The notes beneath the pieces are model-generated. The model was given only the letters and a program-made list of their open reading frames with translations, was not told the origin of the DNA and ran no database searches. The position numbers and the translations under genes were made by a program. Positions 1 to 64,000 of a DNA stretch of 64,000 nt are shown here, one piece after another; position 1 is the first letter of the stretch; each line of letters opens with the position of its first letter. Source of the stretch: Oscillospiraceae bacterium (GTDB lineage: Bacteria; Bacillota; Clostridia; Oscillospirales; Acutalibacteraceae); NCBI GenBank assembly GCA_902792905.1, contig CADBBH010000005.1:1-64000 (forward strand). Direction: 5' to 3'.

Positions 1-131
1 TCCGGCAATATTCTACTCTTTTTATCGACTGATTTCCACTGTTTTATGATTTATTGTCAGTTTTTTGTTTCTTCCTTGCGTTTAATTTTTCACTCAAACG
101 TGAGCTTTACGCCGTTATATAAAGTAAATAC

Positions 132-160
132 TTGACAATATTTTTCCGTTCGGGTATAAT
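132..160 (+). promoter_or_regulatory. Sigma-A promoter of queT
   Basis: Both hexamers are perfect consensus: TTGACA at 132-137 and TATAAT at 155-160 with a 17-bp spacer. Transcription would start near 167, right at the 5' edge of the preQ1 riboswitch. Bases 1-131 hold nothing I can recognise. Confidence 0.85.
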
Positions 161-167
161 GCCGTCA

Positions 168-210
168 GTCAGTTCGAAACCATCCTGACTTAAAACAAAA
201 CTATGGGAGA
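168..210 (+). promoter_or_regulatory. preQ1-I riboswitch in the queT leader
   Basis: Stem P1 pairs GTCAG (168-172) with CTGAC (185-189). The loop ends in CCAT (180-183), which can pair with ATGG (203-206) after an A-rich stretch (190-200), giving the H-type pseudoknot of preQ1-I aptamers. The 3' pseudoknot strand overlaps the ribosome site GGGAG (205-209), so preQ1 binding should hide it and repress translation of the transporter. The assignment rests on this architecture and on the queuosine transporter immediately downstream. Confidence 0.8.
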
Positions 211-219
211 AAACTTGAT

Positions 220-765
220 ATGAACAAAAGAAACAAATTCATTGCCGCGACGGCGCTGATTGCAGCTCTCTACGCGGCGCTTACCTATGCGCAGAATTTT
301 CTTCTGCCCGGCACTGCGACAATGGCTGTGCAATTCAGGGTATCCGAGGTGTTGAATGTGCTCGCGCTCTTCACTCCGGCGGCGATTCCCGGCCTGACAA
401 TCGGGTGCATAATCGCAAATATCTACTCCATAAGCTCCGGCCTTCCGCTCGATATGATTTTCGGCTCGATAGCTACGCTCGGCGCAACCGCCTGCATATG
501 GTTCCTGAGAAACGCAAGAATCGGAAAATACCCCCTCTTCGCGATGCTTATGCCCGCAGTCTGGAACGGAGTAATAATCGGCTGGGAAATTGAGCATTTC
601 TTTATTGACGGCCCATTTGAGTGGGCAGGATTCCTGACACAGGGCGGATTTGTCGCTCTGGGCGAACTCGGAGTTATGCTCACGCTCGGCACAATTCTCT
701 ATTTCGTAATGATAAAGCACGGCCTCGACAGAAAGCTCTTCAGCAACCGCATAGGCGAAAACTGA
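220..765 (+). CDS. queT: QueT-family queuosine-precursor ECF transporter, S component
   Basis: 181-residue integral membrane protein, normal length for the QueT family of ECF substrate-binding subunits, which take up queuosine precursors such as preQ1 together with a shared ECF energising module. The family-typical segment QFRVSEVLNVLALFTPAAIP lies near residues 38-57, and the rest is made of hydrophobic helices. The ATG at 220 sits 10 bases after GGGAG. The gene is monocistronic, with its own perfect promoter, a preQ1-I riboswitch and a terminator at 776-810. The ECF T and A subunits are not in this window; the nickel NikMNQO system further on is a separate transporter. The riboswitch and the family signature support each other. 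Confidence 0.88.
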   Translation: MNKRNKFIAATALIAALYAALTYAQNFLLPGTATMAVQFRVSEVLNVLALFTPAAIPGLTIGCIIANIYSISSGLPLDMIFGSIATLGATACIWFLRNARIGKYPLFAMLMPAVWNGVIIGWEIEHFFIDGPFEWAGFLTQGGFVALGELGVMLTLGTILYFVMIKHGLDRKLFSNRIGEN

Positions 766-775
766 CAAAACAAAT

Positions 776-810
776 ATCCCCGACCTCAAAGGTCGGGGAT
801 TGTTTTATTT
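776..810. terminator. Bidirectional terminator between queT and the small membrane gene
   Basis: Near-perfect hairpin ATCCCCGACC/GGTCGGGGAT (776-800) followed by TGTTTTATTT on the plus strand. The facing minus-strand gene stops at 805, so the hairpin can serve both convergent genes. Confidence 0.8.
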
Positions 811-1083
811 ATGTTTGCGGCTGATTTTTTTCAGGCCGCTGGTACTGCGGTTAAACTTTTCTGCAGCTATGTCATAATCGGATTTCGGAACATAATCATA
901 ATCGGATTTTTTACCGGCTTTTATCAAAATCAGTGATATGATGACAAGCGCAAGGCCTGCAAAGAAACCGATTATCTCGAGTTTAAGCATATAGAACTGA
1001 AAATGCAGATTTACAATTTCAACTGCACAACAGACAACCATAGTTATCCCTATACCGAGGAGACTTTCGCCTGCTTTTTTCAT
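805..1083 (-). CDS. Small two-helix membrane protein of unknown function
   Basis: 92 residues. Two hydrophobic segments are visible (about 8-28 and 33-53), followed by a basic, tyrosine-rich cytoplasmic tail ending in RKHK. The start has GGAGA six bases upstream. It lies 17 bases after iolE on the same strand, so it is probably the last gene of the iolD-iolE transcript, but nothing in the protein links it to inositol. I do not recognise the family. Confidence 0.6.
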   Translation of the reverse strand: MKKAGESLLGIGITMVVCCAVEIVNLHFQFYMLKLEIIGFFAGLALVIISLILIKAGKKSDYDYVPKSDYDIAAEKFNRSTSGLKKISRKHK

Positions 1084-1100
1084 AAGATATCTCCGTATTA

Positions 1101-1994
1101 TTAAAGACCTGTCTTTTCTCTGATATAGTTTCTCGCGAGCAGAGCATATTCAAAGGGGTTTGCCTTTGCGGGATCCTGCTCGGCTTCAACGACTATCCAG
1201 CCTTCGTAATCGGCTTCGGCAAGAATATCAAAGACGGGAGTGAAATCAAAATCTCCGTCACCGGGAACGGTGAACGCGCCCGCTCTGACGCAGTCGAGGA
1301 AGCTCCAGCCCTTTTCCTTGCCCTCTGCTATGACGGCGTTTCTCGTGCTCTTGAGATGAACGTGTTTGATTCTCCCGACATACTTTTTAAGTACGCCGAT
1401 TGCGTCCTCGCCGCTGAATGCGAGATGACCGGTATCATAGAGAAGATATACGAGATCGGGGTCGGTGATTTCCATGAGCTTATCGATTTCGGCCTCGGTC
1501 TGAACGCCTGTGCCCATATGATGATGAATTGTGAAATACATGCCCTTCTCTTTCGCGAGGCGGCCCATTTCATTGAATCCCTTGCGGATAAGTTCCCACT
1601 GCTCGTCGGTATAGACGGGCTTATCGCCGAAGATGCTCTTGCTTGTTCCCTGAATCGAGTTGCCCTGCTCGGAAGCGCCGATTACTCTTGCGCCGAGAGC
1701 ATAGAGAAAATCTCTGTGCTTTATGAAAGCTTCGATTGTGGCGTCATAGCCATCGGAGAGAAGAAGCGAGGAGAACCAGGCGTTGCAGATTCTCATTCCT
1801 CTGACATCGAGCTTGTGCTTGAGAATCTCAACATCCTTCGGATACTTATTGCCGATTTCGCTGCCGGTGAAGCCGGCGAGAGCCATTTCGCTCACGCACT
1901 GCTCAAAGGTGTTCTCCGCGCCGAGATCGGGCAGATCGTCGTTGGTCCAGGCGATAGGGGCAATAGCGAGTTTGACTTTGTCTTTATTAAGCAT
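1101..1994 (-). CDS. iolE: Myo-inosose-2 dehydratase (IolE)
   Basis: 297 residues with the xylose-isomerase-like TIM barrel of IolE, which dehydrates scyllo-inosose to the trihydroxycyclohexanedione that IolD hydrolyses. Family-typical segments are the N-terminal [11 protein letters not shown], the central [13 protein letters not shown] and [10 protein letters not shown], and the C-terminal KHVHLKSTR, which carry metal-ligand residues of this fold. The ATG follows GGGAGGA. It lies 18 bases downstream of iolD on the same strand, an order also seen in Bacillus iol operons. The other inositol genes (iolG, iolB, iolC, iolJ, iolA) are not in this window, so they must be elsewhere or the route is partial. 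Confidence 0.9.
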
Positions 1995-2012
1995 TGGATA
2001 ATCCTCCCTTTA

Positions 2013-3869
2013 TCAATACAATCTTGCGTCTTTGATATGAGCCTGCATATCCTCATAGGCAGCCTTAACCGTATCGCTCTCGGAAACGGAGGCAACGCCG
2101 ACACGCCACCAGGCGTCATAGCCGTCGCTCATGCTCTTGTGGGCGACCTTTATATCAAACAGGCAGGGAACTGTCTGCTTTACGGAATCCTCGAGCGCGG
2201 CTCTGAGCTCGGCAACGTTCGTTACTCTGTAGCTCTTGCAGCCGTAGCCCTCGGCAATCTTCGCGAAATCAACATTGATGAGAGCGCCGTCAAGAAGACC
2301 TGTCTCGGGATTTCTCGCGCAGAATCTGGTGCCGAATGTATCAGTACCCTGATTATTCTGAAGGTTCTCAATGCAGCCCCAGCCGATATTGTCGAAGAGC
2401 ATAACATTGATTTTGAGATTCTCCTGAACTGCGGTGTGCAACTCGCTGTGAAGCATAAGGAAACTGCCGTCGCCGCACATTGTGTAGACCTCTTTATCGG
2501 GGCGGGCAATCTTGACGCCGAGAGCGCCGCAGATTTCATAGCCCATGCAGGAGAAGCCGTATTCCATATTGTAGGTTCCGGGGGTGAAGGATTTCCACAG
2601 ACGCTGCATACATCCGGGAAGCGAGCCGGCAGAACCGACAGCGATGGCATCCTTCGCGATGAAATTATTTATTTCGCCGAGCGCTCTGGTCTGGGAGAGA
2701 CCGTTTTCAAGCTCAATTGAGTAGAGGCGGTCAACCTCTGCAACGTAATCGGCTTTGATCTGAGCGAGCTCCGCTGAATCCCAGCCGGATTTATAGCCCT
2801 TCGCTTCGAGAGCTGCGGTAAGCGCCTCGAGGGTAAGCTTCGCATCGGCTACGACGGAAACTGCATCCATCTTAAGAGCGTCAAACGCGCTGACATTAAT
2901 GCCGAGCATTTTAACCGAAGGATTGCGGAAGCCCCATTTTGAGGCGGTGGTGAAGTCCGTAAGGCGTGAGCCGGCGGAAATGACAAGATCGGTAATCTTC
3001 GCGAGTTTATTCGCCGCAGGACCGCCCGTAACGCCTATACCGCCCATATTCAGCGGCAGGTCAAACGGAATGTTGCCCTTACCCGCCTGAGTCTCGGTAA
3101 TCGGAATATTGAATTTCTCAGCGAATGCGACAGCTGCGGCATAAGCCTCCGAATAGGTTACGCCGCCGCCCGCGATGAGAATGGGCTTTTCGGATTCCAT
3201 TATGGTTTTAACCGCAATATCTATTTCGCGCTGAGTCGGGATTCTTCTGTCAAGATACCAGACTCTCTTCTTAAGGAAATAATCGGGATAATCAAAGGAC
3301 TCGCCCTCGACATCCTGCGGCATCGCAAGGCAGACTGCGCCTGTTTCGGCGGGGTCAACCAGCACGCGCATCGCGTTGAGGCAGGCAGTCATAAGCTGCT
3401 CGGGGCGAACTATTCTGTCCCAGTATTTGCAGACGGCTCTGAAGGCGTCGTTCGCGGTGGTGCTGTAGGAAGTGGGCTGCTCAACCTGCTGAAGCACGGG
3501 ATCGGGCTGGCGGCAGGCGAAGGTATCGCCCGGGAGCACCAGCAGAGGAATTCTGTTTGCTGTTGCCGTACCGGCGGCGGTGACCATATTCAAAGCGCCG
3601 GGGCCGATGGACGAGGTGCAGGCGATAATCTTCCTGCGGTGATTCTGCTTTGCGAAAGCAATCGCCGCGTGAGCCATACCCTGCTCATTATGACCCTGAT
3701 AGAATTTCAGGCTGTGGCCGCCCTGCTCGAGCGCCTGACCGAGACCGACTACGCAGCCGTGGCCGAAAATGCCGAAAATACCGTCAACGAATTTTGATTC
3801 AACGCCGTCAAAGCTGATATACTGATTATCAAGGAATTTAACAAGCGCCTGTGACATTGTCAATTTCAT
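2013..3869 (-). CDS. iolD: 3D-(3,5/4)-trihydroxycyclohexane-1,2-dione acylhydrolase (IolD)
   Basis: 618 residues, the usual size for this thiamine-diphosphate enzyme. It opens the ring of trihydroxycyclohexane-1,2-dione to give 5-deoxy-glucuronate in myo-inositol catabolism. The ThDP-enzyme layout is visible: an N-terminal PYR domain with an EQGMAHAAIAFAKQ segment, a middle domain with GGGVTYSEA and GKGNIPFDLPLNMGGIGVTG, and a C-terminal PP domain with the GDGSFLMLHSEL cofactor/Mg motif. The start is an ATG with GGAGGAATAATT before it. It is the first gene of the unit iolD-iolE-small membrane protein, with a promoter at 3928-3956. Confidence 0.93.
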   Translation of the reverse strand: MKLTMSQALVKFLDNQYISFDGVESKFVDGIFGIFGHGCVVGLGQALEQGGHSLKFYQGHNEQGMAHAAIAFAKQNHRRKIIACTSSIGPGALNMVTAAGTATANRIPLLVLPGDTFACRQPDPVLQQVEQPTSYSTTANDAFRAVCKYWDRIVRPEQLMTACLNAMRVLVDPAETGAVCLAMPQDVEGESFDYPDYFLKKRVWYLDRRIPTQREIDIAVKTIMESEKPILIAGGGVTYSEAYAAAVAFAEKFNIPITETQAGKGNIPFDLPLNMGGIGVTGGPAANKLAKITDLVISAGSRLTDFTTASKWGFRNPSVKMLGINVSAFDALKMDAVSVVADAKLTLEALTAALEAKGYKSGWDSAELAQIKADYVAEVDRLYSIELENGLSQTRALGEINNFIAKDAIAVGSAGSLPGCMQRLWKSFTPGTYNMEYGFSCMGYEICGALGVKIARPDKEVYTMCGDGSFLMLHSELHTAVQENLKINVMLFDNIGWGCIENLQNNQGTDTFGTRFCARNPETGLLDGALINVDFAKIAEGYGCKSYRVTNVAELRAALEDSVKQTVPCLFDIKVAHKSMSDGYDAWWRVGVASVSESDTVKAAYEDMQAHIKDARLY

Positions 3870-3927
3870 AATTATTCCTCCGCTGTCTTTTTCGGGAAGC
3901 GAAAACCCACTCTCCCCTATTATGGAT

Positions 3928-3956
3928 ATAATATCAAATCATATATAAAAATACAA
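3928..3956 (-). promoter_or_regulatory. Promoter of the iolDE unit
   Basis: On the minus strand TTGTAT (3951-3956) and TATTAT (3928-3933) are separated by 17 bp, about 60 bases upstream of iolD. The surrounding sequence is strongly AT-rich. Confidence 0.55.
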
Positions 3957-3993
3957 GTTAAAAATTTGCTCCCGGGCAATTTTTGTAAAAATA

Positions 3994-4022
3994 TTGATTT
4001 AAGAAACAATAAATGCTATACT
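3994..4022 (+). promoter_or_regulatory. Promoter of the 4057 lipoprotein gene
   Basis: TTGATT (3994-3999), a 17-bp spacer and TATACT (4017-4022), 35 bases before the chosen start codon. It is divergent from the iolDE promoter. Confidence 0.6.
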
Positions 4023-4056
4023 GTTGATGCAATAAAAATTTCGGGAGATGAAATTA

Positions 4057-4371
4057 ATGAAAACAGCAGTAAAAATCATAGCGGTTATCATGGTCCTTGC
4101 GACAATCACAGTCCTTTTCGCAAGCTGCGGAAAGACCCTTAACGGCACTTATAAGCCGACTGACGGCGTTGGTTCACTTACATTTGACAAAGACGGCAAC
4201 GTAAAGGGCGAGCTTTTCGGAATCACGCTCAGCGGCACATATTCGATTGATAAGGACGAAATCAAATTCGAGAAAGAGACAGTTCTCGGCATCGGCGGAA
4301 CACTGACATATTCCTTCGAAAAGAGCGGCAAGACCATTATAATCGATGGCAAGGAATACGTAAAAGAGTAA
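4057..4371 (+). CDS. Small secreted lipoprotein of unknown function
   Basis: 104 residues. The N-terminal signal peptide is followed by a lipobox ending FASC, so the mature protein should be lipid-anchored outside the membrane. The mature part (about 80 residues) looks like a small all-beta domain with alternating strand patterns (GTYKPTDGVGSLTFDKDGNV, GTYSIDKDEIKFE). I chose ATG 4057 because GGGAG ends at 4047: the ATG at 4048 would leave no spacing, while 4057 leaves nine bases. It is monocistronic with its own promoter and terminator. It has the look of small lipocalin-like or DUF-type lipoproteins common in gut Clostridia. Confidence 0.75.
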   Translation: MKTAVKIIAVIMVLATITVLFASCGKTLNGTYKPTDGVGSLTFDKDGNVKGELFGITLSGTYSIDKDEIKFEKETVLGIGGTLTYSFEKSGKTIIIDGKEYVKE

Positions 4372-4386
4372 TTGAATACCGAAAAG

Positions 4387-4413
4387 GGCGGCTGCCTTGC
4401 AGCCGCCTTATTT
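4387..4413. terminator. Terminator shared by two convergent lipoprotein genes
   Basis: Nine-base perfect stem GGCGGCTGC (4387-4395) with GCAGCCGCC (4399-4407), then TTATTTTTAT. The minus-strand gene stops at 4417, so both transcripts may use it. Confidence 0.8.
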
Positions 4414-4416
4414 TTA

Positions 4417-5445
4417 TCAATAGAACTGGATGAAGCCCGGTTCAAATCCGGTTATTTCTTTATTGTCATCAAGCGTCAATATGATTGAGTAATTATCATT
4501 GATTTCAGCCGTCAGAAAGCCTCTGAATTCGTCTGACCCGGCAAATTCTTCCGATACTTTCAGCGTAAATTCGCCTGTCGTAACCTGCGGAGTCTCGCCG
4601 TCAAGAGGGCTGTATTCCGGCCCGGGAGTACTGAATTCTTCGGAAAAGCGCTCTGCCGTTTCAATATCATCAAACTGATAGATGAACGGCGCCGTCAGAT
4701 ACCATTCCCTGCCGCTGTCAGAGTCGGTATAGCTGAATCTGCACGAGCGCGCGCTGCACTGCATCGGCGCGGCATAACGGAATTCGTCGGTTATTTCGGA
4801 TACGGCGACTTTTTCTGCCTTTTCGGCGAGAATATCGGTACCGTAATCCTCTTTGCCGTCAGCCGAGCACCCGTAATAGTGGATAAGGCCATTTTGAGTG
4901 AAATACACCGAATCCCCCGTCACCCACTTATCGCCGGATTTTGAATATGAGATATATTCGATATTACCCGGCTTGAATTCTTCGATATAAATATCCCCGG
5001 CGGTATCGCCTTCAATCTCAGAAAAGTGAACGGAGTAGTTTTCGCCCTCCGCCTTTATCCAGAAGGTCTCTTCTCCGTTGAGGCAGTAAACTACGGTAAT
5101 CTTTTTACCGCTTTTTGTCTTTGTATGATAATCAAATCTGCCCTCGGCAAAATCCATTTTATCATAGACGGAATAAACGAGATTTCCGCGCCGGTCATAC
5201 CAGTTTTCGGGTCCTGTTGAGTTATCTTCGCCCTTAACTGTTTTTTTGGTAAGGCCTTTGAAATCGGGACGGTGATTGAAATCTATATTCGCGCAGTCCT
5301 TCAGAACGGTTTCGGGATGAGGACAGTCTGCAAATGCCGCTTTGACTTCTTCAGAGCCGATAATTTCAGTCTTGTTTACGCTTGCACACGAGGCGAGCGA
5401 AGCCAAAATGCATAAGCAAATCATCGTGGCAGCAAGTTTTTTCAT
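4417..5445 (-). CDS. Lipoprotein of unknown function at the end of the nickel operon
   Basis: 342 residues with a signal peptide and lipobox LASC near residue 20. The mature part is rich in Asp/Glu, Tyr and Gly, with alternating strand patterns, and I recognise no domain. Its ATG overlaps the nikO stop codon (ATGA), with GAGAGGTG upstream, so it is translationally coupled to the nickel transporter ATPase. That suggests co-expression, perhaps a surface partner of nickel uptake, but the sequence shows no His-rich metal site. The role is unknown. Confidence 0.7.
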   Translation of the reverse strand: MKKLAATMICLCILASLASCASVNKTEIIGSEEVKAAFADCPHPETVLKDCANIDFNHRPDFKGLTKKTVKGEDNSTGPENWYDRRGNLVYSVYDKMDFAEGRFDYHTKTKSGKKITVVYCLNGEETFWIKAEGENYSVHFSEIEGDTAGDIYIEEFKPGNIEYISYSKSGDKWVTGDSVYFTQNGLIHYYGCSADGKEDYGTDILAEKAEKVAVSEITDEFRYAAPMQCSARSCRFSYTDSDSGREWYLTAPFIYQFDDIETAERFSEEFSTPGPEYSPLDGETPQVTTGEFTLKVSEEFAGSDEFRGFLTAEINDNYSIILTLDDNKEITGFEPGFIQFY

Positions 5446-6173
5446 ATTTCACCTCTCGGAATAAGGCTCAGCGGCAGCTCAAGATTATTCTTCTCAAGCA
5501 ATTCTTTATCTTTCAGAATATTTCCGGCGTTTCCCTGCGCGGCGATTCTTCCGCCGCTCAGCAGAATTACCCTTTCGCAGGTGTCAAGCACGAGGTCAAG
5601 ATCGTGCGTCGCGATAATTTTAGTTTCGGGAATTGAATTGAGAATCGATATGAGACTGCGTCTGTTCTTCGGGTCAAGCGCAGATGACGGCTCGTCAAAC
5701 AGCAGTATTTCAGGCTTCATCGCAAGAACCGTCGCTATTGCCGCAAGGCGTTTTTCGCCGCCCGATATTTTATGATTGTATCTGTCTTTCAGATATTCCG
5801 CGCCGAGTTTCGCAAGAGCTTCATCCGCAGATTTTTCCGCGTTTTCACGACTTTCGCCGTAATTCACGGGGCCGAATATCATATCGTCGATTACCTTGGG
5901 CATAAACAGCTGATTATCCGAATTCTGCATTACATAGCCCGTTTTTCTGCGGATTTCCGCAAGATTATCTTTTGTGAGAGGCAAATTGCAGACGGTAATA
6001 TTTCCGTCATAAGAAAGCAGACCTGTCAGCGTTTTAAGCAGAGTGCTTTTGCCCGCGCCGTTCGAGCCGATAAGGCCGACACTCTCACCCGCTTTGATTT
6101 CAAAGCTCAGCGAATCGAGAACCGGAGCGTCGCCTTTTTCATATGAAACACAAACGTTTTCGAATCTTATCAT
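5442..6173 (-). CDS. nikO: Energy-coupling ABC ATPase of nickel transporter (NikO/LarO type)
   Basis: 243 residues, full-length ECF-type ATPase. Visible motifs are Walker A GSNGAGKST, the Q-loop segment VMQNSDNQLF typical of CbiO/EcfA, signature SGGEKR, Walker B ILLFDEP and the switch histidine in ATHDLD. It hydrolyses ATP on the cytoplasmic face to drive the NikMN/NikQ membrane complex. It overlaps nikQ by four bases upstream and the lipoprotein gene by four downstream. Specificity for nickel rather than cobalt is inferred from larB-larC in the same unit. Confidence 0.88.
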   Translation of the reverse strand: MIRFENVCVSYEKGDAPVLDSLSFEIKAGESVGLIGSNGAGKSTLLKTLTGLLSYDGNITVCNLPLTKDNLAEIRRKTGYVMQNSDNQLFMPKVIDDMIFGPVNYGESRENAEKSADEALAKLGAEYLKDRYNHKISGGEKRLAAIATVLAMKPEILLFDEPSSALDPKNRRSLISILNSIPETKIIATHDLDLVLDTCERVILLSGGRIAAQGNAGNILKDKELLEKNNLELPLSLIPRGEI

Positions 6174-6967
6174 TTCAATCTCCCGAAAAGCGAAATAACA
6201 TTGAATAACCTCGCCGCAATAAACAAAGAAATAAGAATCAAGGCAATCAGAGGCGATAGTCTGCTGTATTTTTTGGGCGGAGAATAATCAAAATCTCCGG
6301 TAAAGCCGCGAAGAAGCATTGCCGAATATATTTCATTTGCTCTGTCGGAGCTTCTCAGAATCAGCTGACCGAGGAAAGTCCCCCAGGCGGAGAAATGTAT
6401 TCCCTTCTGTCCCGGAGCGCGCAGATGATATGCATCTGTCATAACAGCAACCTCGTCAAGCATCGCCGAAACATAGCGGAAGGTCAGCAGAAGAAGCGAA
6501 ACGAGCAGCTTCGGAAAATGAATCTTCCGCAGAGCTCTGCATAATTCGTCAACCGGCGTCGTTGACACAAGCAGAAACGACATCATCAGGCTGAAAACGC
6601 CTTTCATCATCAGCGTTATCATTGAAATCACACCGCCCGAAACAGCAACATTCCCGATTCTCAGCATTATTTCCCTGTCAAAAACTGGATTGAAAACACC
6701 GACCGCGCAAACGAGCGGGAGAACTATTCTCAGTTTATAAAAGCAGGTGCCGATCGGTATCAGCGCAAGCTGATAGCCGATAACCGGAAAGAGAAGCATC
6801 ACGATAAGTGCCGAATAATCATATTTACCGAATGAGACGGTTATAATTATATAAGCGAGAGCCATCGCAAGCTTTGACAGCGGCGAGAGGCGGTGAACCA
6901 GAGAGTTCCCCTGAGCGAGCGCCTCAACCGCTTTTATCTCCGCACCCGCCTTCCGAGCTTTATTCAC
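6170..6967 (-). CDS. nikQ: Nickel ECF transporter transmembrane subunit NikQ (CbiQ family)
   Basis: About 265 residues, polytopic, with the CbiQ-family N-terminal PLSKLAMALAYII and the cytoplasmic coupling region around DAYHLRAPGQKG and YSAMLLRGFTG, where T components contact the ATPase. Two GTG starts are possible: 6976, three bases after AAGG, or 6967, preceded by AGGTGA with five bases spacing. I prefer 6967. It sits 34 bases after nikMN and overlaps nikO by four bases. Confidence 0.85.
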   Translation of the reverse strand: MNKARKAGAEIKAVEALAQGNSLVHRLSPLSKLAMALAYIIITVSFGKYDYSALIVMLLFPVIGYQLALIPIGTCFYKLRIVLPLVCAVGVFNPVFDREIMLRIGNVAVSGGVISMITLMMKGVFSLMMSFLLVSTTPVDELCRALRKIHFPKLLVSLLLLTFRYVSAMLDEVAVMTDAYHLRAPGQKGIHFSAWGTFLGQLILRSSDRANEIYSAMLLRGFTGDFDYSPPKKYSRLSPLIALILISLFIAARLFNVISLFGRLK

Positions 6968-7001
6968 CGCTTTCACCTGCCTTTATATGTTGATTCTTAT
7001 A

Positions 7002-8093
7002 TTATTTGCTTTCTTGCTGTTTTTTTGCCTTTTTTCTGAAGAATCCGCCCGCAAGGCAGACAAGCACGGCAACTCCCGCAACCATAGCCGAGCCGACTAT
7101 GCCGGAAACGCTTGTACCCGCAGGGTTCTCGGCATCAAACGAGAACGCGTAATCGGGAAGGAACGAGGTCTTTTCCTGAATTGCCTCGGCCTTCTCTGCG
7201 GCACCGCTCTCGACTCCGAAATTCTCCTCATCAAGCGCCATATTCTCGGCGTAGCCCGCTTCTTTATTGCCGAAGAGAGCCCATTCGAGACCGTCGGGAT
7301 TGGAACTTGCGAGCAGGGAAATACCGCCGCCGACAACAAGGACGACCGCCGTGAGAGTGAGCAGGGTTGCCTTTATCGATCCCTTCTGCTTGGCGCTCTC
7401 ATCAAGTTTGATATCCCTTATAAGTTCGGGCCTAGTCTCGTTGACAAAAATCAGCACCGCCGAGGTGATGAGACCTTCGATAAGGCCTATCGCAAGATGA
7501 ATAGGCTGCATAAGCATAACGAATGCCTTGAAGGGAAGTTCGGTTATGCCGGAAAGCTGAGTTTCAAGAACGACCGAAAACGCGCCGAGCTGGAGAGTGA
7601 TAATACATCCGAGTACGGATGCGAGAATTATCTTGACTCTGTTTGCCGCCTTATTGCCTTTTGAAGCAAGGAGACTTCCCTGCATAATCGGCCTGTAAAT
7701 CAGGAAATATCCGACAAAGCAACCGTAGAAGGCCATATTCCACACATTCGCTCCGAGAGCGAGAAGCCCGCCGTCCGCGAAGAAAAGGCATTGAATTGCC
7801 AATATGACTATCATCGACAGGAAGCCCGCCCACGGGCCGAGCAAAGCGGTCAGCATCATGCCTCCGCATAAGTGCCCCGATGAGCCGGTTCCCGGAATTG
7901 TGTAATTGATCATCTGACCGGCGAATACGAGCGCCGCCATAACCGCCATAGTCGGCAGTCTTTTGAATGTCGGCTCGTCGCCGAGTTTTTCTTCCTTTTT
8001 GAGTTTGTAGATTGATATGCCTGCAACCGTTGCCGAGGCGGCATACATAACCGCCGCGACGGGAGGAGCAAGCAAAGCGTCCGCCATGTGCAT
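7002..8093 (-). CDS. nikMN: Nickel-binding S component, fused NikM-NikN
   Basis: 363 residues. The N-terminus begins MHMADALL; in the CbiM/NikM family the first residues and His2 form the metal site. About seven hydrophobic helices with the family segment TIPGTGSSGHLCGGM follow. After residue 230 comes a second part with a helix, a short extracytoplasmic segment PDGLEWALFG and a terminal helix, which is NikN/CbiN-like. The two normally separate subunits are thus one polypeptide, as in LarMN and many Firmicute NikMN fusions. It lies 15 bases after larC. Confidence 0.87.
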   Translation of the reverse strand: MHMADALLAPPVAAVMYAASATVAGISIYKLKKEEKLGDEPTFKRLPTMAVMAALVFAGQMINYTIPGTGSSGHLCGGMMLTALLGPWAGFLSMIVILAIQCLFFADGGLLALGANVWNMAFYGCFVGYFLIYRPIMQGSLLASKGNKAANRVKIILASVLGCIITLQLGAFSVVLETQLSGITELPFKAFVMLMQPIHLAIGLIEGLITSAVLIFVNETRPELIRDIKLDESAKQKGSIKATLLTLTAVVLVVGGGISLLASSNPDGLEWALFGNKEAGYAENMALDEENFGVESGAAEKAEAIQEKTSFLPDYAFSFDAENPAGTSVSGIVGSAMVAGVAVLVCLAGGFFRKKAKKQQESK

Positions 8094-8108
8094 AGTGGTA
8101 TTCTCCTT

Positions 8109-9290
8109 TTAATCATCTTTCTCCTTCAGGCACTTCAGCACCTCGGAAAAGGAGAGACCGTTTTCCCTTGCAACGCGGGAAATATCATCGTATTCGTATT
8201 TTTCTTTTGTCACGCCGTAACCGGACGAAACCTTTTTGCGGATTCCGCCGAACTGCGTGGACACCGATTCTTCGGTGCGGCTTAAAGTGTATCTTCTGCA
8301 TACACTTTCTCTTAAACCGATTGTGGATGTATATCTGAAAATCGTTTTAATGAGCTCATCTTTTTCCGCCTCGCGGCAAAGAACGCACAGAAGCGTGCCG
8401 GGGCGGTTTTTCTTCATTCCGGCGGGAACGGTATATACCTCAACGGCTCCTGCCTTGAAGCACATTTCGCACGCGAAACCTATTTCCTCGGCAGTCATAT
8501 CATCGATATTGCAGGATAATTCGGCTATGCTCTCCCTGCCGCCTTCGCTCCCGCCGAGAAAGGCGCGCACGCAGTTTGCCCTCTCAAAATCCTTTTTTCC
8601 CATACCGTAGCCGATTGCGCTCACTGTCATAACCGGCATGGTGCCGAATTCATCCGCAAAATATTTCAGAAGGGCGGCGCCTGTCGGAGTGCATAATTCG
8701 CCGTTTATATCATCGCTGTAAACGGGTATTCCCTTGAGAATCAGCGCTGTCGCGGGTGCCGGCACCGGCAGAATTCCGTGGGCGCATCTGACCTGCCCTT
8801 TTCCTGTATTCACCGGCGAAGCAATGATTCTGCCGGGAGAGAGTTTATCAATAAGCAGACACACGGCCGCGACATCGGCAACCGCGTCAAGAGTCCCGAC
8901 CTCGTGAAAATGTATATCCGTAACAGGGACGCCGTGAACTTCACTCTCGGCTGCAGCTATTATTTCATAGACGGCGCGCACATCCGCCCCGACCTTTTCC
9001 GAAAGATTCAGGGAAGCGACAATCTCTTTGATATCGTTAAGTGAAGAATGATGGTGGTGATGTTCGTGATGATGCTCTTCGCCCTCTTCCTCGCCGTGAA
9101 TCTTAACAGCCATATGAGTGCCGCTGATTCCGCATTTCTCGGAATCCTCCGCGATCAATTCAACGCCGGGGACACCTATGGAATTGAGAAGCGAGAGAAT
9201 TTCGTCTTTATTGTCAAAAAGCTCCAGCAAAGCGGCGGTCAGCATATCGCCTGCCGCGCCCATTGAGCAGTCAAGATACAGAGTTTTCAT
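8109..9290 (-). CDS. larC: Nickel-pincer cofactor biosynthesis protein LarC
   Basis: 393 residues and uninterrupted, whereas Lactiplantibacillus larC needs a frameshift to join two parts. LarC is the CTP-dependent cyclometallase that inserts nickel into the pincer nucleotide used by lactate racemase and related enzymes. It begins with the family segment LYLDCSMGAAGDM and carries a histidine tract (HHHEHHHHH near residues 73-81), an expected nickel-holding loop. The C-terminal part has AGMKKNRPGTLLCVL. It overlaps larB by four bases (ATGA) and precedes nikMN. Confidence 0.93.
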   Translation of the reverse strand: MKTLYLDCSMGAAGDMLTAALLELFDNKDEILSLLNSIGVPGVELIAEDSEKCGISGTHMAVKIHGEEEGEEHHHEHHHHHSSLNDIKEIVASLNLSEKVGADVRAVYEIIAAAESEVHGVPVTDIHFHEVGTLDAVADVAAVCLLIDKLSPGRIIASPVNTGKGQVRCAHGILPVPAPATALILKGIPVYSDDINGELCTPTGAALLKYFADEFGTMPVMTVSAIGYGMGKKDFERANCVRAFLGGSEGGRESIAELSCNIDDMTAEEIGFACEMCFKAGAVEVYTVPAGMKKNRPGTLLCVLCREAEKDELIKTIFRYTSTIGLRESVCRRYTLSRTEESVSTQFGGIRKKVSSGYGVTKEKYEYDDISRVARENGLSFSEVLKCLKEKDD

Positions 9291-10042
9291 TTCTTCGCCT
9301 CCATATGGTTTATCATACCCGCAAGGTAGCCTGCCCCGAAGCCGTTATCGATATTGACAACCGAAACCCCGCTCGCGCAGGAATTGAGCATTGAAAGCAG
9401 AGCGGAAAGCCCTTCAAATGATGCTCCGTAGCCGACGCTTGTCGGAACCGCTATAACCGGGCAGTCGGCAAGGCCGCCGATAACGCTCGCGAGAGCTCCC
9501 TCCATGCCAGCAATGGCAATTATGACGGAGGCACTCATTATTTCATCGATATGAGAGAGCAGTCGGTGGAGCCCGGCTACTCCGACATCGTAAAGGCGAA
9601 TGACCTCGTTTCCGTGAACCTCGGCGGTCAGAGCCGCCTCCTCGGCTACGGGGATATCGGATGTTCCGCCGGTCGCGACGACTATTGTCCCTATGCCGTC
9701 AGGTGCAGGGATTCTACCGATTACGCCCGCGCGCGCATCTTTATTGTATTCAATTTCAAATTTCTCCGAAAGCGCATCGGCCTCCTGCTGAGTAATCCTC
9801 GTTACAAGCACGGTCTCAATGCCGTTTCCGAGCATTGAATCTATAATGCCTTCCATCTGCTCAACAGTTTTGCCCGCGCCGTAAATGACCTCGGCAGCGC
9901 CCTGTCTGATTCCTCTGTGAAGGTCAACCTTGGCGTAACCCAGATCCTCGAACGGCTGCTTTTTGATTTTAAGCAGCGCCTCTTCTGCGGAAAGCTCACC
10001 GCTTTCGACTTTTTTAAGCAATTCTCTTATTTCGGTTTTCAT
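9287..10042 (-). CDS. larB: Nickel-pincer cofactor biosynthesis protein LarB
   Basis: 251 residues from the ATG at 10042, preceded by a purine-rich AGGGAAAGGAAAAAGAG. A longer reading to 10129 would run through the leader hairpin and is rejected. LarB carboxylates and hydrolyses nicotinic acid adenine dinucleotide as the first step toward the nickel-pincer cofactor. Its AIR-carboxylase-like core is seen in TGGTSDIPVAEEA and the Ala/Gly-rich segment IAGMEGALASVIGGL. It is the first gene of larB-larC-nikMN-nikQ-nikO-lipoprotein. larE, needed for sulfur transfer, and larA, the usual client, are not in this window. Confidence 0.92.
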   Translation of the reverse strand: MKTEIRELLKKVESGELSAEEALLKIKKQPFEDLGYAKVDLHRGIRQGAAEVIYGAGKTVEQMEGIIDSMLGNGIETVLVTRITQQEADALSEKFEIEYNKDARAGVIGRIPAPDGIGTIVVATGGTSDIPVAEEAALTAEVHGNEVIRLYDVGVAGLHRLLSHIDEIMSASVIIAIAGMEGALASVIGGLADCPVIAVPTSVGYGASFEGLSALLSMLNSCASGVSVVNIDNGFGAGYLAGMINHMEAKK

Positions 10043-10187
10043 CTCTTTTTCCTTTCCCTGTCCGGACCTATTATAATAACAAAAGGCAGACAGCCCGCTC
10101 TGCGAGCCGTATGCCTTCATGACACACAATATTGATAAAAAACAAATCCGACGGCTTCTGCCGCTCTGTCCGGTTTCATACCGTAAC
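10043..10187 (-). promoter_or_regulatory. Structured leader of the larB nickel operon, possible attenuator
   Basis: Two hairpins with T-rich 3' flanks lie in tandem between the promoter and larB. The first (10148-10173) is followed on the minus strand by ATTTGTTTTTT. The second (10082-10116, about 16 imperfect pairs around AAGGCA/TGCCTT) is followed by TTTGTTATTA. The element CCGGACAG occurs twice: in the first hairpin, and just before the larB ribosome site, where it forms the palindrome GTCCGGAC. Alternative pairing between the copies could decide termination. It does not match the NiCo riboswitch consensus that I know. Confidence 0.45.
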
Positions 10188-10193
10188 AGATAT

Positions 10194-10222
10194 ATTTTAA
10201 CATATAATATATTTTAATTCAA
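10194..10222 (-). promoter_or_regulatory. Promoter of the larBC-nikMNQO operon
   Basis: On the minus strand TTGAAT (10217-10222), a 17-bp spacer and TAAAAT (10194-10199). Start is expected near 10187, giving a leader of about 145 bases. Confidence 0.65.
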
Positions 10223-10230
10223 GTGCGTAA

Positions 10231-10259
10231 ATAAAAGCGGCAGTCACTCTGACTGCCGC
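10231..10259 (-). terminator. Terminator of the hydrogenase operon
   Basis: Perfect nine-base stem GCGGCAGTC/GACTGCCGC (10237-10259) with a five-base loop, followed on the minus strand by TTTTATTT. Confidence 0.85.
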
Positions 10260-10265
10260 CGTGTT

Positions 10266-11993
10266 TTATTTAATCGCGCTCCAGGCGAAATGGTCGGTAT
10301 GAAGAAGCTCGTGAGATTTATGGGAGAGGGGTTTCTCAAGATATTCCTCATAGAGCTTCAGAACGGAAGGATTCTCGTGTGAGAATCTGATGGGATTATC
10401 CGCATCGAGCTTATAGAGATGCTCATCGCGCTCGCCCGCAAGCTCAAATCCGTCGCAGATAGGCTGTCCGCCGCCTCCTCCGCAGCCGCCGGGACAGGCC
10501 ATAATCTCAACGAAATCATAGCTGACCTTGCCTGCGCGGATTGCGTCGAGCAGTTTACGTGCATTGCCGAGACCGCTTGCGACAGCTACCCTGACTTCAA
10601 CCGAATCAATCGCGAATGTTGCCTCGCGCCAGGGACCGTTCAGACCTCTGACAGCCTTGAAAGCGTCGGCTTCGGGATTCTTTCCGGTCACAAGGAAATA
10701 TGCCGAGCGCAGAGCCGCTTCCATAACGCCGCCGGTTGCGCCGAATATGACAGCGGCGCCCGAACCGTCGCCGAGCGGGGAATCGAATTCCTCTTCATCA
10801 AGCGATGCGGCATCAATACCGTGCATTTTTATAAGTTTCGCGACCTCTCTGGTAGTAAGGACAACATCGACATCCTTCTCGCCCGAGCTCTTCATCGTCT
10901 CGATATCGCACTCACTCTTCTTTGAGGTGCAGGGCATAATCGAAACTGAATAGATTTTATCCGGGGAAACGCCGATTTTTTCGGCAAAATATGTTTTTGC
11001 TACCGCGCCGAACATCTGCTGGGGAGACTTTGCGGTTGAGAGCATATCTACCATATCCGGATATTCGCTCTTTATAAATCTGACCCAGCCGGGGCAGCAG
11101 GAGGTGAACATCGGGAATTTATGCTCATCTTTATGCGTAAGCTTTTCTATGAATTCGCTGCCTTCCTCCATTATGGTAAGGTCTGCGGAGAAATTGGTGT
11201 CGAACACATAATTGAAGCCCGCTTTTCTGAGAGCGGCGGCAAGGCGGTTGACACTCGCCTTTTCTCTGTCAATTCCGAGCGCCTCGCCCCATGCGGCGCG
11301 GACCGCGGGAGCAATCTGGACAAGTGTAATCTTTTCGGGATCATCGAGCGCCGCATTGACCTTCGCGGTATCGTCTCTCTCATAGAGAGCGCCGACCGGG
11401 CAATGGGTTATGCACTGACCGCAGAGCGAGCAGTGAGCCGATTCGAACGGTAATCCGCCGGCAACGCCGATTGTTGTATGAGAGCCGGTGCCCTCGACAT
11501 CCCAGATATTGAGACTCTGCACCTTGTCGCAGATCTGGATGCAGCGCATACATTTGATGCATTTGGAATTATCCCTGATAAGCGGAAAATCCGTATTCCA
11601 GTTCATCTTCGGAGGAGTTACCGAATAGGAGTTTATGTTTATGCCGGATTCCTCTGCAAGCGACTGCAGTTTGCAGTTGCCGTTTCTGGAGCAGGTGGTG
11701 CATTCGGTATTGTGCTGGGAGAGAATCAGTTCAAGGTTCACGCGCCTTGCCTGACGAACTTTCGCACTGTCGGTCAGCACCGATATACCCTCTTCAACAG
11801 GGCAGTTGCACGCGGCGAAAAGCTTATCCCTGCCTTCAATTTCAACAAGGCAGATACGGCAGGCGCCGATTTCATTGAGGTCTTTGAGATAGCAGAGAGT
11901 CGGGATATTTATCCCTGCCGCCTTTGCGGCTTCAAGAATGGAAGTGCCTTCTTTTGCGGATACATCAATTCCGTTGATTTTAAGATTTACCAT
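10266..11993 (-). CDS. hydA: [FeFe] hydrogenase catalytic subunit (HydA, M3-type)
   Basis: 575 residues from ATG 11993, which has GGAGGGAGGT upstream. Domain order: N-terminal [2Fe-2S] domain (CRICLVEIEG), His-Cys [4Fe-4S] region (HNTECTTCSRNGNC), two ferredoxin clusters (CIKCMRCIQIC and CSLCGQCITHCPVGA), then the H-cluster domain with TSCCPGW (Cys299/300), MPCTSKKSECD and MACPGGCGGGGGQP. It makes or uses H2 in the cytoplasm during fermentation. The ATG overlaps the diaphorase stop by seven bases, so the two proteins are made together and probably form one complex exchanging electrons with NAD(P)H and perhaps ferredoxin. Confidence 0.94.
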   Translation of the reverse strand: MVNLKINGIDVSAKEGTSILEAAKAAGINIPTLCYLKDLNEIGACRICLVEIEGRDKLFAACNCPVEEGISVLTDSAKVRQARRVNLELILSQHNTECTTCSRNGNCKLQSLAEESGININSYSVTPPKMNWNTDFPLIRDNSKCIKCMRCIQICDKVQSLNIWDVEGTGSHTTIGVAGGLPFESAHCSLCGQCITHCPVGALYERDDTAKVNAALDDPEKITLVQIAPAVRAAWGEALGIDREKASVNRLAAALRKAGFNYVFDTNFSADLTIMEEGSEFIEKLTHKDEHKFPMFTSCCPGWVRFIKSEYPDMVDMLSTAKSPQQMFGAVAKTYFAEKIGVSPDKIYSVSIMPCTSKKSECDIETMKSSGEKDVDVVLTTREVAKLIKMHGIDAASLDEEEFDSPLGDGSGAAVIFGATGGVMEAALRSAYFLVTGKNPEADAFKAVRGLNGPWREATFAIDSVEVRVAVASGLGNARKLLDAIRAGKVSYDFVEIMACPGGCGGGGGQPICDGFELAGERDEHLYKLDADNPIRFSHENPSVLKLYEEYLEKPLSHKSHELLHTDHFAWSAIK

Positions 11994-13822
11994 CTGAAGT
12001 ACCTCCCTCCTCTGAATTTGCCGTAGCCGAAGTGGTCGCACCCGAGACATCTGGAGCATTCCTGGGAGGCCTCTTCATCGGTCATGCACTGCTCCATAAG
12101 AGCAAAATCGTGCTTTCTCTCGTTAGCGGCGCGCTCTTTCATCTTGACTCTGCCGCATGCCGGTTTATCAAGCAGAGAAGGCGCTGGCATCTCAATATCC
12201 AGAGCGAATTCGTGGTTATATCCGAGATAAGTATCGATATTTCTGGCGCCGACCTTGCCTGCCGCAATCGCTTTGATTACTGTCGCGGGACCTGTCGCGC
12301 AGTCGCCTCCGCAGAAAATACCGTCAATGCCTTCAAAATCGCATTCGTCTGTTGCGGCTATTGTATCCCACTTGAGGGGAAGCCCGTGCTCACCGAATTT
12401 TTCGGATTCTATCGCCTGACCTATGGCGACTATGATAATATCGGCTTCAAGTTTAACCTCGGGCTGATCCGCAGGTCTTACACCGGGTCTGCCGTCTCTG
12501 CCGATAGGACCTATAATCTGCGGCTTTACGACGAGATACTTCGCTTTGCCGCTCTCATCGCCTTCAACGCTGACCGGAGCCATCATCGAAACGACCTCGC
12601 AGCCCTCGGCGATCGCGCCCTCAACCTCTTCAGCAAGCGCGGTCATATCCTCCTGCCTGCGTCTGTAAACAATGCTGACGCTCTCGGCGCCGAGACGGAC
12701 CGATGACCTTGCGCAGTCCATTGCGACATTGCCGCCGCCTACAACCGCGACCTTTTTGCCCGAGAAATCGGGTCTGTCGCCGTCGCCGATTCTTCTGAGA
12801 AGATCAACTGCGGAGGTTACGCCTTCAAGCTCCTCGCCGGGAATTCTCAGTTTCTTATCGGAATGAGCGCCGATTGCTATATAAACGGCGTCGGAATTGT
12901 TTCTGAGTTCATCAAGCGTAATATCCGTTCCGATATCAGTATCAAGGTGAAGCTTAACACCTGTTTCGAGGATAACATTAATTTCGTCCGTAAGAATCTG
13001 CTCGGGCAGGCGGTAATCGGGAATACCGTAGCGGAGCATTCCGCCCGGGAACTTCCTCTTTTCATAAACGTCAACATCGTGACCCATAAGGGCGAGATAG
13101 TATGCCGCAGTAAGTCCGGAGGGGCCCGCGCCGATAACAGAGATGTGCCTGCCTGTCTTTTCAGCGCATTCTGGAGGCGGAACGTGGCCTGCCTTCTCGG
13201 CCGCATATCTCTTGATTCCGCGGATATTTACGGCATCATCAACCATACCTCTTCTGCATCCGTTTTCGCAGGGATGCTCACAGATAAGTCCGCAGACCGA
13301 GGGGAACGGATTATCCTTGCGTATGAGCCTTACCGCGTCGGCATATCTGCCCTGAGCCGTCAGGGCAACATATCCGGGAATATCAACCTGAGCCGGGCAG
13401 AGCGACGAGCAGGGAACAGGCTGTTCCTCGCGCGCGGAGCAGTGATTGCAATTAATATGGCTCTCATAGTCATCCCTGAATGCGAGCACGCTTTTAAGAG
13501 CTACTTCGCCTGCGGTATGACCTATTGCGCAGTCCGCGCTCACGGCAATTACGCGTGCGGTCCGCTCTATCAGAGCAATATCCTCCGCCGAGCCATCGCC
13601 GTCAAGAATCCTGTCATAGATTTCTCCGAGTTTTTTGAGACCGACTCTGCAGGGTGTGCATTTGCCGCAGCTCTGCGAGAGGCAGACATTCACAAAGGCC
13701 GCGACGGTATCCACAGGGCAGAGACCCTGCTGGGCGTTTGAGAGCCTCGAAGTGAGAAACGAGGCCATCTTCTCAAGCTCAAGGGTGTTTCCGCTTTTTG
13801 CCGTCAAAGAAAGTTTTCCCAA
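11987..13822 (-). CDS. NuoF-tail/GltD-like NAD(P)H diaphorase partner of HydA
   Basis: 611 residues. Residues 1-120 match only the C-terminal [4Fe-4S] part of NuoF (SQSCGKCTPCR and a later DCAIGHT); the FMN/NADH-binding NuoF body is missing. From about 145 the protein is GltD-like: cluster cysteines (CSSLCPAQVDIPGY, CGLICEHPCENGC), an FAD site VIGAGPSGLTAAYYLA, an NAD(P) site VAVVGGGNVAMDCARS, and a terminal FAD motif FCGGDCATGPATVI. The C-terminus adds CSRCLGCDHFG. The start is TTG, with AAAGGA nine bases upstream. Such NuoF-GltD hybrids are found next to [FeFe] hydrogenases in Clostridia; whether it uses NADH or NADPH cannot be read here. Confidence 0.82.
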   Translation of the reverse strand: MGKLSLTAKSGNTLELEKMASFLTSRLSNAQQGLCPVDTVAAFVNVCLSQSCGKCTPCRVGLKKLGEIYDRILDGDGSAEDIALIERTARVIAVSADCAIGHTAGEVALKSVLAFRDDYESHINCNHCSAREEQPVPCSSLCPAQVDIPGYVALTAQGRYADAVRLIRKDNPFPSVCGLICEHPCENGCRRGMVDDAVNIRGIKRYAAEKAGHVPPPECAEKTGRHISVIGAGPSGLTAAYYLALMGHDVDVYEKRKFPGGMLRYGIPDYRLPEQILTDEINVILETGVKLHLDTDIGTDITLDELRNNSDAVYIAIGAHSDKKLRIPGEELEGVTSAVDLLRRIGDGDRPDFSGKKVAVVGGGNVAMDCARSSVRLGAESVSIVYRRRQEDMTALAEEVEGAIAEGCEVVSMMAPVSVEGDESGKAKYLVVKPQIIGPIGRDGRPGVRPADQPEVKLEADIIIVAIGQAIESEKFGEHGLPLKWDTIAATDECDFEGIDGIFCGGDCATGPATVIKAIAAGKVGARNIDTYLGYNHEFALDIEMPAPSLLDKPACGRVKMKERAANERKHDFALMEQCMTDEEASQECSRCLGCDHFGYGKFRGGRYFRW

Positions 13823-13892
13823 TTATTATCATCCTTTCCCGTTGATTTCTTTGCATAACATATTCAGTTTACCAAAAACAGCGAAATAATGC

Positions 13893-13921
13893 AATATAAA
13901 CAGAATAAATTGTATCGTAAA
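13893..13921 (-). promoter_or_regulatory. Possible promoter of the hydrogenase operon
   Basis: Minus strand TTTACG (13916-13921), 17-bp spacer, TATATT (13893-13898), about 70 bases before the TTG start. The hexamers are imperfect. Confidence 0.4.
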
Positions 13922-13938
13922 TCTTGTTTTTGGCATAC

Positions 13939-13967
13939 TTGACAAACAATCTTATATGTTTTATTAT
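13939..13967 (+). promoter_or_regulatory. Promoter of the Pr6Pr/MFS/LRR operon
   Basis: TTGACA (13939-13944), 17-bp spacer, TATTAT (13962-13967), 40 bases before the start of the first gene. Confidence 0.75.
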
Positions 13968-14006
13968 AAATTGTTGTAAATAAATTCTTGAAAAGGAAGA
14001 GAAAAA

Positions 14007-14804
14007 ATGAGCAATCAGAAACTGAAAATCGACAATAAGGGCTTTGCGGTATTTGCCCTGTTATTCGGAATCATCGGTCTGCTTATCATGGCTCACCACA
14101 TAGTAAGCTATGAGAATATTCTCAGGCCCTTTATGGATTATCTCATTGAGAACCGCATCATAACCAATGACAAGAGCGGTGTTGCCTTCCTGCGTATGTT
14201 CACTAATGAATCGAATATCCTCGTGGATATCTGGCTGGTTCTCTTTGCGCTGGGCATTTTCGGCAATAAAAAGCTCTATGCCCTGACTCACAAGGAATGG
14301 CTCAGAGGAGCAATCACGCTGAACATCGCGGTAACCGGCATTATCTATTTTACCGTTCTCCTCCCCTCCAGCCAGCCCTTCCCGACTGAAGTGAACGGAG
14401 TGAGCACGGGCGGCATGTGGTTTTCAAATGTCGTTAACTACTGGGATCATCTGATTACACCTGTTTTCTTTACCGCCTGCTGGTTCTTCCCGGTTGAAGA
14501 GAGAAAGATTCCGAAGGTGAAATACGGCCTTGTCTATCTCATTTACCCCATCTGCTATTTTATCGTATGCATTATTCTCGGCGCTCATGACGGATTCTAT
14601 CCCTATCCCTTCCTCAGCGGCAGGCAGATGAGCTCAATGCTGCCCGGCCTCAAAGATCAGCCCTATAACCCCGTAACCGGCACTCTGCTGCTCGTGGCGG
14701 TCGTAATAGTTCTCTCCGGAGTATTCTTCGGAATCGGATGCGCTCTCAACGCAATACATAACAAGAGAGTCAAGGCTCCCGCGAAGCCGGAAGAAAAAGC
14801 GTAA
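14007..14804 (+). CDS. Pr6Pr-like membrane protein
   Basis: 265 residues, about six hydrophobic helices. It shows the pattern of the Pr6Pr family, whose function is unknown: FTNESNILV after helix 2, DHLITPVFF mid-protein, YPYPFL before the last helix pair, and a basic C-terminal tail. It resembles the protein at 24582-25325 in the same positions (FTIHSNILA, HHMIMPPLM, YPYPFY), so the genome holds at least two members. Here it leads an operon with an MFS-like transporter (39 bases downstream) and a membrane LRR protein. AAGGAAG precedes the ATG. Confidence 0.7.
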   Translation: MSNQKLKIDNKGFAVFALLFGIIGLLIMAHHIVSYENILRPFMDYLIENRIITNDKSGVAFLRMFTNESNILVDIWLVLFALGIFGNKKLYALTHKEWLRGAITLNIAVTGIIYFTVLLPSSQPFPTEVNGVSTGGMWFSNVVNYWDHLITPVFFTACWFFPVEERKIPKVKYGLVYLIYPICYFIVCIILGAHDGFYPYPFLSGRQMSSMLPGLKDQPYNPVTGTLLLVAVVIVLSGVFFGIGCALNAIHNKRVKAPAKPEEKA

Positions 14805-14843
14805 ATAATTACAAAAACACATCCGACAGGGGGACTTCATTCA

Positions 14844-16625
14844 ATGCTTTCAAAAGTAAAGGGGCTTTTTACCGAGATTAAAACCCACTGGAAAGAGCCC
14901 GCGCCCGGAAACTATGTGCCTTATAAAGAGTACAAGGATATTCTGCTCGCAGTAGGTTCGAATTACTCTGGCTCAAAGATACTTGAATATATAGCGTTCG
15001 CGGCTTCGTGCTACCTGATGATGTATCACTACAAGCTGCCGTATCTTACTTTTTCGATAATCAATATTATCAATATGCCGCTCAACTATATCTGGACAAT
15101 GATCACCTGGTATGTGGCGGACAATCTCGGCTTCCTCAAAAAGACAACCGAGCGCAAGCTTTATCTGCTCTATACGGTCCTCTTTGTCACGGGCGCGGCA
15201 ATGATAATATTCGACCCGTCAAAGCTATTCAATCAGTCGGGCAGATTCGTGACCTATCTCAACAGTCTCGAGGGCATAAACTGCTCCTCCGCTTTCAAGA
15301 TTCTCGGAACCCATATCGCCTGGAACGGCTGGTTCGGCGCGAGAAACATCTTCTGGCGCAAAAAGCTTCTTCCGAAATTCGGCAGATATAAATATTCGCT
15401 CTATTGCGACGCCGTTCCGAAATGCGTGATGGTATTCCTTATCGGCTGGCTCCCCTTCTACAACATCCCCGATGTCATTACGAGAGTCTGGGTAGCAAAT
15501 CTTATGTTCGCCTGCTACAATATGTTCGGCTTCGCAAACAATCTTGAAATCTGCACCCAGAATATCAGCCCGAATATAAGAGAGAGAATCCTTGTCAGAA
15601 CCTATCCGATAAAGATTTCACATCTGCTCAATTCCATAATCGCGATTGTGATGCCTGTAATCATCGGTATGCTCCGCTATGAATGGGCGGATATAAACGT
15701 ATTCAGATATGTCATACCGATAAGCTTCACCGTATTTGTCGCACTGACAATGATTTTCATCGGCAGAATCAAGGAGAGAATTCCGCAGCCGCCTCTCGAA
15801 AAAAAGGTTGAAATCAAATTCTGGGACGGTATGTTCGGCGTAATGCGAAACAAATACAAGTGGATGAAGACTATAGTCGATCTGCTTGACGCTCTGGGCA
15901 ACGGTATGCTCCCGTTTGTTACCATACTCTATCTCTATACCTTCCGCCTGAGCGGACTGACATATTCACTGCTTGTTACCCTCGTCTCATTTGCGGGCAC
16001 TCCGCCCGATTTCTTCTCGCCTTACTTCATGAAGAGATTCTCATATAAGCAGATATGCATCTTCTTCCAGCTTTCCAGAGCAATCGGAAACGGTATAATT
16101 GTTATCGCCCTGCTCTTCTTCGGCGATAAGGTGATGCTCTGCGGCACGGTCTGCGTAGTTACTCTGATTCTGCTCGAAATGTGCAAGACAGTACCCGTTA
16201 CCGCGCAGCACGATATGGATGTGCGAATTGCGGACTATCAGATGTATCTCTCCGGCGAGCGTCTCGAGAGTTTCTCGGGAGTATTCGGCTGGTTCACAGG
16301 CCCCATCACCTCGTTTGTCGGCCTGATTATTCCCCTTCTGCTTCTCAAATACGGCTTCAACAGCAACTGGGATATCCTCTTCCTGGACGAATCAAGAATA
16401 AAAATAATAGTTATACCTATTATAATAGATGTCGTCGGCTACCTGCTGATGACCATCCCGTATTTCTTCTGGGATTATGACGACGCAAAGGTCAAAAAGG
16501 TTATTGAGGTGCTGAAACGGCGCGAGGAGGTAACAAAGGGCGAGGACAATCCCGAAGACGGCGATACTCCGCCCGAATCGCCCGAGCCGGATGAAATCCC
16601 CGAAGAAGCGGAGGTGATGTCATGA
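14844..16625 (+). CDS. MFS/GPH-like polytopic membrane protein
   Basis: 593 residues with roughly 12 hydrophobic segments and a charged C-terminal tail rich in Pro, Glu and Asp. The general layout, and the end FWDYDDAKVKKVIEVLKRREE, recall glycoside-pentoside-hexuronide-type MFS transporters, where a YD...K...L motif follows the last helix. The N-terminal 50 residues are hydrophilic and unusual for a transporter. The substrate is unknown. It overlaps the next gene by four bases (ATGA), so the LRR protein is coupled to it. Confidence 0.6.
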   Translation: MLSKVKGLFTEIKTHWKEPAPGNYVPYKEYKDILLAVGSNYSGSKILEYIAFAASCYLMMYHYKLPYLTFSIINIINMPLNYIWTMITWYVADNLGFLKKTTERKLYLLYTVLFVTGAAMIIFDPSKLFNQSGRFVTYLNSLEGINCSSAFKILGTHIAWNGWFGARNIFWRKKLLPKFGRYKYSLYCDAVPKCVMVFLIGWLPFYNIPDVITRVWVANLMFACYNMFGFANNLEICTQNISPNIRERILVRTYPIKISHLLNSIIAIVMPVIIGMLRYEWADINVFRYVIPISFTVFVALTMIFIGRIKERIPQPPLEKKVEIKFWDGMFGVMRNKYKWMKTIVDLLDALGNGMLPFVTILYLYTFRLSGLTYSLLVTLVSFAGTPPDFFSPYFMKRFSYKQICIFFQLSRAIGNGIIVIALLFFGDKVMLCGTVCVVTLILLEMCKTVPVTAQHDMDVRIADYQMYLSGERLESFSGVFGWFTGPITSFVGLIIPLLLLKYGFNSNWDILFLDESRIKIIVIPIIIDVVGYLLMTIPYFFWDYDDAKVKKVIEVLKRREEVTKGEDNPEDGDTPPESPEPDEIPEEAEVMS

Positions 16626-17728
16626 GCAAAAAAGAAAAGAAAACAGCTAATCCCAACGAGGAGATAAAGCTCGACATCCCCGCCGACGAAATCTGGACCT
16701 ATCATATTGAAGGTCTGCAGGCCCCCTCGGTCGGAAAGCCCGTCAAAAACGCGGCGGCAAAAAAAATCGGCACGGTTATTCTGCTTCTTATCGCAATCGG
16801 TCTCTCGATTTATTTCTCGGTCAGAGCCGTCCACAGCGATACTTATAAGTTTGAAGAATATAACGGCGGCTGGGAGCTTATCAAATTCAGTAACCCCGGC
16901 GAGCAGACCGAAATTACGGTTGACTATGTTGACGGCGATAAATCAAAGCCGATAAAAGCCATTCACGAATACGCCTTCAACTGCGATGAAAAACTGCTGA
17001 CCGTCAACATCGGAAAAGCTGTGGAGAAGATTGACGGCAAATCGATTTACTCGGTCTGGAATCTCCGTAATATCCATGTTGATAAAGATAATAAATATTT
17101 CTGCGACATAGACGGCGTATTATATAATAAGGATAAAACTGAAGTAATCTGCTATCCGATAGACCACGATGCTTACCTCAGGGAAAAAGCCGGATATGAA
17201 GAAGAGATTCCCAAGGATGATGAAAAGCGCGCGGATGAATATAAGATTTACAGAGAGAAGATCCAGACCTATACGATTCCCGAAACGGTAAAGAAAATCG
17301 GCAAGCTCGCGTTCAACTACGCGAATCTCGCCGTAATCAATCTGCCGGAGGGACTTGAGACGGTGGAGACAATGGCCTTCTTCAAATCCTGGGATCTCGC
17401 CGAAATCAACACCTACGGAAAGAACGGCAGCTACCGTTCGCTGCCCGAGGGAATCAGATACATCGGCTCCGACGCTTTCAGTTACTGCCAGGGAATGAAC
17501 TATCTGTATATCCCCGCGAGCGTCACTTACATCGGCCACCACGCATTCTGGGATACGGTCTATAAACAGGACGGTGAGCTCAGGGGTGTTTCGGCAATCA
17601 ATGTTGCGCTCAGCAAGGACGAGTTCAAAGACAAAGTAGATACAGGCGACCAGTGGGCTCCGAAATATGACTTCAATCTCTTTAAGAAAACAGTCGATAT
17701 AAACTACGGAGCGGTCAGAGAAAAATAA
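16622..17728 (+). CDS. Single-helix membrane protein with BspA-like leucine-rich repeats
   Basis: 368 residues. A hydrophilic N-terminus (about 50 residues) precedes one transmembrane helix at about 52-72 (VILLLIAIGLSIYFSVRAV), so the rest should face outward. The outer part has LRR_5/BspA-type repeats: AIHEYAFNCDEKLLTVNIG, TVKKIGKLAFNYANLAVINL, YIGSDAFSYCQGMNYLYIP and YIGHHAFWD. Such repeats usually bind proteins or glycans. The gene is translationally coupled to the MFS-like protein, which suggests a complex. It is the last gene of the operon, with a strong terminator after it. Confidence 0.72.
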   Translation: MSKKEKKTANPNEEIKLDIPADEIWTYHIEGLQAPSVGKPVKNAAAKKIGTVILLLIAIGLSIYFSVRAVHSDTYKFEEYNGGWELIKFSNPGEQTEITVDYVDGDKSKPIKAIHEYAFNCDEKLLTVNIGKAVEKIDGKSIYSVWNLRNIHVDKDNKYFCDIDGVLYNKDKTEVICYPIDHDAYLREKAGYEEEIPKDDEKRADEYKIYREKIQTYTIPETVKKIGKLAFNYANLAVINLPEGLETVETMAFFKSWDLAEINTYGKNGSYRSLPEGIRYIGSDAFSYCQGMNYLYIPASVTYIGHHAFWDTVYKQDGELRGVSAINVALSKDEFKDKVDTGDQWAPKYDFNLFKKTVDINYGAVREK

Positions 17729-17738
17729 ACAAGGCAAA

Positions 17739-17776
17739 GCCCGCAGGGGAATTCCCTGCGGGCATATTTGCGCTTT
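17739..17776. terminator. Terminator after the LRR gene
   Basis: Perfect palindromic stem GCCCGCAGGG...CCCTGCGGGC (17739-17763), then ATATTTGCGCTTTT. It lies between the LRR gene and convergent rpmB and may serve both. Confidence 0.75.
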
Positions 17777-17793
17777 TGTGCTTTTTAATTAAC

Positions 17794-17982
17794 TCAGACG
17801 GCTCTTGTAACCTTACCGGAGCGAAGGCAGCGGGTGCAAGCATAAACTCTCTTGGGAGTTCCGTTTACAACGGCCTTGACTCTTTTAACGTTGGGTTTCC
17901 ATGTTCTGTTTGAACGTCTGTGTGAATGGGAAACCTTAATGCCGAAGGACACATCCTTACCGCAGAATTCACATTTTGCCAT
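17794..17982 (-). CDS. rpmB: 50S ribosomal protein L28
   Basis: 62 residues, starting MAKCEFCGKD, the common Firmicute L28 N-terminus. Two CxxC pairs (CEFC and CTRC) mark the zinc-binding form of L28. The basic core SHSHRRSNRTWKPNVKRV contacts 23S rRNA. The ATG at 17982 is preceded by AGGAGGTG; an in-frame ATG three codons upstream lies on the ribosome site itself and is not used. Monocistronic. Confidence 0.95.
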   Translation of the reverse strand: MAKCEFCGKDVSFGIKVSHSHRRSNRTWKPNVKRVKAVVNGTPKRVYACTRCLRSGKVTRAV

Positions 17983-18015
17983 GTGTCGCACCTCCTTTTG
18001 TCAGTAACGAGCAAT

Positions 18016-18044
18016 ATATTAACAGATTTTTTTGAAAAATGCAA
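18016..18044 (-). promoter_or_regulatory. Promoter of rpmB
   Basis: Minus strand TTGCAT (18039-18044), 17-bp spacer, TAATAT (18016-18021), about 30 bases before the start codon. Confidence 0.55.
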
Positions 18045-18170
18045 GTATTTTTTTATATTACCTTAAAATATATTTTTCCTATATTTTTGAAAAAAATCAA
18101 AAATCAGTCATAAAATGTGAGTATTTCTCTTAAAATTTCAAATGTTTTTGATATTTTTTCGAATTTTCTC

Positions 18171-18199
18171 TTGACAAGCGGGAATAATAGTGGTATTTT
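18171..18199 (+). promoter_or_regulatory. Promoter of recA-recX-rimO
   Basis: TTGACA (18171-18176), 17-bp spacer, TATTTT (18194-18199). No Bacillus-type LexA box (GAAC-N4-GTTC) is visible near it. Confidence 0.7.
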
Positions 18200-18231
18200 A
18201 ATAGCAGAAATAATATTTGGAGGTCACAAAT

Positions 18232-19338
18232 ATGGCAGATAAGCAAAAAGCGTTGGAAACAGCTCTTGAAAAAATTGAAAAAGCATACGGAAAAGGCTCA
18301 ATCATGCGTCTCGGTCAGGCAAACGGTCTCAATGTTGAGGCAATCTCAACCGGCTCAATTTCCCTCGATGTCGCCACAGGTATAGGCGGCATGCCCAGAG
18401 GCAGAATAATCGAAATCTACGGTCCCGAATCATCCGGTAAAACCACCCTCGCTCTCACGGTAATAGCCGAAGCGCAGAGAGCCGGCGGCGAGGCGGCGTT
18501 CATCGATGCGGAGCATGCGCTCGATCCCGTTTACGCAAAAAATCTCGGCGTGGATACCGATTCCCTTCTTGTCTCCCAGCCCGACGACGGCGAGCAGGCG
18601 CTTGAAATCGCCGAAACCCTCGCGCGTTCCGGCGCTATTGACGTTATGGTAGTCGACTCAGTTGCGGCGCTTGTTCCCCGCTCCGAAATCGAGGGCGAAA
18701 TGGGCGATTCCCATGTCGGTCAGCACGCCCGTCTTATGTCTCAGGCAATGAGAAAACTCGCCGGAGCGATTGCAAAATCGAATACACTTATAATTTTCAT
18801 CAACCAGCTTCGTGAGAAGGTCGGCGTAATCTACGGCAGCCCCGAGGTCACAACCGGCGGCAGAGCGCTCAAATTCTACGCGAGCATGCGTATCGATGTG
18901 CGCAGAGTTGAAGCAATCAAGCAGACCGGCGGCGAAATCGTCGGCAACAGAACCCGCGCGAAGATAGTTAAAAACAAGGTTGCCCCTCCGTTCAAAGAGG
19001 CGGAATTTGATATTCTCTACGGCAAAGGTATCTCCAAGGTCGGCGAAATAGTCGATCTCGGCGTCAAGTACAACATAATAAAGAAGAGCGGTTCCTGGTT
19101 CTCCTACGGCGATGCCAAGATAGGACAGGGCAGAGAAGCAGTCAAGGATCTGCTTACCTCAAATAAGGAGCTTGCCGCTGAAATCGAAGCCAAAATCAAC
19201 GAAGCCATCCAGGCTGAGATTGAAGAGAGAAACAATCCCACCGACAAGAAGGAAGCGGAAGTTCCGGCTCCTCAGGTTCCGGCCACCAAGGCAGGTGCAA
19301 GAGCCAAGCTCGATATAGTGGTTGACGAAGACGAATAA
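18232..19338 (+). CDS. recA: Recombinase RecA
   Basis: 368 residues from ATG 18232, with GGAGGT eight bases upstream; an upstream in-frame TTG at 18217 is on the ribosome site. RecA forms filaments on single-stranded DNA, pairs homologous DNA and triggers LexA cleavage. Visible are the P-loop GPESSGKTT (64-72), [18 protein letters not shown], the L2-loop region [21 protein letters not shown] and the Firmicute tail ending in acidic residues. Its stop codon overlaps the recX start by one base (TAATG). Confidence 0.98.
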
Positions 19339-19967
19339 TGAAAATTTCCTTTACCCACGGAAAGCAGAATAAAATTCACATCTCAATCGACGGCGAGTAC
19401 AGATTCACCGTGGATGCGGAGTACTGGTTTTTAACCCCCTACTGCCGCATGAGTGAAATCAACGGCGATGAAGAGTATGAAAAATTTATGACTGAAACCG
19501 GCTCGAGATATGCATTTATCTCGGGCCTGAGGGTTTTATCCTACGGCGATAACAGCCGGCGCGACCTTTATCAGAAACTTATACGCAAGGGACATAAGGC
19601 GGAATATGTCAACAATGCCCTTGACACGATGGAGGAATACGGCTATATTAACGATAAGCGCTATGCCGAAAACACCGCCGACCGCCTTATCAGGACAAAG
19701 CATATGAGCAGGGCGGGCATAAGATCCGAGCTTTTCCGCAAAGGAATATCAGCCGAAATTATCGAGGAGACACTTGAAAAAATTGAGGTTGACCCAGTCA
19801 GCGAAATAAGGGCGCTGATTCAGAAGAAATACACAAGATATCTCGGCGACGAAAAGGGAACTCAGAAGATTATCGCAGCTCTCAGGCGGCTCGGTTATCC
19901 CTGGAGCGAAATCAAATCGGCAATGAGCGAAGAACTTAGCGACACGGAGGCGCAATTCGATGACTAA
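19338..19967 (+). CDS. recX: RecA regulatory protein RecX
   Basis: 209 residues of three-helix repeats typical of RecX, which binds and modulates RecA filaments. Family segments are LSYGDNSRRDLYQKLIRKG, MEEYGYINDKRYAENTADRL and LRRLGYPWSEIKSAM. It starts on the recA stop codon and overlaps rimO by eight bases, so recA, recX and rimO are read as one tightly coupled unit. Confidence 0.93.
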   Translation: MKISFTHGKQNKIHISIDGEYRFTVDAEYWFLTPYCRMSEINGDEEYEKFMTETGSRYAFISGLRVLSYGDNSRRDLYQKLIRKGHKAEYVNNALDTMEEYGYINDKRYAENTADRLIRTKHMSRAGIRSELFRKGISAEIIEETLEKIEVDPVSEIRALIQKKYTRYLGDEKGTQKIIAALRRLGYPWSEIKSAMSEELSDTEAQFDD

Positions 19968-21285
19968 AATAGGAATTATCTCACTCGGCTGCCCCAAGAA
20001 TCAGGTTGACGCCGAGAGAATGCTTGCCACGCTTGACAGAAATTATTATGAGATTGCGGACTGTTATGACGGCGTTGACGCGGTCATTATCAACACCTGC
20101 GGATTCATTGACGCCGCCAAACAGGAGGCAATAGATAACATCCTCGAAATGGCTCAGCTCAAGGAAGAAGGGCTTGTCGGCAAAATCATAGTCACAGGCT
20201 GCCTGAGCGAAGTCTACAAAGAGGAAATATTCGCTGAGATGCCCGAGGTCGATGCAGTTGCAGGCATCGGCGCGATTGGCCGCATTGATGAAATAATAGA
20301 GAAAGTTCTCAAGGGAGAGAGAGTCTGCGACCTTGCCTCAAAATATGATCTGCCGCTCATCGGCGAGCGTCTGCTTACCACCCCCGAATACTGGGCATAT
20401 CTCAAAATTGCGGACGGCTGCTCAAACCATTGCGCATACTGCGCAATTCCTTCCATCAGAGGCAATTACAGAAGCGCTGATTTTGAAGATTTAATTGAAG
20501 AGGCAAAGCAACTTGCGGCTTCGGGAGTAAAAGAACTTATTCTGATAGCTCAGGATACGACCGCCTACGGTATGGATAAATACGGAAAGCTTCGCCTGCC
20601 CGAGCTGCTTGAAGAAATCTGCAGAATCGACGGCATCGAGTGGATTCGTCTGCTCTACTGCTATCCCGATAAAATTACCGATGAACTACTTGAGGTGATG
20701 GCGCGCGAGAAAAAGATTCTTCACTATATCGATCTGCCGCTTCAGCACGCGGATGATAAGATTCTCAAGGCGATGAACAGACACGGCGATTCCGCCCTGC
20801 TCCGCGACGTTATTTCGAGAATCCGCGCCGCTATGCCGGATGCCGTTATCCGCACAACAATGATGGTCGGCTTCCCCGGCGAGGGCGAGGATGAATTCGA
20901 GCATCTGGCCGAATTCGTGAATGAAATGGAATTCGACCGTCTCGGCTGCTTCTCATTCTCCCCGCAGGAGGGCACACCCGCCTTTGATATGGAGGATCAG
21001 GTTGACGAGAGTGTAAAGGTGCGCAGAGGCGAAATCATAATGCAGGATCAGCTCGAAATTGTCACTCTCAAGAATCAGGAGAGAGTCGGCAATATTTACA
21101 CAGTTCTGGTTGAGGATTATGATTCATATTCCGACAGCTATTCGGGCAGAACCTATATGGATGCGCCCGAAATAGACGGCATTATCAGATTCACAAGCGA
21201 AAACAACTATAACCCGGGTGATTTTGTCACGGTTCAGGTAATAGGAGTCAATGATTACGATCTGATAGGCAAAGAAGTAAACTGA
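19960..21285 (+). CDS. rimO: Ribosomal protein S12 methylthiotransferase RimO
   Basis: 441 residues with the three domains of methylthiotransferases: the N-terminal UPF0004 domain starting IGIISLGCPKNQVDAERML, the radical SAM domain with the cluster motif CSNHCAYCAIPSIRG near residue 150, and a C-terminal TRAM domain (YTVLVEDYDSYSDSYSGRTY...). It adds a methylthio group to the conserved aspartate of ribosomal protein S12. SLGCPKNQVD and the S12-type TRAM ending favour RimO over MiaB. It is the last gene of the recA unit. Confidence 0.95.
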   Translation: MTKIGIISLGCPKNQVDAERMLATLDRNYYEIADCYDGVDAVIINTCGFIDAAKQEAIDNILEMAQLKEEGLVGKIIVTGCLSEVYKEEIFAEMPEVDAVAGIGAIGRIDEIIEKVLKGERVCDLASKYDLPLIGERLLTTPEYWAYLKIADGCSNHCAYCAIPSIRGNYRSADFEDLIEEAKQLAASGVKELILIAQDTTAYGMDKYGKLRLPELLEEICRIDGIEWIRLLYCYPDKITDELLEVMAREKKILHYIDLPLQHADDKILKAMNRHGDSALLRDVISRIRAAMPDAVIRTTMMVGFPGEGEDEFEHLAEFVNEMEFDRLGCFSFSPQEGTPAFDMEDQVDESVKVRRGEIIMQDQLEIVTLKNQERVGNIYTVLVEDYDSYSDSYSGRTYMDAPEIDGIIRFTSENNYNPGDFVTVQVIGVNDYDLIGKEVN

Positions 21286-21288
21286 TTA

Positions 21289-21317
21289 TTGACTTTTTAA
21301 TAAAATTAAACTATAAT
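21289..21317 (+). promoter_or_regulatory. Promoter of the cysE-cysS T-box operon
   Basis: TTGACT (21289-21294), 17-bp spacer, TATAAT (21312-21317); start near 21324. It begins directly after the rimO stop codon. Confidence 0.8.
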
Positions 21318-21323
21318 GCAATA

Positions 21324-21548
21324 AATAATAAAAGCAACGGTCGGGAAGAGTAGCTTCCGGCGGCATAGCAGAGAGAGGGCTGAATGCTGAAATGCCCTTT
21401 ATGCCAAGGATTGTGAAGTGCGCCCGGCGGCCCGCGGGAGGAAAGAAAACGAGTATTTCCGTGCGTACGGCTGCGTTAAAGCCCAAGAGTTATAAATCGG
21501 AGTGGAACCGCGACTATCGCCTCTGCAGTTTGCAGGGGCGTTTTTTTT
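21324..21548 (+). promoter_or_regulatory. Cysteine-specific T-box leader with terminator
   Basis: Stem I is closed by GGTCGGG (21339-21345) with CCCGGC (21423-21428). The AGTA turn lies on the 5' side (21348-21352) and the specifier loop GTGAAGTGCG on the 3' side, where TGC at 21419-21421 is the cysteine codon. The T-box sequence GGAGTGGAACCGCGA begins at 21499. The terminator stem CGCCTCTGCA/TGCAGGGGCG (21518-21540) is followed by eight T. Uncharged tRNA-Cys should pair with the specifier and T-box and let transcription run into cysE-cysS. Confidence 0.92.
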
Positions 21549-21582
21549 ATGCGAATCCGGTATTATCAAAACGGAGGACACA

Positions 21583-22242
21583 ATGTTTGACAGATTAAAA
21601 GAAGATATTACGTGCGTGCGCAACAGGGATCCGGCGGCGAGGAGCCTTTTTGAGGTTCTTTTCCTGTATCCCGGCTTCAGGGCGATACGAATGCACCGCA
21701 CGGCCAACTGGTTTTACCGCCACAGATTCTTTTTCATCGCACGCTGGATTTCTCAGAGAGCGTCGAGAAAGACAGGCGTTGAAATCCATCCCGCTGCAAA
21801 AATCGGCAGGCGCGTTTTCATCGACCACGGCACAGGCGTTGTCATAGGCGAAACCGCCGAGGTCGGCGACGATGTCACGATTTATCAGGGCGTAACTCTC
21901 GGAGGAACCGGCAAAGAGCTCGGCAAGCGCCACCCGACCATCGGCAACAATGTAATGATTGGTTCGGGCGCGAAAGTGCTCGGTCCCGTTATCATAGGCG
22001 ACAATACAAAAATCGCCTCCGGCGCGGTGGTTCTCAGGAACATTCCGGAAAACTGCACTGCGGTCGGCGTGCCGGCTAAGATAGTCAAGCGCGACGGCGT
22101 GAGAATTGATGATGATCTTGACCAGATTGACATTCCCGACCCCGTTGCCCAGGAGCTTGCATCCCTGCGCAGAGAGATTTATAAATTAAAGAAAAGCATG
22201 GGCTCATCAGCAAAGACGGAGGATTACAATGAAGATTTTTAA
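21583..22242 (+). CDS. cysE: Serine O-acetyltransferase (CysE)
   Basis: 219 residues from ATG 21583, with GGAGG upstream; the longer in-frame reading from 21502 runs through the T-box terminator and is rejected. It makes O-acetylserine from serine and acetyl-CoA, the carbon skeleton for cysteine. The left-handed beta-helix hexapeptide repeats are visible (IGRRVFIDHGTGVVIGETAEV, IYQGVTLGGTGK, RHPTIGNNVMIGSGAKVLGP), with the catalytic His in IDHGTG. It is the short bacterial form, with a reduced N-terminal helical domain. It overlaps cysS by 14 bases. Confidence 0.94.
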   Translation: MFDRLKEDITCVRNRDPAARSLFEVLFLYPGFRAIRMHRTANWFYRHRFFFIARWISQRASRKTGVEIHPAAKIGRRVFIDHGTGVVIGETAEVGDDVTIYQGVTLGGTGKELGKRHPTIGNNVMIGSGAKVLGPVIIGDNTKIASGAVVLRNIPENCTAVGVPAKIVKRDGVRIDDDLDQIDIPDPVAQELASLRREIYKLKKSMGSSAKTEDYNEDF

Positions 22243-23620
22243 TACGCTCACAAGAGAAAAGCAGGAATTCAAACCGGTCGAGCCGGGCAAAGTAAAAATA
22301 TATGCCTGCGGACCGACCGTATATAACTATATCCATATCGGCAATGCCCGCCCGCTCTGCGTTTTCGACGTACTTCGCAGATACCTTGAATACAGGGGAT
22401 ACGAAGTAACCTTCGTTCAGAATTTCACGGATATTGATGATAAAATAATCAAAAAGGCAAATGAAGAGGGAAGCGATTACAAAACAGTTTCCGAGAAGTA
22501 TATCGAAGAATTCTGGAAGGATGCCGACGGACTGAATTTCAAGCACGCAACCATTCATCCGAAAGCTACCGAAAATATCGATAAAATCATCGAAATCGTG
22601 AGCGGACTCATCGAAAAAGGCCACGCCTACGAGGTTGACGGCGATGTATATTTCAGCACCAAGACCTTCCCCTCCTACGGCAAGCTCTCGCATCAGCCGC
22701 TTGAAGACCTTGAGGCGGGCGCGAGAATCATGGTCGGCGACATCAAGCGCGATCCGATGGATTTTGCCCTCTGGAAAGCCGCGAAGCCCGGCGAGCCATA
22801 TTGGGATTCCCCCTGGGGACACGGCAGACCCGGCTGGCATATTGAGTGCTCGGCAATGAATCTCCGTTTTCTCGGCGAGAATATCGATATTCACTGCGGC
22901 GGCCTCGACCTTATATTCCCCCATCACGAAAACGAGATTGCACAGAGCGAATGCTTCACCGGCAGGCCCTTCGCGAATTACTGGATGCATAACGGATACA
23001 TAAACGTTGACAACGTCAAAATGTCTAAATCGCTCGGCAACTTCTTCACAGTGCGCGATGTGGCGGAAAAATACGGTTATGAGCCGATAAGATATCTGAT
23101 GATTTCATCATCCTACAGAAGCCCCATCAACTACTCGACCGATATTATCGAGCAGTGCAAGGCGTCACTCACCCGTCTCTACACCTGCCGCGACAGCCTC
23201 GATTTCGAGCTGAAAAACGCTCCCGAGGGCGAGGCCGACGAGAGCGTAAAAGCGCAGCTTGACAAGAGAGTTGAGCAGTTCAACAACGCGCTTGACGATG
23301 ACCTCAATACTGCAGACGGAATTGCCGCGGTATTCGATCTCGTAAGAGATATAAACACCCTCGCGCTCGGCAAGGGTGTATCAAAGGGAACCGTTGAATA
23401 CGCCATTAAGGTTTTTGATATGCTCACCGGCGTTCTCGGCCTTGTCTATAACAGAAAAGCCGAGGATTCGGATGCCGAAATTGACGCGCTTATTGAAGCG
23501 AGAACCGCAGCACGCAAGGAGAAGAACTGGGCGGAGGCGGACCGCATACGCGATGAGCTCAAGGCAAAAGGAATAGTGCTCGAAGATACACCGATGGGTG
23601 TCAAGTGGCACAGAGAATAA
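22229..23620 (+). CDS. cysS: Cysteinyl-tRNA synthetase
   Basis: 463 residues, normal length. Class I motifs are HIGNARP (HIGH signature) and VKMSKSLGN (KMSKS). The zinc ligands include the Cys in YACGPTVYNY, the Cys in HIECSAMN and the histidines of PHHENEIAQSE. It charges tRNA-Cys, the same tRNA read by the T-box upstream, so shortage of cysteinyl-tRNA raises both cysteine synthesis and charging capacity. It starts inside the end of cysE. Confidence 0.97.
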   Translation: MKIFNTLTREKQEFKPVEPGKVKIYACGPTVYNYIHIGNARPLCVFDVLRRYLEYRGYEVTFVQNFTDIDDKIIKKANEEGSDYKTVSEKYIEEFWKDADGLNFKHATIHPKATENIDKIIEIVSGLIEKGHAYEVDGDVYFSTKTFPSYGKLSHQPLEDLEAGARIMVGDIKRDPMDFALWKAAKPGEPYWDSPWGHGRPGWHIECSAMNLRFLGENIDIHCGGLDLIFPHHENEIAQSECFTGRPFANYWMHNGYINVDNVKMSKSLGNFFTVRDVAEKYGYEPIRYLMISSSYRSPINYSTDIIEQCKASLTRLYTCRDSLDFELKNAPEGEADESVKAQLDKRVEQFNNALDDDLNTADGIAAVFDLVRDINTLALGKGVSKGTVEYAIKVFDMLTGVLGLVYNRKAEDSDAEIDALIEARTAARKEKNWAEADRIRDELKAKGIVLEDTPMGVKWHRE

Positions 23621-23630
23621 TATAAGAAAT

Positions 23631-23662
23631 CCCCTCTCCTTCACGGAGAGGGGCTGCTTTTT
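23631..23662. terminator. Terminator after cysS
   Basis: Stem CCCCTCTCC (23631-23639) with GGAGAGGGG (23645-23653), followed by CTGCTTTTTT. The convergent minus-strand gene stops at 23663. Confidence 0.85.
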
Positions 23663-24100
23663 TCACTGATTGTCGTCGTACTCGTCGATTTCGTCGGGGA
23701 TACCGTCACCGTCGGAATCGGGCAGGGAATGGCCGTTTTCAAGGATTTCGCCGATTCTGACATTGCGCTGAATTTTTACTTTTTCCACCTGCTCGTTGAG
23801 CATTTCCTTGACATCGAACGGATGCTTCACGTTTTTAAGCGTAATTTCCGGCATCGTCTTGTCGCTGGAATTGACCGTAATCGTGCCGACTCCGAAAATA
23901 CGCTGCCAGAGAGATTTTTTCATTGAGATATCGCGGACCCTGTAGAGCTGAACCTCGTCTAGTTTTACGGAGAGAGCGCCGGTTTCAATAAATAAGCGGT
24001 CCTTTGAGAGGCGGTATTTAGTGAAGGAAAGGGGCATACCTAGATGCCTTGTACGATCCTTCCATAAGAATTCAATTTTTCTTTTTTCGGTTTTAGCCAT
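23663..24100 (-). CDS. Bacterial PH-domain protein with an acidic calcium-type tail
   Basis: 145 residues. The first 110 fit the bacterial PH_2 (YdbT/YdbS-like) fold: FTKYRLSKDRLFIETGALSVKLDEVQLYRVRDI then SLWQRIFGVGTITV. No signal peptide or clear membrane helix is visible. The C-terminus ends in DSDGDGIPDEIDEYDDN, a thrombospondin-type-3 calcium-binding pattern normally found on secreted proteins. It is the last gene of SprT-like protease, Pr6Pr protein, flavodoxin and PH protein. Role unknown. Confidence 0.75.
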   Translation of the reverse strand: MAKTEKRKIEFLWKDRTRHLGMPLSFTKYRLSKDRLFIETGALSVKLDEVQLYRVRDISMKKSLWQRIFGVGTITVNSSDKTMPEITLKNVKHPFDVKEMLNEQVEKVKIQRNVRIGEILENGHSLPDSDGDGIPDEIDEYDDNQ

Positions 24101-24112
24101 AATCTTATCCTC

Positions 24113-24580
24113 TCAAAGTGAATTGACAAAATCGATTATATCATTATCGCCGGCGCGGTTGAGAACTCTGCCCTCGACAATCTGCGCGCCCGACGCGCTC
24201 GGCTGAAGATTTTTGACTGCCTCACCGAAACCGCTGCCGCCGGAGGTGGCGAAAAGGATAATCTTTTTACCCGAGAAATCCGCTCCTTCGAGAAAGGTAT
24301 TGATAATCGTCGGGGCAATATACCACCAGATCGGGAAGCCGAGAATAATCTCATCGTATTCCGCGATTTTTTCGGGCATTCCCGCGATTTCGGGGCGCGA
24401 GGATTTATCCTTCATCTCGAGCGATGAACGGCTCTGCTTGTCCATCCAGTTAAGGTCCGCCTTGGTGTAGGGAACAAGCGGCGCTATTTCAAATAAATCG
24501 CTGTTTGCCGCCGACGCTATACGCTCGGCGACTGTTTTTGTCGTTCCCTCCGCGGAAAAATACGCTACAAGTCTTTTCAT
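24113..24580 (-). CDS. Flavodoxin
   Basis: 155 residues. The FMN phosphate loop is FSAEGTTKTVAERIA at residues 8-22, followed by the segments LGFPIWWYIAPTII and FATSGGSGFGEAVKNL that contact the flavin. This is the Flavodoxin_4-type family common in gut Clostridia, a cytoplasmic one- or two-electron carrier. AAGGAGA precedes the ATG, and the upstream Pr6Pr gene ends two bases before the start, so the pair is co-translated. Confidence 0.88.
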   Translation of the reverse strand: MKRLVAYFSAEGTTKTVAERIASAANSDLFEIAPLVPYTKADLNWMDKQSRSSLEMKDKSSRPEIAGMPEKIAEYDEIILGFPIWWYIAPTIINTFLEGADFSGKKIILFATSGGSGFGEAVKNLQPSASGAQIVEGRVLNRAGDNDIIDFVNSL

Positions 24581-24581
24581 A

Positions 24582-25325
24582 TCAATTCTCCTTTATTCTC
24601 TTATTATAAATCAGTCTCAATATTGCGGCGGTGCCGATGAATATACCTATTCCGCCTGCTAGGGCGGGGACCATAAGGGCGTATGCGACGGGAAGATTGA
24701 GTTCTTTTCCCTTGAACACCATATTGTAAAAGAATTCCGGTCTGTAAAACGGATAGGGATAAAAATGCATTCTGCCGAGCGCTCCCCTCGCCATAGAAAA
24801 AAGCGAATAGGCGAGCGGATAAATACCCGCAATCCAAGGCGCTTTCGCGGGGATTCTCTTATCTGCCGCCGGGAAGAGGAATATAATCAACATCAGCGGC
24901 GGCATAATCATATGATGAAAAATCTGCGTGAAGCTGTGCATCGCGTTATAGGGAGTGTCCCAGGTCAGCGGCGGGGACATTTTAAGCGGAAATCCGCTAG
25001 TATAGACTATTCCCGCAAGCAGGATATAGGTTGTCACGAGGAGCGTGAAAGTCGGGTTGAACGCGATTTTCCGGGCTTTTTCATTTCCGAACACGGCGAT
25101 TCCTTTTATTATCAGATAAAGCGAAGCGAGAATATTGCTGTGAATAGTGAAAAACGAGAGCACATTGAACTTGCCGTAATCAACCGGAGACCACTTGGGA
25201 TCATATTCATAGACATAATATGAGAGGCGGTGCATAATGACGAGCACGCCGAAAAGTCCGATTATCAGCAGAAACGCTCCGAATACCCTGCTCTTGTTCG
25301 GTTTGTTTATTTTGAGTTCATCCAT
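24582..25325 (-). CDS. Pr6Pr-like membrane protein (second copy)
   Basis: 247 residues, about six hydrophobic helices. The same landmarks as the protein at 14007-14804 are present: FFTIHSNILASLYL, FHHMIMPPLMLIIF, FYPYPFYRPEF and the last helix ending RLIYNKRIKEN. Family function is unknown. The start ATG overlaps the stop of the SprT-like gene by one base (TAATG). Its neighbours (protease, flavodoxin) differ from those of the other copy. Confidence 0.7.
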   Translation of the reverse strand: MDELKINKPNKSRVFGAFLLIIGLFGVLVIMHRLSYYVYEYDPKWSPVDYGKFNVLSFFTIHSNILASLYLIIKGIAVFGNEKARKIAFNPTFTLLVTTYILLAGIVYTSGFPLKMSPPLTWDTPYNAMHSFTQIFHHMIMPPLMLIIFLFPAADKRIPAKAPWIAGIYPLAYSLFSMARGALGRMHFYPYPFYRPEFFYNMVFKGKELNLPVAYALMVPALAGGIGIFIGTAAILRLIYNKRIKEN

Positions 25326-25876
25326 TACGGCAACCTTCCCAGATACTTCTTGCCGATTGATTTGAGGCGTTTTTCCCTCTCAAAATAATCGGGCATCACG
25401 CGCAGAATTTCATCATAGAATTTCTTTGAGTGATTCATCTGCTTTATGTGACAGAGTTCGTGAACCACCACGCTGTCAAGGATTTCAAGCGGCATCTGAG
25501 TCAGCAGGCAGTTGAAGCTGAGCGTCGCCTTCGCCGAGCAGCTCCCCCACCTTGTTTTCGGGTGCCTTATCGTAATTTTACCGTAGTTCACACCGAGCAG
25601 ATTCGCATAGTATGCGACTCTCTGCGGGATAACCGCCTTAGCGAGCGCAGTGAATTCTTCAAGTTCCTTCTCCGTATAGGGAGGAAGCGGGTCACCATAG
25701 AGCGATCTGTGCTTTGAAAGCGCCCTGTCAATCCACTGCTCATTTGAATTGACATAGGCCTCTATATCGCGGTAGCTCATTCTTTTGGGCGCGCGCACCA
25801 CAAGCTTGCCGTCCGCCCTGAGCTCGAGCTGAATCGTTTTTCTGTTGCTTTTTATAATATCCGGATTATATTTCAT
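25325..25876 (-). CDS. YgjP/SprT-like zinc metallopeptidase
   Basis: 183 residues. The zinc-metallopeptidase motif VVHELCHIKQMNHSKKFYDEI places two histidines and the catalytic Glu in HELCH, with a third ligand in MNHS. The family landmark KTRWGSCSAKATLSFNCLL also fits the YgjP (DUF45) family. The protein has no signal peptide, so it acts in the cytoplasm; substrates of this family are poorly known. It is the first gene of a four-gene unit. Confidence 0.85.
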   Translation of the reverse strand: MKYNPDIIKSNRKTIQLELRADGKLVVRAPKRMSYRDIEAYVNSNEQWIDRALSKHRSLYGDPLPPYTEKELEEFTALAKAVIPQRVAYYANLLGVNYGKITIRHPKTRWGSCSAKATLSFNCLLTQMPLEILDSVVVHELCHIKQMNHSKKFYDEILRVMPDYFEREKRLKSIGKKYLGRLP

Positions 25877-25930
25877 CTCTGTTCTTCTCCGCCGAATATA
25901 TCTTTTTATAAAATTTAATTTGCAGAAATA

Positions 25931-27040
25931 CTATTTTCTCTTTTTCATAAGGAGCGCTCCGCCGATTGCGGCACCCGCCGCGCCGAGCACTATCCCCGCC
26001 TCGCGGAAGAAGGTCTTTGTTCCTTCTATGCTGACGGGCGCCATTTCATAGAGTGCGTAGGTCAGCTTTTTATCGGTTATATCTCCGATCAGTTGGGCGA
26101 ATGTTACTGTCTGCGTTTCAAAAGAGCCGTCGGGCTTTATATCGAAGTATCTGGCGCCTCTGAGAAGACCGGGACCGTATGCGCTGAAGCCGCAGCTCTG
26201 AGTGAATCCGAGATACATCCCCTTGTACTCAGCCATAAAACTGTCATTATGATTGTGACCGACAAAGAGGGCACGCATCTCACCTTTTTCGAGGAAGGCG
26301 TCAACCTCGCCGCTGTTGATAATCGAGGTCGCCGGCGATTCGCCCATGAAATCCCTTATTGAGTTCACATTGTGAGGGTCGAGCTTATACCACTGATTGC
26401 TGAAATTGCCGTATGCTCTGATACCGCCGCGTGAAAATCTGCCTACCTTCTCAAGCACCTCAAAAAACTCGGGAGTCGGAATATGCTGAAACGCGAACGA
26501 CGGCAGAAGCCGGCCGCACTTCTCTTCATAAGAATCACGGGTACGCCGATACCATTCGACCTGATTCTTGTGAATCGCGCCGAAACCGCCCGCTCCGTCC
26601 TTGACGTGCGTATCGAAAAGATAGATAAGAATTCTGTCCTCAACGCTCAGGCAGAAAGTCCCCTCATCGCCCTGACCGGGTCCCTCATCGCAGACAAAAC
26701 CGGGCAGCGCCTTATACATTTCAAACTGCTCGGCGTTGCTGATTCCGCACTGGCTGTCATGATTGCCGAAGGTGACGGTGAACGGAATACCTCTCGAGGT
26801 CATCGGCTCGCAGATGGCTCTGATAACCTCGTTGGTACGCCTGCGCGTATCGGTGAATAAATCGAGCGCATAGCCCTTTATCTGATCGCCGGTAAGCACG
26901 ACAAAATCCGGCTTTGCGGCATCAAGAGCCGCATTCATAAGCTTAAGAGTGTTGGGATTTATACGATATTGCTCCTGAATATCCGCAAACTGCAGCACCC
27001 GGAAATTTCCGTCTCTGAAGCACAAGTCTCTGTTCTGCAT
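25931..27040 (-). CDS. Calcineurin-like metallophosphoesterase with C-terminal anchor
   Basis: 369 residues. Dinuclear-metal motifs: FADIQEQY (the usual DxH is DxQ), TGDQIKG, FGNHDSQ, AFQHIP and VGHNHND. This is the Sia1/Icc-like phosphoesterase subgroup, with substrate unknown. There is no N-terminal signal peptide. The last 20 residues form a Gly/Ala-rich hydrophobic helix ended by KKRK (GIVLGAAGAAIGGALLMKKRK), which looks like a tail anchor with the enzyme in the cytoplasm. GGGAGAG precedes the ATG. Confidence 0.82.
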   Translation of the reverse strand: MQNRDLCFRDGNFRVLQFADIQEQYRINPNTLKLMNAALDAAKPDFVVLTGDQIKGYALDLFTDTRRRTNEVIRAICEPMTSRGIPFTVTFGNHDSQCGISNAEQFEMYKALPGFVCDEGPGQGDEGTFCLSVEDRILIYLFDTHVKDGAGGFGAIHKNQVEWYRRTRDSYEEKCGRLLPSFAFQHIPTPEFFEVLEKVGRFSRGGIRAYGNFSNQWYKLDPHNVNSIRDFMGESPATSIINSGEVDAFLEKGEMRALFVGHNHNDSFMAEYKGMYLGFTQSCGFSAYGPGLLRGARYFDIKPDGSFETQTVTFAQLIGDITDKKLTYALYEMAPVSIEGTKTFFREAGIVLGAAGAAIGGALLMKKRK

Positions 27041-27126
27041 TATATCTCTCCCCGATACATATATATTTATTTTATCATAGAGAAGGAATAATAGTCAATA
27101 ATCAGTATGGTTTATAATATACACAA

Positions 27127-27158
27127 CCCGCAGAGCGTCGGATTGACTGCCCTGCGGG
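27127..27158 (-). terminator. Possible weak terminator after the 27179 lipoprotein gene
   Basis: CCCGCAG (27127-27133) pairs with CTGCGGG (27152-27158) across an 18-base loop. The minus-strand 3' flank is only moderately T-rich. The same stem core recurs at other gene ends in this window. Confidence 0.45.
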
Positions 27159-27178
27159 AAAACTGATGATGTTATGTT

Positions 27179-28033
27179 TTACTGAACAAACGCAGATGCA
27201 TATATATCCGCGTAAATCTGGATTTCATTGACCTTATCTTCAACTGTATCTATATGAGTCAGCACACCCTCACTGTATTCACGGATACTCTCGTAATCGG
27301 TCTTTTTGCCGTTGTCAATCTTGCTTTTGAAAACAGTGAGCGTCGCGGCTGAAGCGCCGTAAACGCTGTCATCGGGCGTATATTCCTTATCTTTGAGAGT
27401 GGAGCAGGTGAAGGAAACAATGTTGCCGTCCTCATCATATACGATATAACATCTCGATTTATTGCTCTGGATTACATAAGTGCCGTCTGAAACGGTTATA
27501 AACTCAAGAAATTCCGATTTAAGCTCCGGAGTCTGGCCGTCTTCGTTATAGATAAATCTGAACGAATCGGTTTTGGCATCATATTCTGCTTGATAGGTTG
27601 AGGTGAGGCCCTCATTCATAAACTGAAGAATATAACCGCTGCCGTCTCTGTTGAATATCACGCTGCTGTTTCCGGCATCATCCTTGAAGATGTCCGGAGC
27701 GCTTTCGGGAGTAACCGAATCATTTATCTTATCTGTCATCTCAAACGAGGCAACCGCAAACGGATCAAAAGAGCGCAGGATATAATTGTCATCAAGAAAG
27801 TAGGAATCGGGATTTTCGAGTTTTACGGATTGATTGTGGCTCTCCTCAAGCAGGGTAACTCTCGTCCTGAGAGATTCAAGCACAGCTCTGTAACGCTCCT
27901 TCGCCCCTTCAAAGGTTTTCTCTTCATTCGTGATAACAAGCGTATCTTTATATATCGTTTTCGGCTCCCCGTCTCCGCAGGCGGTCAGCATAAGCATAAG
28001 CGCCGCCAGAGCGAGGCAGATAAGCTTTTTCAT
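27179..28033 (-). CDS. Lipoprotein of unknown function
   Basis: 284 residues with signal peptide and lipobox LTAC near residue 19. The mature part starts with a helical stretch ([17 protein letters not shown]) followed by a long beta-rich region with repeated short Asp/Tyr/Thr strands. I recognise no family. The ATG overlaps the nrdR stop codon by four bases, so it is translated with nrdR, though no functional link to deoxynucleotide synthesis is evident. Confidence 0.7.
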
Positions 28034-28500
28034 TTTGCTTCCTTGCCGGAATCGCTGAGCAGCTTTGCCAGCTCTTCCATAAAAGTATTGATATCCTTGA
28101 ACTGTCTGTAAACGGATGCAAATCTGACATAGGCAACCTCATCGAGGTCCCTGAGCTGCTCCATCGCAAGCTCGCCGATAACCTCGCTGCTTACCTCTCT
28201 GTCAAGCCCGCTCTGAAGCTGGAGCTCGATATTGTCAACTGCTTTTTCAAGCTGATCGAGGGAGACAGGCCTCTTTTCACAGGATTTGAGCATGCCGCGG
28301 AAAAGCTTGTCGCGGTCGAAAACCTGCCTTGAATGGTCTTTCTTGACAACGATAACGGGAACGGTCTCGACGATTTCATAGGTCGTGAAGCGCTTGCCGC
28401 AGGAATTGCATTCCCTTCTTCTTCTGATGCGCTCGCCCTCGTCGGTCGGTCTTGAATCGATTACCTTACTGTCTTCGCATGAGCAAAACGGACATTTCAT
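28030..28500 (-). CDS. nrdR: Transcriptional repressor NrdR
   Basis: 156 residues, full length. The zinc ribbon uses Cys3, Cys6, Cys31 and Cys34 (MKCPFC ... CNSCGKRF). The ATP-cone domain follows ([20 protein letters not shown] ... [12 protein letters not shown]). NrdR senses dATP/ATP and represses ribonucleotide reductase genes through paired NrdR boxes, none of which I see here. It is 21 bases after the hydrolase gene and overlaps the lipoprotein gene. Confidence 0.96.
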
Positions 28501-28521
28501 TGCAATTACCCCTTATGGAAA

Positions 28522-29481
28522 TTATTTTGAAAGAAATTTATCTGCGAATTCCCTGACTTTCGCTTCGTAAGCGGCGCTGTCGGTAGGATAACTCTCCGCG
28601 TGACCTGCGCCGGGAATAACAAGCAGATCCTTATATTCGCTTGAGCAGGCGGCATAAAGCTGATGAACCATATAGGTCGGAACGAAGTCATCCTTGTCGC
28701 CGTGGATAAAGAGGATGGGAACCTTTGCGACCTGAACCTTGTTGATGGGATCCGCGTCTCTGAAATCCCAGCCGTTCAGGGCCTTGTTGAAAATGTTTGA
28801 TGTATAAAGAATCGGGAAATTCGGCAGATGCATGGAATTATTGAGAATATGCTCAAACTGATCGTAAGCGGAGGTATAGCCGCAATCCGCAACGGTGAAT
28901 TTGACATTTTCGGGAAGGGAGGCGTCGCCGCTCATCATAAGCACGGTTGCGCAGCCCATTGAAACGCCCTGAAGGATAATCTCAATATCGGAGCCGAATT
29001 TTTCAAGCATCCAGTAGAGCCATTTGAGCGAATCCTTGCTCTCGTGATAACCGAAGCCGATATACTTGCCGTCGCTCTCTCCGGCCGCCTGATGGTCAAC
29101 GATAAAGAGGTTCATACCCATATCGTGATAGAATTTCGCCATCAGTTTGTATTCGCCGTTGCCGGTGCTTCTGTAGCCGTGTGAGCAGAAGACGAATTTC
29201 TTCGAGGGCTTGTCGGCGGGGATGAATTTTGCCTTGAGGCGGAAATTGCGCTCGTTTATCATCTCAAAATATTGCTTTTCCACAGTATTATACCATGTGA
29301 TTCTCTCATCCTCCTGAGAAACATCAACATGATCCATCTTCTTATATGCGGCATCCGCAATCTTGGGATAAAGAAGCGAATCGCGGTTCATAACCTCGTT
29401 GAAGATGATATAACCCGCTCCGAATGATACGGCGCCGGCGGCAACGGCTGTTCCTATAACCGCTTTTGTCACTTTATTCAT
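28522..29481 (-). CDS. Alpha/beta hydrolase with N-terminal membrane helix
   Basis: 319 residues from ATG 29481, with GAGG eight bases upstream; a TTG two codons earlier overlaps the dapB stop and is less likely. An N-terminal Ala/Gly-rich hydrophobic helix (about 6-26) is probably a membrane anchor. The hydrolase core has FCSHGYRSTGNGEY, the nucleophile elbow GVSMGC, FIHGDKDDFVP with the acid, and GAGHAES with the histidine. This is the BAAT/esterase-like family seen in many Clostridia, with substrate unknown. It follows dapB almost directly. Confidence 0.83.
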   Translation of the reverse strand: MNKVTKAVIGTAVAAGAVSFGAGYIIFNEVMNRDSLLYPKIADAAYKKMDHVDVSQEDERITWYNTVEKQYFEMINERNFRLKAKFIPADKPSKKFVFCSHGYRSTGNGEYKLMAKFYHDMGMNLFIVDHQAAGESDGKYIGFGYHESKDSLKWLYWMLEKFGSDIEIILQGVSMGCATVLMMSGDASLPENVKFTVADCGYTSAYDQFEHILNNSMHLPNFPILYTSNIFNKALNGWDFRDADPINKVQVAKVPILFIHGDKDDFVPTYMVHQLYAACSSEYKDLLVIPGAGHAESYPTDSAAYEAKVREFADKFLSK

Positions 29482-29483
29482 AT

Positions 29484-30245
29484 TCAAACCTCACTTATCA
29501 TATCAGACATATTGTATAATCCGCTTCCTTTGCCTTTGAGCCAGGCGGCGGCATTGACCGCGCCGGTAGCGAAGAGGGATTTGCTTCTTGCCGAGTGGGA
29601 GATTTTGACTATTTCGTCATTTCCGGCGAAAATCACTTCGTGCTCGCCGACTATCGTGCCGCCTCTGACGGCGTGAATTCCGATTTCGTTTTTACGTCTG
29701 GGTTCGCGTCTCTGAGTGCGGTCAAATGTGTATTCCGTTTCTTTTTCGAGCTCGCCTTTAATTGCGTCGGCAATCATAAGAGCGGTTCCGCTCGGAGCGT
29801 CAATTTTGCGGTTATGATGCTGCTCGACTATTTCTATATCAAAGCTGCCGCCGAGCACTCTTGCAGCGGTCTTCGCGAGCTCAATCATAAGATTCACGCC
29901 GAGACTCATATTTCCGCTGAAAAATACGGGGATGCTCTCTGAAGCTTCCTGCATTTTTGCTTTCTGCTCATCCGAAAGGCCGGTTGTGCAGACAACCGCG
30001 GGAAGTTTATTTTTCACGCAGTAATCCATCATCGGCTCAAATACCGCCGGATTGGAAAAATCTATGACCACGTCGGCTTCGATACCGCTTATCTCATCAA
30101 ATGAGGGAAATATCGGATAATCGCGCAGAGCGGAGGTGTAAATATCAACACCGGCGACGATTTCTGCGTTTTCGCTCTGTGAGACGCACGCCGTAACCGC
30201 TTCGCCCATTTTTCCGCTGCAGCCGCTGAGAATGATTCTTACCAT
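29484..30245 (-). CDS. dapB: 4-hydroxy-tetrahydrodipicolinate reductase
   Basis: 253 residues. The NAD(P) site is GCSGKMGEAV at residues 8-17, and the substrate/catalytic motif EQHHNRKIDAPSGTALMIAD carries the conserved His and Lys. It reduces hydroxytetrahydrodipicolinate in the lysine/diaminopimelate pathway. It lies four bases after dapA without a clear ribosome site of its own, so translation is probably coupled. Confidence 0.96.
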   Translation of the reverse strand: MVRIILSGCSGKMGEAVTACVSQSENAEIVAGVDIYTSALRDYPIFPSFDEISGIEADVVIDFSNPAVFEPMMDYCVKNKLPAVVCTTGLSDEQKAKMQEASESIPVFFSGNMSLGVNLMIELAKTAARVLGGSFDIEIVEQHHNRKIDAPSGTALMIADAIKGELEKETEYTFDRTQRREPRRKNEIGIHAVRGGTIVGEHEVIFAGNDEIVKISHSARSKSLFATGAVNAAAWLKGKGSGLYNMSDMISEV

Positions 30246-30248
30246 AGT

Positions 30249-31142
30249 TTAAGCACCGATGAGGCCGTGCTTCTCGAGCGTTGCTCTGAGCTTCGCCTTT
30301 GAGGGCTCATCCATCTCGATAAGAGGCATACGTACGGGACCGACATTGAGGCCCATCATATTCATGGCTTCTTTTACGGGGATGGGATTGACATCGATGA
30401 AGAGCGCGTTGCACAGATCGAGCCACTTGAGCTGAAGCTCGCGTGAGCCGATATAATCGCCGTCAAGATATTTCTGAACGATTTCGTGAGCGACGCCGGG
30501 AACAACATTCGAAAGAACGGAGATTACGCCCTTGCCGCCGAGCGAGCAGATGGCGGTAATCTGATCGTCATTACCCGAATAAATAGTGAGATTGTCGCCG
30601 CAGAGAGCCGCAGTCTGAGCAACCTCGGAGATATTTCCGTTCGCTTCCTTTGTAGCGACGATTCTCGGATGCTCCGCTAGAGCCGCATAGGTCTCGGGCT
30701 TGATGTTGACACCGGTTCTTGATGGAACGTTATAGAGAATCATCGGAGTCGAGACTCTGTCCGCGATGTAGTTATAATGCTGAATAAGTCCTCTCTGGGA
30801 GGTCTTGTTGTAATAAGGAGTAACGTGGAGAAGAGCGTCAACGCCGCATCTCTCGGCTTCGTTTGAAAGCTCAACAGCGTATCTTGTATCGTTGCTGCCG
30901 GCGCCCGCGATAACGGGAACCTTATTATTTACAACATCAACACAGAGCTTGATAACCTTGACGTGCTCTTCGGTTGAAAGAGTCTTTGCCTCGCCGGAAG
31001 TGCCGCAGACGATGATGGCGTCCGTGCCCTTCTTGAGCTGATATTCGACTATCTCGACAAATTTATCATAATTTACGGTCTGGTCTTCATTGAACGGGGT
31101 GATGATGGCGACACCTGCGCCTGTAAAGATTACGGGTTTCAT
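30249..31142 (-). CDS. dapA: 4-hydroxy-tetrahydrodipicolinate synthase
   Basis: 297 residues from ATG 31142. The ATG at 31154 is part of the ribosome site GAAAGGATG, so the inner start is preferred. It condenses pyruvate with aspartate semialdehyde, the first committed step to diaminopimelate and lysine. The Schiff-base lysine is Lys165 in VATKEANGN; the Tyr of YNVPSRTG and the GTSGEA loop complete the active site. It is the middle gene of asd-dapA-dapB. Confidence 0.96.
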   Translation of the reverse strand: MKPVIFTGAGVAIITPFNEDQTVNYDKFVEIVEYQLKKGTDAIIVCGTSGEAKTLSTEEHVKVIKLCVDVVNNKVPVIAGAGSNDTRYAVELSNEAERCGVDALLHVTPYYNKTSQRGLIQHYNYIADRVSTPMILYNVPSRTGVNIKPETYAALAEHPRIVATKEANGNISEVAQTAALCGDNLTIYSGNDDQITAICSLGGKGVISVLSNVVPGVAHEIVQKYLDGDYIGSRELQLKWLDLCNALFIDVNPIPVKEAMNMMGLNVGPVRMPLIEMDEPSKAKLRATLEKHGLIGA

Positions 31143-31164
31143 AGCGGTTATCATCCTTTCGTTA

Positions 31165-32259
31165 TCAGTTGAATTTGCTCTCGATTATGCCCTTGCTGCA
31201 GAGTGTCTCCGCGAGCAGGACTCCGCCGCCGGCGGCGCCTCTGAGGGTGTTGTGTGAGAGGCAGACAAATTTATAATCATACTGAGTATCTTCTCTGAGA
31301 CGGCCGATTGAAATGGCCATACCGTTTTCGAGATTTCTCTGAAGCTTTGACTGCGGAAGATCGGGTTCTTCAAAATAATTGAGGAACTGCTTCGGAGCGG
31401 AGGGAAGCTCTGCAATCTGGGGATATCCCTTGAAGTTTTTCCAGATTTCCTTCATCTGCTCAACGGTCGGCTTCTTATCGAATCTTACGAATACAGCACC
31501 CATATGTCCGTCGGAAACAGCTACTCTGAGGCACTGCGCCGTGAAATTCGGCTTTGTTGCGGGAACGATTTTGTCGCCCTCGATGCTGCCCCAGATTTTG
31601 AGCGGCTCGATTTCGCTCTTCTCTTCCTCGCCGCCGATGTAGGGAATGACATTGTCTATCATCTCGGGCCAGGTGTCGAAAGTCTTACCCGCGCCGGAGA
31701 TTGCCTGATAAGTGCAGACGAGAACGTCTTTTACACCGAACTCTTTATCGAGAGGATAGAGGGCGGGGACATAGCTCTGAAGCGAGCAGTTTGATTTGAC
31801 GGCGATGAAGCCGCGCTTTGTGCCGAGGCGTTTCTTCTGGGCCTCGATTATATCGGTATGGGAATCATTGAGCTCGGGAATAATCATCGGAACATCGGGA
31901 GTGTGTCTGTTCGCGCTGTTATTTGAAATAACCGGGCACTCCGCTTTCGCGTATTTCTCTTCGAGCGCCTTGATTTCGTCTTTTTTCATATTGACCGCGC
32001 AGAAGACAAAATCGACCGCTTCGGCGATTTTATCGATATCCGCTTCGGCGTCCATAACCTTCATTTCCGCGACCTTCTCGGGGATGGGAACGGTCATGGC
32101 CCATTTTGAACCGACGGCGTCTTTATACGCCTTGCCTGCCGAGCGCGCGCTCGCTGCGAGCACTTCGAGTTTGAACCAGGGGTGATCCGCAAGAAGCGTA
32201 ATGAAACGCTGGCCGACCATACCTGTTGCGCCTATGATTCCGACTTTATAGTTTTTCAT
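31165..32259 (-). CDS. asd: Aspartate-semialdehyde dehydrogenase, archaeal/fungal-type
   Basis: 364 residues from ATG 32259 (AGAGGTG upstream); an in-frame ATG at 32295 would overlap the promoter. It reduces aspartyl phosphate to the semialdehyde. It has the NADP motif GIIGATGMVGQRF and the catalytic Cys in VKSNCSLQS. The longer form, with SNNSANRHTPDVPMIIPE and ISGAGKTFDTWPEM, belongs to the archaeal/fungal branch rather than the E. coli branch; this branch is also found in Clostridia. It is the first gene of the dap unit. Confidence 0.94.
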   Translation of the reverse strand: MKNYKVGIIGATGMVGQRFITLLADHPWFKLEVLAASARSAGKAYKDAVGSKWAMTVPIPEKVAEMKVMDAEADIDKIAEAVDFVFCAVNMKKDEIKALEEKYAKAECPVISNNSANRHTPDVPMIIPELNDSHTDIIEAQKKRLGTKRGFIAVKSNCSLQSYVPALYPLDKEFGVKDVLVCTYQAISGAGKTFDTWPEMIDNVIPYIGGEEEKSEIEPLKIWGSIEGDKIVPATKPNFTAQCLRVAVSDGHMGAVFVRFDKKPTVEQMKEIWKNFKGYPQIAELPSAPKQFLNYFEEPDLPQSKLQRNLENGMAISIGRLREDTQYDYKFVCLSHNTLRGAAGGGVLLAETLCSKGIIESKFN

Positions 32260-32288
32260 AACAAGCACCTCTGCTTTATTAAATATAC

Positions 32289-32317
32289 TTGACAACTAAA
32301 TATATACATATTAAAAT
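32289..32317 (+). promoter_or_regulatory. Promoter of queA
   Basis: TTGACA (32289-32294), 17-bp spacer, TAAAAT (32312-32317). It leaves a leader of about 105 bases before queA. It lies just downstream of the divergent asd promoter start site, so the two transcripts overlap. Confidence 0.7.
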
Positions 32318-32328
32318 ATATTACGCTA

Positions 32329-32357
32329 ATCATACCACACTATTTAGTGTCAGTCAA
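32329..32357 (-). promoter_or_regulatory. Promoter of asd-dapA-dapB with a palindrome in the spacer
   Basis: Minus strand TTGACT (32352-32357), 17-bp spacer, TATGAT (32329-32334). The spacer holds a perfect inverted repeat ACACTA-TT-TAGTGT at 32337-32350, placed where a repressor would block RNA polymerase. No lysine riboswitch is visible in the leader. Confidence 0.65.
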
Positions 32358-32429
32358 CTGAAAATATCATCATTTTGCGTAAAAAACATAATAGTTTTAT
32401 GTGTAAATATACAAAATCAGAGGCAAATA

Positions 32430-33461
32430 ATGAAGAGAAATGAATTTTTTTACAACCTGCCGCAGGAACTGATTGCCCAGCATCCGGCAGACCCGCGCGA
32501 TTCCTCGCGCCTGCTCGTTCTCGACAGAGAGACGGGCGAAATGCAGCATAAAACATTCAGGGATATAACGGAATTCTTCAGACCGGGAGACTGCCTGATT
32601 CTCAACAATACCAAGGTTCTGCCGGCCAGAATGTACGGCGTCAGGGATGACACGGGCGCCGTTGTCGAATTTCTGCTGCTCAATCAGAAATCATACGATA
32701 CCTGGGAGGTCATAACCGGTCCCGGTAAAAAAGCGAGAGAAGGACATAAGTTCACCTTCGGAAACGGGGAACTGACCGCTGAGGTGATTGAGGTTCTTCC
32801 GGACGGAAACAGGATAGCAAAATTCGGATTCGAAGGCAATTTCTTTGATGTGATTGACAGAATCGGCGAGATGCCGCTCCCCCACTATATTACCGAAAAA
32901 CTCGAGGATAAAGAACGATACCAGACCGTCTATGCCAAGGAAAACGGCAGCGCGGCGGCACCGACTGCGGGGCTTCATTTCACTCCTGAGCTTCTCAAAA
33001 AAATCGAGGATTCCGGAGTCGGCATAGGATATGTTACCCTTCATGTCGGTCTCGGCACTTTCAGGCCTGTAAAAGCGGAGAACATCGAAGATCATCACAT
33101 GCATTCCGAGCATTATTATCTTCCCGCGGAAACAGCCGATCTTATCAACAGAACAAAAGCGAACGGCGGCAGGGTTTTCGCGGTCGGGACCACATGTACG
33201 CGCACTCTCGAATCCGTCGCAACATACAAAGGCAAAATTGTCGGTGATGAAGGGTGGACAAGCATCTTCATCTATCCGGGCTATGAATTCAAGTGTATTG
33301 ACTGCCTGATAACGAATTTCCATCTTCCCGAGAGCACACTGATAATGCTCGTAAGCGCGTTCAGCGGATATGAAAACACAATGAACGCCTATAAAACCGC
33401 AGTTGATATGCGTTACCGCTTCTTTTCCTTCGGCGACGCGATGCTGATTCTGAAGAAATGA
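32430..33461 (+). CDS. queA: tRNA preQ1(34) S-adenosylmethionine ribosyltransferase-isomerase
   Basis: 343 residues from ATG 32430 (AGAGGC upstream), the usual QueA length; the reading frame is open further upstream, but that part overlaps the promoter. It transfers the ribosyl part of SAM to preQ1 in tRNA to make epoxyqueuosine. Typical segments are [57 protein letters not shown]-like [15 protein letters not shown] and [13 protein letters not shown]. It belongs to the same pathway as queT at the left end of the window. Confidence 0.97.
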
Positions 33462-33493
33462 ATAATAAAATGACATAAAGGCAGGTAATAAAT

Positions 33494-34486
33494 ATGGCTT
33501 TCGAAGCATTCATGACAAAGGCGGTCGCCTTTCTTACATCTCTCTTCCTGACGCTGATTCCCTATGCGGGTATCGCTCTTCCGGGCCTCGATGTTTCGGA
33601 TGAAAACTGTCTGGTCAATATTGAGATGATTTCCGACACTCACCTTGAAGCGAACGGCATTTTCCGCCAGAGTTTCATGAAATCGGGCTTCAGCACGATG
33701 AAAAGATCCAAAGCCCCGATTGACGCGGTTCTTGTCAACGGCGATATCACCAATTACGGCGATGAGGAAACTCTGAAGCAGTATTTTGAGCTTATTTCCG
33801 AATACAGTCCCGCGCCAGTAATCAGCGTTGCGGGCAATCATGATATAGGCCATGTCGGCGACAGAGGGGTTACCGATATCTCGCGCGAGGAAGCGCTCGC
33901 GAATTTCATCCGATACCGCAACGAATACCTCGGCACCGATTACGATGTGAATTATTACAGCACGGATATCAACGGCTATAAATTCATAATTCTCGGCGAT
34001 GAAGTCATTGACGGCGGCCACTGGGACGCTATCTCGATGACAGACGAGCAGCTTGAATTCCTCGATTCCGAGCTCGCCGAGGGAACAGCAGAGGGCAAGC
34101 CGGTATTTGTCTGCTGCCACTGGCCACTCGACCACATCAACGGCGAAGATATGATATGGGACGGCAGCGGCATCGGTGAGGATGAATATCCCGTTAAGGA
34201 AATCCTTGAAAAATATGACAATGTTTTCTATATCAGCGGCCACATGCACGCGGGAATAAAGAGTCATCTTGCTGAGGAAAAAACCGGACTTTCAAGCGCC
34301 GAGCAGGTAAACGGAGTGACCTATATCACCCTGCCGACCTACGGCATTGTCAACTGGTTCGGCCTGACTCATTCAGGCACCGGCGGACAGCTTGAGGTCT
34401 ATGCGGACAAAGTGGTTTTCAGACCCGTAAACTACATAACCGGCAACTGGTATGTAAACAGCGCTTATACATTTGAACTTCAGTAA
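33494..34486 (+). CDS. Secreted calcineurin-like metallophosphoesterase
   Basis: 330 residues. An N-terminal hydrophobic segment (about 7-28) acts as signal peptide or anchor. Metal-binding motifs run in order: ISDTHLE, VNGDITNYG, VAGNHDIGH, CCHWPLDH and SGHMHAG, all intact. The substrate is unknown; related proteins act on phosphodiesters or nucleotides outside the cell. It is followed 12 bases later by a second secreted phosphoesterase. Confidence 0.85.
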   Translation: MAFEAFMTKAVAFLTSLFLTLIPYAGIALPGLDVSDENCLVNIEMISDTHLEANGIFRQSFMKSGFSTMKRSKAPIDAVLVNGDITNYGDEETLKQYFELISEYSPAPVISVAGNHDIGHVGDRGVTDISREEALANFIRYRNEYLGTDYDVNYYSTDINGYKFIILGDEVIDGGHWDAISMTDEQLEFLDSELAEGTAEGKPVFVCCHWPLDHINGEDMIWDGSGIGEDEYPVKEILEKYDNVFYISGHMHAGIKSHLAEEKTGLSSAEQVNGVTYITLPTYGIVNWFGLTHSGTGGQLEVYADKVVFRPVNYITGNWYVNSAYTFELQ

Positions 34487-34498
34487 ACGGAGGATAAC

Positions 34499-35914
34499 AT
34501 GAAATCTTTCAAGAGGATTATTTCAGTGTTGCTCAGCGTTCTTCTTCTCTGCGGAGCAACCGCAACCGCGGGTGCCGACGGCGACGTCCCCGCGCAGGCG
34601 GATTTTGTGCCTGTAATCAGATTCGTCGCCTCGAGCGACACGCACATACGCGATGATAACGATACGACTTATAACAGAATCGGCAAAATGATGGAGATGG
34701 CCTACGCAGATGCGGGCGCAAACACGGCTTATGATAAACTCGATGCCGTTCTCATCTGCGGCGACCTTACAAATGACGGAACAAAGAGCGAATTCGACAA
34801 ATTCGCGAAGGCAATCAATGAATCGGTACGCGAAGGAACGCAGTTTCTCGGAGTTGTCGCAAAGAATCATGACGGCTATGTGATGAACCGCAAGGAGCTT
34901 CGTTCGTATTATAAGAGCGTAACCGGCAACGATGCCGATTTTCATAAAGTCATCAACGGCTACCATTTCATCGGCGTTTCCGCCTCCGAAAACGATGTTC
35001 AACACTATGACTCCGGTCAGATTTCGTGGCTTAAGAGCGAGCTTGATAAGGCGAAAGCCGAAAACCCCGACAGACCCGTTTTCGTTATGCACCACGAACA
35101 CAACAGGGACACTGTTTACGGCTCATCGAGCTATGACGGCTGGGGCGTAACATATTTCAACAACACTCTCAAACAATATCCGCAGGTTGTTGACTTTTCG
35201 GGTCATTCGCATTATCCGCTCAACGATCCCCGCTCGCTCTGGCAGGGAGATTTCACGGCAATCGGCACAGGCGCGGTTTATTACTCCGAGTTCACAGTCG
35301 ACAGAACACGCACCTATCATCCCGACGACGCCTATTCAACCGCGACATTCTGGATAGTCGAGCTTGACGCTGCAAACCGCATGCATCTGCGCGGATTTGA
35401 CATAGAAGCGGGTGAGATGATATGCGAATATCTCCTTGAAAATCCCGCAAATCCGGAAAACAGAGAATACACGGTAGAAAAGAGAAAAGCGGCATCAAAA
35501 CCTCCCGTATTCGATGAGGACGCCGAGATCGCGATTACTCCCGTCACCGGAGGATATACGGCTGCTGTTCCTGCCGCGGAATCAACCGACGGTATGCCTG
35601 TCGTACTCTATCGCTATAAGATAATTAACAAACTCGGCATTACCGAGAAAAAAGGCTGGGTGCTCCCGAAATACTATCTTGCCGGAGAGCAGAAGACAAT
35701 AGACCTCAAGGTAACAGGTCTCGCGTCAGGAGAATACAGAATCGAGATTCTGGCCGAAACCGCTTACGGAGTTGATTCCGAACCGCTTACCGCCGAAGTG
35801 ACGATTGATGACGGCGGCTGCCCGTACTGCCACGAGCCGCACGAAGGATTCGCCGGCTTTTTCATCTCGATATATCATTATATCGCCTGGTTCTTCACAA
35901 ATCTATTTGCATAA
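34499..35914 (+). CDS. Secreted metallophosphoesterase with Cys-pair and aromatic C-terminal tail
   Basis: 471 residues with a signal peptide (cleaved near residue 26). The phosphoesterase core shows SSDTHIRD, CGDLTNDG, VAKNHDGY (GNHD with Gly changed to Lys), MHHEHN and SGHSHYP. After residue 330 comes an Ig/Fn3-like beta domain. The C-terminus is CPYCHEPHEGFAGFFISIYH followed by IAWFFTNLFA: a CxxC pair, His, and an aromatic amphipathic helix of the kind seen on other gut clostridial surface proteins, probably a membrane-associating tail. It pairs with the preceding gene, and a strong terminator follows. Confidence 0.83.
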   Translation: MKSFKRIISVLLSVLLLCGATATAGADGDVPAQADFVPVIRFVASSDTHIRDDNDTTYNRIGKMMEMAYADAGANTAYDKLDAVLICGDLTNDGTKSEFDKFAKAINESVREGTQFLGVVAKNHDGYVMNRKELRSYYKSVTGNDADFHKVINGYHFIGVSASENDVQHYDSGQISWLKSELDKAKAENPDRPVFVMHHEHNRDTVYGSSSYDGWGVTYFNNTLKQYPQVVDFSGHSHYPLNDPRSLWQGDFTAIGTGAVYYSEFTVDRTRTYHPDDAYSTATFWIVELDAANRMHLRGFDIEAGEMICEYLLENPANPENREYTVEKRKAASKPPVFDEDAEIAITPVTGGYTAAVPAAESTDGMPVVLYRYKIINKLGITEKKGWVLPKYYLAGEQKTIDLKVTGLASGEYRIEILAETAYGVDSEPLTAEVTIDDGGCPYCHEPHEGFAGFFISIYHYIAWFFTNLFA

Positions 35915-35920
35915 TAAACT

Positions 35921-35950
35921 GCCCGCAGGAATTTCCTGCGGGCTTTAATA
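35921..35950. terminator. Terminator after the phosphoesterase pair
   Basis: Perfect stem GCCCGCAGGA...TCCTGCGGGC (35921-35943) followed by TTTAATAAT. The convergent lipoprotein gene stops at 35960. Confidence 0.8.
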
Positions 35951-35959
35951 ATCAGATAT

Positions 35960-36709
35960 TCAATTATTCCGTTGGATTTCAAAATTATCCGGATCGGCGC
36001 CCGGAACGGATTCAAAGTTATAAACAACGGTTTCCTCGCCGTATTCAAATGTGCCCGTGTTGTCGCCGGTGCTGAATTTTGCGTTTGTAACATCATCAAC
36101 CGAACCGAAATGAAAAACTATATCCGGACCGTTCTGCTCGCAGGTGAAGGGAACTCCGCCCGTGCCGTCGGCTCTCTCGGTGCGGCCGTTTGACTCGTCA
36201 TCAAAAATGAAATATGTATCGATTTTTCCGTCGATTGAGGCCGACCAGACACCTTTGCCGAAAAGCGGCTCCGGAGCGGGAACTTCAAAAGATTCGGGAT
36301 CCGCGCCGTCAACGAAAACGAATTCATAGGTCACCTTGTTTTCGCCGTATTCAAATGTGCCCGTATTGTTTCCGAGATCGAATTTCGCATTTGTCACATC
36401 ATCTGCGGAACCGAAATGGAACACAACATCCAGACCGTTCTGCTCGCAGGTAAAGGGAACTCCGCCCGTGCCGTCGGCTCTCTCGGTACGGCCGCTCTTA
36501 TCATCATTAAAAAGGAAATACGTGTCGGCATTGCCGTCGATATTTCCGAGCCATACGCCTTTTGAGAAGAGATTCGGCTGCTTCTCTTCAGCAGATTCGG
36601 TGGATTCGGGCGTTGTTTCCGCTTCTTTTCCGCAGCCGGCAAACAACATGAGACTTGCAAGCGCAATCACAGCCGCCAGAACAACCGCAAGAATTGATTT
36701 AGTTTTCAT
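35960..36709 (-). CDS. Lipoprotein with two tandem copies of one domain
   Basis: 249 residues with signal peptide and lipobox FAGC near residue 26, then an acidic linker. Two about 101-residue copies follow (47-148 and 149-249), nearly identical in the centre: RTERADGTGGVPFTCEQNG occurs in both, as does HFGS[AV]DDVTNAKF. The domain looks all-beta. The family is unknown to me. GGAGG precedes the ATG. It is monocistronic and convergent with the phosphoesterase pair. Confidence 0.75.
   Translation of the reverse strand: MKTKSILAVVLAAVIALASLMLFAGCGKEAETTPESTESAEEKQPNLFSKGVWLGNIDGNADTYFLFNDDKSGRTERADGTGGVPFTCEQNGLDVVFHFGSADDVTNAKFDLGNNTGTFEYGENKVTYEFVFVDGADPESFEVPAPEPLFGKGVWSASIDGKIDTYFIFDDESNGRTERADGTGGVPFTCEQNGPDIVFHFGSVDDVTNAKFSTGDNTGTFEYGEETVVYNFESVPGADPDNFEIQRNN
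35963..36571 (-). repeat. Intragenic tandem duplication, two units of about 305 bp
   Basis: Unit 1 (36266-36571) and unit 2 (35963-36265) encode the two domains of the lipoprotein. Long stretches, such as those covering the RTERADGTGGVPF segment, are identical or nearly so at DNA level, so the duplication is recent or kept alike by recombination. Confidence 0.8.
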
Positions 36710-36894
36710 AATATACCCTCCTTTGGGAATCTTACAAAATTATTATACCATTTCCTGCCCGGTTTTTCAAGGATTGAATCAGGTACGGGAATTAAAAGGG
36801 GCGGCAATTAACGACTGCACAACTGCTAACGGAAACCAAAAATGTACCCTGTGTTCATTAACAGTTTGCCGGCGCAAATATCCTTAAAAAAATC

Positions 36895-36923
36895 TTGACA
36901 TACCGCGCCCGTTATGATATTAT
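36895..36923 (+). promoter_or_regulatory. Promoter of the tRNA-Ser pair
   Basis: TTGACA (36895-36900), 17-bp spacer, TATTAT (36918-36923), with a start expected about eight bases before the first tRNA. Confidence 0.75.
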
Positions 36924-36937
36924 ATTCAAGCATTTAC

Positions 36938-37028
36938 GGAGAGATACCGAAGTGGTCATAACGGAACGGTCTTGAAAACCGTCGTACTCTTACGGGTACC
37001 GTGGGTTCGAATCCCACTCTCTCCGCCA
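36938..37028 (+). tRNA. tRNA-Ser (anticodon TGA)
   Basis: 91 bases with encoded CCA. The acceptor GGAGAGA pairs with TCTCTCC, followed by G-CCA. The anticodon loop TCTTGAAAA reads TGA. A long variable arm and the T-loop GGTTCGAATCC are clear, as expected for a class II serine tRNA. Confidence 0.95.
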
Positions 37029-37073
37029 GATTAACGCAAGCTTCAATTTAATATATAAGATTAACGCTACCAT

Positions 37074-37164
37074 GGAGAAGTACTCAAGTTGGTGACGAGG
37101 CGCCCCTGCTAAGGGCGTAGGTCGGGTAACCGGCGCGGGAGTTCGAGTCTCCCCTTCTCCGCCA
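37074..37164 (+). tRNA. tRNA-Ser (anticodon GCT)
   Basis: 91 bases with encoded CCA. Acceptor GGAGAAG pairs with CTTCTCC. Anticodon loop CTGCTAA reads GCT. Long variable arm GTAGGTCGGGTAACCGGC, T-loop GTTCGAGTC. It lies 45 bases after the first tRNA-Ser and shares its promoter; AGATTAACGC occurs twice in the gap. Confidence 0.95.
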
Positions 37165-37173
37165 CATCGATAA

Positions 37174-37213
37174 AGTCGACATTTTGCAGAAATACAAGAT
37201 GCCGGCTTTTTCT
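37174..37213 (+). terminator. Probable terminator of the tRNA-Ser pair
   Basis: AGTCGACAT (37174-37182) pairs imperfectly with ATGCCGGCT (37200-37208), followed by TTTTTC. Confidence 0.5.
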
Positions 37214-37306
37214 TTACCCTTTATTTATCAAGAGTTTTCGCAATTTATAAACTGCAGAACTATTCCGACGTTGTCGAACAATTGATTCATTTTGTTGTAT
37301 TTTATT

Positions 37307-37333
37307 GACTAAAACCGCCGCGCTTGGTATAAT
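37307..37333 (+). promoter_or_regulatory. Promoter-like hexamers before luxS
   Basis: TTGACT (37307-37312) and a perfect TATAAT (37328-37333), but only 15 bp apart. A small hairpin ACGGCTTCGGAGCCGT lies just before the luxS ribosome site. No SAM riboswitch is seen in the leader. Confidence 0.4.
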
Positions 37334-37415
37334 ATTGCTCGCAAATAAATCCGGTCGGTAATAAACCGCAAGAAATATAACGGCTTCGGAGCCGTCGCCT
37401 GAAAGGAGACTGAAT

Positions 37416-37940
37416 ATGGATCTGATACCCAGCTTTTCCGTTGATCATACAAAGATAGTTCCGGGGATTTTCACCAGCAGAGTGGATACCCTCGCGGAGC
37501 AGACCGTCACAACTTATGATGTGAGGGTCACGAGGCCCAATGCCGAGCCCGCAGTTGACGTTGCGGCCATGCATTCTCTTGAGCACATCATAGCGACTTA
37601 TCTCAGGAACGAGCCCGAATGGAAGGATCAGATTATTTACTGGGGTCCCATGGGATGCCTTACCGGTTTTTATCTTATCCTGAAAGGAAACCGCGCGCCG
37701 AAAGAGATTTATGCTCTGATTCTCAACGCGTTCAGGTCGGTTGAAGAATATGAAGAGGTGCCGGGCGCTTCGCCTGTCAACTGCGGCAATTACCTGATGC
37801 ATAATCTCGGAATGGCAAAATGGCACGCCCGTAAATTCGCTGATTATCTTGCCGCAAACGCGGATAATCCTGAAATATTCGAATATCCGAGATCCGAGAG
37901 GCTTGTAACTGAAGACGGCCGCAGCTTCTTTGATTCATAA
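37416..37940 (+). CDS. luxS: S-ribosylhomocysteine lyase LuxS
   Basis: 174 residues, slightly longer than the usual 150-160. The metal ligands are His53 and His57 in HSLEH, and Cys123 in VNCGNY; the catalytic Glu56 and Cys81 (GPMGCLTGFY) are present. It cleaves S-ribosylhomocysteine to homocysteine and the AI-2 precursor in the activated methyl cycle. AAAGGAG precedes the ATG. Monocistronic, with a strong terminator; the partner nucleosidase gene pfs is not in the window. Confidence 0.97.
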   Translation: MDLIPSFSVDHTKIVPGIFTSRVDTLAEQTVTTYDVRVTRPNAEPAVDVAAMHSLEHIIATYLRNEPEWKDQIIYWGPMGCLTGFYLILKGNRAPKEIYALILNAFRSVEEYEEVPGASPVNCGNYLMHNLGMAKWHARKFADYLAANADNPEIFEYPRSERLVTEDGRSFFDS

Positions 37941-37978
37941 AAACACACCGGTTGCCCGATGCAACCGGTGTGTTTTTA
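37941..37978. terminator. Bidirectional terminator between luxS and the thiol-peroxide operon
   Basis: Fifteen-base perfect stem from AAACACACC (37941) to GGTGTGTTT (37975) with loop CCGAT, T-tracts on both strands. Confidence 0.9.
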
Positions 37979-37982
37979 TCGG

Positions 37983-38180
37983 TTATTTTTCTTTATAGTA
38001 AAGCATACAGTGGCAGTAGCCCTCAAAATCCGGGTCTTTTATCTGCTCGCGGAATTCCTTGCACATGCATTTGAATTCTTCGGTCCGCTCTCTGCGGCAG
38101 GGGCAGTAGCCGCCGGTTTTTTCAAGACCCGCTTTCACTGTATCAACAACCTGCTGATTGGAGTTGAGTCTGATTTTCAT
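37983..38180 (-). CDS. Stand-alone ferredoxin-thioredoxin-reductase-like iron-sulfur protein
   Basis: 65 residues. All six cysteines of the catalytic subunit of ferredoxin:thioredoxin reductase are kept in order: Cys26-Pro-Cys28, Cys38-Met-Cys40 and Cys56-His-Cys58. In the plant enzyme four of these hold a [4Fe-4S] cluster and two form the redox disulfide. The partner variable chain is absent, and the protein is much shorter than the plant catalytic chain. It is the last gene after an OhrR-like regulator, glutathione peroxidase and flavodoxin, so a role in passing electrons to thiols during oxidative stress is likely, with the flavodoxin or a ferredoxin as donor. Confidence 0.85.
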   Translation of the reverse strand: MKIRLNSNQQVVDTVKAGLEKTGGYCPCRRERTEEFKCMCKEFREQIKDPDFEGYCHCMLYYKEK

Positions 38181-38192
38181 AAGCCGTCTCCT

Positions 38193-38606
38193 TTATTTAT
38201 CTGCGATTTTCTTCGCAAAGTCGGCAGCAGCCTTGAGGTCGTCTGCGTTGGGTCTGCCTTTGTGTAAACCCTTGAATTCGCCCTTGCAGTGGAATTCTCT
38301 GTTATCCATCGGGATTCCTGCCTTGTCCGCTTCCGCCTTGACTTTCTTCCAGGTGGAGTTCAGCATAGCCGCCGAGCCGAAGTTTACTATTTTGCCCACC
38401 TTGCTTTTATCCAGCGAACCGATGAAATCGCGGACTTCGGGATCGATACTGAAAGCGTAATAGGAATTGCCGAGAAACAGAATATCAACCTCTTCATCAA
38501 CAGGAACGCTGATGGGCTCAGCCTTTACGCCTACAGCTTCTGCAACCGCCTTCGCGAGGCGCTCGGTGTTGCCTGTTTTTGTATAGTATCGGACTGCGAT
38601 TTTCAT
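38193..38606 (-). CDS. Flavodoxin-like protein
   Basis: 137 residues from ATG 38606, eight bases after GGAGG; two ATGs further upstream overlap the ribosome site. The FMN loop is YYTKTGNTERLAKAV near residue 6, and LFLGNSYYAFSIDPEV gives the flavin stacking region. It ends in a basic helix. It lies 21 bases after the glutathione peroxidase and 12 before the FTR-like gene, and is a plausible electron donor for one of them. Confidence 0.85.
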   Translation of the reverse strand: MKIAVRYYTKTGNTERLAKAVAEAVGVKAEPISVPVDEEVDILFLGNSYYAFSIDPEVRDFIGSLDKSKVGKIVNFGSAAMLNSTWKKVKAEADKAGIPMDNREFHCKGEFKGLHKGRPNADDLKAAADFAKKIADK

Positions 38607-38627
38607 TTTCATTTCCTCCGGTTTCAA

Positions 38628-39173
38628 TTAAAGAGCGGCGGCGACGGCTTCTTTGACCTTCTTCATATCCTCGGTCGGCTCAAATCTTGCGATAACCTTA
38701 CCTTCACGGTCAACGAGGAATTTGGTGAAATTCCATTTGATATAAGCTTTGTCACCGAATTTTTTATTGTTTGCGCTTGTGAACTTGTTAAGGGCGGCAT
38801 TTTTAAGACCTTTGCCGAATCCTTCGAAGGGCTTTTCAGTCGCGAGGAAAACGAACAGCGGATCGGCATTGTCGCCGTTGACATCGATTTTTTTGAACTG
38901 CGGGAATTCCGTTCCGAATTTAAGGGTGCAGAACTGATGGATTTCATCGGCGTTGCCGGGCGCCTGATTTGCAAACTGGTTGCAGGGAAAATCGAGAATC
39001 TCAAAGCCCTTGTCCCTGAACTCCTTATACATTGCCTCAAGCGGCTCATAGTGCGGAGTGAAGCCGCAGCCGGTTGCCGTATTGACGATAAGCAGAACTT
39101 TCCCGTTGAACTCGGAGAGATTTACTTCCTTGCCCTCTCTGTCTGTAACTGTAAAATCATAAACTGTTTTCAT
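38628..39173 (-). CDS. Glutathione peroxidase-family thiol peroxidase (Cys type)
   Basis: 181 residues. The catalytic tetrad is visible: Cys36 in NTATGCGFTPHY, Gln66 in FPCNQF, and Trp147-Asn148 in KWNFTKFL. Bacterial members with Cys, not Sec, mostly use thioredoxin as reductant. It removes hydroperoxides in the cytoplasm. It sits three bases after the OhrR-like gene, so regulator and enzyme are co-expressed. Confidence 0.94.
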   Translation of the reverse strand: MKTVYDFTVTDREGKEVNLSEFNGKVLLIVNTATGCGFTPHYEPLEAMYKEFRDKGFEILDFPCNQFANQAPGNADEIHQFCTLKFGTEFPQFKKIDVNGDNADPLFVFLATEKPFEGFGKGLKNAALNKFTSANNKKFGDKAYIKWNFTKFLVDREGKVIARFEPTEDMKKVKEAVAAAL

Positions 39174-39176
39174 TTT

Positions 39177-39614
39177 TTACTTCCTTTCTGCATTTAAAAT
39201 TTTATATAGTGTTTTATACAGCGTTACGGCCTCCTGCTCGGAAAGATTGAATTCTTTTATCATGCATTCCGGCACGCAAAGCGCTTCTTCTCTGAGTTCT
39301 TTGCCTGAATCAGTGAGAGTAATCACAAGATTGCGCTCATCGGATTCATCCCTCTGCTTTATTATATATCCCTTTTCTTCAAGTTTTTTTAGCAGAGGAG
39401 TAAGAGTATTGGATTTAAGGCAGAGAGTGTCGCAGAGACATTTTTCATTTGCCCTGCCCTCTTCCCAAAGCACCATCATTACAATATACTGAGTATAGGT
39501 TAAATCGAGCTTATCAAGATGGGGCTTGTATTTGCGGGTAATCAGATTTGATACGGCATAAAGCGGAAAGCAGAGCTGATTCTTCAGCCGCAGCGCTTCA
39601 TATTTATTATCCAT
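39177..39614 (-). CDS. OhrR/MarR-family redox-sensing repressor
   Basis: 145 residues from ATG 39614 (GGAGGTG upstream). The N-terminal ALRLKNQLCFPLYAVSN places Cys15 where Bacillus OhrR has its peroxide-sensing Cys15. The winged-helix core follows with YTQYIVMMVLWEE, LCLKSNTLTPLLKKLEEKGY (recognition helix) and the wing RDESDERNLVITLT. It should repress its own operon until the cysteine is oxidised by organic peroxides. Two palindromes in its promoter are the likely operators. The operon continues with a glutathione peroxidase, a flavodoxin and an FTR-like protein rather than ohr. Confidence 0.88.
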   Translation of the reverse strand: MDNKYEALRLKNQLCFPLYAVSNLITRKYKPHLDKLDLTYTQYIVMMVLWEEGRANEKCLCDTLCLKSNTLTPLLKKLEEKGYIIKQRDESDERNLVITLTDSGKELREEALCVPECMIKEFNLSEQEAVTLYKTLYKILNAERK

Positions 39615-39636
39615 TTTCAGACACCTCCGAAAATAT

Positions 39637-39688
39637 ATCGCATGCGATTTGTTATCTGTATTATATCGCACGCGATATAATTTATCAA
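39637..39688 (-). promoter_or_regulatory. Promoter with two palindromic operators of the OhrR-like operon
   Basis: Minus strand TTGATA (39683-39688), 17-bp spacer, TATAAT (39660-39665). Operator 1 is a perfect inverted repeat with nine-base arms around AC at 39661-39680 (TTATATCGC/GCGATATAA) and covers the spacer and part of the -10. Operator 2 is ATCGCATGCGAT at 39637-39648, near +10. They share the core ATCGC-NN-GCGAT with 28 bp between centres. Confidence 0.85.
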
Positions 39689-39780
39689 GAGGAAAACCAA
39701 AAATTTTTTATGCCGTCTTTTTTTGATAAACTCTCTCCCCTGCGGGATTTAATTTTTACACTCAAAATCTCATTTTCCGA

Positions 39781-39809
39781 TTGACATATTGAATAAGAAA
39801 TAATAGAAT
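39781..39809 (+). promoter_or_regulatory. Promoter of the beta-helix gene
   Basis: TTGACA (39781-39786), 17-bp spacer, TAGAAT (39804-39809), close to AGAGGTG and the start codon, giving a very short leader. Confidence 0.7.
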
Positions 39810-39827
39810 AAAAAAGAGGTGATAAGA

Positions 39828-41252
39828 ATGAAAAAAATATTTTCATTGATTATGGCAGTTCTGATTATCTTCACTGTCGGCGGAGTTTCGACAATCGCCG
39901 CAAATGCGGGCGGAACGACCTATTATATCGATTCTGCAAAAGGCAGCGATAAAAACAGCGGCAAGAGCGCTGCTAAGGCCTGGAAAACACTTGAAAAGGC
40001 ATCGAAAATCCGCTACAAGAAGGGCGACTCAATCCTTCTCAAACGTGGCAGTAAATTCAACGGCACTTTCACGGGCGCCGGCTACGGCACAAAGAACCTG
40101 CCGATTACGGTTTCCGCCTACGGAAAAGGCAAAAATCCCGTTCTCACACAGAGCAAAGACGAGTACATAATGTTCTTCAGCGATATCAAATACTGGACCA
40201 TAAAAAACCTCAGCTTCAGGGATTCAAACAGAGCTATCAGAATCTTCGCAATGAATGATGTTGATGTCACGGGAGTCAGAATCACCGCCTGCGATTTTGA
40301 CAATATCGGCAACAATCCCGGCAAGGAATTCGACGGCGAGCCCTGCATCTTCGCGGATAACGGCGATTCAAAAGCCCTGCTCAGGGATATGGTTATCTCA
40401 AATCTCAAGATTACCAATTGCGGAAGAGGTATGGAAATAAAGGGCAAAAACCGCGAGAGAGGCATGGAAAGCTTCGTAAATGAGAAAGTCTCTTACAGCC
40501 CGAATATACTTATTGAAAATATTTATTGCAAAAATCTGCAGTATGATGCGATTATCCTGGGCTCGATGAGGGATTCGAGAGTGCGCAACTGCCGCCTTCT
40601 CGACACCTGCTATAAAAACGACTTCGCGACAGCGCCGATATGGCTTCATCACTGCGACAATGTTACGGTCGAATACTGTGAAATCACCAATGCAAACGGT
40701 CAGCTCGACGGCATGGCAATTGATTTTGACGGCTGGACCATTAACAGCACATATCAGTATATTTATTCTCACGGCAACAAGAGATTTATGCGCAACTGCC
40801 TGTTTGACAGGGAAACGCGCAACAGAAACAACACGGTCCGCTACTGTCTGAGCGTCAACGACAACGAGGGCGTATTCGATTATCCGTCATTCGTCATCCC
40901 CAATGAAACCAGCAATTTTTTCACTTCGATGGAAGGCTTCAATTTCTACAATAACACGATTATCAACGGCAATCCGTATCTCTGGATTAATATCAAGAGC
41001 GCGAATGTGAAGAATAATATCTTCGCGAGCGACAGCGCAATCAGAGCCGGCGGCAAGGCGCTTCTCAACGGTCTCTCGATAGGCGTGAGCAAGAGCGGCA
41101 ATGTCAATACGACAATAAGGAACGCGGGCTTTGCGGGCGGAGACACATACAATATCAGATCCTGGATGCTCAGGGATTCGTCCAAGTACATCGGCAAGGG
41201 CTGCTTCACCGATGCCTCGACGGCCGGTATGCTTAAAATTCCTGTAAAATAA
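39828..41252 (+). CDS. Secreted right-handed parallel beta-helix protein
   Basis: 474 residues from ATG 39828 (AGAGGTG upstream). The signal peptide is followed by TTYYIDSAKGSDKNSGKSAA, the DUF1565-type entry of pectate-lyase-fold proteins. Short repeated strand rungs follow (WTIKNLSFRDSNRAIRI, LIENIYCKNLQYDAIIL, VTVEYCEITNANGQLDG, FNFYNNTIING), typical of a parallel beta-helix acting on polysaccharides. No catalytic residues can be assigned. It is probably a carbohydrate lyase or hydrolase, or a glycan-binding protein. Monocistronic. Confidence 0.8.
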   Translation: MKKIFSLIMAVLIIFTVGGVSTIAANAGGTTYYIDSAKGSDKNSGKSAAKAWKTLEKASKIRYKKGDSILLKRGSKFNGTFTGAGYGTKNLPITVSAYGKGKNPVLTQSKDEYIMFFSDIKYWTIKNLSFRDSNRAIRIFAMNDVDVTGVRITACDFDNIGNNPGKEFDGEPCIFADNGDSKALLRDMVISNLKITNCGRGMEIKGKNRERGMESFVNEKVSYSPNILIENIYCKNLQYDAIILGSMRDSRVRNCRLLDTCYKNDFATAPIWLHHCDNVTVEYCEITNANGQLDGMAIDFDGWTINSTYQYIYSHGNKRFMRNCLFDRETRNRNNTVRYCLSVNDNEGVFDYPSFVIPNETSNFFTSMEGFNFYNNTIINGNPYLWINIKSANVKNNIFASDSAIRAGGKALLNGLSIGVSKSGNVNTTIRNAGFAGGDTYNIRSWMLRDSSKYIGKGCFTDASTAGMLKIPVK

Positions 41253-41273
41253 GTAAATGCAATAATTATATTC

Positions 41274-41312
41274 AAACCCGCGGGACATTAAACGGCCCTG
41301 CGGGTTTTCGCT
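41274..41312. terminator. Terminator after the beta-helix gene
   Basis: AAACCCGC (41274-41281) pairs with GCGGGTTT (41300-41307), with GGG/CCC inner pairs, then TTTTCGCTTTAT. It shares the stem core of the terminators at 17739 and 35921. Confidence 0.75.
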
Positions 41313-41433
41313 TTATCCGCCTGCCGTTACATTTTCCATAAAATGTGAAATGTTAATATTAACAAATTATTAACTGTCGCTTTAAGCATTTATACAATTT
41401 TGATTAAAATCTCTTATAATTGCGAAAAATTTG

Positions 41434-41461
41434 TTGCATTTTACACAAAAGATTATATAAT
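41434..41461 (+). promoter_or_regulatory. Promoter of the large repeat-protein gene
   Basis: TTGCAT (41434-41439), 16-bp spacer, TATAAT (41456-41461). The 41313-41433 region is AT-rich and shows nothing else. Confidence 0.55.
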
Positions 41462-41516
41462 TGAACTAAGAGTATATGAATTTTAATATACTTAATAATA
41501 TTTTGGAGGAGATACT

Positions 41517-44500
41517 ATGAAAAAGAGGTTCAGGAAAACTCTGGCGCTGCTGCTTGCAGCCCTGATGATTGCCGGGCTTGTGCCGGGGTTCTCACTCTCC
41601 GCTTTCGCGGACAGCACAGATGATTCTCCTGTCAACTATGATTATCCTGTCATCGCCGCGGACAGTGAGGCAGAGGTAACCTTGGATAACGGGGAGAGGG
41701 CTTATTTCAAATTTGTCCCCGAAAAGACGGATTACTACGCTTTTTACTCAACCGCTGAAAACATGGATACATATGGCTATATCTATCTGGTCAATCCTGC
41801 AGAGGCGGGCGCTGTTGCTAACCTTGCCAATGACGACGGCGGAATCGGAAACAACTTCCGTATAGAATATGTTCTTGAGGCGGAAACCGTTTATTATCTC
41901 GGAGCAGGATTCTGCGGCAGCGGTTATTCCGGCACTTATACAGTAAAACTTGAAACCCTTCATGAAAATGACGGGTGGGGTGAGGAGGATATCGCCGTTC
42001 AGCCCACCTGCACGGCAGAGGGCAGCGCGAGTGTGGTCTGTAAGCACTGCAACGAGACTTACTCCGTTCCCATCGAGAAGATTCCTCATACGGATGAGAA
42101 CGAGGACGGAATCTGCGATGTCTGCGAAGAGGTATTCTGCCACTATATCACCGAAGGTCAGAATTACACAGCCGGATATGCTGCGGGAGAGAAATACGAG
42201 CTTCGCTTCAAGTGCCTTGTGACAGGGGACTATAAACTTACAGATAATTCAAACTATTACAATCGTTATTTCCTTGATCCCGACGGAAACCGGTTTTATG
42301 AGAGTTGGAACGGAGTATACTATTATTATGCATTGGAAGAGGGAAAAACCTACTCTCTGATTTATGAATCCCCCAACTATGAAAGCTCTATAGATGTTAC
42401 AATCAATCATTATCATTCAGACGCGGATGATGACATGGATTGCGATATCTGCGGTCAGGTTTACCGCTTCGCAGTTGAGGAGGATAAATTATCCGAATAT
42501 ACCGTTCCTGCCGGAGAGATGATTGAGCTGCTCTATACACCCGAAGTGAGCGGAGAATACCGTGTCACCTGCACATACGGAGAAAGCGGCTCCTGCTGGA
42601 GCTCCAGCTTATTAAATCCCGAAGGCGAATCCTTATACGGCAACTATAACGCTTATGATTTTGAAGCGGGAAAAACATACAGCAGGTTTCTCTTTAACGG
42701 CGATGAAGAAGATGATACCATCTCAACTCTCTTTATCCATAAGCATATTGACTCAAACGGCGACGGCGCCTGCGATAAATGCGAAAAGCAGATTCTGAAG
42801 GCGATAAATGTTGACGAGGAAACCGAGATTACCATCCCCGCCGGTGAGAATATGAGACTGTCATTCACTCCGTCAAAAACCGGCAAATACAGGATTAAAA
42901 GCCCGAACAACGCAGTGGCTTACGCATTATATGACAGTGCCGGAAACTCAATATATACTTATGGAGAAATAAACCTTGATGCCGGAACGACATACTATGC
43001 TGAAATTTCAAATAATTACTCGCGTGAGTGCACTTTCAGCTTCACGGTTGCCCATGCCCATGTGGATGCGGACGGCGACGGTGTCTGTGATCTCTGCGAA
43101 GAGCAGTTCGCATCCGTAATAGCAGAGCATGAGGTGGCGGAGCTGCAGATGGACGCAGGCGATGAAGGCCTGGCCATATTCACCTGCCCGAGGTCCGGCA
43201 AATACTATTTCTGGTATTCAAGCAGAAACGGCAGCGGCAATTTCAGCAGTATCACTGATTCAGACGGCGGTTACGTTACTAATAACGGCAACAATTCTTA
43301 CACTCTTACAGAAGGCAAAAAATATTTTGCAAAATTCTACGCTTACGATTCCGGCACAACTTATGTGTGCGCCTTTGCTCATGTTCATGCCGATACCGAC
43401 GGCGACTGTGTCTGCGATATCTGTGAAGAAACAGTTTTCACCGAGCTTACCGAAGGCGTTTCGGCAAAAATCAGCATAGCCAAAGGCGATTATGCAATCG
43501 CAGTTATCAAGCCGTCAGCATCCGGTGAATATTCTATCAACTACAGCGGCAATGTCAGCACGGATCTGACCAGAGCCGACGGCGGCTATGTGGGTTACGG
43601 CCAGAACGGCAGAATACTGACCGCCGGCGAAACATATTATTATAACCTGCGAAGCTATAATTTGAAAGCTGAGAACTGCAGCGCAATATTCAGTCATGTT
43701 CACAAGGATTCCGATTCCGACCATAAGTGCGATATCTGCGGCGAGGCATTTGAATACACCATCATTGAAGATCAGCCGCTCGAGCTTACTCTCGGCTATA
43801 TGGAGACCGCAAGGGTTATATTTGAATGCGAAAGAACCGGAAAATACATAATCCGGACAGATAGTTTAAGCTACGGCAGCGTTTACTGCGACGGCCAATA
43901 TGTCAGCAACGACTCCAACAGCAGATACAGCTTCACAGCCGGCAAGGTTTATGAATTCACAGTCACCGGATACAACACAAGCGGTCCGAAGAACGGCACT
44001 GTATTGCTTAAGCACTGCCATGTCGATGCAGACAATGATATGCTCTGCGATATCTGCGAAATAAAATACCGCTTTACGGCAACGCTTGATGAGAAACTCA
44101 GTTTTGAAGTTCCGGCAGGCGAGCAATATGAGGTTCTCTTCACACCCGAGGCCGACGGCACGTATTCTTTCGAAAACTCTTTCAGCAGCGGCAGCGTTTA
44201 TCAGGGCAACAATTATGTTTCCGGCGACTGGGATTCTTATAATAACAGCTCAGTCTATAACCTCAAGGCCGGCAAAACTTATACTTATGTATTATACACC
44301 GAGTCTGTGGATTTACCGATTAGCATAACCGTCAGACATGCCCACAGCGGACCCGAGACCGTTATCCTCGCGCCAGGCATCGCTTCGGACGGCTTCGGTT
44401 ATATAGTCTGCAAAGACTGCGGAGAAACCATATACGGCATAATTCAGAACAGAGCCAATTCTTCAAGCGAGGGCGAGACCGATGAGTTGCGCTATGAAGT

Positions 44501-46154
44501 ATATACAAAGGGAAGCAAAAAAGAAATCAGAATCACCGGTGTTAAACAGCCCTGCCCCGAAAACCTTGTAATTCCTTCTGAAATCAACGGAATACCGGTA
44601 ACCTCGGTAAATAGTTATTTTGCTGAAATGGGAACCCAAAATCTCAAGAGCGTTACACTTCCGGATACCCTGGTTTCAATCGGCAACGGCGCATTCCTTT
44701 TCTCCGGCATTGAGTCTGTTACAATTCCCGACAGCGTAAAGGTCATCGGCGAGATGGCATTCGCATTCTGCAACAATCTCAAAGAAGTGGAACTCGGCAC
44801 CGGCGTTGTCTATATCGGAAAAGACGCTTTCGCCGCGACACTCAGCGACGAAGATCGCGAGATGCTCGAAATCATGATTCCGTTTGAGAAGCAGATGATT
44901 GAAAAAGAATTACAGGAATACTTTGAATATTTGTCCGAGGCATTCGGCACCGAAATCACAAGCTGGGATCAGCTTCTTGAAGCAGCCGAAGCCAATCCCG
45001 ATGTACTCTCTCCCGATGAGATTCAGGATTTGATGTATGAAGTATCAATGACCGAAACGATGATGGAAATGTATCAGCAGATCCTTGATATCGAAGGTTC
45101 ATCGATTGAAACCATCGTTTACGGCGGCAGCGAAGAGGAATTTGAAGAAATAATCATCGCTCCGGGCAATGAGATTTTTGAGACGGCTGACCTTTTCTAT
45201 AACGGAGCCGTGCTCCACACCGCGACCTTAAAGGCCGACGGCGAAGTAATCGGCACAGTCAAATTCGCAGAGGGACAGAAGTCCATTGATCTTCCCGAAG
45301 TTCCCGAGAAAGAGGGCTATACCGGCTCCTGGCCCGAGTATTCGCTCGGCACCGAGGATATAACAATCGAGGCCGTTTATAAAATCAACAGCTATTACGC
45401 AGTCTATAAAGACGGCGAATCCACCTGGATGACAGCCCAGATGGAATATGGTTCACCTCTTCTCAGCCCCGAGAACAATCCCGAAAAAGAAGGCTATGAA
45501 TTCGGCGGCTGGCTTGATGCCGACGGCAAAACGCCCGGGGATTATGATGGAATGCCCGCGAAGGATCTGACATTTGACGCGGTCTGGATTGCGAAGACTT
45601 ATACCGTAACCTTCAATACCGACGGCGGCAGTGAAATCGCACCTATCAATGTTGCATACGGCGCTCCCGTTCCCGCACCTGCAGCCCCGACCAAGGAAGG
45701 CTTCGTATTCGACGGCTGGTCACCCGCCCTTCCCGAAACGATGCCCGCCAATAATATAACCGTGACCGCTCAGTGGAGAGTTGCCAATCCGACGGCAGGC
45801 GCAGTTCTTAAAACCGGTTCCGGCAAGACGGTTGACTTCCGCGCGAGCGTGACGGTCATCGCAAAGGCGGAGAATGTTCCCGACGGATACATTGTAGCAA
45901 TCTATGATGCCGACGGAAACGAGCTCGTCAGAGGCGACAAATCCGGCGCGACACACACTGCAAACGAAATGAGAGATGGCAAAACCTTCGTCGCCAAAGT
46001 TATTGATGCGGGCGGAAATGTTCAGTCCGACGCAAACGGCGGCAGGCTCGAAAAGAGCGTTGAAGTCAAGGTCAAGGCCGGCTTCTTTGATAAGATTATC
46101 GCCTTCTTCAGAGGCCTCTTCAGAATCCTTCCCAAGGAAACCATAGAACCGTAA
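41517..46154 (+). CDS. Large secreted surface protein: seven beta-sandwich/metal-linker modules, LRR, B repeats, aromatic tail
   Basis: 1545 residues with signal peptide (cleaved near AFA, residue 31). Residues 45-160 form a PPC-like beta-sandwich. Seven modules of 105-110 residues follow, each joined by a linker of the form HxHxDxDxDxxCDxC at His 191, 300, 410, 515, 624, 729 and 835 (for example HVDADGDGVCDLC). Next come BspA-type LRRs (about 1000-1110), a Glu/Met-rich helical stretch, InlB-type B repeats (YTVTFNTDGGSEI and GFVFDGWSP, about 1235-1420), an Ig-like domain and the C-terminus GFFDKIIAFFRGLFRILPKE. No LPXTG signal or SLH domain is seen. It is probably a cell-surface adhesin or glycan-binding protein. 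Confidence 0.85.
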   Translation: MKKRFRKTLALLLAALMIAGLVPGFSLSAFADSTDDSPVNYDYPVIAADSEAEVTLDNGERAYFKFVPEKTDYYAFYSTAENMDTYGYIYLVNPAEAGAVANLANDDGGIGNNFRIEYVLEAETVYYLGAGFCGSGYSGTYTVKLETLHENDGWGEEDIAVQPTCTAEGSASVVCKHCNETYSVPIEKIPHTDENEDGICDVCEEVFCHYITEGQNYTAGYAAGEKYELRFKCLVTGDYKLTDNSNYYNRYFLDPDGNRFYESWNGVYYYYALEEGKTYSLIYESPNYESSIDVTINHYHSDADDDMDCDICGQVYRFAVEEDKLSEYTVPAGEMIELLYTPEVSGEYRVTCTYGESGSCWSSSLLNPEGESLYGNYNAYDFEAGKTYSRFLFNGDEEDDTISTLFIHKHIDSNGDGACDKCEKQILKAINVDEETEITIPAGENMRLSFTPSKTGKYRIKSPNNAVAYALYDSAGNSIYTYGEINLDAGTTYYAEISNNYSRECTFSFTVAHAHVDADGDGVCDLCEEQFASVIAEHEVAELQMDAGDEGLAIFTCPRSGKYYFWYSSRNGSGNFSSITDSDGGYVTNNGNNSYTLTEGKKYFAKFYAYDSGTTYVCAFAHVHADTDGDCVCDICEETVFTELTEGVSAKISIAKGDYAIAVIKPSASGEYSINYSGNVSTDLTRADGGYVGYGQNGRILTAGETYYYNLRSYNLKAENCSAIFSHVHKDSDSDHKCDICGEAFEYTIIEDQPLELTLGYMETARVIFECERTGKYIIRTDSLSYGSVYCDGQYVSNDSNSRYSFTAGKVYEFTVTGYNTSGPKNGTVLLKHCHVDADNDMLCDICEIKYRFTATLDEKLSFEVPAGEQYEVLFTPEADGTYSFENSFSSGSVYQGNNYVSGDWDSYNNSSVYNLKAGKTYTYVLYTESVDLPISITVRHAHSGPETVILAPGIASDGFGYIVCKDCGETIYGIIQNRANSSSEGETDELRYEVYTKGSKKEIRITGVKQPCPENLVIPSEINGIPVTSVNSYFAEMGTQNLKSVTLPDTLVSIGNGAFLFSGIESVTIPDSVKVIGEMAFAFCNNLKEVELGTGVVYIGKDAFAATLSDEDREMLEIMIPFEKQMIEKELQEYFEYLSEAFGTEITSWDQLLEAAEANPDVLSPDEIQDLMYEVSMTETMMEMYQQILDIEGSSIETIVYGGSEEEFEEIIIAPGNEIFETADLFYNGAVLHTATLKADGEVIGTVKFAEGQKSIDLPEVPEKEGYTGSWPEYSLGTEDITIEAVYKINSYYAVYKDGESTWMTAQMEYGSPLLSPENNPEKEGYEFGGWLDADGKTPGDYDGMPAKDLTFDAVWIAKTYTVTFNTDGGSEIAPINVAYGAPVPAPAAPTKEGFVFDGWSPALPETMPANNITVTAQWRVANPTAGAVLKTGSGKTVDFRASVTVIAKAENVPDGYIVAIYDADGNELVRGDKSGATHTANEMRDGKTFVAKVIDAGGNVQSDANGGRLEKSVEVKVKAGFFDKIIAFFRGLFRILPKETIEP
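42085..44120 (+). repeat. Seven-fold intragenic repeat coding PPC-like domain plus Asp/Cys linker
   Basis: Period 315-330 bp. DNA identity between units is modest, but the linker codons for DxDxDxxCDxC recur seven times. A final degenerate unit (HAHSGPE, near 44335) lacks the Asp and Cys residues. Confidence 0.8.
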
Positions 46155-46174
46155 AAAAACAATCAAATTTCAAC

Positions 46175-46208
46175 GCCCTCTCCTTCGGGAGAGGGCTCTT
46201 GTTATTTT
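46175..46208 (+). terminator. Terminator after the large repeat-protein gene
   Basis: GCCCTCTCC (46175-46183) with GGAGAGGGC (46188-46196), TTCG loop, then TCTTGTTATTTT. It resembles the stem after cysS. Confidence 0.8.
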
Positions 46209-46337
46209 GACGTTACATTATCGACAATATGTGTTCACTGCCACTTGATTTTTTATTTTTCCTGTGATAAATTAACGATGTAACATGTGTAACCCCCTAA
46301 ATATGTGCAATTTCTTTCGGGTAAAGAGGAAATAAAA

Positions 46338-46784
46338 ATGAAAAAAGTATTGATTGCGACGCTGGTCCTGATTTTCTCCGCCCTGCTTCTCACAAGCTGC
46401 GGCGCAAAGAACGAATCAGCTACAATAACCATCGCCGTCGTTTCATCCGCCGAAAGAGCGGCCGGCATGCTGACCGAAGCCTATAAGGTTAAAGAGAATG
46501 TTAAATTCTCAACCGAAATCACGGATGCGGAGCAGGCGCTCGATTCTCTTAAAAGCGGAAAAGCCGACTTCGCGCTCATCGACCGGGTGCTGACAGATGA
46601 GGAAAAAGCTTCGGGCCTTACCGAAACGGCATTTGCCTCTCTGAAGGATGCTCCGAACAGTATGATTTATATTATCGCCCCGCAGGATATCGGCGAATCC
46701 GCCGCGGGATTCAGAGATTATATCTTATCATCTTCCGTGAGCGATATTCTTGCATCGGCGGGCCTTGTCACCGCAGGCGCTTGA
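46338..46784 (+). CDS. Small lipoprotein resembling part of a periplasmic-binding protein
   Basis: 148 residues from ATG 46338 (AGAGGAA upstream), with lipobox LTSC near residue 22. The mature part has TITIAVVSSAERAAGMLTEA, LKSGKADFALIDRVLTDEEK and FRDYILSSSVSDILASAGLV, patterns seen in PstS-like and other type-2 substrate-binding proteins. At about 125 mature residues it covers only half of such a fold. It may be a reduced binding protein or a remnant under selection. No transporter genes are adjacent. Confidence 0.65.
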   Translation: MKKVLIATLVLIFSALLLTSCGAKNESATITIAVVSSAERAAGMLTEAYKVKENVKFSTEITDAEQALDSLKSGKADFALIDRVLTDEEKASGLTETAFASLKDAPNSMIYIIAPQDIGESAAGFRDYILSSSVSDILASAGLVTAGA

Positions 46785-46825
46785 TTTGATAACCCCCCCT
46801 TGAATATACCATCTTACAACGAAGG

Positions 46826-46853
46826 ACCCGACCGCTTTACGGCTGGGTTTTTC
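46826..46853 (+). terminator. Terminator after the 46338 lipoprotein gene
   Basis: ACCCGACCG pairs with CGGCTGGGT (one mismatch) across CTTTA, followed by TTTTTCG. Confidence 0.75.
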
Positions 46854-46867
46854 GTTTATATAAAATC

Positions 46868-46895
46868 AAAAGCTCTGTCATCGGACAGAGCTTTT
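46868..46895 (-). terminator. Terminator of the tRNA-Thr transcript
   Basis: Perfect stem AAAAGCTCTGT/ACAGAGCTTTT around CATCGG, directly 3' of the minus-strand tRNA; T-rich on both strands. Confidence 0.85.
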
Positions 46896-46897
46896 AT

Positions 46898-46973
46898 TGG
46901 AGCTACTGGTCGGACTCGAACCGACGGCCTGCGCATTACGAATGCGCTGCTCTACCAACTGAGCCACAGTAGC
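46898..46973 (-). tRNA. tRNA-Thr (anticodon CGT)
   Basis: 76 bases with encoded CCA. Acceptor GCTACTG pairs with CAGTAGC, T as discriminator. D-arm GCTCAGTTGGTAGAGC, anticodon stem GCGCA/TGCGC with loop TTCGTAA (CGT), T-loop GGTTCGAGTCC. It is the only intact copy in the array described at 46974-47312. Confidence 0.95.
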
Positions 46974-47312
46974 ATATAATGATATTCTCTTTTCAACTGC
47001 GGTATGCGCTGCTCTTCCCTCAGAAACATAGTCGCACTGCTCCTCGTAGCGTCGCATTGCTCCTTGTTTCTTCACCTCACCGCCTCGCTGTATCCGCCAC
47101 CGGCGGCGCTTCGGCGGTTCGCCCAACTGAGCCACAGTAGCATAAAATGATATTCTCTTTTCAACTGCGATATGCGCTGCTCTTCCCTCAGAAACATAGT
47201 CGCCTCGCTCGCTTGAAGCGCTTCGCGATTCTCCTTGTTTCTTCACCTCACCGCCTCGCTGTATCCGCCACCGGCGGCGCTTCGGCGGTTCGCCCAACTG
47301 AGCCACAGCAAC
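46974..47312 (-). repeat. Two tandem interrupted copies of the tRNA-Thr 5' half
   Basis: Two units of 168 and 171 bp lie between the promoter and the intact tRNA. Each has tRNA bases 1-19 (47123-47141 exact; 47294-47312 with two changes), an insert of 107 or 110 bp, then tRNA bases 21-32 AGAGCAGCGCAT (47004-47015; 47172-47183), then a spacer CGCAGTTGAAAAGAGAATA. The anticodon and everything after it are absent. The inserts are nearly identical except for a central stretch of about 30 bp. They hold GC-rich inverted repeats (CCGCC...GGCGG). The rest of 47313-47510 is AT-rich and holds only two promoters. Confidence 0.85.
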
Positions 47313-47335
47313 ATTTCTGTTTTCAACGCTTATGT

Positions 47336-47364
47336 ATTATACTTTATATAAAGAGATTTTGCAA
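47336..47364 (-). promoter_or_regulatory. Promoter of the tRNA-Thr array
   Basis: Minus strand TTGCAA (47359-47364), 17-bp spacer, TATAAT (47336-47341). Start is expected near 47329, 17 bases before the first interrupted tRNA copy, so both copies are transcribed as a leader of the real tRNA. Confidence 0.7.
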
Positions 47365-47440
47365 GAAAAATTTTGAATTCGGGCAATTTTTTGCCGATTT
47401 TTACAATTTCGAAACATTTATTTAATAATAATACCTTGAA

Positions 47441-47469
47441 TTGACGGCTGAAAAAATGTATTCTTTAAT
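47441..47469 (+). promoter_or_regulatory. Promoter of the 47511 gene cluster
   Basis: TTGACG (47441-47446), 17-bp spacer, TTTAAT (47464-47469), about 40 bases before the start codon. Confidence 0.5.
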
Positions 47470-47510
47470 TGTCGAAAGATGAACTTTCCGCAAAAGGAGT
47501 TGTCTTATAA

Positions 47511-48677
47511 ATGAAATTCAAAAGTATAATTGCAGTGGTTCTCGTATTCTGCTGTATCATCGGATTCACCGCCTGCCGTAAAATAGAGTCAAACGGCGAA
47601 TTCGAAAAAGTCAGTGAGGTTTACGTCGTCGGCGAAGACGGAGAAGAACATACCCTCGCTGCGGCCGTTAATCAGGATACAGGCGAAACCGAATATTATT
47701 ACGAGGATAATGAAGGCGCAATCATCACCGTCAAGGCGAAAGAGGGAACCTTCGGCAAAACTCAGTTCTATGTGACGGACAATGCCGGCAAAGAGGTCAC
47801 CGTCAAGGCAAAGGTTGAGGAGAAGACCGTCACCGCAAGAACAAAAAGAAGTGAAAACACTTCGGAATATCAGGATGTTTCGCTCACACCCGAGCAGGAA
47901 TCTTTCCTTCAGAATTTTGAAAATGCCGATCCCGAGCAATATCTTGACAAGAACGCGGAAACCGCTACCCTTGCAATGGGCGAAGGTATCCATGATATGG
48001 AGAAAATCAGCACTTCCGTCATCTATTATCCCGGCGACAGCTCATCATCCTCATCGGGCAACAATCAGCAGCAGGGTAACAAGAATCAGCAGTTCTTCAA
48101 TCAGCTTTCAAAGAAGAGCGAATATACTCTTAAGTTTACAATGAGAAGCGATACCGACGGTCAGGTCTCGATGATGCCCGTTACCATCGTCAAGAAGGGC
48201 AACAATATGTATATGGAAATGTCGATGCCCGTTGACGCAAGCGGAAACGGAAAATCCACAGGCAGCATGACCGTAAAGGTTTATATCAAAGACGGAAAAT
48301 GCAGAGCATATCTGCCCAATCTCAAAGCATATTTCGAACTGCCCAATGAATCTTATAAAGAAATGATGGAAGAGGTCGCTCTCGGTATGCAGTCCACAGA
48401 CCAGACCGGTTATCAGGGCACCGTCAAGGCCATTCTCAATGGTAAATCCTATGATGTGGATATCTATGAGAATGACGGCAACACCGTATATTACTATTAC
48501 AGCGGCGCTACTCCCAAGAGAATTGAATCCACCGCAAAAGACGGCTCAAGCTCAATTCTCGAATATACTCAGATTGCCTATACAGCAGATAATAAGTTCT
48601 TCACGGAGCCTATCGGATATATCAACATGACCGATCTTATGAGCGGCGATTCGAATATATTCCCGGGTCTGAATTGA
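47511..48677 (+). CDS. Lipoprotein of unknown function
   Basis: 388 residues with lipobox FTAC near residue 22. It has an acidic beta-rich first half, a Ser/Asn/Gln-rich low-complexity linker (PGDSSSSSSGNNQQQGNKNQ near 172-191), and a second half with LPNLKAYFELPNESYKEMME that resembles outer-surface lipoproteins of the LolA/LppX-like kind in pattern only. The stop codon overlaps the SDR start by one base. First gene of a long plus-strand run up to mntP. Confidence 0.7.
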   Translation: MKFKSIIAVVLVFCCIIGFTACRKIESNGEFEKVSEVYVVGEDGEEHTLAAAVNQDTGETEYYYEDNEGAIITVKAKEGTFGKTQFYVTDNAGKEVTVKAKVEEKTVTARTKRSENTSEYQDVSLTPEQESFLQNFENADPEQYLDKNAETATLAMGEGIHDMEKISTSVIYYPGDSSSSSSGNNQQQGNKNQQFFNQLSKKSEYTLKFTMRSDTDGQVSMMPVTIVKKGNNMYMEMSMPVDASGNGKSTGSMTVKVYIKDGKCRAYLPNLKAYFELPNESYKEMMEEVALGMQSTDQTGYQGTVKAILNGKSYDVDIYENDGNTVYYYYSGATPKRIESTAKDGSSSILEYTQIAYTADNKFFTEPIGYINMTDLMSGDSNIFPGLN

Positions 48678-49408
48678 TGAAAAAAGCCGCTTTCATCGCC
48701 GGAGCATCCGGAGGAATAGGCAGCGCGATTGCCCTGCGCCTCGCGAAAGAGGGCTTCCATATCGCCTGCTGCTATAATAAAGACAAAGAGGGAATTACGG
48801 CACTGAGCAAAATGCTCGACGAGGCCGGTGCGGACTATGCTGTTTATCAGCTGGATGTTTCGGATTCCCTTGAAACACAAAAGGTTTTCACAGAAGCTGC
48901 CGAAAAATCCGGCGGCTTCTCAGTGCTTATAAACTGCGCCGGCGTGTCGCTGAATAAGCTCCTGACCGACACTTCGCCCGAAGAATTTGATACTCTGGCA
49001 GGCGTTAATTTCAAGGGAGTTTACAATACCTGCCGCGCAGCAATACCCGATATGGTCAGAGAAAAATACGGCCGAATTATCAATATATCCTCAATGTGGG
49101 GAATTTACGGCGCATCCTGCGAGACGGTTTATTCCGCCACAAAGGCGGCGGTCATCGGCTTCACCAAGGCGCTCGCAAGAGAGCTCGCGCCGAGCGGAAT
49201 CAATGTAAACTGCATCGCTCCCGGAGCGATTGATACAAAGATGAATGAAAACCTCTCCCCTGCCGAAAAAGAGGATTTTGCCGCTCAGATACCTCAGGGA
49301 CGCTTCGGCTCGCCCGAGGAAATTGCGGGAATCGTATCATTCCTCGCGGGCGAGGATTCGTCATACATAACTGCTCAGGTTATCACCGCAGACGGAGGGC
49401 TCACATAA
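48677..49408 (+). CDS. Short-chain dehydrogenase, probably EF-P 5-aminopentanone reductase-like
   Basis: 243 residues. Rossmann motif GASGGIGSAI (residues 9-18), NCAG, catalytic Ser in ISSMWG and YSATK with Tyr and Lys. It is in the FabG-like SDR family. The segment SSMWGIYGASCETVYSATKA is the pattern I know from YmfI-type reductases, which finish the 5-aminopentanol modification of elongation factor P in Bacillus. This reading is an inference, and a plain 3-oxoacyl-ACP reductase is the alternative. It is coupled to radC downstream (TAATG). Confidence 0.75.
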   Translation: MKKAAFIAGASGGIGSAIALRLAKEGFHIACCYNKDKEGITALSKMLDEAGADYAVYQLDVSDSLETQKVFTEAAEKSGGFSVLINCAGVSLNKLLTDTSPEEFDTLAGVNFKGVYNTCRAAIPDMVREKYGRIINISSMWGIYGASCETVYSATKAAVIGFTKALARELAPSGINVNCIAPGAIDTKMNENLSPAEKEDFAAQIPQGRFGSPEEIAGIVSFLAGEDSSYITAQVITADGGLT

Positions 49409-50109
49409 TGAGCAATAAGAAATATCCTCACGCTGCGCACAGGCAGAGAGTCCGCAAGGCGTTTCTTCAGAGCGGAACCGAAAATATCCCCGACCGCGGT
49501 CTGCTTGAATTCCTGCTTTTTTATGCGATTCCGCGCAGAGATACAAACGATCTCGCGGCGCTGCTGCTGAAAGAATACGGCTCACTCAAAGCGGTGCTTG
49601 ACGCTCCGTACGATGAACTGATAAAAATCGAAGGCATAGGTGAAAGCGCAGCGTTGCTTCTCTCTTCCCTGCCCGAAATCTCAAAACGTTGCGACGGAAA
49701 AAGAATAAGCCCGAAGGCAATTTATGAGCCGGGCGAAGCCGAAAGCTTTGTAACAAGACTCTTTGAAGGAACGGAAAACGAGGAATTCTATATTATCTGC
49801 GTTGATGCCGCTCAAAGAGCCGTTGCCTGCGAAAAACTCGCCTCAGGCGATGAGAGCAGCGTCAGAGTAGATAAAAAAGCGGTGCTGAAAACTGCGTTTG
49901 AAAACGATGCCGATTCCGTGATTCTCGCCCACAATCATCCGAAAGGCGAAGCGGCCCCTTCAGAGGCCGACATTGAACTGACAAAAGATGCCGGGCGTCT
50001 GCTTGCCGAAACAGGCATCAGACTTGCCGACCATATTATCTGCGGCGCGGGCGGCTGCCTTTCGCTCGCATCAACAGCTAAATTCTCATATATTTTTACG
50101 GGGGAATAA
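49408..50109 (+). CDS. radC: RadC-family JAB-domain protein
   Basis: 233 residues. An N-terminal helix-hairpin-helix region (YDELIKIEGIGESAALLL) precedes the JAB/MPN metalloprotease-like domain with HNHPKGEAAPSEADIELT, the metal site of RadC. The family was linked to DNA repair, but its real function is not settled. Length is normal. It overlaps the SDR stop by one base and is two bases before udp. Confidence 0.93.
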   Translation: MSNKKYPHAAHRQRVRKAFLQSGTENIPDRGLLEFLLFYAIPRRDTNDLAALLLKEYGSLKAVLDAPYDELIKIEGIGESAALLLSSLPEISKRCDGKRISPKAIYEPGEAESFVTRLFEGTENEEFYIICVDAAQRAVACEKLASGDESSVRVDKKAVLKTAFENDADSVILAHNHPKGEAAPSEADIELTKDAGRLLAETGIRLADHIICGAGGCLSLASTAKFSYIFTGE

Positions 50110-50111
50110 AG

Positions 50112-50876
50112 ATGAAAGAGCCCGAATATCACATTAAATTGACGGAAGCCGACGGCGCGAAATACGCAATAATTCCCGGAGACCCCGGCAGAACCGAGCA
50201 GATTGCCTCTTATCTCGACAATCCGCGCGAGGTTATGTTCAACCGCGAATTCCGCACATTTGAGGGATATCTTGAAGGTGAGAAGGTGCTGGTCACCTCT
50301 ACCGGCATCGGAGCTCCCTCGGCTGCAATCTGCATCGAGGAGCTTGCGCATATCGGAGTCAAAACATTCATAAGAGTCGGCACCTGCGGCGGAATGCAGA
50401 AGGAAGTAAAGCCCGGCAACTTAGTTATCGCAAGCGGCGCGATAAGGCAGGACGGAACCTCAAAAGAATATATGCCTGTCGAGTTCCCTGCTGTTGCCGA
50501 TATTGATGTGACAGTCGCGCTCAGGCAGGCGGCGCAGAATCTCGGTATTCCGAATCATACGGGAATAGTTCAGGCGAAGGATGCTTTCTACGGTCAGCAC
50601 GATCCGGATTCAATGGGCGCAGGCTATGAGTTGAAAGACAAATGGCAGGCGTGGCTCAAGGGCGGTTGCCTTGCCTCCGAAATGGAGAGCGGTATTCTGT
50701 TTATAGTCGCCGCGCTCAGAAGATTAAAAGCCGGCGCTGTTTTCCACTGTGTATGGAATCAGGAACTCGCCGGCCGCGGAATGCCGGAAGATATGAAAAA
50801 TGAAAATACCGACGGTGCTGTGCGCACCGCCGTTGAAGCAATAAGAATTCTGATTGAAAACAGCAAGGAGGGCTGA
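50112..50876 (+). CDS. udp: Uridine phosphorylase
   Basis: 254 residues of the PNP/UDP phosphorylase family: IIPGDPGRTEQIA, STGIGAPSAAICIEEL, RVGTCGGMQ, and the substrate-base region CLASEMESGILFIVAALRRL. It splits uridine to uracil and ribose-1-phosphate in nucleoside salvage. EMES is the usual ribose-binding segment. Specificity for uridine rather than purines is by overall similarity. The start follows GGGGGAATAAAG. Confidence 0.88.
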   Translation: MKEPEYHIKLTEADGAKYAIIPGDPGRTEQIASYLDNPREVMFNREFRTFEGYLEGEKVLVTSTGIGAPSAAICIEELAHIGVKTFIRVGTCGGMQKEVKPGNLVIASGAIRQDGTSKEYMPVEFPAVADIDVTVALRQAAQNLGIPNHTGIVQAKDAFYGQHDPDSMGAGYELKDKWQAWLKGGCLASEMESGILFIVAALRRLKAGAVFHCVWNQELAGRGMPEDMKNENTDGAVRTAVEAIRILIENSKEG

Positions 50877-50878
50877 TT

Positions 50879-51663
50879 ATGTTTTGCACCAATTGCGGCT
50901 CAATAATCCCCGAAGGGGCAAAATTCTGCACCAACTGCGGAACGGCAGCTCCCATCGCGCAGGAAAACACGGCGCCCGTTATCCCCGAGAATCCCGTTGA
51001 AGAAACCGTTCCCGAGGCAACGGAGCAGATCAATGAATTTAACAGCGCACCTGAAACACCCGCGCCGCAAGAAACTCAGATTTCCGACACGGCCGCAGGA
51101 GCGGCAGCATCAGGCACCGCGGTTTTCGGTTCGCATCACCCGACCCCGCACCGTCGAGGCCGAAGCCCCAGGGCACCTGGTATGATCAGCCTTATACAAT
51201 GTCACAGAATCAGGTCAATGAAGGAAATTATAATTACAACCGTCAACAGCAGGGCTATGATATCGACCCGAACGAAGCAATAAAGAATCCGTCATTCGGT
51301 GACGCGATAAGGAGTTTCTTCACCCGCTATATTGATTTCAGGGGCCGCTCCAGCCGAGCCGAATACTGGTATGTAGTTCTGGCTAGTTATCTTATCGGCA
51401 TAGCATTCGCTGTTCTTATCGGAATTACAGATAACATCAGACCGGTATCAACAATCTTCTCAACCATTGAAGGATTCTATTCCTTCCTGGTATTTATCCC
51501 TTCGCTTGCAATCTGGTTCCGCAGACTCCACGATACGGGCAGAAGCGGCTGGTATTTTTTTGTAATGCTTCTCCCGATAGTCGGCTGGATTCTCATGATC
51601 GTCTGGCTCTGCTCCGGCAGCGACGGCGGAAACATCTACGGACCCGAGCCGAAAATGAAATAA
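50879..51663 (+). pseudogene. Zinc-ribbon/DUF805 membrane protein, split by a frameshift
   Basis: The first reading frame starts at 50879 (AAGGAGG upstream) with a double zinc ribbon CTNCGSIIPEGAKFCTNCG and an acidic Pro/Glu linker. Near 51110-51150 the frame shifts by -1. The second frame gives SPDPAPSRPKPQGTWYDQPY and then a DUF805 domain (SFFTRYIDFRGRSSRAEYWY, WFRRLHDTGRSGW, about 1235 to the end at 51663, with three or four helices). Zinc ribbon plus DUF805 is a common single protein, so one base seems lost. An ATG at 51199 could still start the DUF805 part. No classic slippery heptamer is visible. Confidence 0.82.
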
Positions 51664-51717
51664 TATACCTGCCGTCGGAATCCCGACGGCATTACCGTAT
51701 AAAAGGAAGATGATAAT

Positions 51718-53250
51718 ATGTCAACTATCGCAATTGCGGGCGCAGGCGTCGGCGGCCTTGTCGCCGCTCAGAAGCTCGCCCTCGCAGGTCACGATGTAAC
51801 CGTCTATGAGCGTAACAGGGAAGAGGAATGCGGCCACGAGCAGAAGGATTCCTTTGATGCCACGGCTATGGATTTTGCCGGCATAGATATTCCGAACGGT
51901 TACATTGCGCCCGGAAACGATATAACATTTTATCCGCTCGATGAAAATATCGAGCCGATTACCGCCCCCTCACCTGAAAACTATAAGAATATCACTGTTG
52001 ACCGCAGGGTTCTTTTTGCTTATCTCAAAGGTCTCGCACAGGTTGCAGGCGCGAAATTCTCATTTGAAACAGCAATAAACGCGCCGATTATGCTCGGCGG
52101 CAGAGTTGCGGGTATAAAAACCTCGAGAGGCGATTTCTATGCCGATCTTGTGATTGACTCGTGCGGCATTGACTCACCGCTGAGAACTCAGCTTCCCGAA
52201 TATACGGCGATCGATCACGAAATCGGCTTCTGCGATTATATCACCGCTTACAGAGCGTTCTTTGAGCGCGTTGAATGCGATGAAGATACGGGTGAAAGAT
52301 ACAAGATCTATCTAAACAGCGACACAGGCTTCTCCTGGATTATCACGGAAGAGAACTGCGTGGATGTGCTGATAGTCGACTTTGAGGATATTCCGTTTGC
52401 AAAGGTTGCGGACCGCCTTCACAAGCTGAGCCTGAGAAATCCGCAGATGGGAAAGGAACTTATTAAGGGAGGAAAATTCACACGCATTCCCGTTCGCGAG
52501 CCGCTCGCCGTGCTTGTATCCGACGGCTACGCCGCCATAGGCGATTCGGCATTTATGACCTATGCGGTAAAAGGCTCGGGTATTGCCTATTCAATCAAGG
52601 CGGGAGCAATTCTTGCCAAAGCAGTTGAAAAAGATGAGGATAAGCTGTTTGACGCCGAGAATCTTTGGGAATACCAGAAAGATTTCTATAAAGAGGTCGG
52701 CTTTGACGCGTGCAGAATCGCGCTGCTTAAAAATCTTATGCCCTATTTCACGGCGGATGAATTAAATGAGATATTCAAACGCCGGCTTGTCACATCCGAA
52801 GAGCTTGAAATGCTCCTTGAAGGGAATATACCAATCTCAAAAATACCAGGTATGCTCAAGGAAAAAATCAAGCTGCTCGGCGATATGCCGGAATTCAAAG
52901 CCCAGTTGATGACGCTTATTGGCTGGTTCGGCAGATTCACGATGGTTGAACCCTTTATGCCGAATAAATATTCGCGCGAGGATGCGGATAAATGGCGCGA
53001 CAGATATAATAAGTTTTTTGATTCCGTCAAGAACTGCCACGAAAACATAGCGCAGGCGGTTGAAAAGGCAGAGGACAAGAAAGAAAAGAAGGAAAAGAAA
53101 GCGGCGCAAGCGCTCGAGAAAGCCGAAGAAAAGAAAGCCAAAAAAGAAGAAAAGGCCGCTCAGGCAGAGGAAAAGAAGGCAAAGAAGGAAGAAAAGAAGA
53201 AGGGCGGCGACGATGATGAGCCCCGCCATCTGCCCGCTCTTAACGATTGA
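51718..53250 (+). CDS. FAD-dependent oxidoreductase with a Lys/Glu/Ala-rich tail
   Basis: 510 residues. N-terminal FAD site AGAGVGGLVAAQKLALAGHD (residues 7-26), and a second flavin motif SDGYAAIGDSAFMTYAVKGS near 265, as in geranylgeranyl-reductase and halogenase-like flavoproteins. After residue 440 the protein ends in a 65-residue tail of repeated KAEEKKAKKEEKAAQ-type sequence, a likely long charged helix or coiled coil, then DDDEPRHLPALND. The substrate is unknown. AAGGAAG precedes the ATG, and the stop is two bases before mntP. Confidence 0.78.
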   Translation: MSTIAIAGAGVGGLVAAQKLALAGHDVTVYERNREEECGHEQKDSFDATAMDFAGIDIPNGYIAPGNDITFYPLDENIEPITAPSPENYKNITVDRRVLFAYLKGLAQVAGAKFSFETAINAPIMLGGRVAGIKTSRGDFYADLVIDSCGIDSPLRTQLPEYTAIDHEIGFCDYITAYRAFFERVECDEDTGERYKIYLNSDTGFSWIITEENCVDVLIVDFEDIPFAKVADRLHKLSLRNPQMGKELIKGGKFTRIPVREPLAVLVSDGYAAIGDSAFMTYAVKGSGIAYSIKAGAILAKAVEKDEDKLFDAENLWEYQKDFYKEVGFDACRIALLKNLMPYFTADELNEIFKRRLVTSEELEMLLEGNIPISKIPGMLKEKIKLLGDMPEFKAQLMTLIGWFGRFTMVEPFMPNKYSREDADKWRDRYNKFFDSVKNCHENIAQAVEKAEDKKEKKEKKAAQALEKAEEKKAKKEEKAAQAEEKKAKKEEKKKGGDDDEPRHLPALND

Positions 53251-53252
53251 CT

Positions 53253-53837
53253 ATGATTGATTTTCATTTTATAATAAACAGCATACTGTTCGGCGCCGGT
53301 CTTGCGATGGACGCATTCTCTGTCTCGATAGCCAACGGCCTGAACGAGCCCGGAATGAGAAAACGCCGGGCTGCAGTAATATCGGGCACATTTGCATTTT
53401 TCCAGTTTGCAATGCCTCTTGCAGGCTGGTTCTGCGTGCATACAATCGTCAGATACTTCTCGGCAATTGATAGATTTGTTCCGCTTATCGGATTTGTCCT
53501 GCTCCTTTTCATCGGTATTAAAATGATACTCGACTCCGTTCGCGGGAAACCCGAAGACGAAAAACCCGCAGTCGGTTTCTTCGGCCTTGTTGTTCAAGGC
53601 ATCGCGACATCAATCGATGCGCTCTCCGTCGGCTTCACCATTGCGGATTATCCCTTCTGTACCGCGCTGATTGAAGCGCTTATAATAGCGGCTGTCACAT
53701 TCGCAATCTGCTTCGCAGGCTGTGTCATAGGCAAAAAAGTCGGCTCGAAATTTGCAGATAAAGCCGGTATCGCGGGCGGACTGATTCTTATATTTATCGC
53801 CGCAGAAATACTCATAAAATTTATTATGCACAGATAA
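53253..53837 (+). CDS. mntP: Manganese efflux pump MntP
   Basis: 194 residues from ATG 53253. Six hydrophobic helices, and the two internal-repeat signatures LAMDAFSVSIANG and ATSIDALSVGF, each with the acidic residue used for Mn transport. It exports Mn(II) from the cytoplasm. The ribosome site is weak, so translation is probably coupled to the FAD enzyme ending two bases upstream. No yybP-ykoY (Mn) riboswitch is visible. Confidence 0.93.
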   Translation: MIDFHFIINSILFGAGLAMDAFSVSIANGLNEPGMRKRRAAVISGTFAFFQFAMPLAGWFCVHTIVRYFSAIDRFVPLIGFVLLLFIGIKMILDSVRGKPEDEKPAVGFFGLVVQGIATSIDALSVGFTIADYPFCTALIEALIIAAVTFAICFAGCVIGKKVGSKFADKAGIAGGLILIFIAAEILIKFIMHR

Positions 53838-53844
53838 CTCAAAG

Positions 53845-53868
53845 CAGCCCCGACGGGGCTGTTTTTTT
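53845..53868 (+). terminator. Terminator after mntP
   Basis: CAGCCCC (53845-53851) pairs with GGGGCTG (53855-53861), followed by a run of seven T. Confidence 0.9.
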
Positions 53869-53872
53869 GTTC

Positions 53873-53931
53873 TTGACAAATACCCCCTGAGGGTATATAA
53901 TCAAGACAGGAACAATACCCCATGTGGGTAT
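53873..53931 (+). promoter_or_regulatory. csoR-copA promoter with two CsoR-type operators
   Basis: TTGACA (53873-53878), 17-bp spacer and TATAAT (53896-53901), both perfect. Operator 1, TACCCCCTGAGGGTA (53881-53895), fills the spacer. Operator 2, ATACCCCATGTGGGTAT (53915-53931), lies at about +7 to +24, just before the ribosome site. Both have the G/C-tract palindrome known for CsoR operators. Confidence 0.92.
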
Positions 53932-53942
53932 AGGAGGTCAGG

Positions 53943-54248
53943 ATGGAAAATTCAAAAAAATGCTGCTGCGAAAAGCATACGGTCAGAGATGACACGCAAA
54001 AGAAGAAGCTCCTTAACAGACTCAAGAGGATTGAAGGTCAGGTAAGAGGGCTTGAAATGATGATTGAGAATGATATTTACTGTAACGATATCCTTGTGCA
54101 GTCAGCCGCGGTCAACGCCGCGCTCAACTCATTCAACAAGGAACTCCTTTCGGCTCATATCCATACCTGCGTGGCAAGGGATATACGCGACGGCAAGGAT
54201 GAAGTAATAGATGAACTGACAGCAACGATTCAGAAGCTGATGAGGTAA
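53943..54248 (+). CDS. csoR: Copper-sensing repressor CsoR
   Basis: 101 residues of the CsoR/RcnR family, an all-helical tetramer. The Cu(I) ligands are in place: Cys47 in DIYCND, His72 and Cys76 in AHIHTCV, with the spacing Cys-x24-His-x3-Cys. When copper binds, it leaves the operators and lets csoR-copA be transcribed. An extra CCC cluster at residues 7-9 might bind metal too. It precedes copA by one base. Confidence 0.95.
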   Translation: MENSKKCCCEKHTVRDDTQKKKLLNRLKRIEGQVRGLEMMIENDIYCNDILVQSAAVNAALNSFNKELLSAHIHTCVARDIRDGKDEVIDELTATIQKLMR

Positions 54249-54249
54249 T

Positions 54250-56772
54250 ATGGAACAGTATAAAATAACCGGAATGAGCTGCGCCGCCTGCTCCGCGCGG
54301 GTTGAAAAAGCCGTGTCGGCGGTACCGGGAGTATCATCCTGCTCTGTGAATCTTCTGACGAACTCAATGGGTGTGGAAGGCACGGCGGATTCCGCAGATA
54401 TAATCAGGGCGGTGACCGGCGCGGGATACGGCGCTGAACTTAAATCAAACGAAAATAAAAAAACGGACAAACCGGAAGATACACTTGAAGATACCGAAAC
54501 CCCGAAGCTGATACGCCGTCTCATCGCATCGGCTGTATTCCTGCTTGCGCTGATGTATTTTTCTATGGGGCACACTATGCTTCATCTGCCTGTCCCCTCT
54601 TTCTTTGACGGCAATCACATCGCGCTTGCGATTCTGCAGATGATACTGGCAGCGATTGTAATGATAATCAATCAGAGATTCTTCATCAACGGATTCCGAG
54701 GAGCGATTCACAGGTCGCCGAATATGGATACTCTTGTCGCGCTCGGCTCGGGAGCTTCATTCATCTGGAGCTGCGCAGTTCTGTTTATGATGACCTCTCC
54801 TCAGGCGGATACCGGGGAACTTCATCATCAGCTCTATTTTGAATCTGCGGCGATGATACTTACCCTGATTACCATCGGCAAAACGCTTGAGGCAAGATCA
54901 AAGGGCAAAACCACAGATGCACTGAAATCCCTGATGAAGCTTGCTCCTCATACCGCGACAGTTATCCGTAACGGCTCGGAAGCCGTAATACCCGCAGAGC
55001 AGGTGAAAAAGGGCGATATTTTTATAGTGAAACCGGGTGACAGCATACCGGTTGACGGCTTTGTAATCGAAGGTAATACCGCAATAAACGAATCTGCTCT
55101 CACGGGAGAAAGCATACCCGTAGATAAAGCGAGCGGCGATTCCGTTTCCGCAGGCACGGTAAATCAATCGGGTTTCATAAAGTGCGAGGCCTCGCGCGTA
55201 GGAGAAGACACAGCTCTCTCACAGATAATCAGGACTGTTTCGGATGCCGCGGCAACAAAGGCACCGATAGCAAAAACAGCGGATAAAGTAAGCGGCATTT
55301 TCGTGCCCGCTGTTATCGGAATTGCAATTCTGACTCTTATTATATGGCTTATAATCGGCAAGAATTTCGGGTTTGCGCTTGCAAGAGCAATATCGGTGCT
55401 TGTTATCAGTTGCCCGTGTGCGCTCGGTCTGGCGACTCCTGTCGCAATTATGGTCGGCAACGGTGTAGGTGCGAAAAGCGGAATTCTTTTCAAAACAGCC
55501 GCGTCTCTTGAAAATGCGGGAAAAACACAGATCGTCGCGCTCGACAAAACCGGAACCATCACAAACGGCGAGCCAGAAATCACAGATATCCTTCCATTCG
55601 GAAATCTGAATGAGGCGGAATTCCTGAAGCTTGCAGCTTCGCTTGAAGCAAAAAGCGAGCACCCGCTGGCGAAAGCGGTTATCTCACGCGCAGACACCGA
55701 GAAATTTGATTTATTTGAAATTGACGATTTTGAAGCGGCGCCCGGAAACGGACTTACGGCGAGACTTGAAGGGAAAGAACTCGCAGGCGGAAACAGAAAT
55801 TTCATATTTAAAAAGGCAACTGTTCCGGATGAATATATACAGAAAGCGGATTCTTTTTCAAGTAAGGGAAAAACACCTCTGTTTTTCTCATTCGGCGGCG
55901 AATTTGCCGGTATTATCGCAGTCGCCGACACGATTAAATCCGATGCGAAGCAGGCAATATCAGAGCTTCGTAATATGGGCATGAAAGTCATTATGCTAAC
56001 CGGTGACAACAGGCGCACCGCAGACGCAATCGGATACCTTGCGGGTGTTGATGAAGTCATAGCAGAGGTTCTGCCCAACGGCAAAGAAAAAGTCATCTCC
56101 GCTTTGCAAAAATACGGACGAGTCACAATGGTCGGCGACGGTATAAACGATGCGCCCGCGCTGACGCGCGCAGATACCGGTATAGCAATTGGCGCAGGAA
56201 CAGATGTTGCAATCGACGCGGCCGATACGGTGCTGATGAAAAACAATCTCGGTGATGTTCCGGCGGCAATCCGTCTCAGCAGGGAAACGCTTAAAAAAAT
56301 CCGCCAGAATCTTTTCTGGGCATTCTTTTACAACGCAATCTGCATCCCACTTGCGGCCGGCTGTTTTGCTGAATTCGGGCTGACGCTGAACCCGATGATA
56401 GGCGCGGCGGCCATGAGCTTATCCAGTTTCTGCGTTGTTACTAATGCACTGAGGCTTAATTTCATTAAAATACATAACCCCGGGCGGGATAAGAGAATTC
56501 TTCCCGTTACGCTTCCCGAAACATTATTCAAAGCCGAAAAGGAGAATAAAAATATGATTAAAACAACAATTAAAATTGAAGGTATGATGTGCCCGCACTG
56601 CGAAGCGAGAGTCACCGAGGCATTCAAAACCGCATTCGGAATCGATGACGTTACTTCATCCCACGAGAAGGGTGAAACAGTGATTCTTTCCGCATTCCCC
56701 ATTGACGAAGCGAAGGCGAAAGAAACAGTCGAGACTGCAGGATATAAGTTTATCGGGATTGAAAAAGAATAA
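54250..56772 (+). CDS. copA: Copper-exporting P1B-type ATPase CopA with fused C-terminal CopZ domain
   Basis: 840 residues. An N-terminal heavy-metal domain with GMSCAACSAR (Cys11, Cys14) is followed by helices and the actuator TGES, the CPC metal site at 388-390 (ISCPCALGLATP), the phosphorylated Asp432 in DKTGTIT, SEHPLAKAV with the nucleotide-binding HP, and GDGINDAPAL. After the last helix pair, a linker (about 750-768) leads into a second heavy-metal domain with GMMCPHCEAR (Cys781, Cys784). This is CopZ-like and, at the C-terminus, unusual. It exports Cu(I) across the cytoplasmic membrane. Confidence 0.95.
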   Translation: MEQYKITGMSCAACSARVEKAVSAVPGVSSCSVNLLTNSMGVEGTADSADIIRAVTGAGYGAELKSNENKKTDKPEDTLEDTETPKLIRRLIASAVFLLALMYFSMGHTMLHLPVPSFFDGNHIALAILQMILAAIVMIINQRFFINGFRGAIHRSPNMDTLVALGSGASFIWSCAVLFMMTSPQADTGELHHQLYFESAAMILTLITIGKTLEARSKGKTTDALKSLMKLAPHTATVIRNGSEAVIPAEQVKKGDIFIVKPGDSIPVDGFVIEGNTAINESALTGESIPVDKASGDSVSAGTVNQSGFIKCEASRVGEDTALSQIIRTVSDAAATKAPIAKTADKVSGIFVPAVIGIAILTLIIWLIIGKNFGFALARAISVLVISCPCALGLATPVAIMVGNGVGAKSGILFKTAASLENAGKTQIVALDKTGTITNGEPEITDILPFGNLNEAEFLKLAASLEAKSEHPLAKAVISRADTEKFDLFEIDDFEAAPGNGLTARLEGKELAGGNRNFIFKKATVPDEYIQKADSFSSKGKTPLFFSFGGEFAGIIAVADTIKSDAKQAISELRNMGMKVIMLTGDNRRTADAIGYLAGVDEVIAEVLPNGKEKVISALQKYGRVTMVGDGINDAPALTRADTGIAIGAGTDVAIDAADTVLMKNNLGDVPAAIRLSRETLKKIRQNLFWAFFYNAICIPLAAGCFAEFGLTLNPMIGAAAMSLSSFCVVTNALRLNFIKIHNPGRDKRILPVTLPETLFKAEKENKNMIKTTIKIEGMMCPHCEARVTEAFKTAFGIDDVTSSHEKGETVILSAFPIDEAKAKETVETAGYKFIGIEKE
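56537..56772 (+). other. Internal ribosome site and ATG that could yield a free CopZ chaperone
   Basis: Inside copA, AAAAGGAG (56537-56544) is followed nine bases later by ATG 56554, in frame. It would make a 72-residue CopZ-like protein (TIKIEGMMCPHCEARVTEAF) ending at the copA stop. The ribosome site itself codes for the linker residues KAEKENKN. Confidence 0.6.
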
Positions 56773-56812
56773 ACCGAAGCCATCGTATTGCATCACGGCA
56801 AAATGCAGAAAA

Positions 56813-56843
56813 GCCGCCCACGCCGAGTGGACGGCATATTTTT
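56813..56843. terminator. Terminator after csoR-copA
   Basis: GCCG-CCAC pairs with GTGG-CGGC (56813-56835) with one opposed bulge, followed by ATATTTTTTAT. Confidence 0.75.
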
Positions 56844-56920
56844 TATATATGATTATCCTTTTCTTCTGACAGCTCTTTTTTGTGAATCTGGTAAATACCG
56901 ATGTGCCCGATTCCTGAGCC

Positions 56921-59395
56921 CTATTCTTCCGTTTTATCGGTAAGGACAGTCCATCCATCCAGACTGCCTTCTGCGGTATGGATAAGGACCGAGCCGTCTT
57001 TTACCTCCGCCGTACCCAGAAAGCCGGGTAAACATAACGGCAGAGTGATATTATCTGAAGCAGGCTTCAGCCGGATAATCCGACGCGCGCTGTCTGTCTC
57101 AAGACCCAAAGCCGCAGTTAATGTGGTCCAGCTTGACATCGGACGCGTATAGTGATGTCCGCATTCCCAGTGATCCCAAAGCGCACCAAAGCTTGCCTGA
57201 TTATCGTACACGGCGGTAACAAGGGCATCGGAATCATCTCTCATTCCTACGCTCAGGCACAATGCTGCAGTGACATAACCGATTCCGGTCCAGGTGGCCA
57301 GAGCCTGGCAGTTTTTGTAAGAATAGAACGTGGTGCTCCGACCTTCGGGGCAGGACGCGTTGATAAGCCCGCTGTCCTGATTAAAGTTTTGTTTCAGAAT
57401 AACCCTCAGAATATCTCTTATACGCCCGTCACTCAGATTGCCGCCGATGCCGGACATGCGAAGGAACCATTCTCCGTCGAGCTGATCGGTCATCAGAGTT
57501 TCGTCCTTTGCCTCGCCGTTAATCCACAGGTTGTAATACTCCCCGTTCCACAAGCGCTTTTCAAGCGAATCTAGGCCTTTTTTGAGTAGGCTCATCCACG
57601 CAACGTTTCGAACTGTATCATCCATCTCCTTCGCAATGCGGGAAGCCGCTTTAAGCGCGGCAAGCCAAAGGATTGATATGTAAACCGGTGTGCCGGAAAA
57701 ATTCCAGGCATCATAAGTGTTGCGTTTCGTGTCTCTGTCGGGCAGACCGTCGCCGTCTGTGTCAAGCTCGCCGATGGAATTGACAGCGCTTATGACATGC
57801 GGCCACATCTCTTCAAGGTATTCTTTATCGCCGGTATAAAGATAGTCGCGAAGCACCATAAGCACGAATTGGTTATTCATATCTACGCGGTCGAAACCGT
57901 TGTCAACGTGTTCAAGATCAGGGGTGAAGAAATGATGCACGCGCCCGTCTTCGCGCTGAAACGCGGCGCCCATGCGCATTTGCCTGAGCTGAAGATCGGG
58001 AAAGAGAGCCAGCAGACCGAATGAAGCGTGATAGGTGATATCCGTTGTGTGGAATCCGCAGAAGCCCTGTCCCTCCCACAGTCCGAACTTGCCGTCTTTA
58101 AGATACCATGAGCACTTTACAATCGTGCTCAGATGTCCGCTCCAGCAGTCCGGATAAACTTCGGGCAGATTTGTATTATACATCAATTCAGAAAACGCGA
58201 CAGCTTTTTCATAAGCTTCCGGAACGTGATTCATCAGAAATGCATTTGCTTCAGCGGCTCCCCCGAAAAGGTTTTCATAATAATGTCCGAGCCGCCGCTC
58301 ATCTTTTGAAAAATGATTCGGGAAATACCAGGTAAGGATGAAACGCACCGTCTTTTTTTCTCCCGGTGCAAGCCGAACCTTGCCGCAGAGAGCTGCAGAG
58401 CCGAACTCCTCCGTTTTAAGTCGCTTCTGCCCGCGTATGGCCTCAAGAAACGCCGTCTTCTCTGCGCGGTTCGCAGGGAACAAAGGCTGAGTTTCGCGGA
58501 TACGCCGTAAAACGGACAAAGCAAACGGATAATTAATATACGCACCGAACAGGCCGTCAATCTCCTTATCTGAAAGTCCGGAGATGTTCTCGGGTATTTC
58601 AGGCGGCGGTGAACCGGCATCGCTGTCAGGCAGACAGCCCGTTTCGCGAAAGCCGAACAGCACAGATTCCTGGCTGACTCCGAATGCGTCATCCTCAAAA
58701 ACGTATTCTCTTATAAATCGGCGGTATTCTCCGGCTATAAAGGTCTTCTCGACGTCGCCGTTGATACCCAGACAAACTTCGCCGCAGTCGGGCGCATCGG
58801 TCTGCAGAGCGGGACGCATTGCGACGCTTACACTGCCGGAATCGGCGGAAATCTCATTTATGCATCCGCCCTCATTGCAGAAATCCGGCACAAGAGTACC
58901 GAGCAAGCTGGCCGTAATCGGTTCTGTTCCGGGGTTTTCAATCTCAAAATCCATATAAAAACCGGGCGTTGCCGAAATATCCGTGCGGTGCGGAACAAAA
59001 GGCGCGACCGCCCGTCCCTTCACGCGGCATGGCAATGATTTATCCTCATATTGAAGCTCGCATACAGGGAAACGCCCGTCAAAGCGGATGCGTTCAACAG
59101 GTTTATTCCAGGGAAACAACCGATAAGTAAAATCATCAGGGTCGGTTTTCATTCCGAGCTTCCGCACAACCGTATGCCGGCCGGCCTGTTCCGTTCGGAT
59201 CCAGAATGACAGCGCGCCCGTGTGGCTCTCTCCATCATCAACCTTATTTTCCCAGCACACATTCGTCATTCTGGGAGGGTTGGCAATCTGCCAATAATGG
59301 AATTCGCCGTCCGGCAGAAGCTCTACGCTTCCTGCACCGATTCCGCCCAGCGCTATACCGCTGTTTGAAGGCTTGTTCATGATAATCTTTGCCAC
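56921..59395 (-). CDS. GH116-family glucosidase/glucosylceramidase
   Basis: 824 residues from GTG 59395 (AAAGGTGG upstream). The N-terminal domain begins SGIALGGIGAGSVELLPDGEF, typical of GH116 (human GBA2 and TxGH116 family), a beta-sandwich followed by an (alpha/alpha)6 catalytic domain. Glu441 in FGLWEGQG fits the family nucleophile, and Asp562 in NTYDAW the acid/base; both are assigned from remembered alignments. It has no signal peptide, so it acts in the cytoplasm, probably on beta-glucosides or beta-xylosides taken up by the cell. Convergent with copA. Confidence 0.88.
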   Translation of the reverse strand: MAKIIMNKPSNSGIALGGIGAGSVELLPDGEFHYWQIANPPRMTNVCWENKVDDGESHTGALSFWIRTEQAGRHTVVRKLGMKTDPDDFTYRLFPWNKPVERIRFDGRFPVCELQYEDKSLPCRVKGRAVAPFVPHRTDISATPGFYMDFEIENPGTEPITASLLGTLVPDFCNEGGCINEISADSGSVSVAMRPALQTDAPDCGEVCLGINGDVEKTFIAGEYRRFIREYVFEDDAFGVSQESVLFGFRETGCLPDSDAGSPPPEIPENISGLSDKEIDGLFGAYINYPFALSVLRRIRETQPLFPANRAEKTAFLEAIRGQKRLKTEEFGSAALCGKVRLAPGEKKTVRFILTWYFPNHFSKDERRLGHYYENLFGGAAEANAFLMNHVPEAYEKAVAFSELMYNTNLPEVYPDCWSGHLSTIVKCSWYLKDGKFGLWEGQGFCGFHTTDITYHASFGLLALFPDLQLRQMRMGAAFQREDGRVHHFFTPDLEHVDNGFDRVDMNNQFVLMVLRDYLYTGDKEYLEEMWPHVISAVNSIGELDTDGDGLPDRDTKRNTYDAWNFSGTPVYISILWLAALKAASRIAKEMDDTVRNVAWMSLLKKGLDSLEKRLWNGEYYNLWINGEAKDETLMTDQLDGEWFLRMSGIGGNLSDGRIRDILRVILKQNFNQDSGLINASCPEGRSTTFYSYKNCQALATWTGIGYVTAALCLSVGMRDDSDALVTAVYDNQASFGALWDHWECGHHYTRPMSSWTTLTAALGLETDSARRIIRLKPASDNITLPLCLPGFLGTAEVKDGSVLIHTAEGSLDGWTVLTDKTEE

Positions 59396-59463
59396 TGAAA
59401 AACCACCTTTCAGTCAGAATTGAAAGCGAACACTCCGACTATACGTGCCGGTTTATTGATTTG

Positions 59464-59491
59464 ATTATAGCATATCATTCGGCATTTTCAA
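59464..59491 (-). promoter_or_regulatory. Promoter of the GH116 gene
   Basis: Minus strand TTGAAA (59486-59491), 16-bp spacer, TATAAT (59464-59469), about 70 bases before the GTG start. Confidence 0.65.
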
Positions 59492-59553
59492 ATAATATAT
59501 TTCTATGGACGAGCCGAGGAATCGCAGAATACGAATAATTAAATAAAAAATAC

Positions 59554-59709
59554 TGTCATTCTGAACGCGAAGCGTAAAGAATCGCAGGTTAAGCATGATA
59601 TTTTTATGCTCCGCATATCCTGTTTGCGGGCGGATGATATCCGCCCCTACGGGAGTGCATAATTATAATGCGCCTGCCAATGCGGTCCTTCGCTGCGCTC
59701 AGGATGACA
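59554..59709. mobile_element. MITE-like dispersed repeat
   Basis: 156 bp with imperfect terminal inverted repeats TGTCATTCTGA (59554) and TCAGGATGACA (ending 59709). Inside are GAACGCGAAGCG near the left end and its counterpart CGCTGCGCTCAGG at the right, plus GGCGGATGATATCCGCCCCTACG near 59630. These are the patterns of short non-coding repeats scattered through many Clostridia genomes. No ORF lies inside. It fills the 388-base gap between the GH116 gene and the next gene together with a promoter and a terminator. Confidence 0.7.
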
Positions 59710-59736
59710 ATAGGTTATAGTAATACTTCAAGTAAT

Positions 59737-59765
59737 AACGCCGCCCGATGAACGGGCGGCGTTTT
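59737..59765. terminator. Terminator of the GLUG/B-repeat protein gene
   Basis: Perfect stem AACGCCGCCCG/CGGGCGGCGTT around ATGAA (59737-59763). T-rich on both sides, so it may also stop plus-strand reading. Confidence 0.75.
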
Positions 59766-59783
59766 GTAATTCTGTGTCTAATA

Positions 59784-62768
59784 TCAGCAGGCTTTGATTA
59801 TGGCGTCGATGACTGCCTTGAAGATATTGTTCCAGAAGTCGCTGAAGAACCATTTCAGTTTATCCATGAAACCGTTTCTGACCTTGACGGCCTGAACCTG
59901 TGTTTCATCGAGTGTGTTGCCGTCGGCATCGACGACCGCGGCGTAGATATTGTAATCCTCTGTCGGGTCTTCGACCGTGTAGCTTTCGCCCGTACCGACA
60001 TCCTCGCCGTTTACGAACCAGTGAATTTCGGCTCCTTCGGGCAGATTTTCGGCGTTCACCGTAAATGTTCTGTCCTCTCTGTAGCCGCTTTCGCTGCTGT
60101 CTGTATAATCTTCAATTTCAATCGAGGATATATTCGCGTAAACGGGTTTAACGGTTATTCCGCCGATGGTGAGTTCATATTCCTCCCACTCGCCTGCGTA
60201 ACCCTGTTTCTCGGGAACATCGGGTTCTTCAATGCTCTCTGTTTCAACGGTATAGGGAACTTCCTCAACCGTCTCGCCGTTTTCGTCAACGAAGGTGGCG
60301 GTATATTCGATTGCTGTATATTCCGCCTTAATTGTTACATCGGCGGCGGCGAGGGTGTATGCGCTCCATTTGCCTTCATAGCCCTCTTTATCGGGAACGG
60401 CGGGCTCGTCAATGCTGTCATCTTCAACGGTGAATTTAACTTCCTTAACCGTTTCACCGTCTGCTGTAAATGTCGCTGTGTATTCGATTGCCTTGAATAC
60501 CGCGTTGAATTCGAGATTCTGTGCCGGCATTGTATCGGGGATTTCCGCATCCCAGCCGGTGAAATCATAATTATCCTTCTGCGGTGTGCGCGGGCTTGAA
60601 ACCGGCGCGCCGAAGGGAACGGTGGACTGCGAATACTGCTTGCCGTCAACGAAGAAGGTTACGGTGTAGTCAACCGGCGTTTCGGTAAACTGCGCCGTGT
60701 ATGTTATGTCGCCTTCAGCTGCGGGGAAAGCCGCGCCGGGAGCATATTCGTTGTTGTTGCCGTCTTTCCAGCCCGAGAAGGTGTAGGTGTACTGACCGCT
60801 TTCGTCTGTGCGGGTGGGTGTTTCTCCCTTGTATTCGGGAGCGGTTCCCTTGAGGATTTTACCGCTCTGAAGCTCTGTGCCGTCATAGTTATTGAATGTT
60901 ACCGTGCAGGGCTGTCCGATTACGACCGTTGTCGCAGGGCTGTCATCGGAATTCAGAATTATAGTACCCACGCCGAACGTGCCGTATTTGAAATTCTCCG
61001 GTGTCACTATATCATTGCCGTCCTCGAAATGATATCCGCCTCTTGAGAATATTCCGCTTAATTCATTTCCGCCTTCGGCGGTTACGATGCTTATGCCCGA
61101 AACGGTTAACCCTTCGTTGACTAAACTATTATCAACATAGATGCCGGTGAATCTTCCGGTTGCTTCAACTGTGCTGTCTGCGATATTCAGAGAACCATAG
61201 GCATATAGTCCGCCTCCGTAAGGACTGCTCGCCTCGGCTTTAACCGCGCTGCCCGTAATGTTTATATAATTTGATTTGATACCGTCACCGCCGTATTCAT
61301 CTTCTGTTGCAGTCGCGTTTACTGTTGTGCCGTCTACAGACAGACTTCCGTAGCATAGTATGGCAGAAAGAACTGCCGTTATATCAATCGAACCTTCGCC
61401 TTCAATTGTGAGAGCGGCGGAATCATTATCATTTGGCAGAAATATTCCCTCACCCGCGCTGCCGTTTATGATATTTTCACCTTCAACATTTATTGTGAGG
61501 TCGAATTCCGTGTTTTCAACAAGGATATTTGATGTAAAATCCCCGCCAAAATCATATTCCTTCGTGCCGGTGATTGTCGCGTTATTGAGATAAAGCGTGC
61601 CGCCCTTGCCGTCATCATCGGGAACGAATTTAACCGAGCCGCCGTCGGTGACTGCAATGCCGTCAAGCGCATCAAGCGAATCCATATTGTCGCTCGTTAC
61701 CTGATTGCCGCCTACCCAGAGGGGATATTCAATAACATTCACAATTTTGGGCGGCCAGTTTGCGGGTAAAGGCTCGCTGTCGTAGGCAAAGCCTTTGAGA
61801 TGCGGATAGAAAAAACAGGTTTGATTGTTTGCCCTTGTCAGCCAGGGGCTTTCTTCGCCGGCTTCATACGTGAATACCATATTTTCAAGTGCACTTTCGC
61901 CGGTCATCAGATCGGTGGTGAGGCCTGTGACATTTGTTCCTGAGCCATAGCCAATCGCATTTACGCCGGTGCATATGTCACTGTCATAATAGCAGTTGGT
62001 TGCTTTTCCTTGACTGGAGTTAAATCCTGCCACGCCGCCGACATAACGGCTGCCTGAAACATCGCCCGTGTTATAGCAGTTTTTGACTTCGGCGTTATTA
62101 GAGATAAATCCTGCCACGCCGCCGACATTATTTCCGGTGCTGGAAACACTTCCCGTGTTATAACAGTCTGTGACTGTGCCGTAATTCAATCCGACAACGC
62201 CGCCGACATTATTTCCGGTGCCGGAAACACTTTCCGTGTTATAACAGTCTGTGACTGTGCCGTAATTCAATCCGACAACGCCGCCGACATTTTCGGTGCC
62301 TGAAACATCGCCCGTGTTATAACAGTTTGTGACTGTGCCGGAATTCCTTCCGGCCACGCCGCCAACATTATAAGTTCCGTTTATCTTTCCGCCTTCAAGA
62401 CCGACATTCCGGACCTTGCCGCCTTCGTTGACAAAGCCGAAAAGACCGACGTTATCCTGTTGCGGGTTGTTGTAAGTAAGCCCGGTTATTTTATGGCCGA
62501 GGCCGTCAAATGTGCCGGTGTATTGTTTGTTATTATTGCCGATTGGAGTCCAGTCGGTGTAACCGCTCGCATCAATATCATACATCAGTTTTGCGTTGAG
62601 ACCCGTTTCACCGCTGTTGACGAGTGAAGCAAAAGCCATAAGATCCGAGTAGCTTGAAATCTCATAGACATAACCATCCGCCGACGCGGTCATGCCCCTG
62701 ACAGCCACCGTGCCGAGCACGAGCATAAGCGAGAGCAGAATTGACAGAATCTTTTTAGTCATCTTCAT
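59784..62768 (-). CDS. Large secreted surface protein with GLUG repeats, B repeats and aromatic tail
   Basis: 994 residues with signal peptide (cleaved near TASA, residue 30). Residues 75-270 hold GLUG-type repeats: VGGVAGRNSGTVTNCYNTGD, VGGVVGLNYGTVTDCYNTES and others. A beta-rich middle with adhesin-like Asn/Thr/Ser segments follows. From about 640 to 850 there are four InlB/Flg_new-type B repeats (YTYTFSGWKDGNNNEYAPGA, YDFTGWDAEIPDTMPAQNL and two degenerate ones), then an Ig-like domain and a C-terminus FMDKLKWFFSDFWNNIFKAV. No LPXTG motif. GGAGGA precedes the ATG. It is a probable surface adhesin. Confidence 0.83.
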   Translation of the reverse strand: MKMTKKILSILLSLMLVLGTVAVRGMTASADGYVYEISSYSDLMAFASLVNSGETGLNAKLMYDIDASGYTDWTPIGNNNKQYTGTFDGLGHKITGLTYNNPQQDNVGLFGFVNEGGKVRNVGLEGGKINGTYNVGGVAGRNSGTVTNCYNTGDVSGTENVGGVVGLNYGTVTDCYNTESVSGTGNNVGGVVGLNYGTVTDCYNTGSVSSTGNNVGGVAGFISNNAEVKNCYNTGDVSGSRYVGGVAGFNSSQGKATNCYYDSDICTGVNAIGYGSGTNVTGLTTDLMTGESALENMVFTYEAGEESPWLTRANNQTCFFYPHLKGFAYDSEPLPANWPPKIVNVIEYPLWVGGNQVTSDNMDSLDALDGIAVTDGGSVKFVPDDDGKGGTLYLNNATITGTKEYDFGGDFTSNILVENTEFDLTINVEGENIINGSAGEGIFLPNDNDSAALTIEGEGSIDITAVLSAILCYGSLSVDGTTVNATATEDEYGGDGIKSNYINITGSAVKAEASSPYGGGLYAYGSLNIADSTVEATGRFTGIYVDNSLVNEGLTVSGISIVTAEGGNELSGIFSRGGYHFEDGNDIVTPENFKYGTFGVGTIILNSDDSPATTVVIGQPCTVTFNNYDGTELQSGKILKGTAPEYKGETPTRTDESGQYTYTFSGWKDGNNNEYAPGAAFPAAEGDITYTAQFTETPVDYTVTFFVDGKQYSQSTVPFGAPVSSPRTPQKDNYDFTGWDAEIPDTMPAQNLEFNAVFKAIEYTATFTADGETVKEVKFTVEDDSIDEPAVPDKEGYEGKWSAYTLAAADVTIKAEYTAIEYTATFVDENGETVEEVPYTVETESIEEPDVPEKQGYAGEWEEYELTIGGITVKPVYANISSIEIEDYTDSSESGYREDRTFTVNAENLPEGAEIHWFVNGEDVGTGESYTVEDPTEDYNIYAAVVDADGNTLDETQVQAVKVRNGFMDKLKWFFSDFWNNIFKAVIDAIIKAC
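62116..62358 (-). repeat. 81-bp tandem repeats in the GLUG region
   Basis: Units starting at 62116, 62197 and 62278 have an 81-bp period (27 residues each). The first two differ by only a few bases; the third is more diverged. Such near-identical units can change number by slippage or recombination. Confidence 0.8.
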
Positions 62769-62811
62769 AATTCTTCCTCCAATAGAAATTTTATGAAATA
62801 CCTACGCGACT

Positions 62812-62841
62812 ATTTTAACATAATGATACAGTGAAATACAA
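62812..62841 (-). promoter_or_regulatory. Promoter of the GLUG/B-repeat protein gene
   Basis: Minus strand TTGTAT (62836-62841), 18-bp spacer, TAAAAT (62812-62817), about 45 bases before the start codon. Confidence 0.5.
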
Positions 62842-62955
62842 TAGTAATTTGACATTTTCTTCCGCCAATAACCTGTTTTTGCCCGATTCATTCTTGCGGT
62901 ACGTTCAGAAATTAAAAACAGCTACCATTCGGGAGCCGAAAAGGCGGTTAAAGTA

Positions 62956-62984
62956 TTGATAGTTAAAAAAATATTTGATATAAT
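62956..62984 (+). promoter_or_regulatory. Promoter of the GH3 gene
   Basis: TTGATA (62956-62961), 17-bp spacer, TATAAT (62979-62984). The leader of about 75 bases contains a small inverted repeat, CCGAC/GTCGG. Confidence 0.7.
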
Positions 62985-63064
62985 ATTTTTCGATATTGTA
63001 AATAATTCTGCTGAAATTAACCGACCGGTAAGTCGGAATATTCACATCCCGAGGAGGATTCGGT

Positions 63065-64000
63065 ATGAACCGAAAGCGCAAATCAAAAAAAATTCTGTCC
63101 GTCATACTGACGGTTTCGTTGCTTGCAGGCGGCCTGCTCTGCCTGTCGCCGGGTGCTGACGCGCTGTATTACAGCGAGGGACAGAAGCTTGCCAGAGCTA
63201 TCACCGATGAAGGCATTGTTCTGCTGAAAAATGAAAACAACGCTCTGCCGCTCGCGCAGGGCTCAACCGTTGCGCTTTTCGGCGAAGCGCAGAGAATGGG
63301 ACCAAAGGATAATGACGGCACCTGGAATATGAGGGGCTATATTCCTTACGGCTACGGCTCGGAAACTCAGGTTGCAGACTTTGACGGAAAACAGATTGAC
63401 CCTCTTGACGCACTGAATGAGGCCGAGAAGAACGGAGAAATATCCATCTGCCGCAAAATCAGCGATAACTACTGCGCCGCACTTGCCGCGGGTAAAGAAT
63501 ATGAACCGACAGAAGCGGAAATAAATGAAGCCGCCGGCCGGGCTGAAACCGCCGTATTCTTCCTCAGCCGCTGGGGCGGAGAGGCGTTTGACTTGGCCCG
63601 CGCTAACTGGTATCTGAGCGAGAGCGAAAAAGCCCTGCTCCGTCAGCTGACGGCGGCATTCGATAAGGTGGTTGCCGTGCTCAATACTCCTTCGGTAATC
63701 GATACGTCATGGGCCGCCGATAAAATTGACGGCATTCACGTTGACGCGGTTTTATATGTCGGATATACCGGCATGCAGGGCGGCCTCGGCATTGCGGACG
63801 TGCTGCTCGGCCGAGTGAATCCCTCGGGCAAAACCAACGATACCTGGGCTAAGGATATCGCCGATTATCCCTCAACCGCCGGCTGGGATAACCAGCATCA
63901 GGCATATGAGGAAGATATCTTTGTCGGCTACCGCTGGTTTGAAACCTTTGACCCCTCTTATCGGAAAGTCAACTATCCGTTCGGCCACGGTCTTTCATAT
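63065..64000 (+). CDS. GH3-family glycoside hydrolase, N-terminal part (runs off the window)
   Basis: 312 codons are open to the window edge from ATG 63065, with GAGGAGG upstream. A signal peptide or anchor at about 8-30 is followed by DEGIVLLKNENNALPL, VALFGEAQRMGP and GYGSETQV, which belong to the C-terminal (alpha/beta sandwich) domain of GH3, not the TIM barrel. NPSGKTNDTW and FVGYRWFETF continue the same domain. The usual order is thus swapped, as in some GH3 enzymes with the barrel behind. The catalytic Asp should lie beyond 64000. Substrate unknown. Confidence 0.85.
   Translation, partial: MNRKRKSKKILSVILTVSLLAGGLLCLSPGADALYYSEGQKLARAITDEGIVLLKNENNALPLAQGSTVALFGEAQRMGPKDNDGTWNMRGYIPYGYGSETQVADFDGKQIDPLDALNEAEKNGEISICRKISDNYCAALAAGKEYEPTEAEINEAAGRAETAVFFLSRWGGEAFDLARANWYLSESEKALLRQLTAAFDKVVAVLNTPSVIDTSWAADKIDGIHVDAVLYVGYTGMQGGLGIADVLLGRVNPSGKTNDTWAKDIADYPSTAGWDNQHQAYEEDIFVGYRWFETFDPSYRKVNYPFGHGLSY

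Follow-up and report, generated by a model that had tools for sequence, protein, structure and literature searches.

A small, structured repeat dispersed among Clostridia and its preference for tRNA genes

The tRNA-Thr locus in the window (the whole stretch of 64,000 nucleotides analysed here) holds two copies of a gene-less sequence of approximately 105–120 nt with two conserved hairpins, referred to below as element E. It is well supported that E represents a new family of small, structured, dispersed repeats, and its strong preference for tRNA genes is equally well supported. The element is dispersed through an order of gut Clostridia, its structure is conserved, and it has been inserted independently at the same tRNA in different species. 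E with its tRNA preference is a real and unusual feature, of which mobility is the best reading: it is probably a small, non-autonomous mobile repeat, strongly drawn to tRNA genes, that resides beside a tRNA copy kept in working order.

All parts of the array lie on the minus strand, following one another in the 5'->3' direction as a promoter-like site, unit 1, unit 2, the intact tRNA-Thr(CGT) and a terminator-like hairpin. Each unit opens with tRNA-Thr bases 1-19 and continues with a 110- or 107-nt insert, bases 21-32 and a spacer of about 30 nt. In unit 1, bases 1-19 (47294..47312) are identical to those of the intact gene at 17/19 positions in a local alignment, with mismatches at bases 2 and 4. 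They are followed, after D-loop G18-G19, by the 110-nt insert with its two hairpins, which is E plus the A following it (47184..47293; match to covariance model R1 at 47295-47185, 135.7 bits), by bases 21-32 (47172..47183; 12/12 identical in the local alignment) and by a spacer similar in sequence to the 5' leader region of the tRNA (47142..47171). Unit 2 is built likewise from bases 1-19 (47123..47141; 19/19 identical), E plus the A following it in a 107-nt insert with another central hairpin (47016..47122; R1 match 47124-47017, 123.2 bits), bases 21-32 (47004..47015; 12/12 identical) and a spacer that is also the leader of the intact tRNA-Thr (46974..47003). The intact gene (46898..46973) was recognised by ARAGORN and scored 72.1 bits against the Rfam tRNA family. 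The initial annotation had given this unit make-up correctly throughout, except that it called the 5' part of unit 1 an exact match. It had also put a promoter before the array and a terminator after the tRNA, and this layout was recovered in the form of consensus matches: a promoter-like TTGCAA-17-TATAAT (47336..47364; 10/12 consensus positions) and a terminator-like hairpin with a perfect 12-nt inverted repeat (46867..46896), with 3 matches of each kind in the stretch compared to approximately 1 expected by shuffling. A 142-codon open frame (46878-47306, minus strand) spans both units and the tRNA and is probably an accident of the GC-rich repeats. Beside the locus, on the plus strand, lies a 1545-aa open frame (41517-46154) with many repeated H.D.D.DG.CD.C-like motifs.

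The window units repeat with a period of 168-171 nt and an identity of 91-94%, and the inserts of unit 1 and unit 2 are 91% identical by blastn. The first ~65 nt and the last ~20 nt are common to both inserts, and the difference, described at the outset as confined to one central segment, lies mainly in the central hairpin. Compared with its counterpart at this locus in another genome (G028), the insert of unit 1 was 99% identical and that of unit 2 only 85%. These values make it unlikely that an element was inserted twice at this locus, one of two models originally offered, whereas the other model, tandem duplication of an already interrupted copy, fits the units. The array would thus look like a tandem duplication of one E-bearing unit, with the central hairpin diverging afterwards. 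The same arrangement, with one to three units, is found at tRNA-Thr in other genomes of the genus, which bears out the claim that it is not due to chance and in practice excludes chance or an assembly artefact.

The fold of the element was assessed with RNAalifold on a MAFFT alignment (A1), which returned two hairpins with compensatory change in 12 of 27 pairs. When 107 distinct rows were used in an alignment fitted to the model, changes on both sides were seen in 18 of the 27 modelled pairs. Standard pairs filled 97.9% of the pair cells in these rows compared to 84.4% in shuffles (0/500 as high), none of five measures was reached by any of the 500 shuffles, and six slid versions all gave lower values. 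The feet of the hairpins also covary by eye, C/T on the left with the inner G/A, and the inner T/G with G/C near the right end. The two-hairpin fold is thus supported by compensatory pairs, and the inserts are foldable, as had been noted from the window alone. In Rfam 15, only the tRNA in the window exceeded the gathering score and the element was left uncovered by any match up to an E-value of 5, which rules out a known Rfam family. Judged by eye, E begins with GG(G/T)CGAA.. and ends with ..TCTGAGGG; these ends are not inverted and only GG is common to both junctions. E thus lacks the terminal inverted repeats and target-site duplication of a classic MITE.

By DNA similarity, the insert was present in 34 of 60 related genomes. 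The genome of the window itself (84.4% complete, 24 contigs) gave two blastn matches to the insert, both in the array, and one further match, weak and diverged, on another contig with R1, which was built from 20 typed copies. R1 matched 40 of the 45 genomes of the genus, with 228 matches in total and up to 38 per genome, and 31 of 295 genomes across the order, the window's own among them. Most of the genomes are fragmented. A broader model, R2, detected remote relatives of E in 87 of the 295 genomes of the order, representing 57 of 149 genera, and in 5 of 398 genomes of a phylum sample, three of the five, including the window's own, belonging to the same order. The exact pattern gave 41 matches in named genomes, all of them uncultured Clostridia (labelled Clostridia, Ruminococcaceae, Clostridiaceae or Oscillospiraceae), and the animals in the titles of these genomes are sheep, goat, reindeer, roe deer, water deer, horse and water buffalo. 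No stretch with the exact pattern was found in viral contigs. An origin from phages or plasmids was rejected, as among the best 20 of 154 phage and the best 20 of 49 plasmid records all but two matched the tRNA part of the query; the exceptions were two unannotated faecal phage contigs (H1 and H2), in which the insert was matched over short stretches amounting to 15% and 13% of the query. The openly licensed literature yielded no account of an element of this type residing in tRNA genes, which does not in itself prove that none exists.

The insertion sites were determined in a genus sample of 134 copies, drawn from those listed among the 228 R1 matches in 45 genomes (136 matches in fetched loci, less three, namely one duplicate place and two low-scoring matches at L026 and L097, plus one overlapping copy from the R1 match list). 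Hosts were assigned by flank rules for the tRNA sense strand only, and were set by hand from the flanks at 13 loci (L014, L015, L026-L030, L111, L115, L139, L149, L159 and L166). Flanks derived from tRNA were found for 51 of the 134 copies, distributed over Ser (18), Thr (14), Asn (9), Pro (6) and Trp (4). The other 83 lie outside recognised tRNA copies, mostly within other dispersed repeats, with at most 4 of them 300 nt or less from a tRNA; 26 were left as 'other'. The second of two tandem E copies in a tRNA-Thr unit (L105, 485-592) was also entered as 'other'. Two other dispersed repeat families, GCCCTCTCC.. and TGTCATCCTG/TGTCATTCCG.., were observed to host E in the genus (L005, L035, L091-L094 and L114, L136, L142, L144, L145, L147, L148, L152, L155).

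When the flanks were aligned locally to 73 distinct intact tRNAs, insertions in the D-loop mapped behind base 18-19 for Thr, Asn and Pro. The Ser insertions were placed in the same manner after approximately base 66 of the 91-nt gene, in the T-stem, and the Asn anticodon insertions after base 39. In a single case followed base by base (L011, 483-590), the occupied D-loop reads ..AGTTGG[E]TAGAGC.. and that of the intact neighbour ..AGTTGGTAGAGC..; the insertion is clean, as the loops differ by E alone, with GG common to both junctions. Since the sites within tRNAs vary, there is no strict site specificity. A test for a preference of E for hairpin-forming targets was negative, and hairpin-forming DNA as its target was rejected. 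In the genus and order searched, E is dispersed and sits in the D-loops of several tRNAs in many species, so that the D-loop home proposed for it in the initial annotation is real but too narrow, T-arm, anticodon-loop and non-tRNA sites being used as well. Measured by the condition set in the initial annotation, the location of most genus copies away from tRNA genes (83/134) speaks against strict D-loop targeting, whereas the order-wide hits (37/59 near a tRNA) do not. E-like matches were also observed inside an apparent protein-coding gene (L248 and L317, G191:C28; YTYDVWG context), indicating that remote relatives may sit in genes as well.

The partial tRNA copies themselves differ between the two sides. 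An inverted piece of the same tRNA was found at the start of 14 of 22 3' partial copies of tRNA-Ser and tRNA-Trp (p<=0.05, uncorrected), and a significant one in 0 of 21 5' partial copies, including those of the window, which suggests that the two sides may arise differently. The motif CCGCAGT in the window was considered as an inverted tRNA piece and rejected, given this absence from the 21 5' units.

An intact tRNA of the same type lies within 700 nt of 37 of the 51 tRNA-hosted genus copies. Several of the 14 copies lacking one are located at contig ends; L015, L111, L115 and L158 are not obviously so. The relative positions are one-sided in the genus sample: D-loop hosts were found upstream of the intact tRNA in 18 cases and downstream in one, and Ser and Trp T-arm hosts downstream in 16 and upstream in none, though these counts are partly non-independent, as inherited copies are included and arrays are counted more than once. 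The expectation that the intact tRNA lies downstream of a D-loop insertion was thereby confirmed in 18 of the 19 D-loop cases where an intact one was found. The sole exception is L141, where a full-length tRNA-Thr interrupted by E in the D-loop lies downstream of an intact tRNA-Thr. For the Asn anticodon hosts, one lies upstream and one downstream. E is mostly 40-110 nt away from the intact copy, and apart from the full-length copy in L141, 5' partial copies end at variable points inside the gene, from approximately tRNA base 29 to 55 and beyond.

The association extends across the order. At the loci fetched with R1, an intact tRNA (Gly, Trp, Pro, Arg, Ser, Leu or Ala) was present within 270 nt of E in 14 of 19, with E occupying, at seven loci, the D-loop of a 5' partial copy that lies upstream (L234, L237, L238, L239, L240, L246 and L249), and downstream in 3' pieces at L232, L236, L244 and L245 and, less clearly, at L231, L235 and L243. 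With R2, the 59 best-scoring hits were considered, leaving out the model-building sequences and the last 3 of 53 regions; several of these hits come from one genome. An intact tRNA lay within 300 nt of 37 of the 59 hits, compared to approximately 1% of random positions, a value obtained by arithmetic from the tRNA density of two genus genomes (30 and 36 tRNAs). For 27 of the 37, the flanks match the adjacent tRNA, which can be Thr, Asn, Leu, Lys, Met, Ser, Pro, Trp or Gly. Among the hits with tRNA-matching flanks, 19 are upstream, every one with 5'-half flanks, and 6 are found downstream on the strand of the tRNA, bases 1-18 being absent from the flanks of all six. In a test applied without a strand rule, 33 of the 37 hits near a tRNA lie on the strand of that tRNA.

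Movement and inheritance are both visible in the comparison of copies. In G019, the copy of E within tRNA-Thr shares 98% identity with copies in unrelated repeats of that genome, compared to at most 88% with the tRNA-Thr copies of other genomes. Among 40 comparable cases, the best copy from the same genome in another host was closer in 12 than the best copy in the same tRNA from another genome; in the other 28, ties included, it was not, indicating that inheritance dominates. The E copies in tRNA-Thr of G028, G003 and unit 1 of the window, for instance, are 96-99% identical and were probably inherited. Parsimony gave a minimum of 24 changes between tRNA and non-tRNA hosts, 9 for Thr and 12 for Ser, based on 129 of the 134 copies and a weak, quick tree from a short alignment. 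The alignment of tRNA-Thr loci of relatives, suggested in the initial annotation, covered 30 of the 43 genomes in which a tRNA match was present. E or a remnant of it was found in an adjacent copy at 10 of the 30 loci (G000, G001, G003, G004, G005, G010, G015, G019, G021 and G060), and the other 20 were free of E beside the tRNA within the stretch read.

A transposase of the Y1 family, the sole enzyme family searched, was considered as the mover of E. Y1_Tnp genes were found in 26 of the 45 genus genomes, but their number did not correlate with the number of E copies (Spearman -0.10, p 0.53), and E was near Y1 at only 1 of 30 Y1 loci examined. At this one locus (L063, G067:C183), the Y1 gene is found downstream of a 3' remnant of tRNA-Trp with E copies or fragments, at a distance of a few hundred nt. 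Y1/RAYT was therefore rejected. No autonomous version of E, or element with E halves as its ends, was seen by eye among the matches listed.

According to the reading favoured here, a mobile repeat beside a working tRNA, the fold of E would be conserved while its stems change by compensatory mutation, and the element would usually insert after GG, mostly past D-loop G18-G19 or in the T-stem and less often in the anticodon loop. It would sit in a partial tRNA copy on the outer side of the intact one, namely a 5' copy upstream if the D-loop is occupied or a 3' copy downstream if the T-arm is, so that the cell retains a working tRNA. E presumably moves as DNA, mobilised in trans by an enzyme, and its insertion would be preceded or accompanied by partial tandem duplication of the outer gene part, because insertion into the sole copy would destroy the tRNA; in the window, an E-bearing unit of this kind may afterwards have been duplicated in tandem. 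As insertion into a sole gene would be lethal, the intact neighbour must have an origin, and both a preceding duplication and copying coupled to the insertion fit.

A possible explanation, plausible if somewhat short of probable, is that ordinary tandem duplication of tRNA ends or whole genes comes first, after which E enters the spare copy and the spare decays. The geometry would follow, since a partial duplicate broken once within the gene is confined to its own side. The complete tRNA-Thr copy with E beside an intact tRNA-Thr at L141 argues for this order of events, as do the copies at L019, L134, L140 and L150, which retain various lengths past the anticodon, and the other inserts that occupy such partial copies too. 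On the other hand, no insert-free partial copy was seen by eye among 127 distinct tRNA loci, a non-random set, and whole-gene duplication alone would not yield ratios of 18:1 and 16:0, though inherited copies inflate these counts.

More tentatively, insertion and copying could be coupled, the same event copying the outer part of the gene and regenerating an intact gene every time, much as integrative elements do, only without genes. The geometry, both in the genus and order-wide, is as regeneration predicts, and the 127 loci yielded 19 flagged partial matches without the E motif (11 upstream, 8 downstream), none of which was a clean duplicate by eye. The flagged matches turned out to be neighbouring tRNA genes (L062, L096, L149, L159, L205 twice, L206, L217 and L236), copies with E missed by the motif (L051, L140 and L244) or an E remnant (L186), and copies with another hairpin-rich insert (L178, L191, L210, L231 and L287 twice). 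However, many of the loci had been fetched for E, short partial copies could miss the score threshold, and clean duplicates may simply vanish by recombination. Partial copies holding other inserts also imply that E is not required, and the end of the partial copy is variable (bases ~29 to 55, and full length in L141). It is possible that E itself regenerates the tRNA. The furthest-reaching version is a shade more doubtful again: E would be a new class specialised on tRNA genes, whose insertion copies the outer gene part and restores the intact gene, making it harmless by design and the site reusable (arrays of up to 3 units), and which has spread through one order on more than 10 tRNA anticodon types.

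The other hairpin-rich inserts were observed in a setting similar to that of E. In the window's own genome, L210 (G000:C13) has, downstream of tRNA-Tyr, a 3' partial tRNA-Tyr with an inverted T-arm piece ahead and an insert different from E. Comparable inserts are found at L191 (Ser), L231 (Gly), L287 (two Ser genes, one in a tandem array) and L178 (Thr), the last being one of the 20 E-free Thr loci, with a 3' partial copy further downstream.

It is unlikely that E together with the tRNA half serves the host as a transcribed leader or trailer governing maturation or expression of the tRNA. The conserved folded structure, the tRNA sense of 33 of the 37 order-wide hits near a tRNA, and the promoter-like and terminator-like sites ahead of and past the array would agree with such a function, but E is patchy at orthologous loci, being absent from 20 of 30 tRNA-Thr loci, is also held by unrelated dispersed repeats, and lies upstream at some tRNAs and downstream at others. 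Less probable still are att scars, units left by tRNA-targeting integrative elements with a tyrosine recombinase and later filled by repeats, for although the geometry is that of tRNA-targeting islands and an E-free tRNA-Thr 3' half at an unrelated place in G019 resembles a scar, the 40-110 nt that mostly separate E from the intact copy leave no room for an island or gene, and the break points vary. This 3' half (L291, G019:C15:5383-5427; bases 32-76) is 100% identical to the tRNA and lies on a contig other than that of the intact gene.

The mobile elements known to exploit tRNA genes in bacteria are, for the most part, large integrase-bearing islands. If the mobile reading is true, an element of approximately 108 nt in D-loops and T-arms would be a miniature bacterial counterpart to the eukaryotic tRNA-targeting elements, and E would lend itself to the question of how an essential RNA gene can be entered by a selfish element while the host survives. 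For annotation, the data carry a warning that E may lie behind partial tRNA calls adjacent to tRNA genes in these genomes.

Integrative elements and islands in tRNA genes are bordered by a partial tRNA copy on one side and an intact one on the other, with sites in the tRNA arms. A unit of E, in contrast, contains no gene and measures about 170 nt in the window. A self-splicing tRNA intron is unlikely, as the E-bearing copies read are partial except for L141 and 37 of 51 have an intact gene next to them. Template-switch events and tandem inversion duplications at quasi-palindromes resemble E in the inverted piece that often starts its tRNA-Ser and tRNA-Trp 3' copies; the 5' copies (0/21) differ, and such events leave a dispersed element with conserved structure unexplained. 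REP and REPIN sequences are, according to the excerpted texts, dispersed hairpin repeats with compensatory stem changes that are thought to be moved in trans by Y1 (RAYT) (PMC3733652, PMC2817692, PMC3116915). E is likewise a dispersed hairpin repeat with compensatory stem changes, but its consensus has no GTAG tag, which those repeats carry at a palindrome end, and no Y1/RAYT gene is linked to it. Rickettsia palindromic elements (RPE) are described in the excerpts of PMC2229807 as folded repeats of 105-146 bp located between and inside genes, and also in the genes for tmRNA and M1 RNA, and the CGTC repeats, in those of PMC3733652, as seemingly lacking a dedicated transposase; insertion into tRNA genes is not mentioned in the excerpts of either paper. 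E resembles both in being small and folded, and its size is close to that of RPE. It differs from them in having no CGTC tag in its consensus and in belonging to an order of Clostridia, where it is concentrated in partial tRNA copies beside intact tRNAs.
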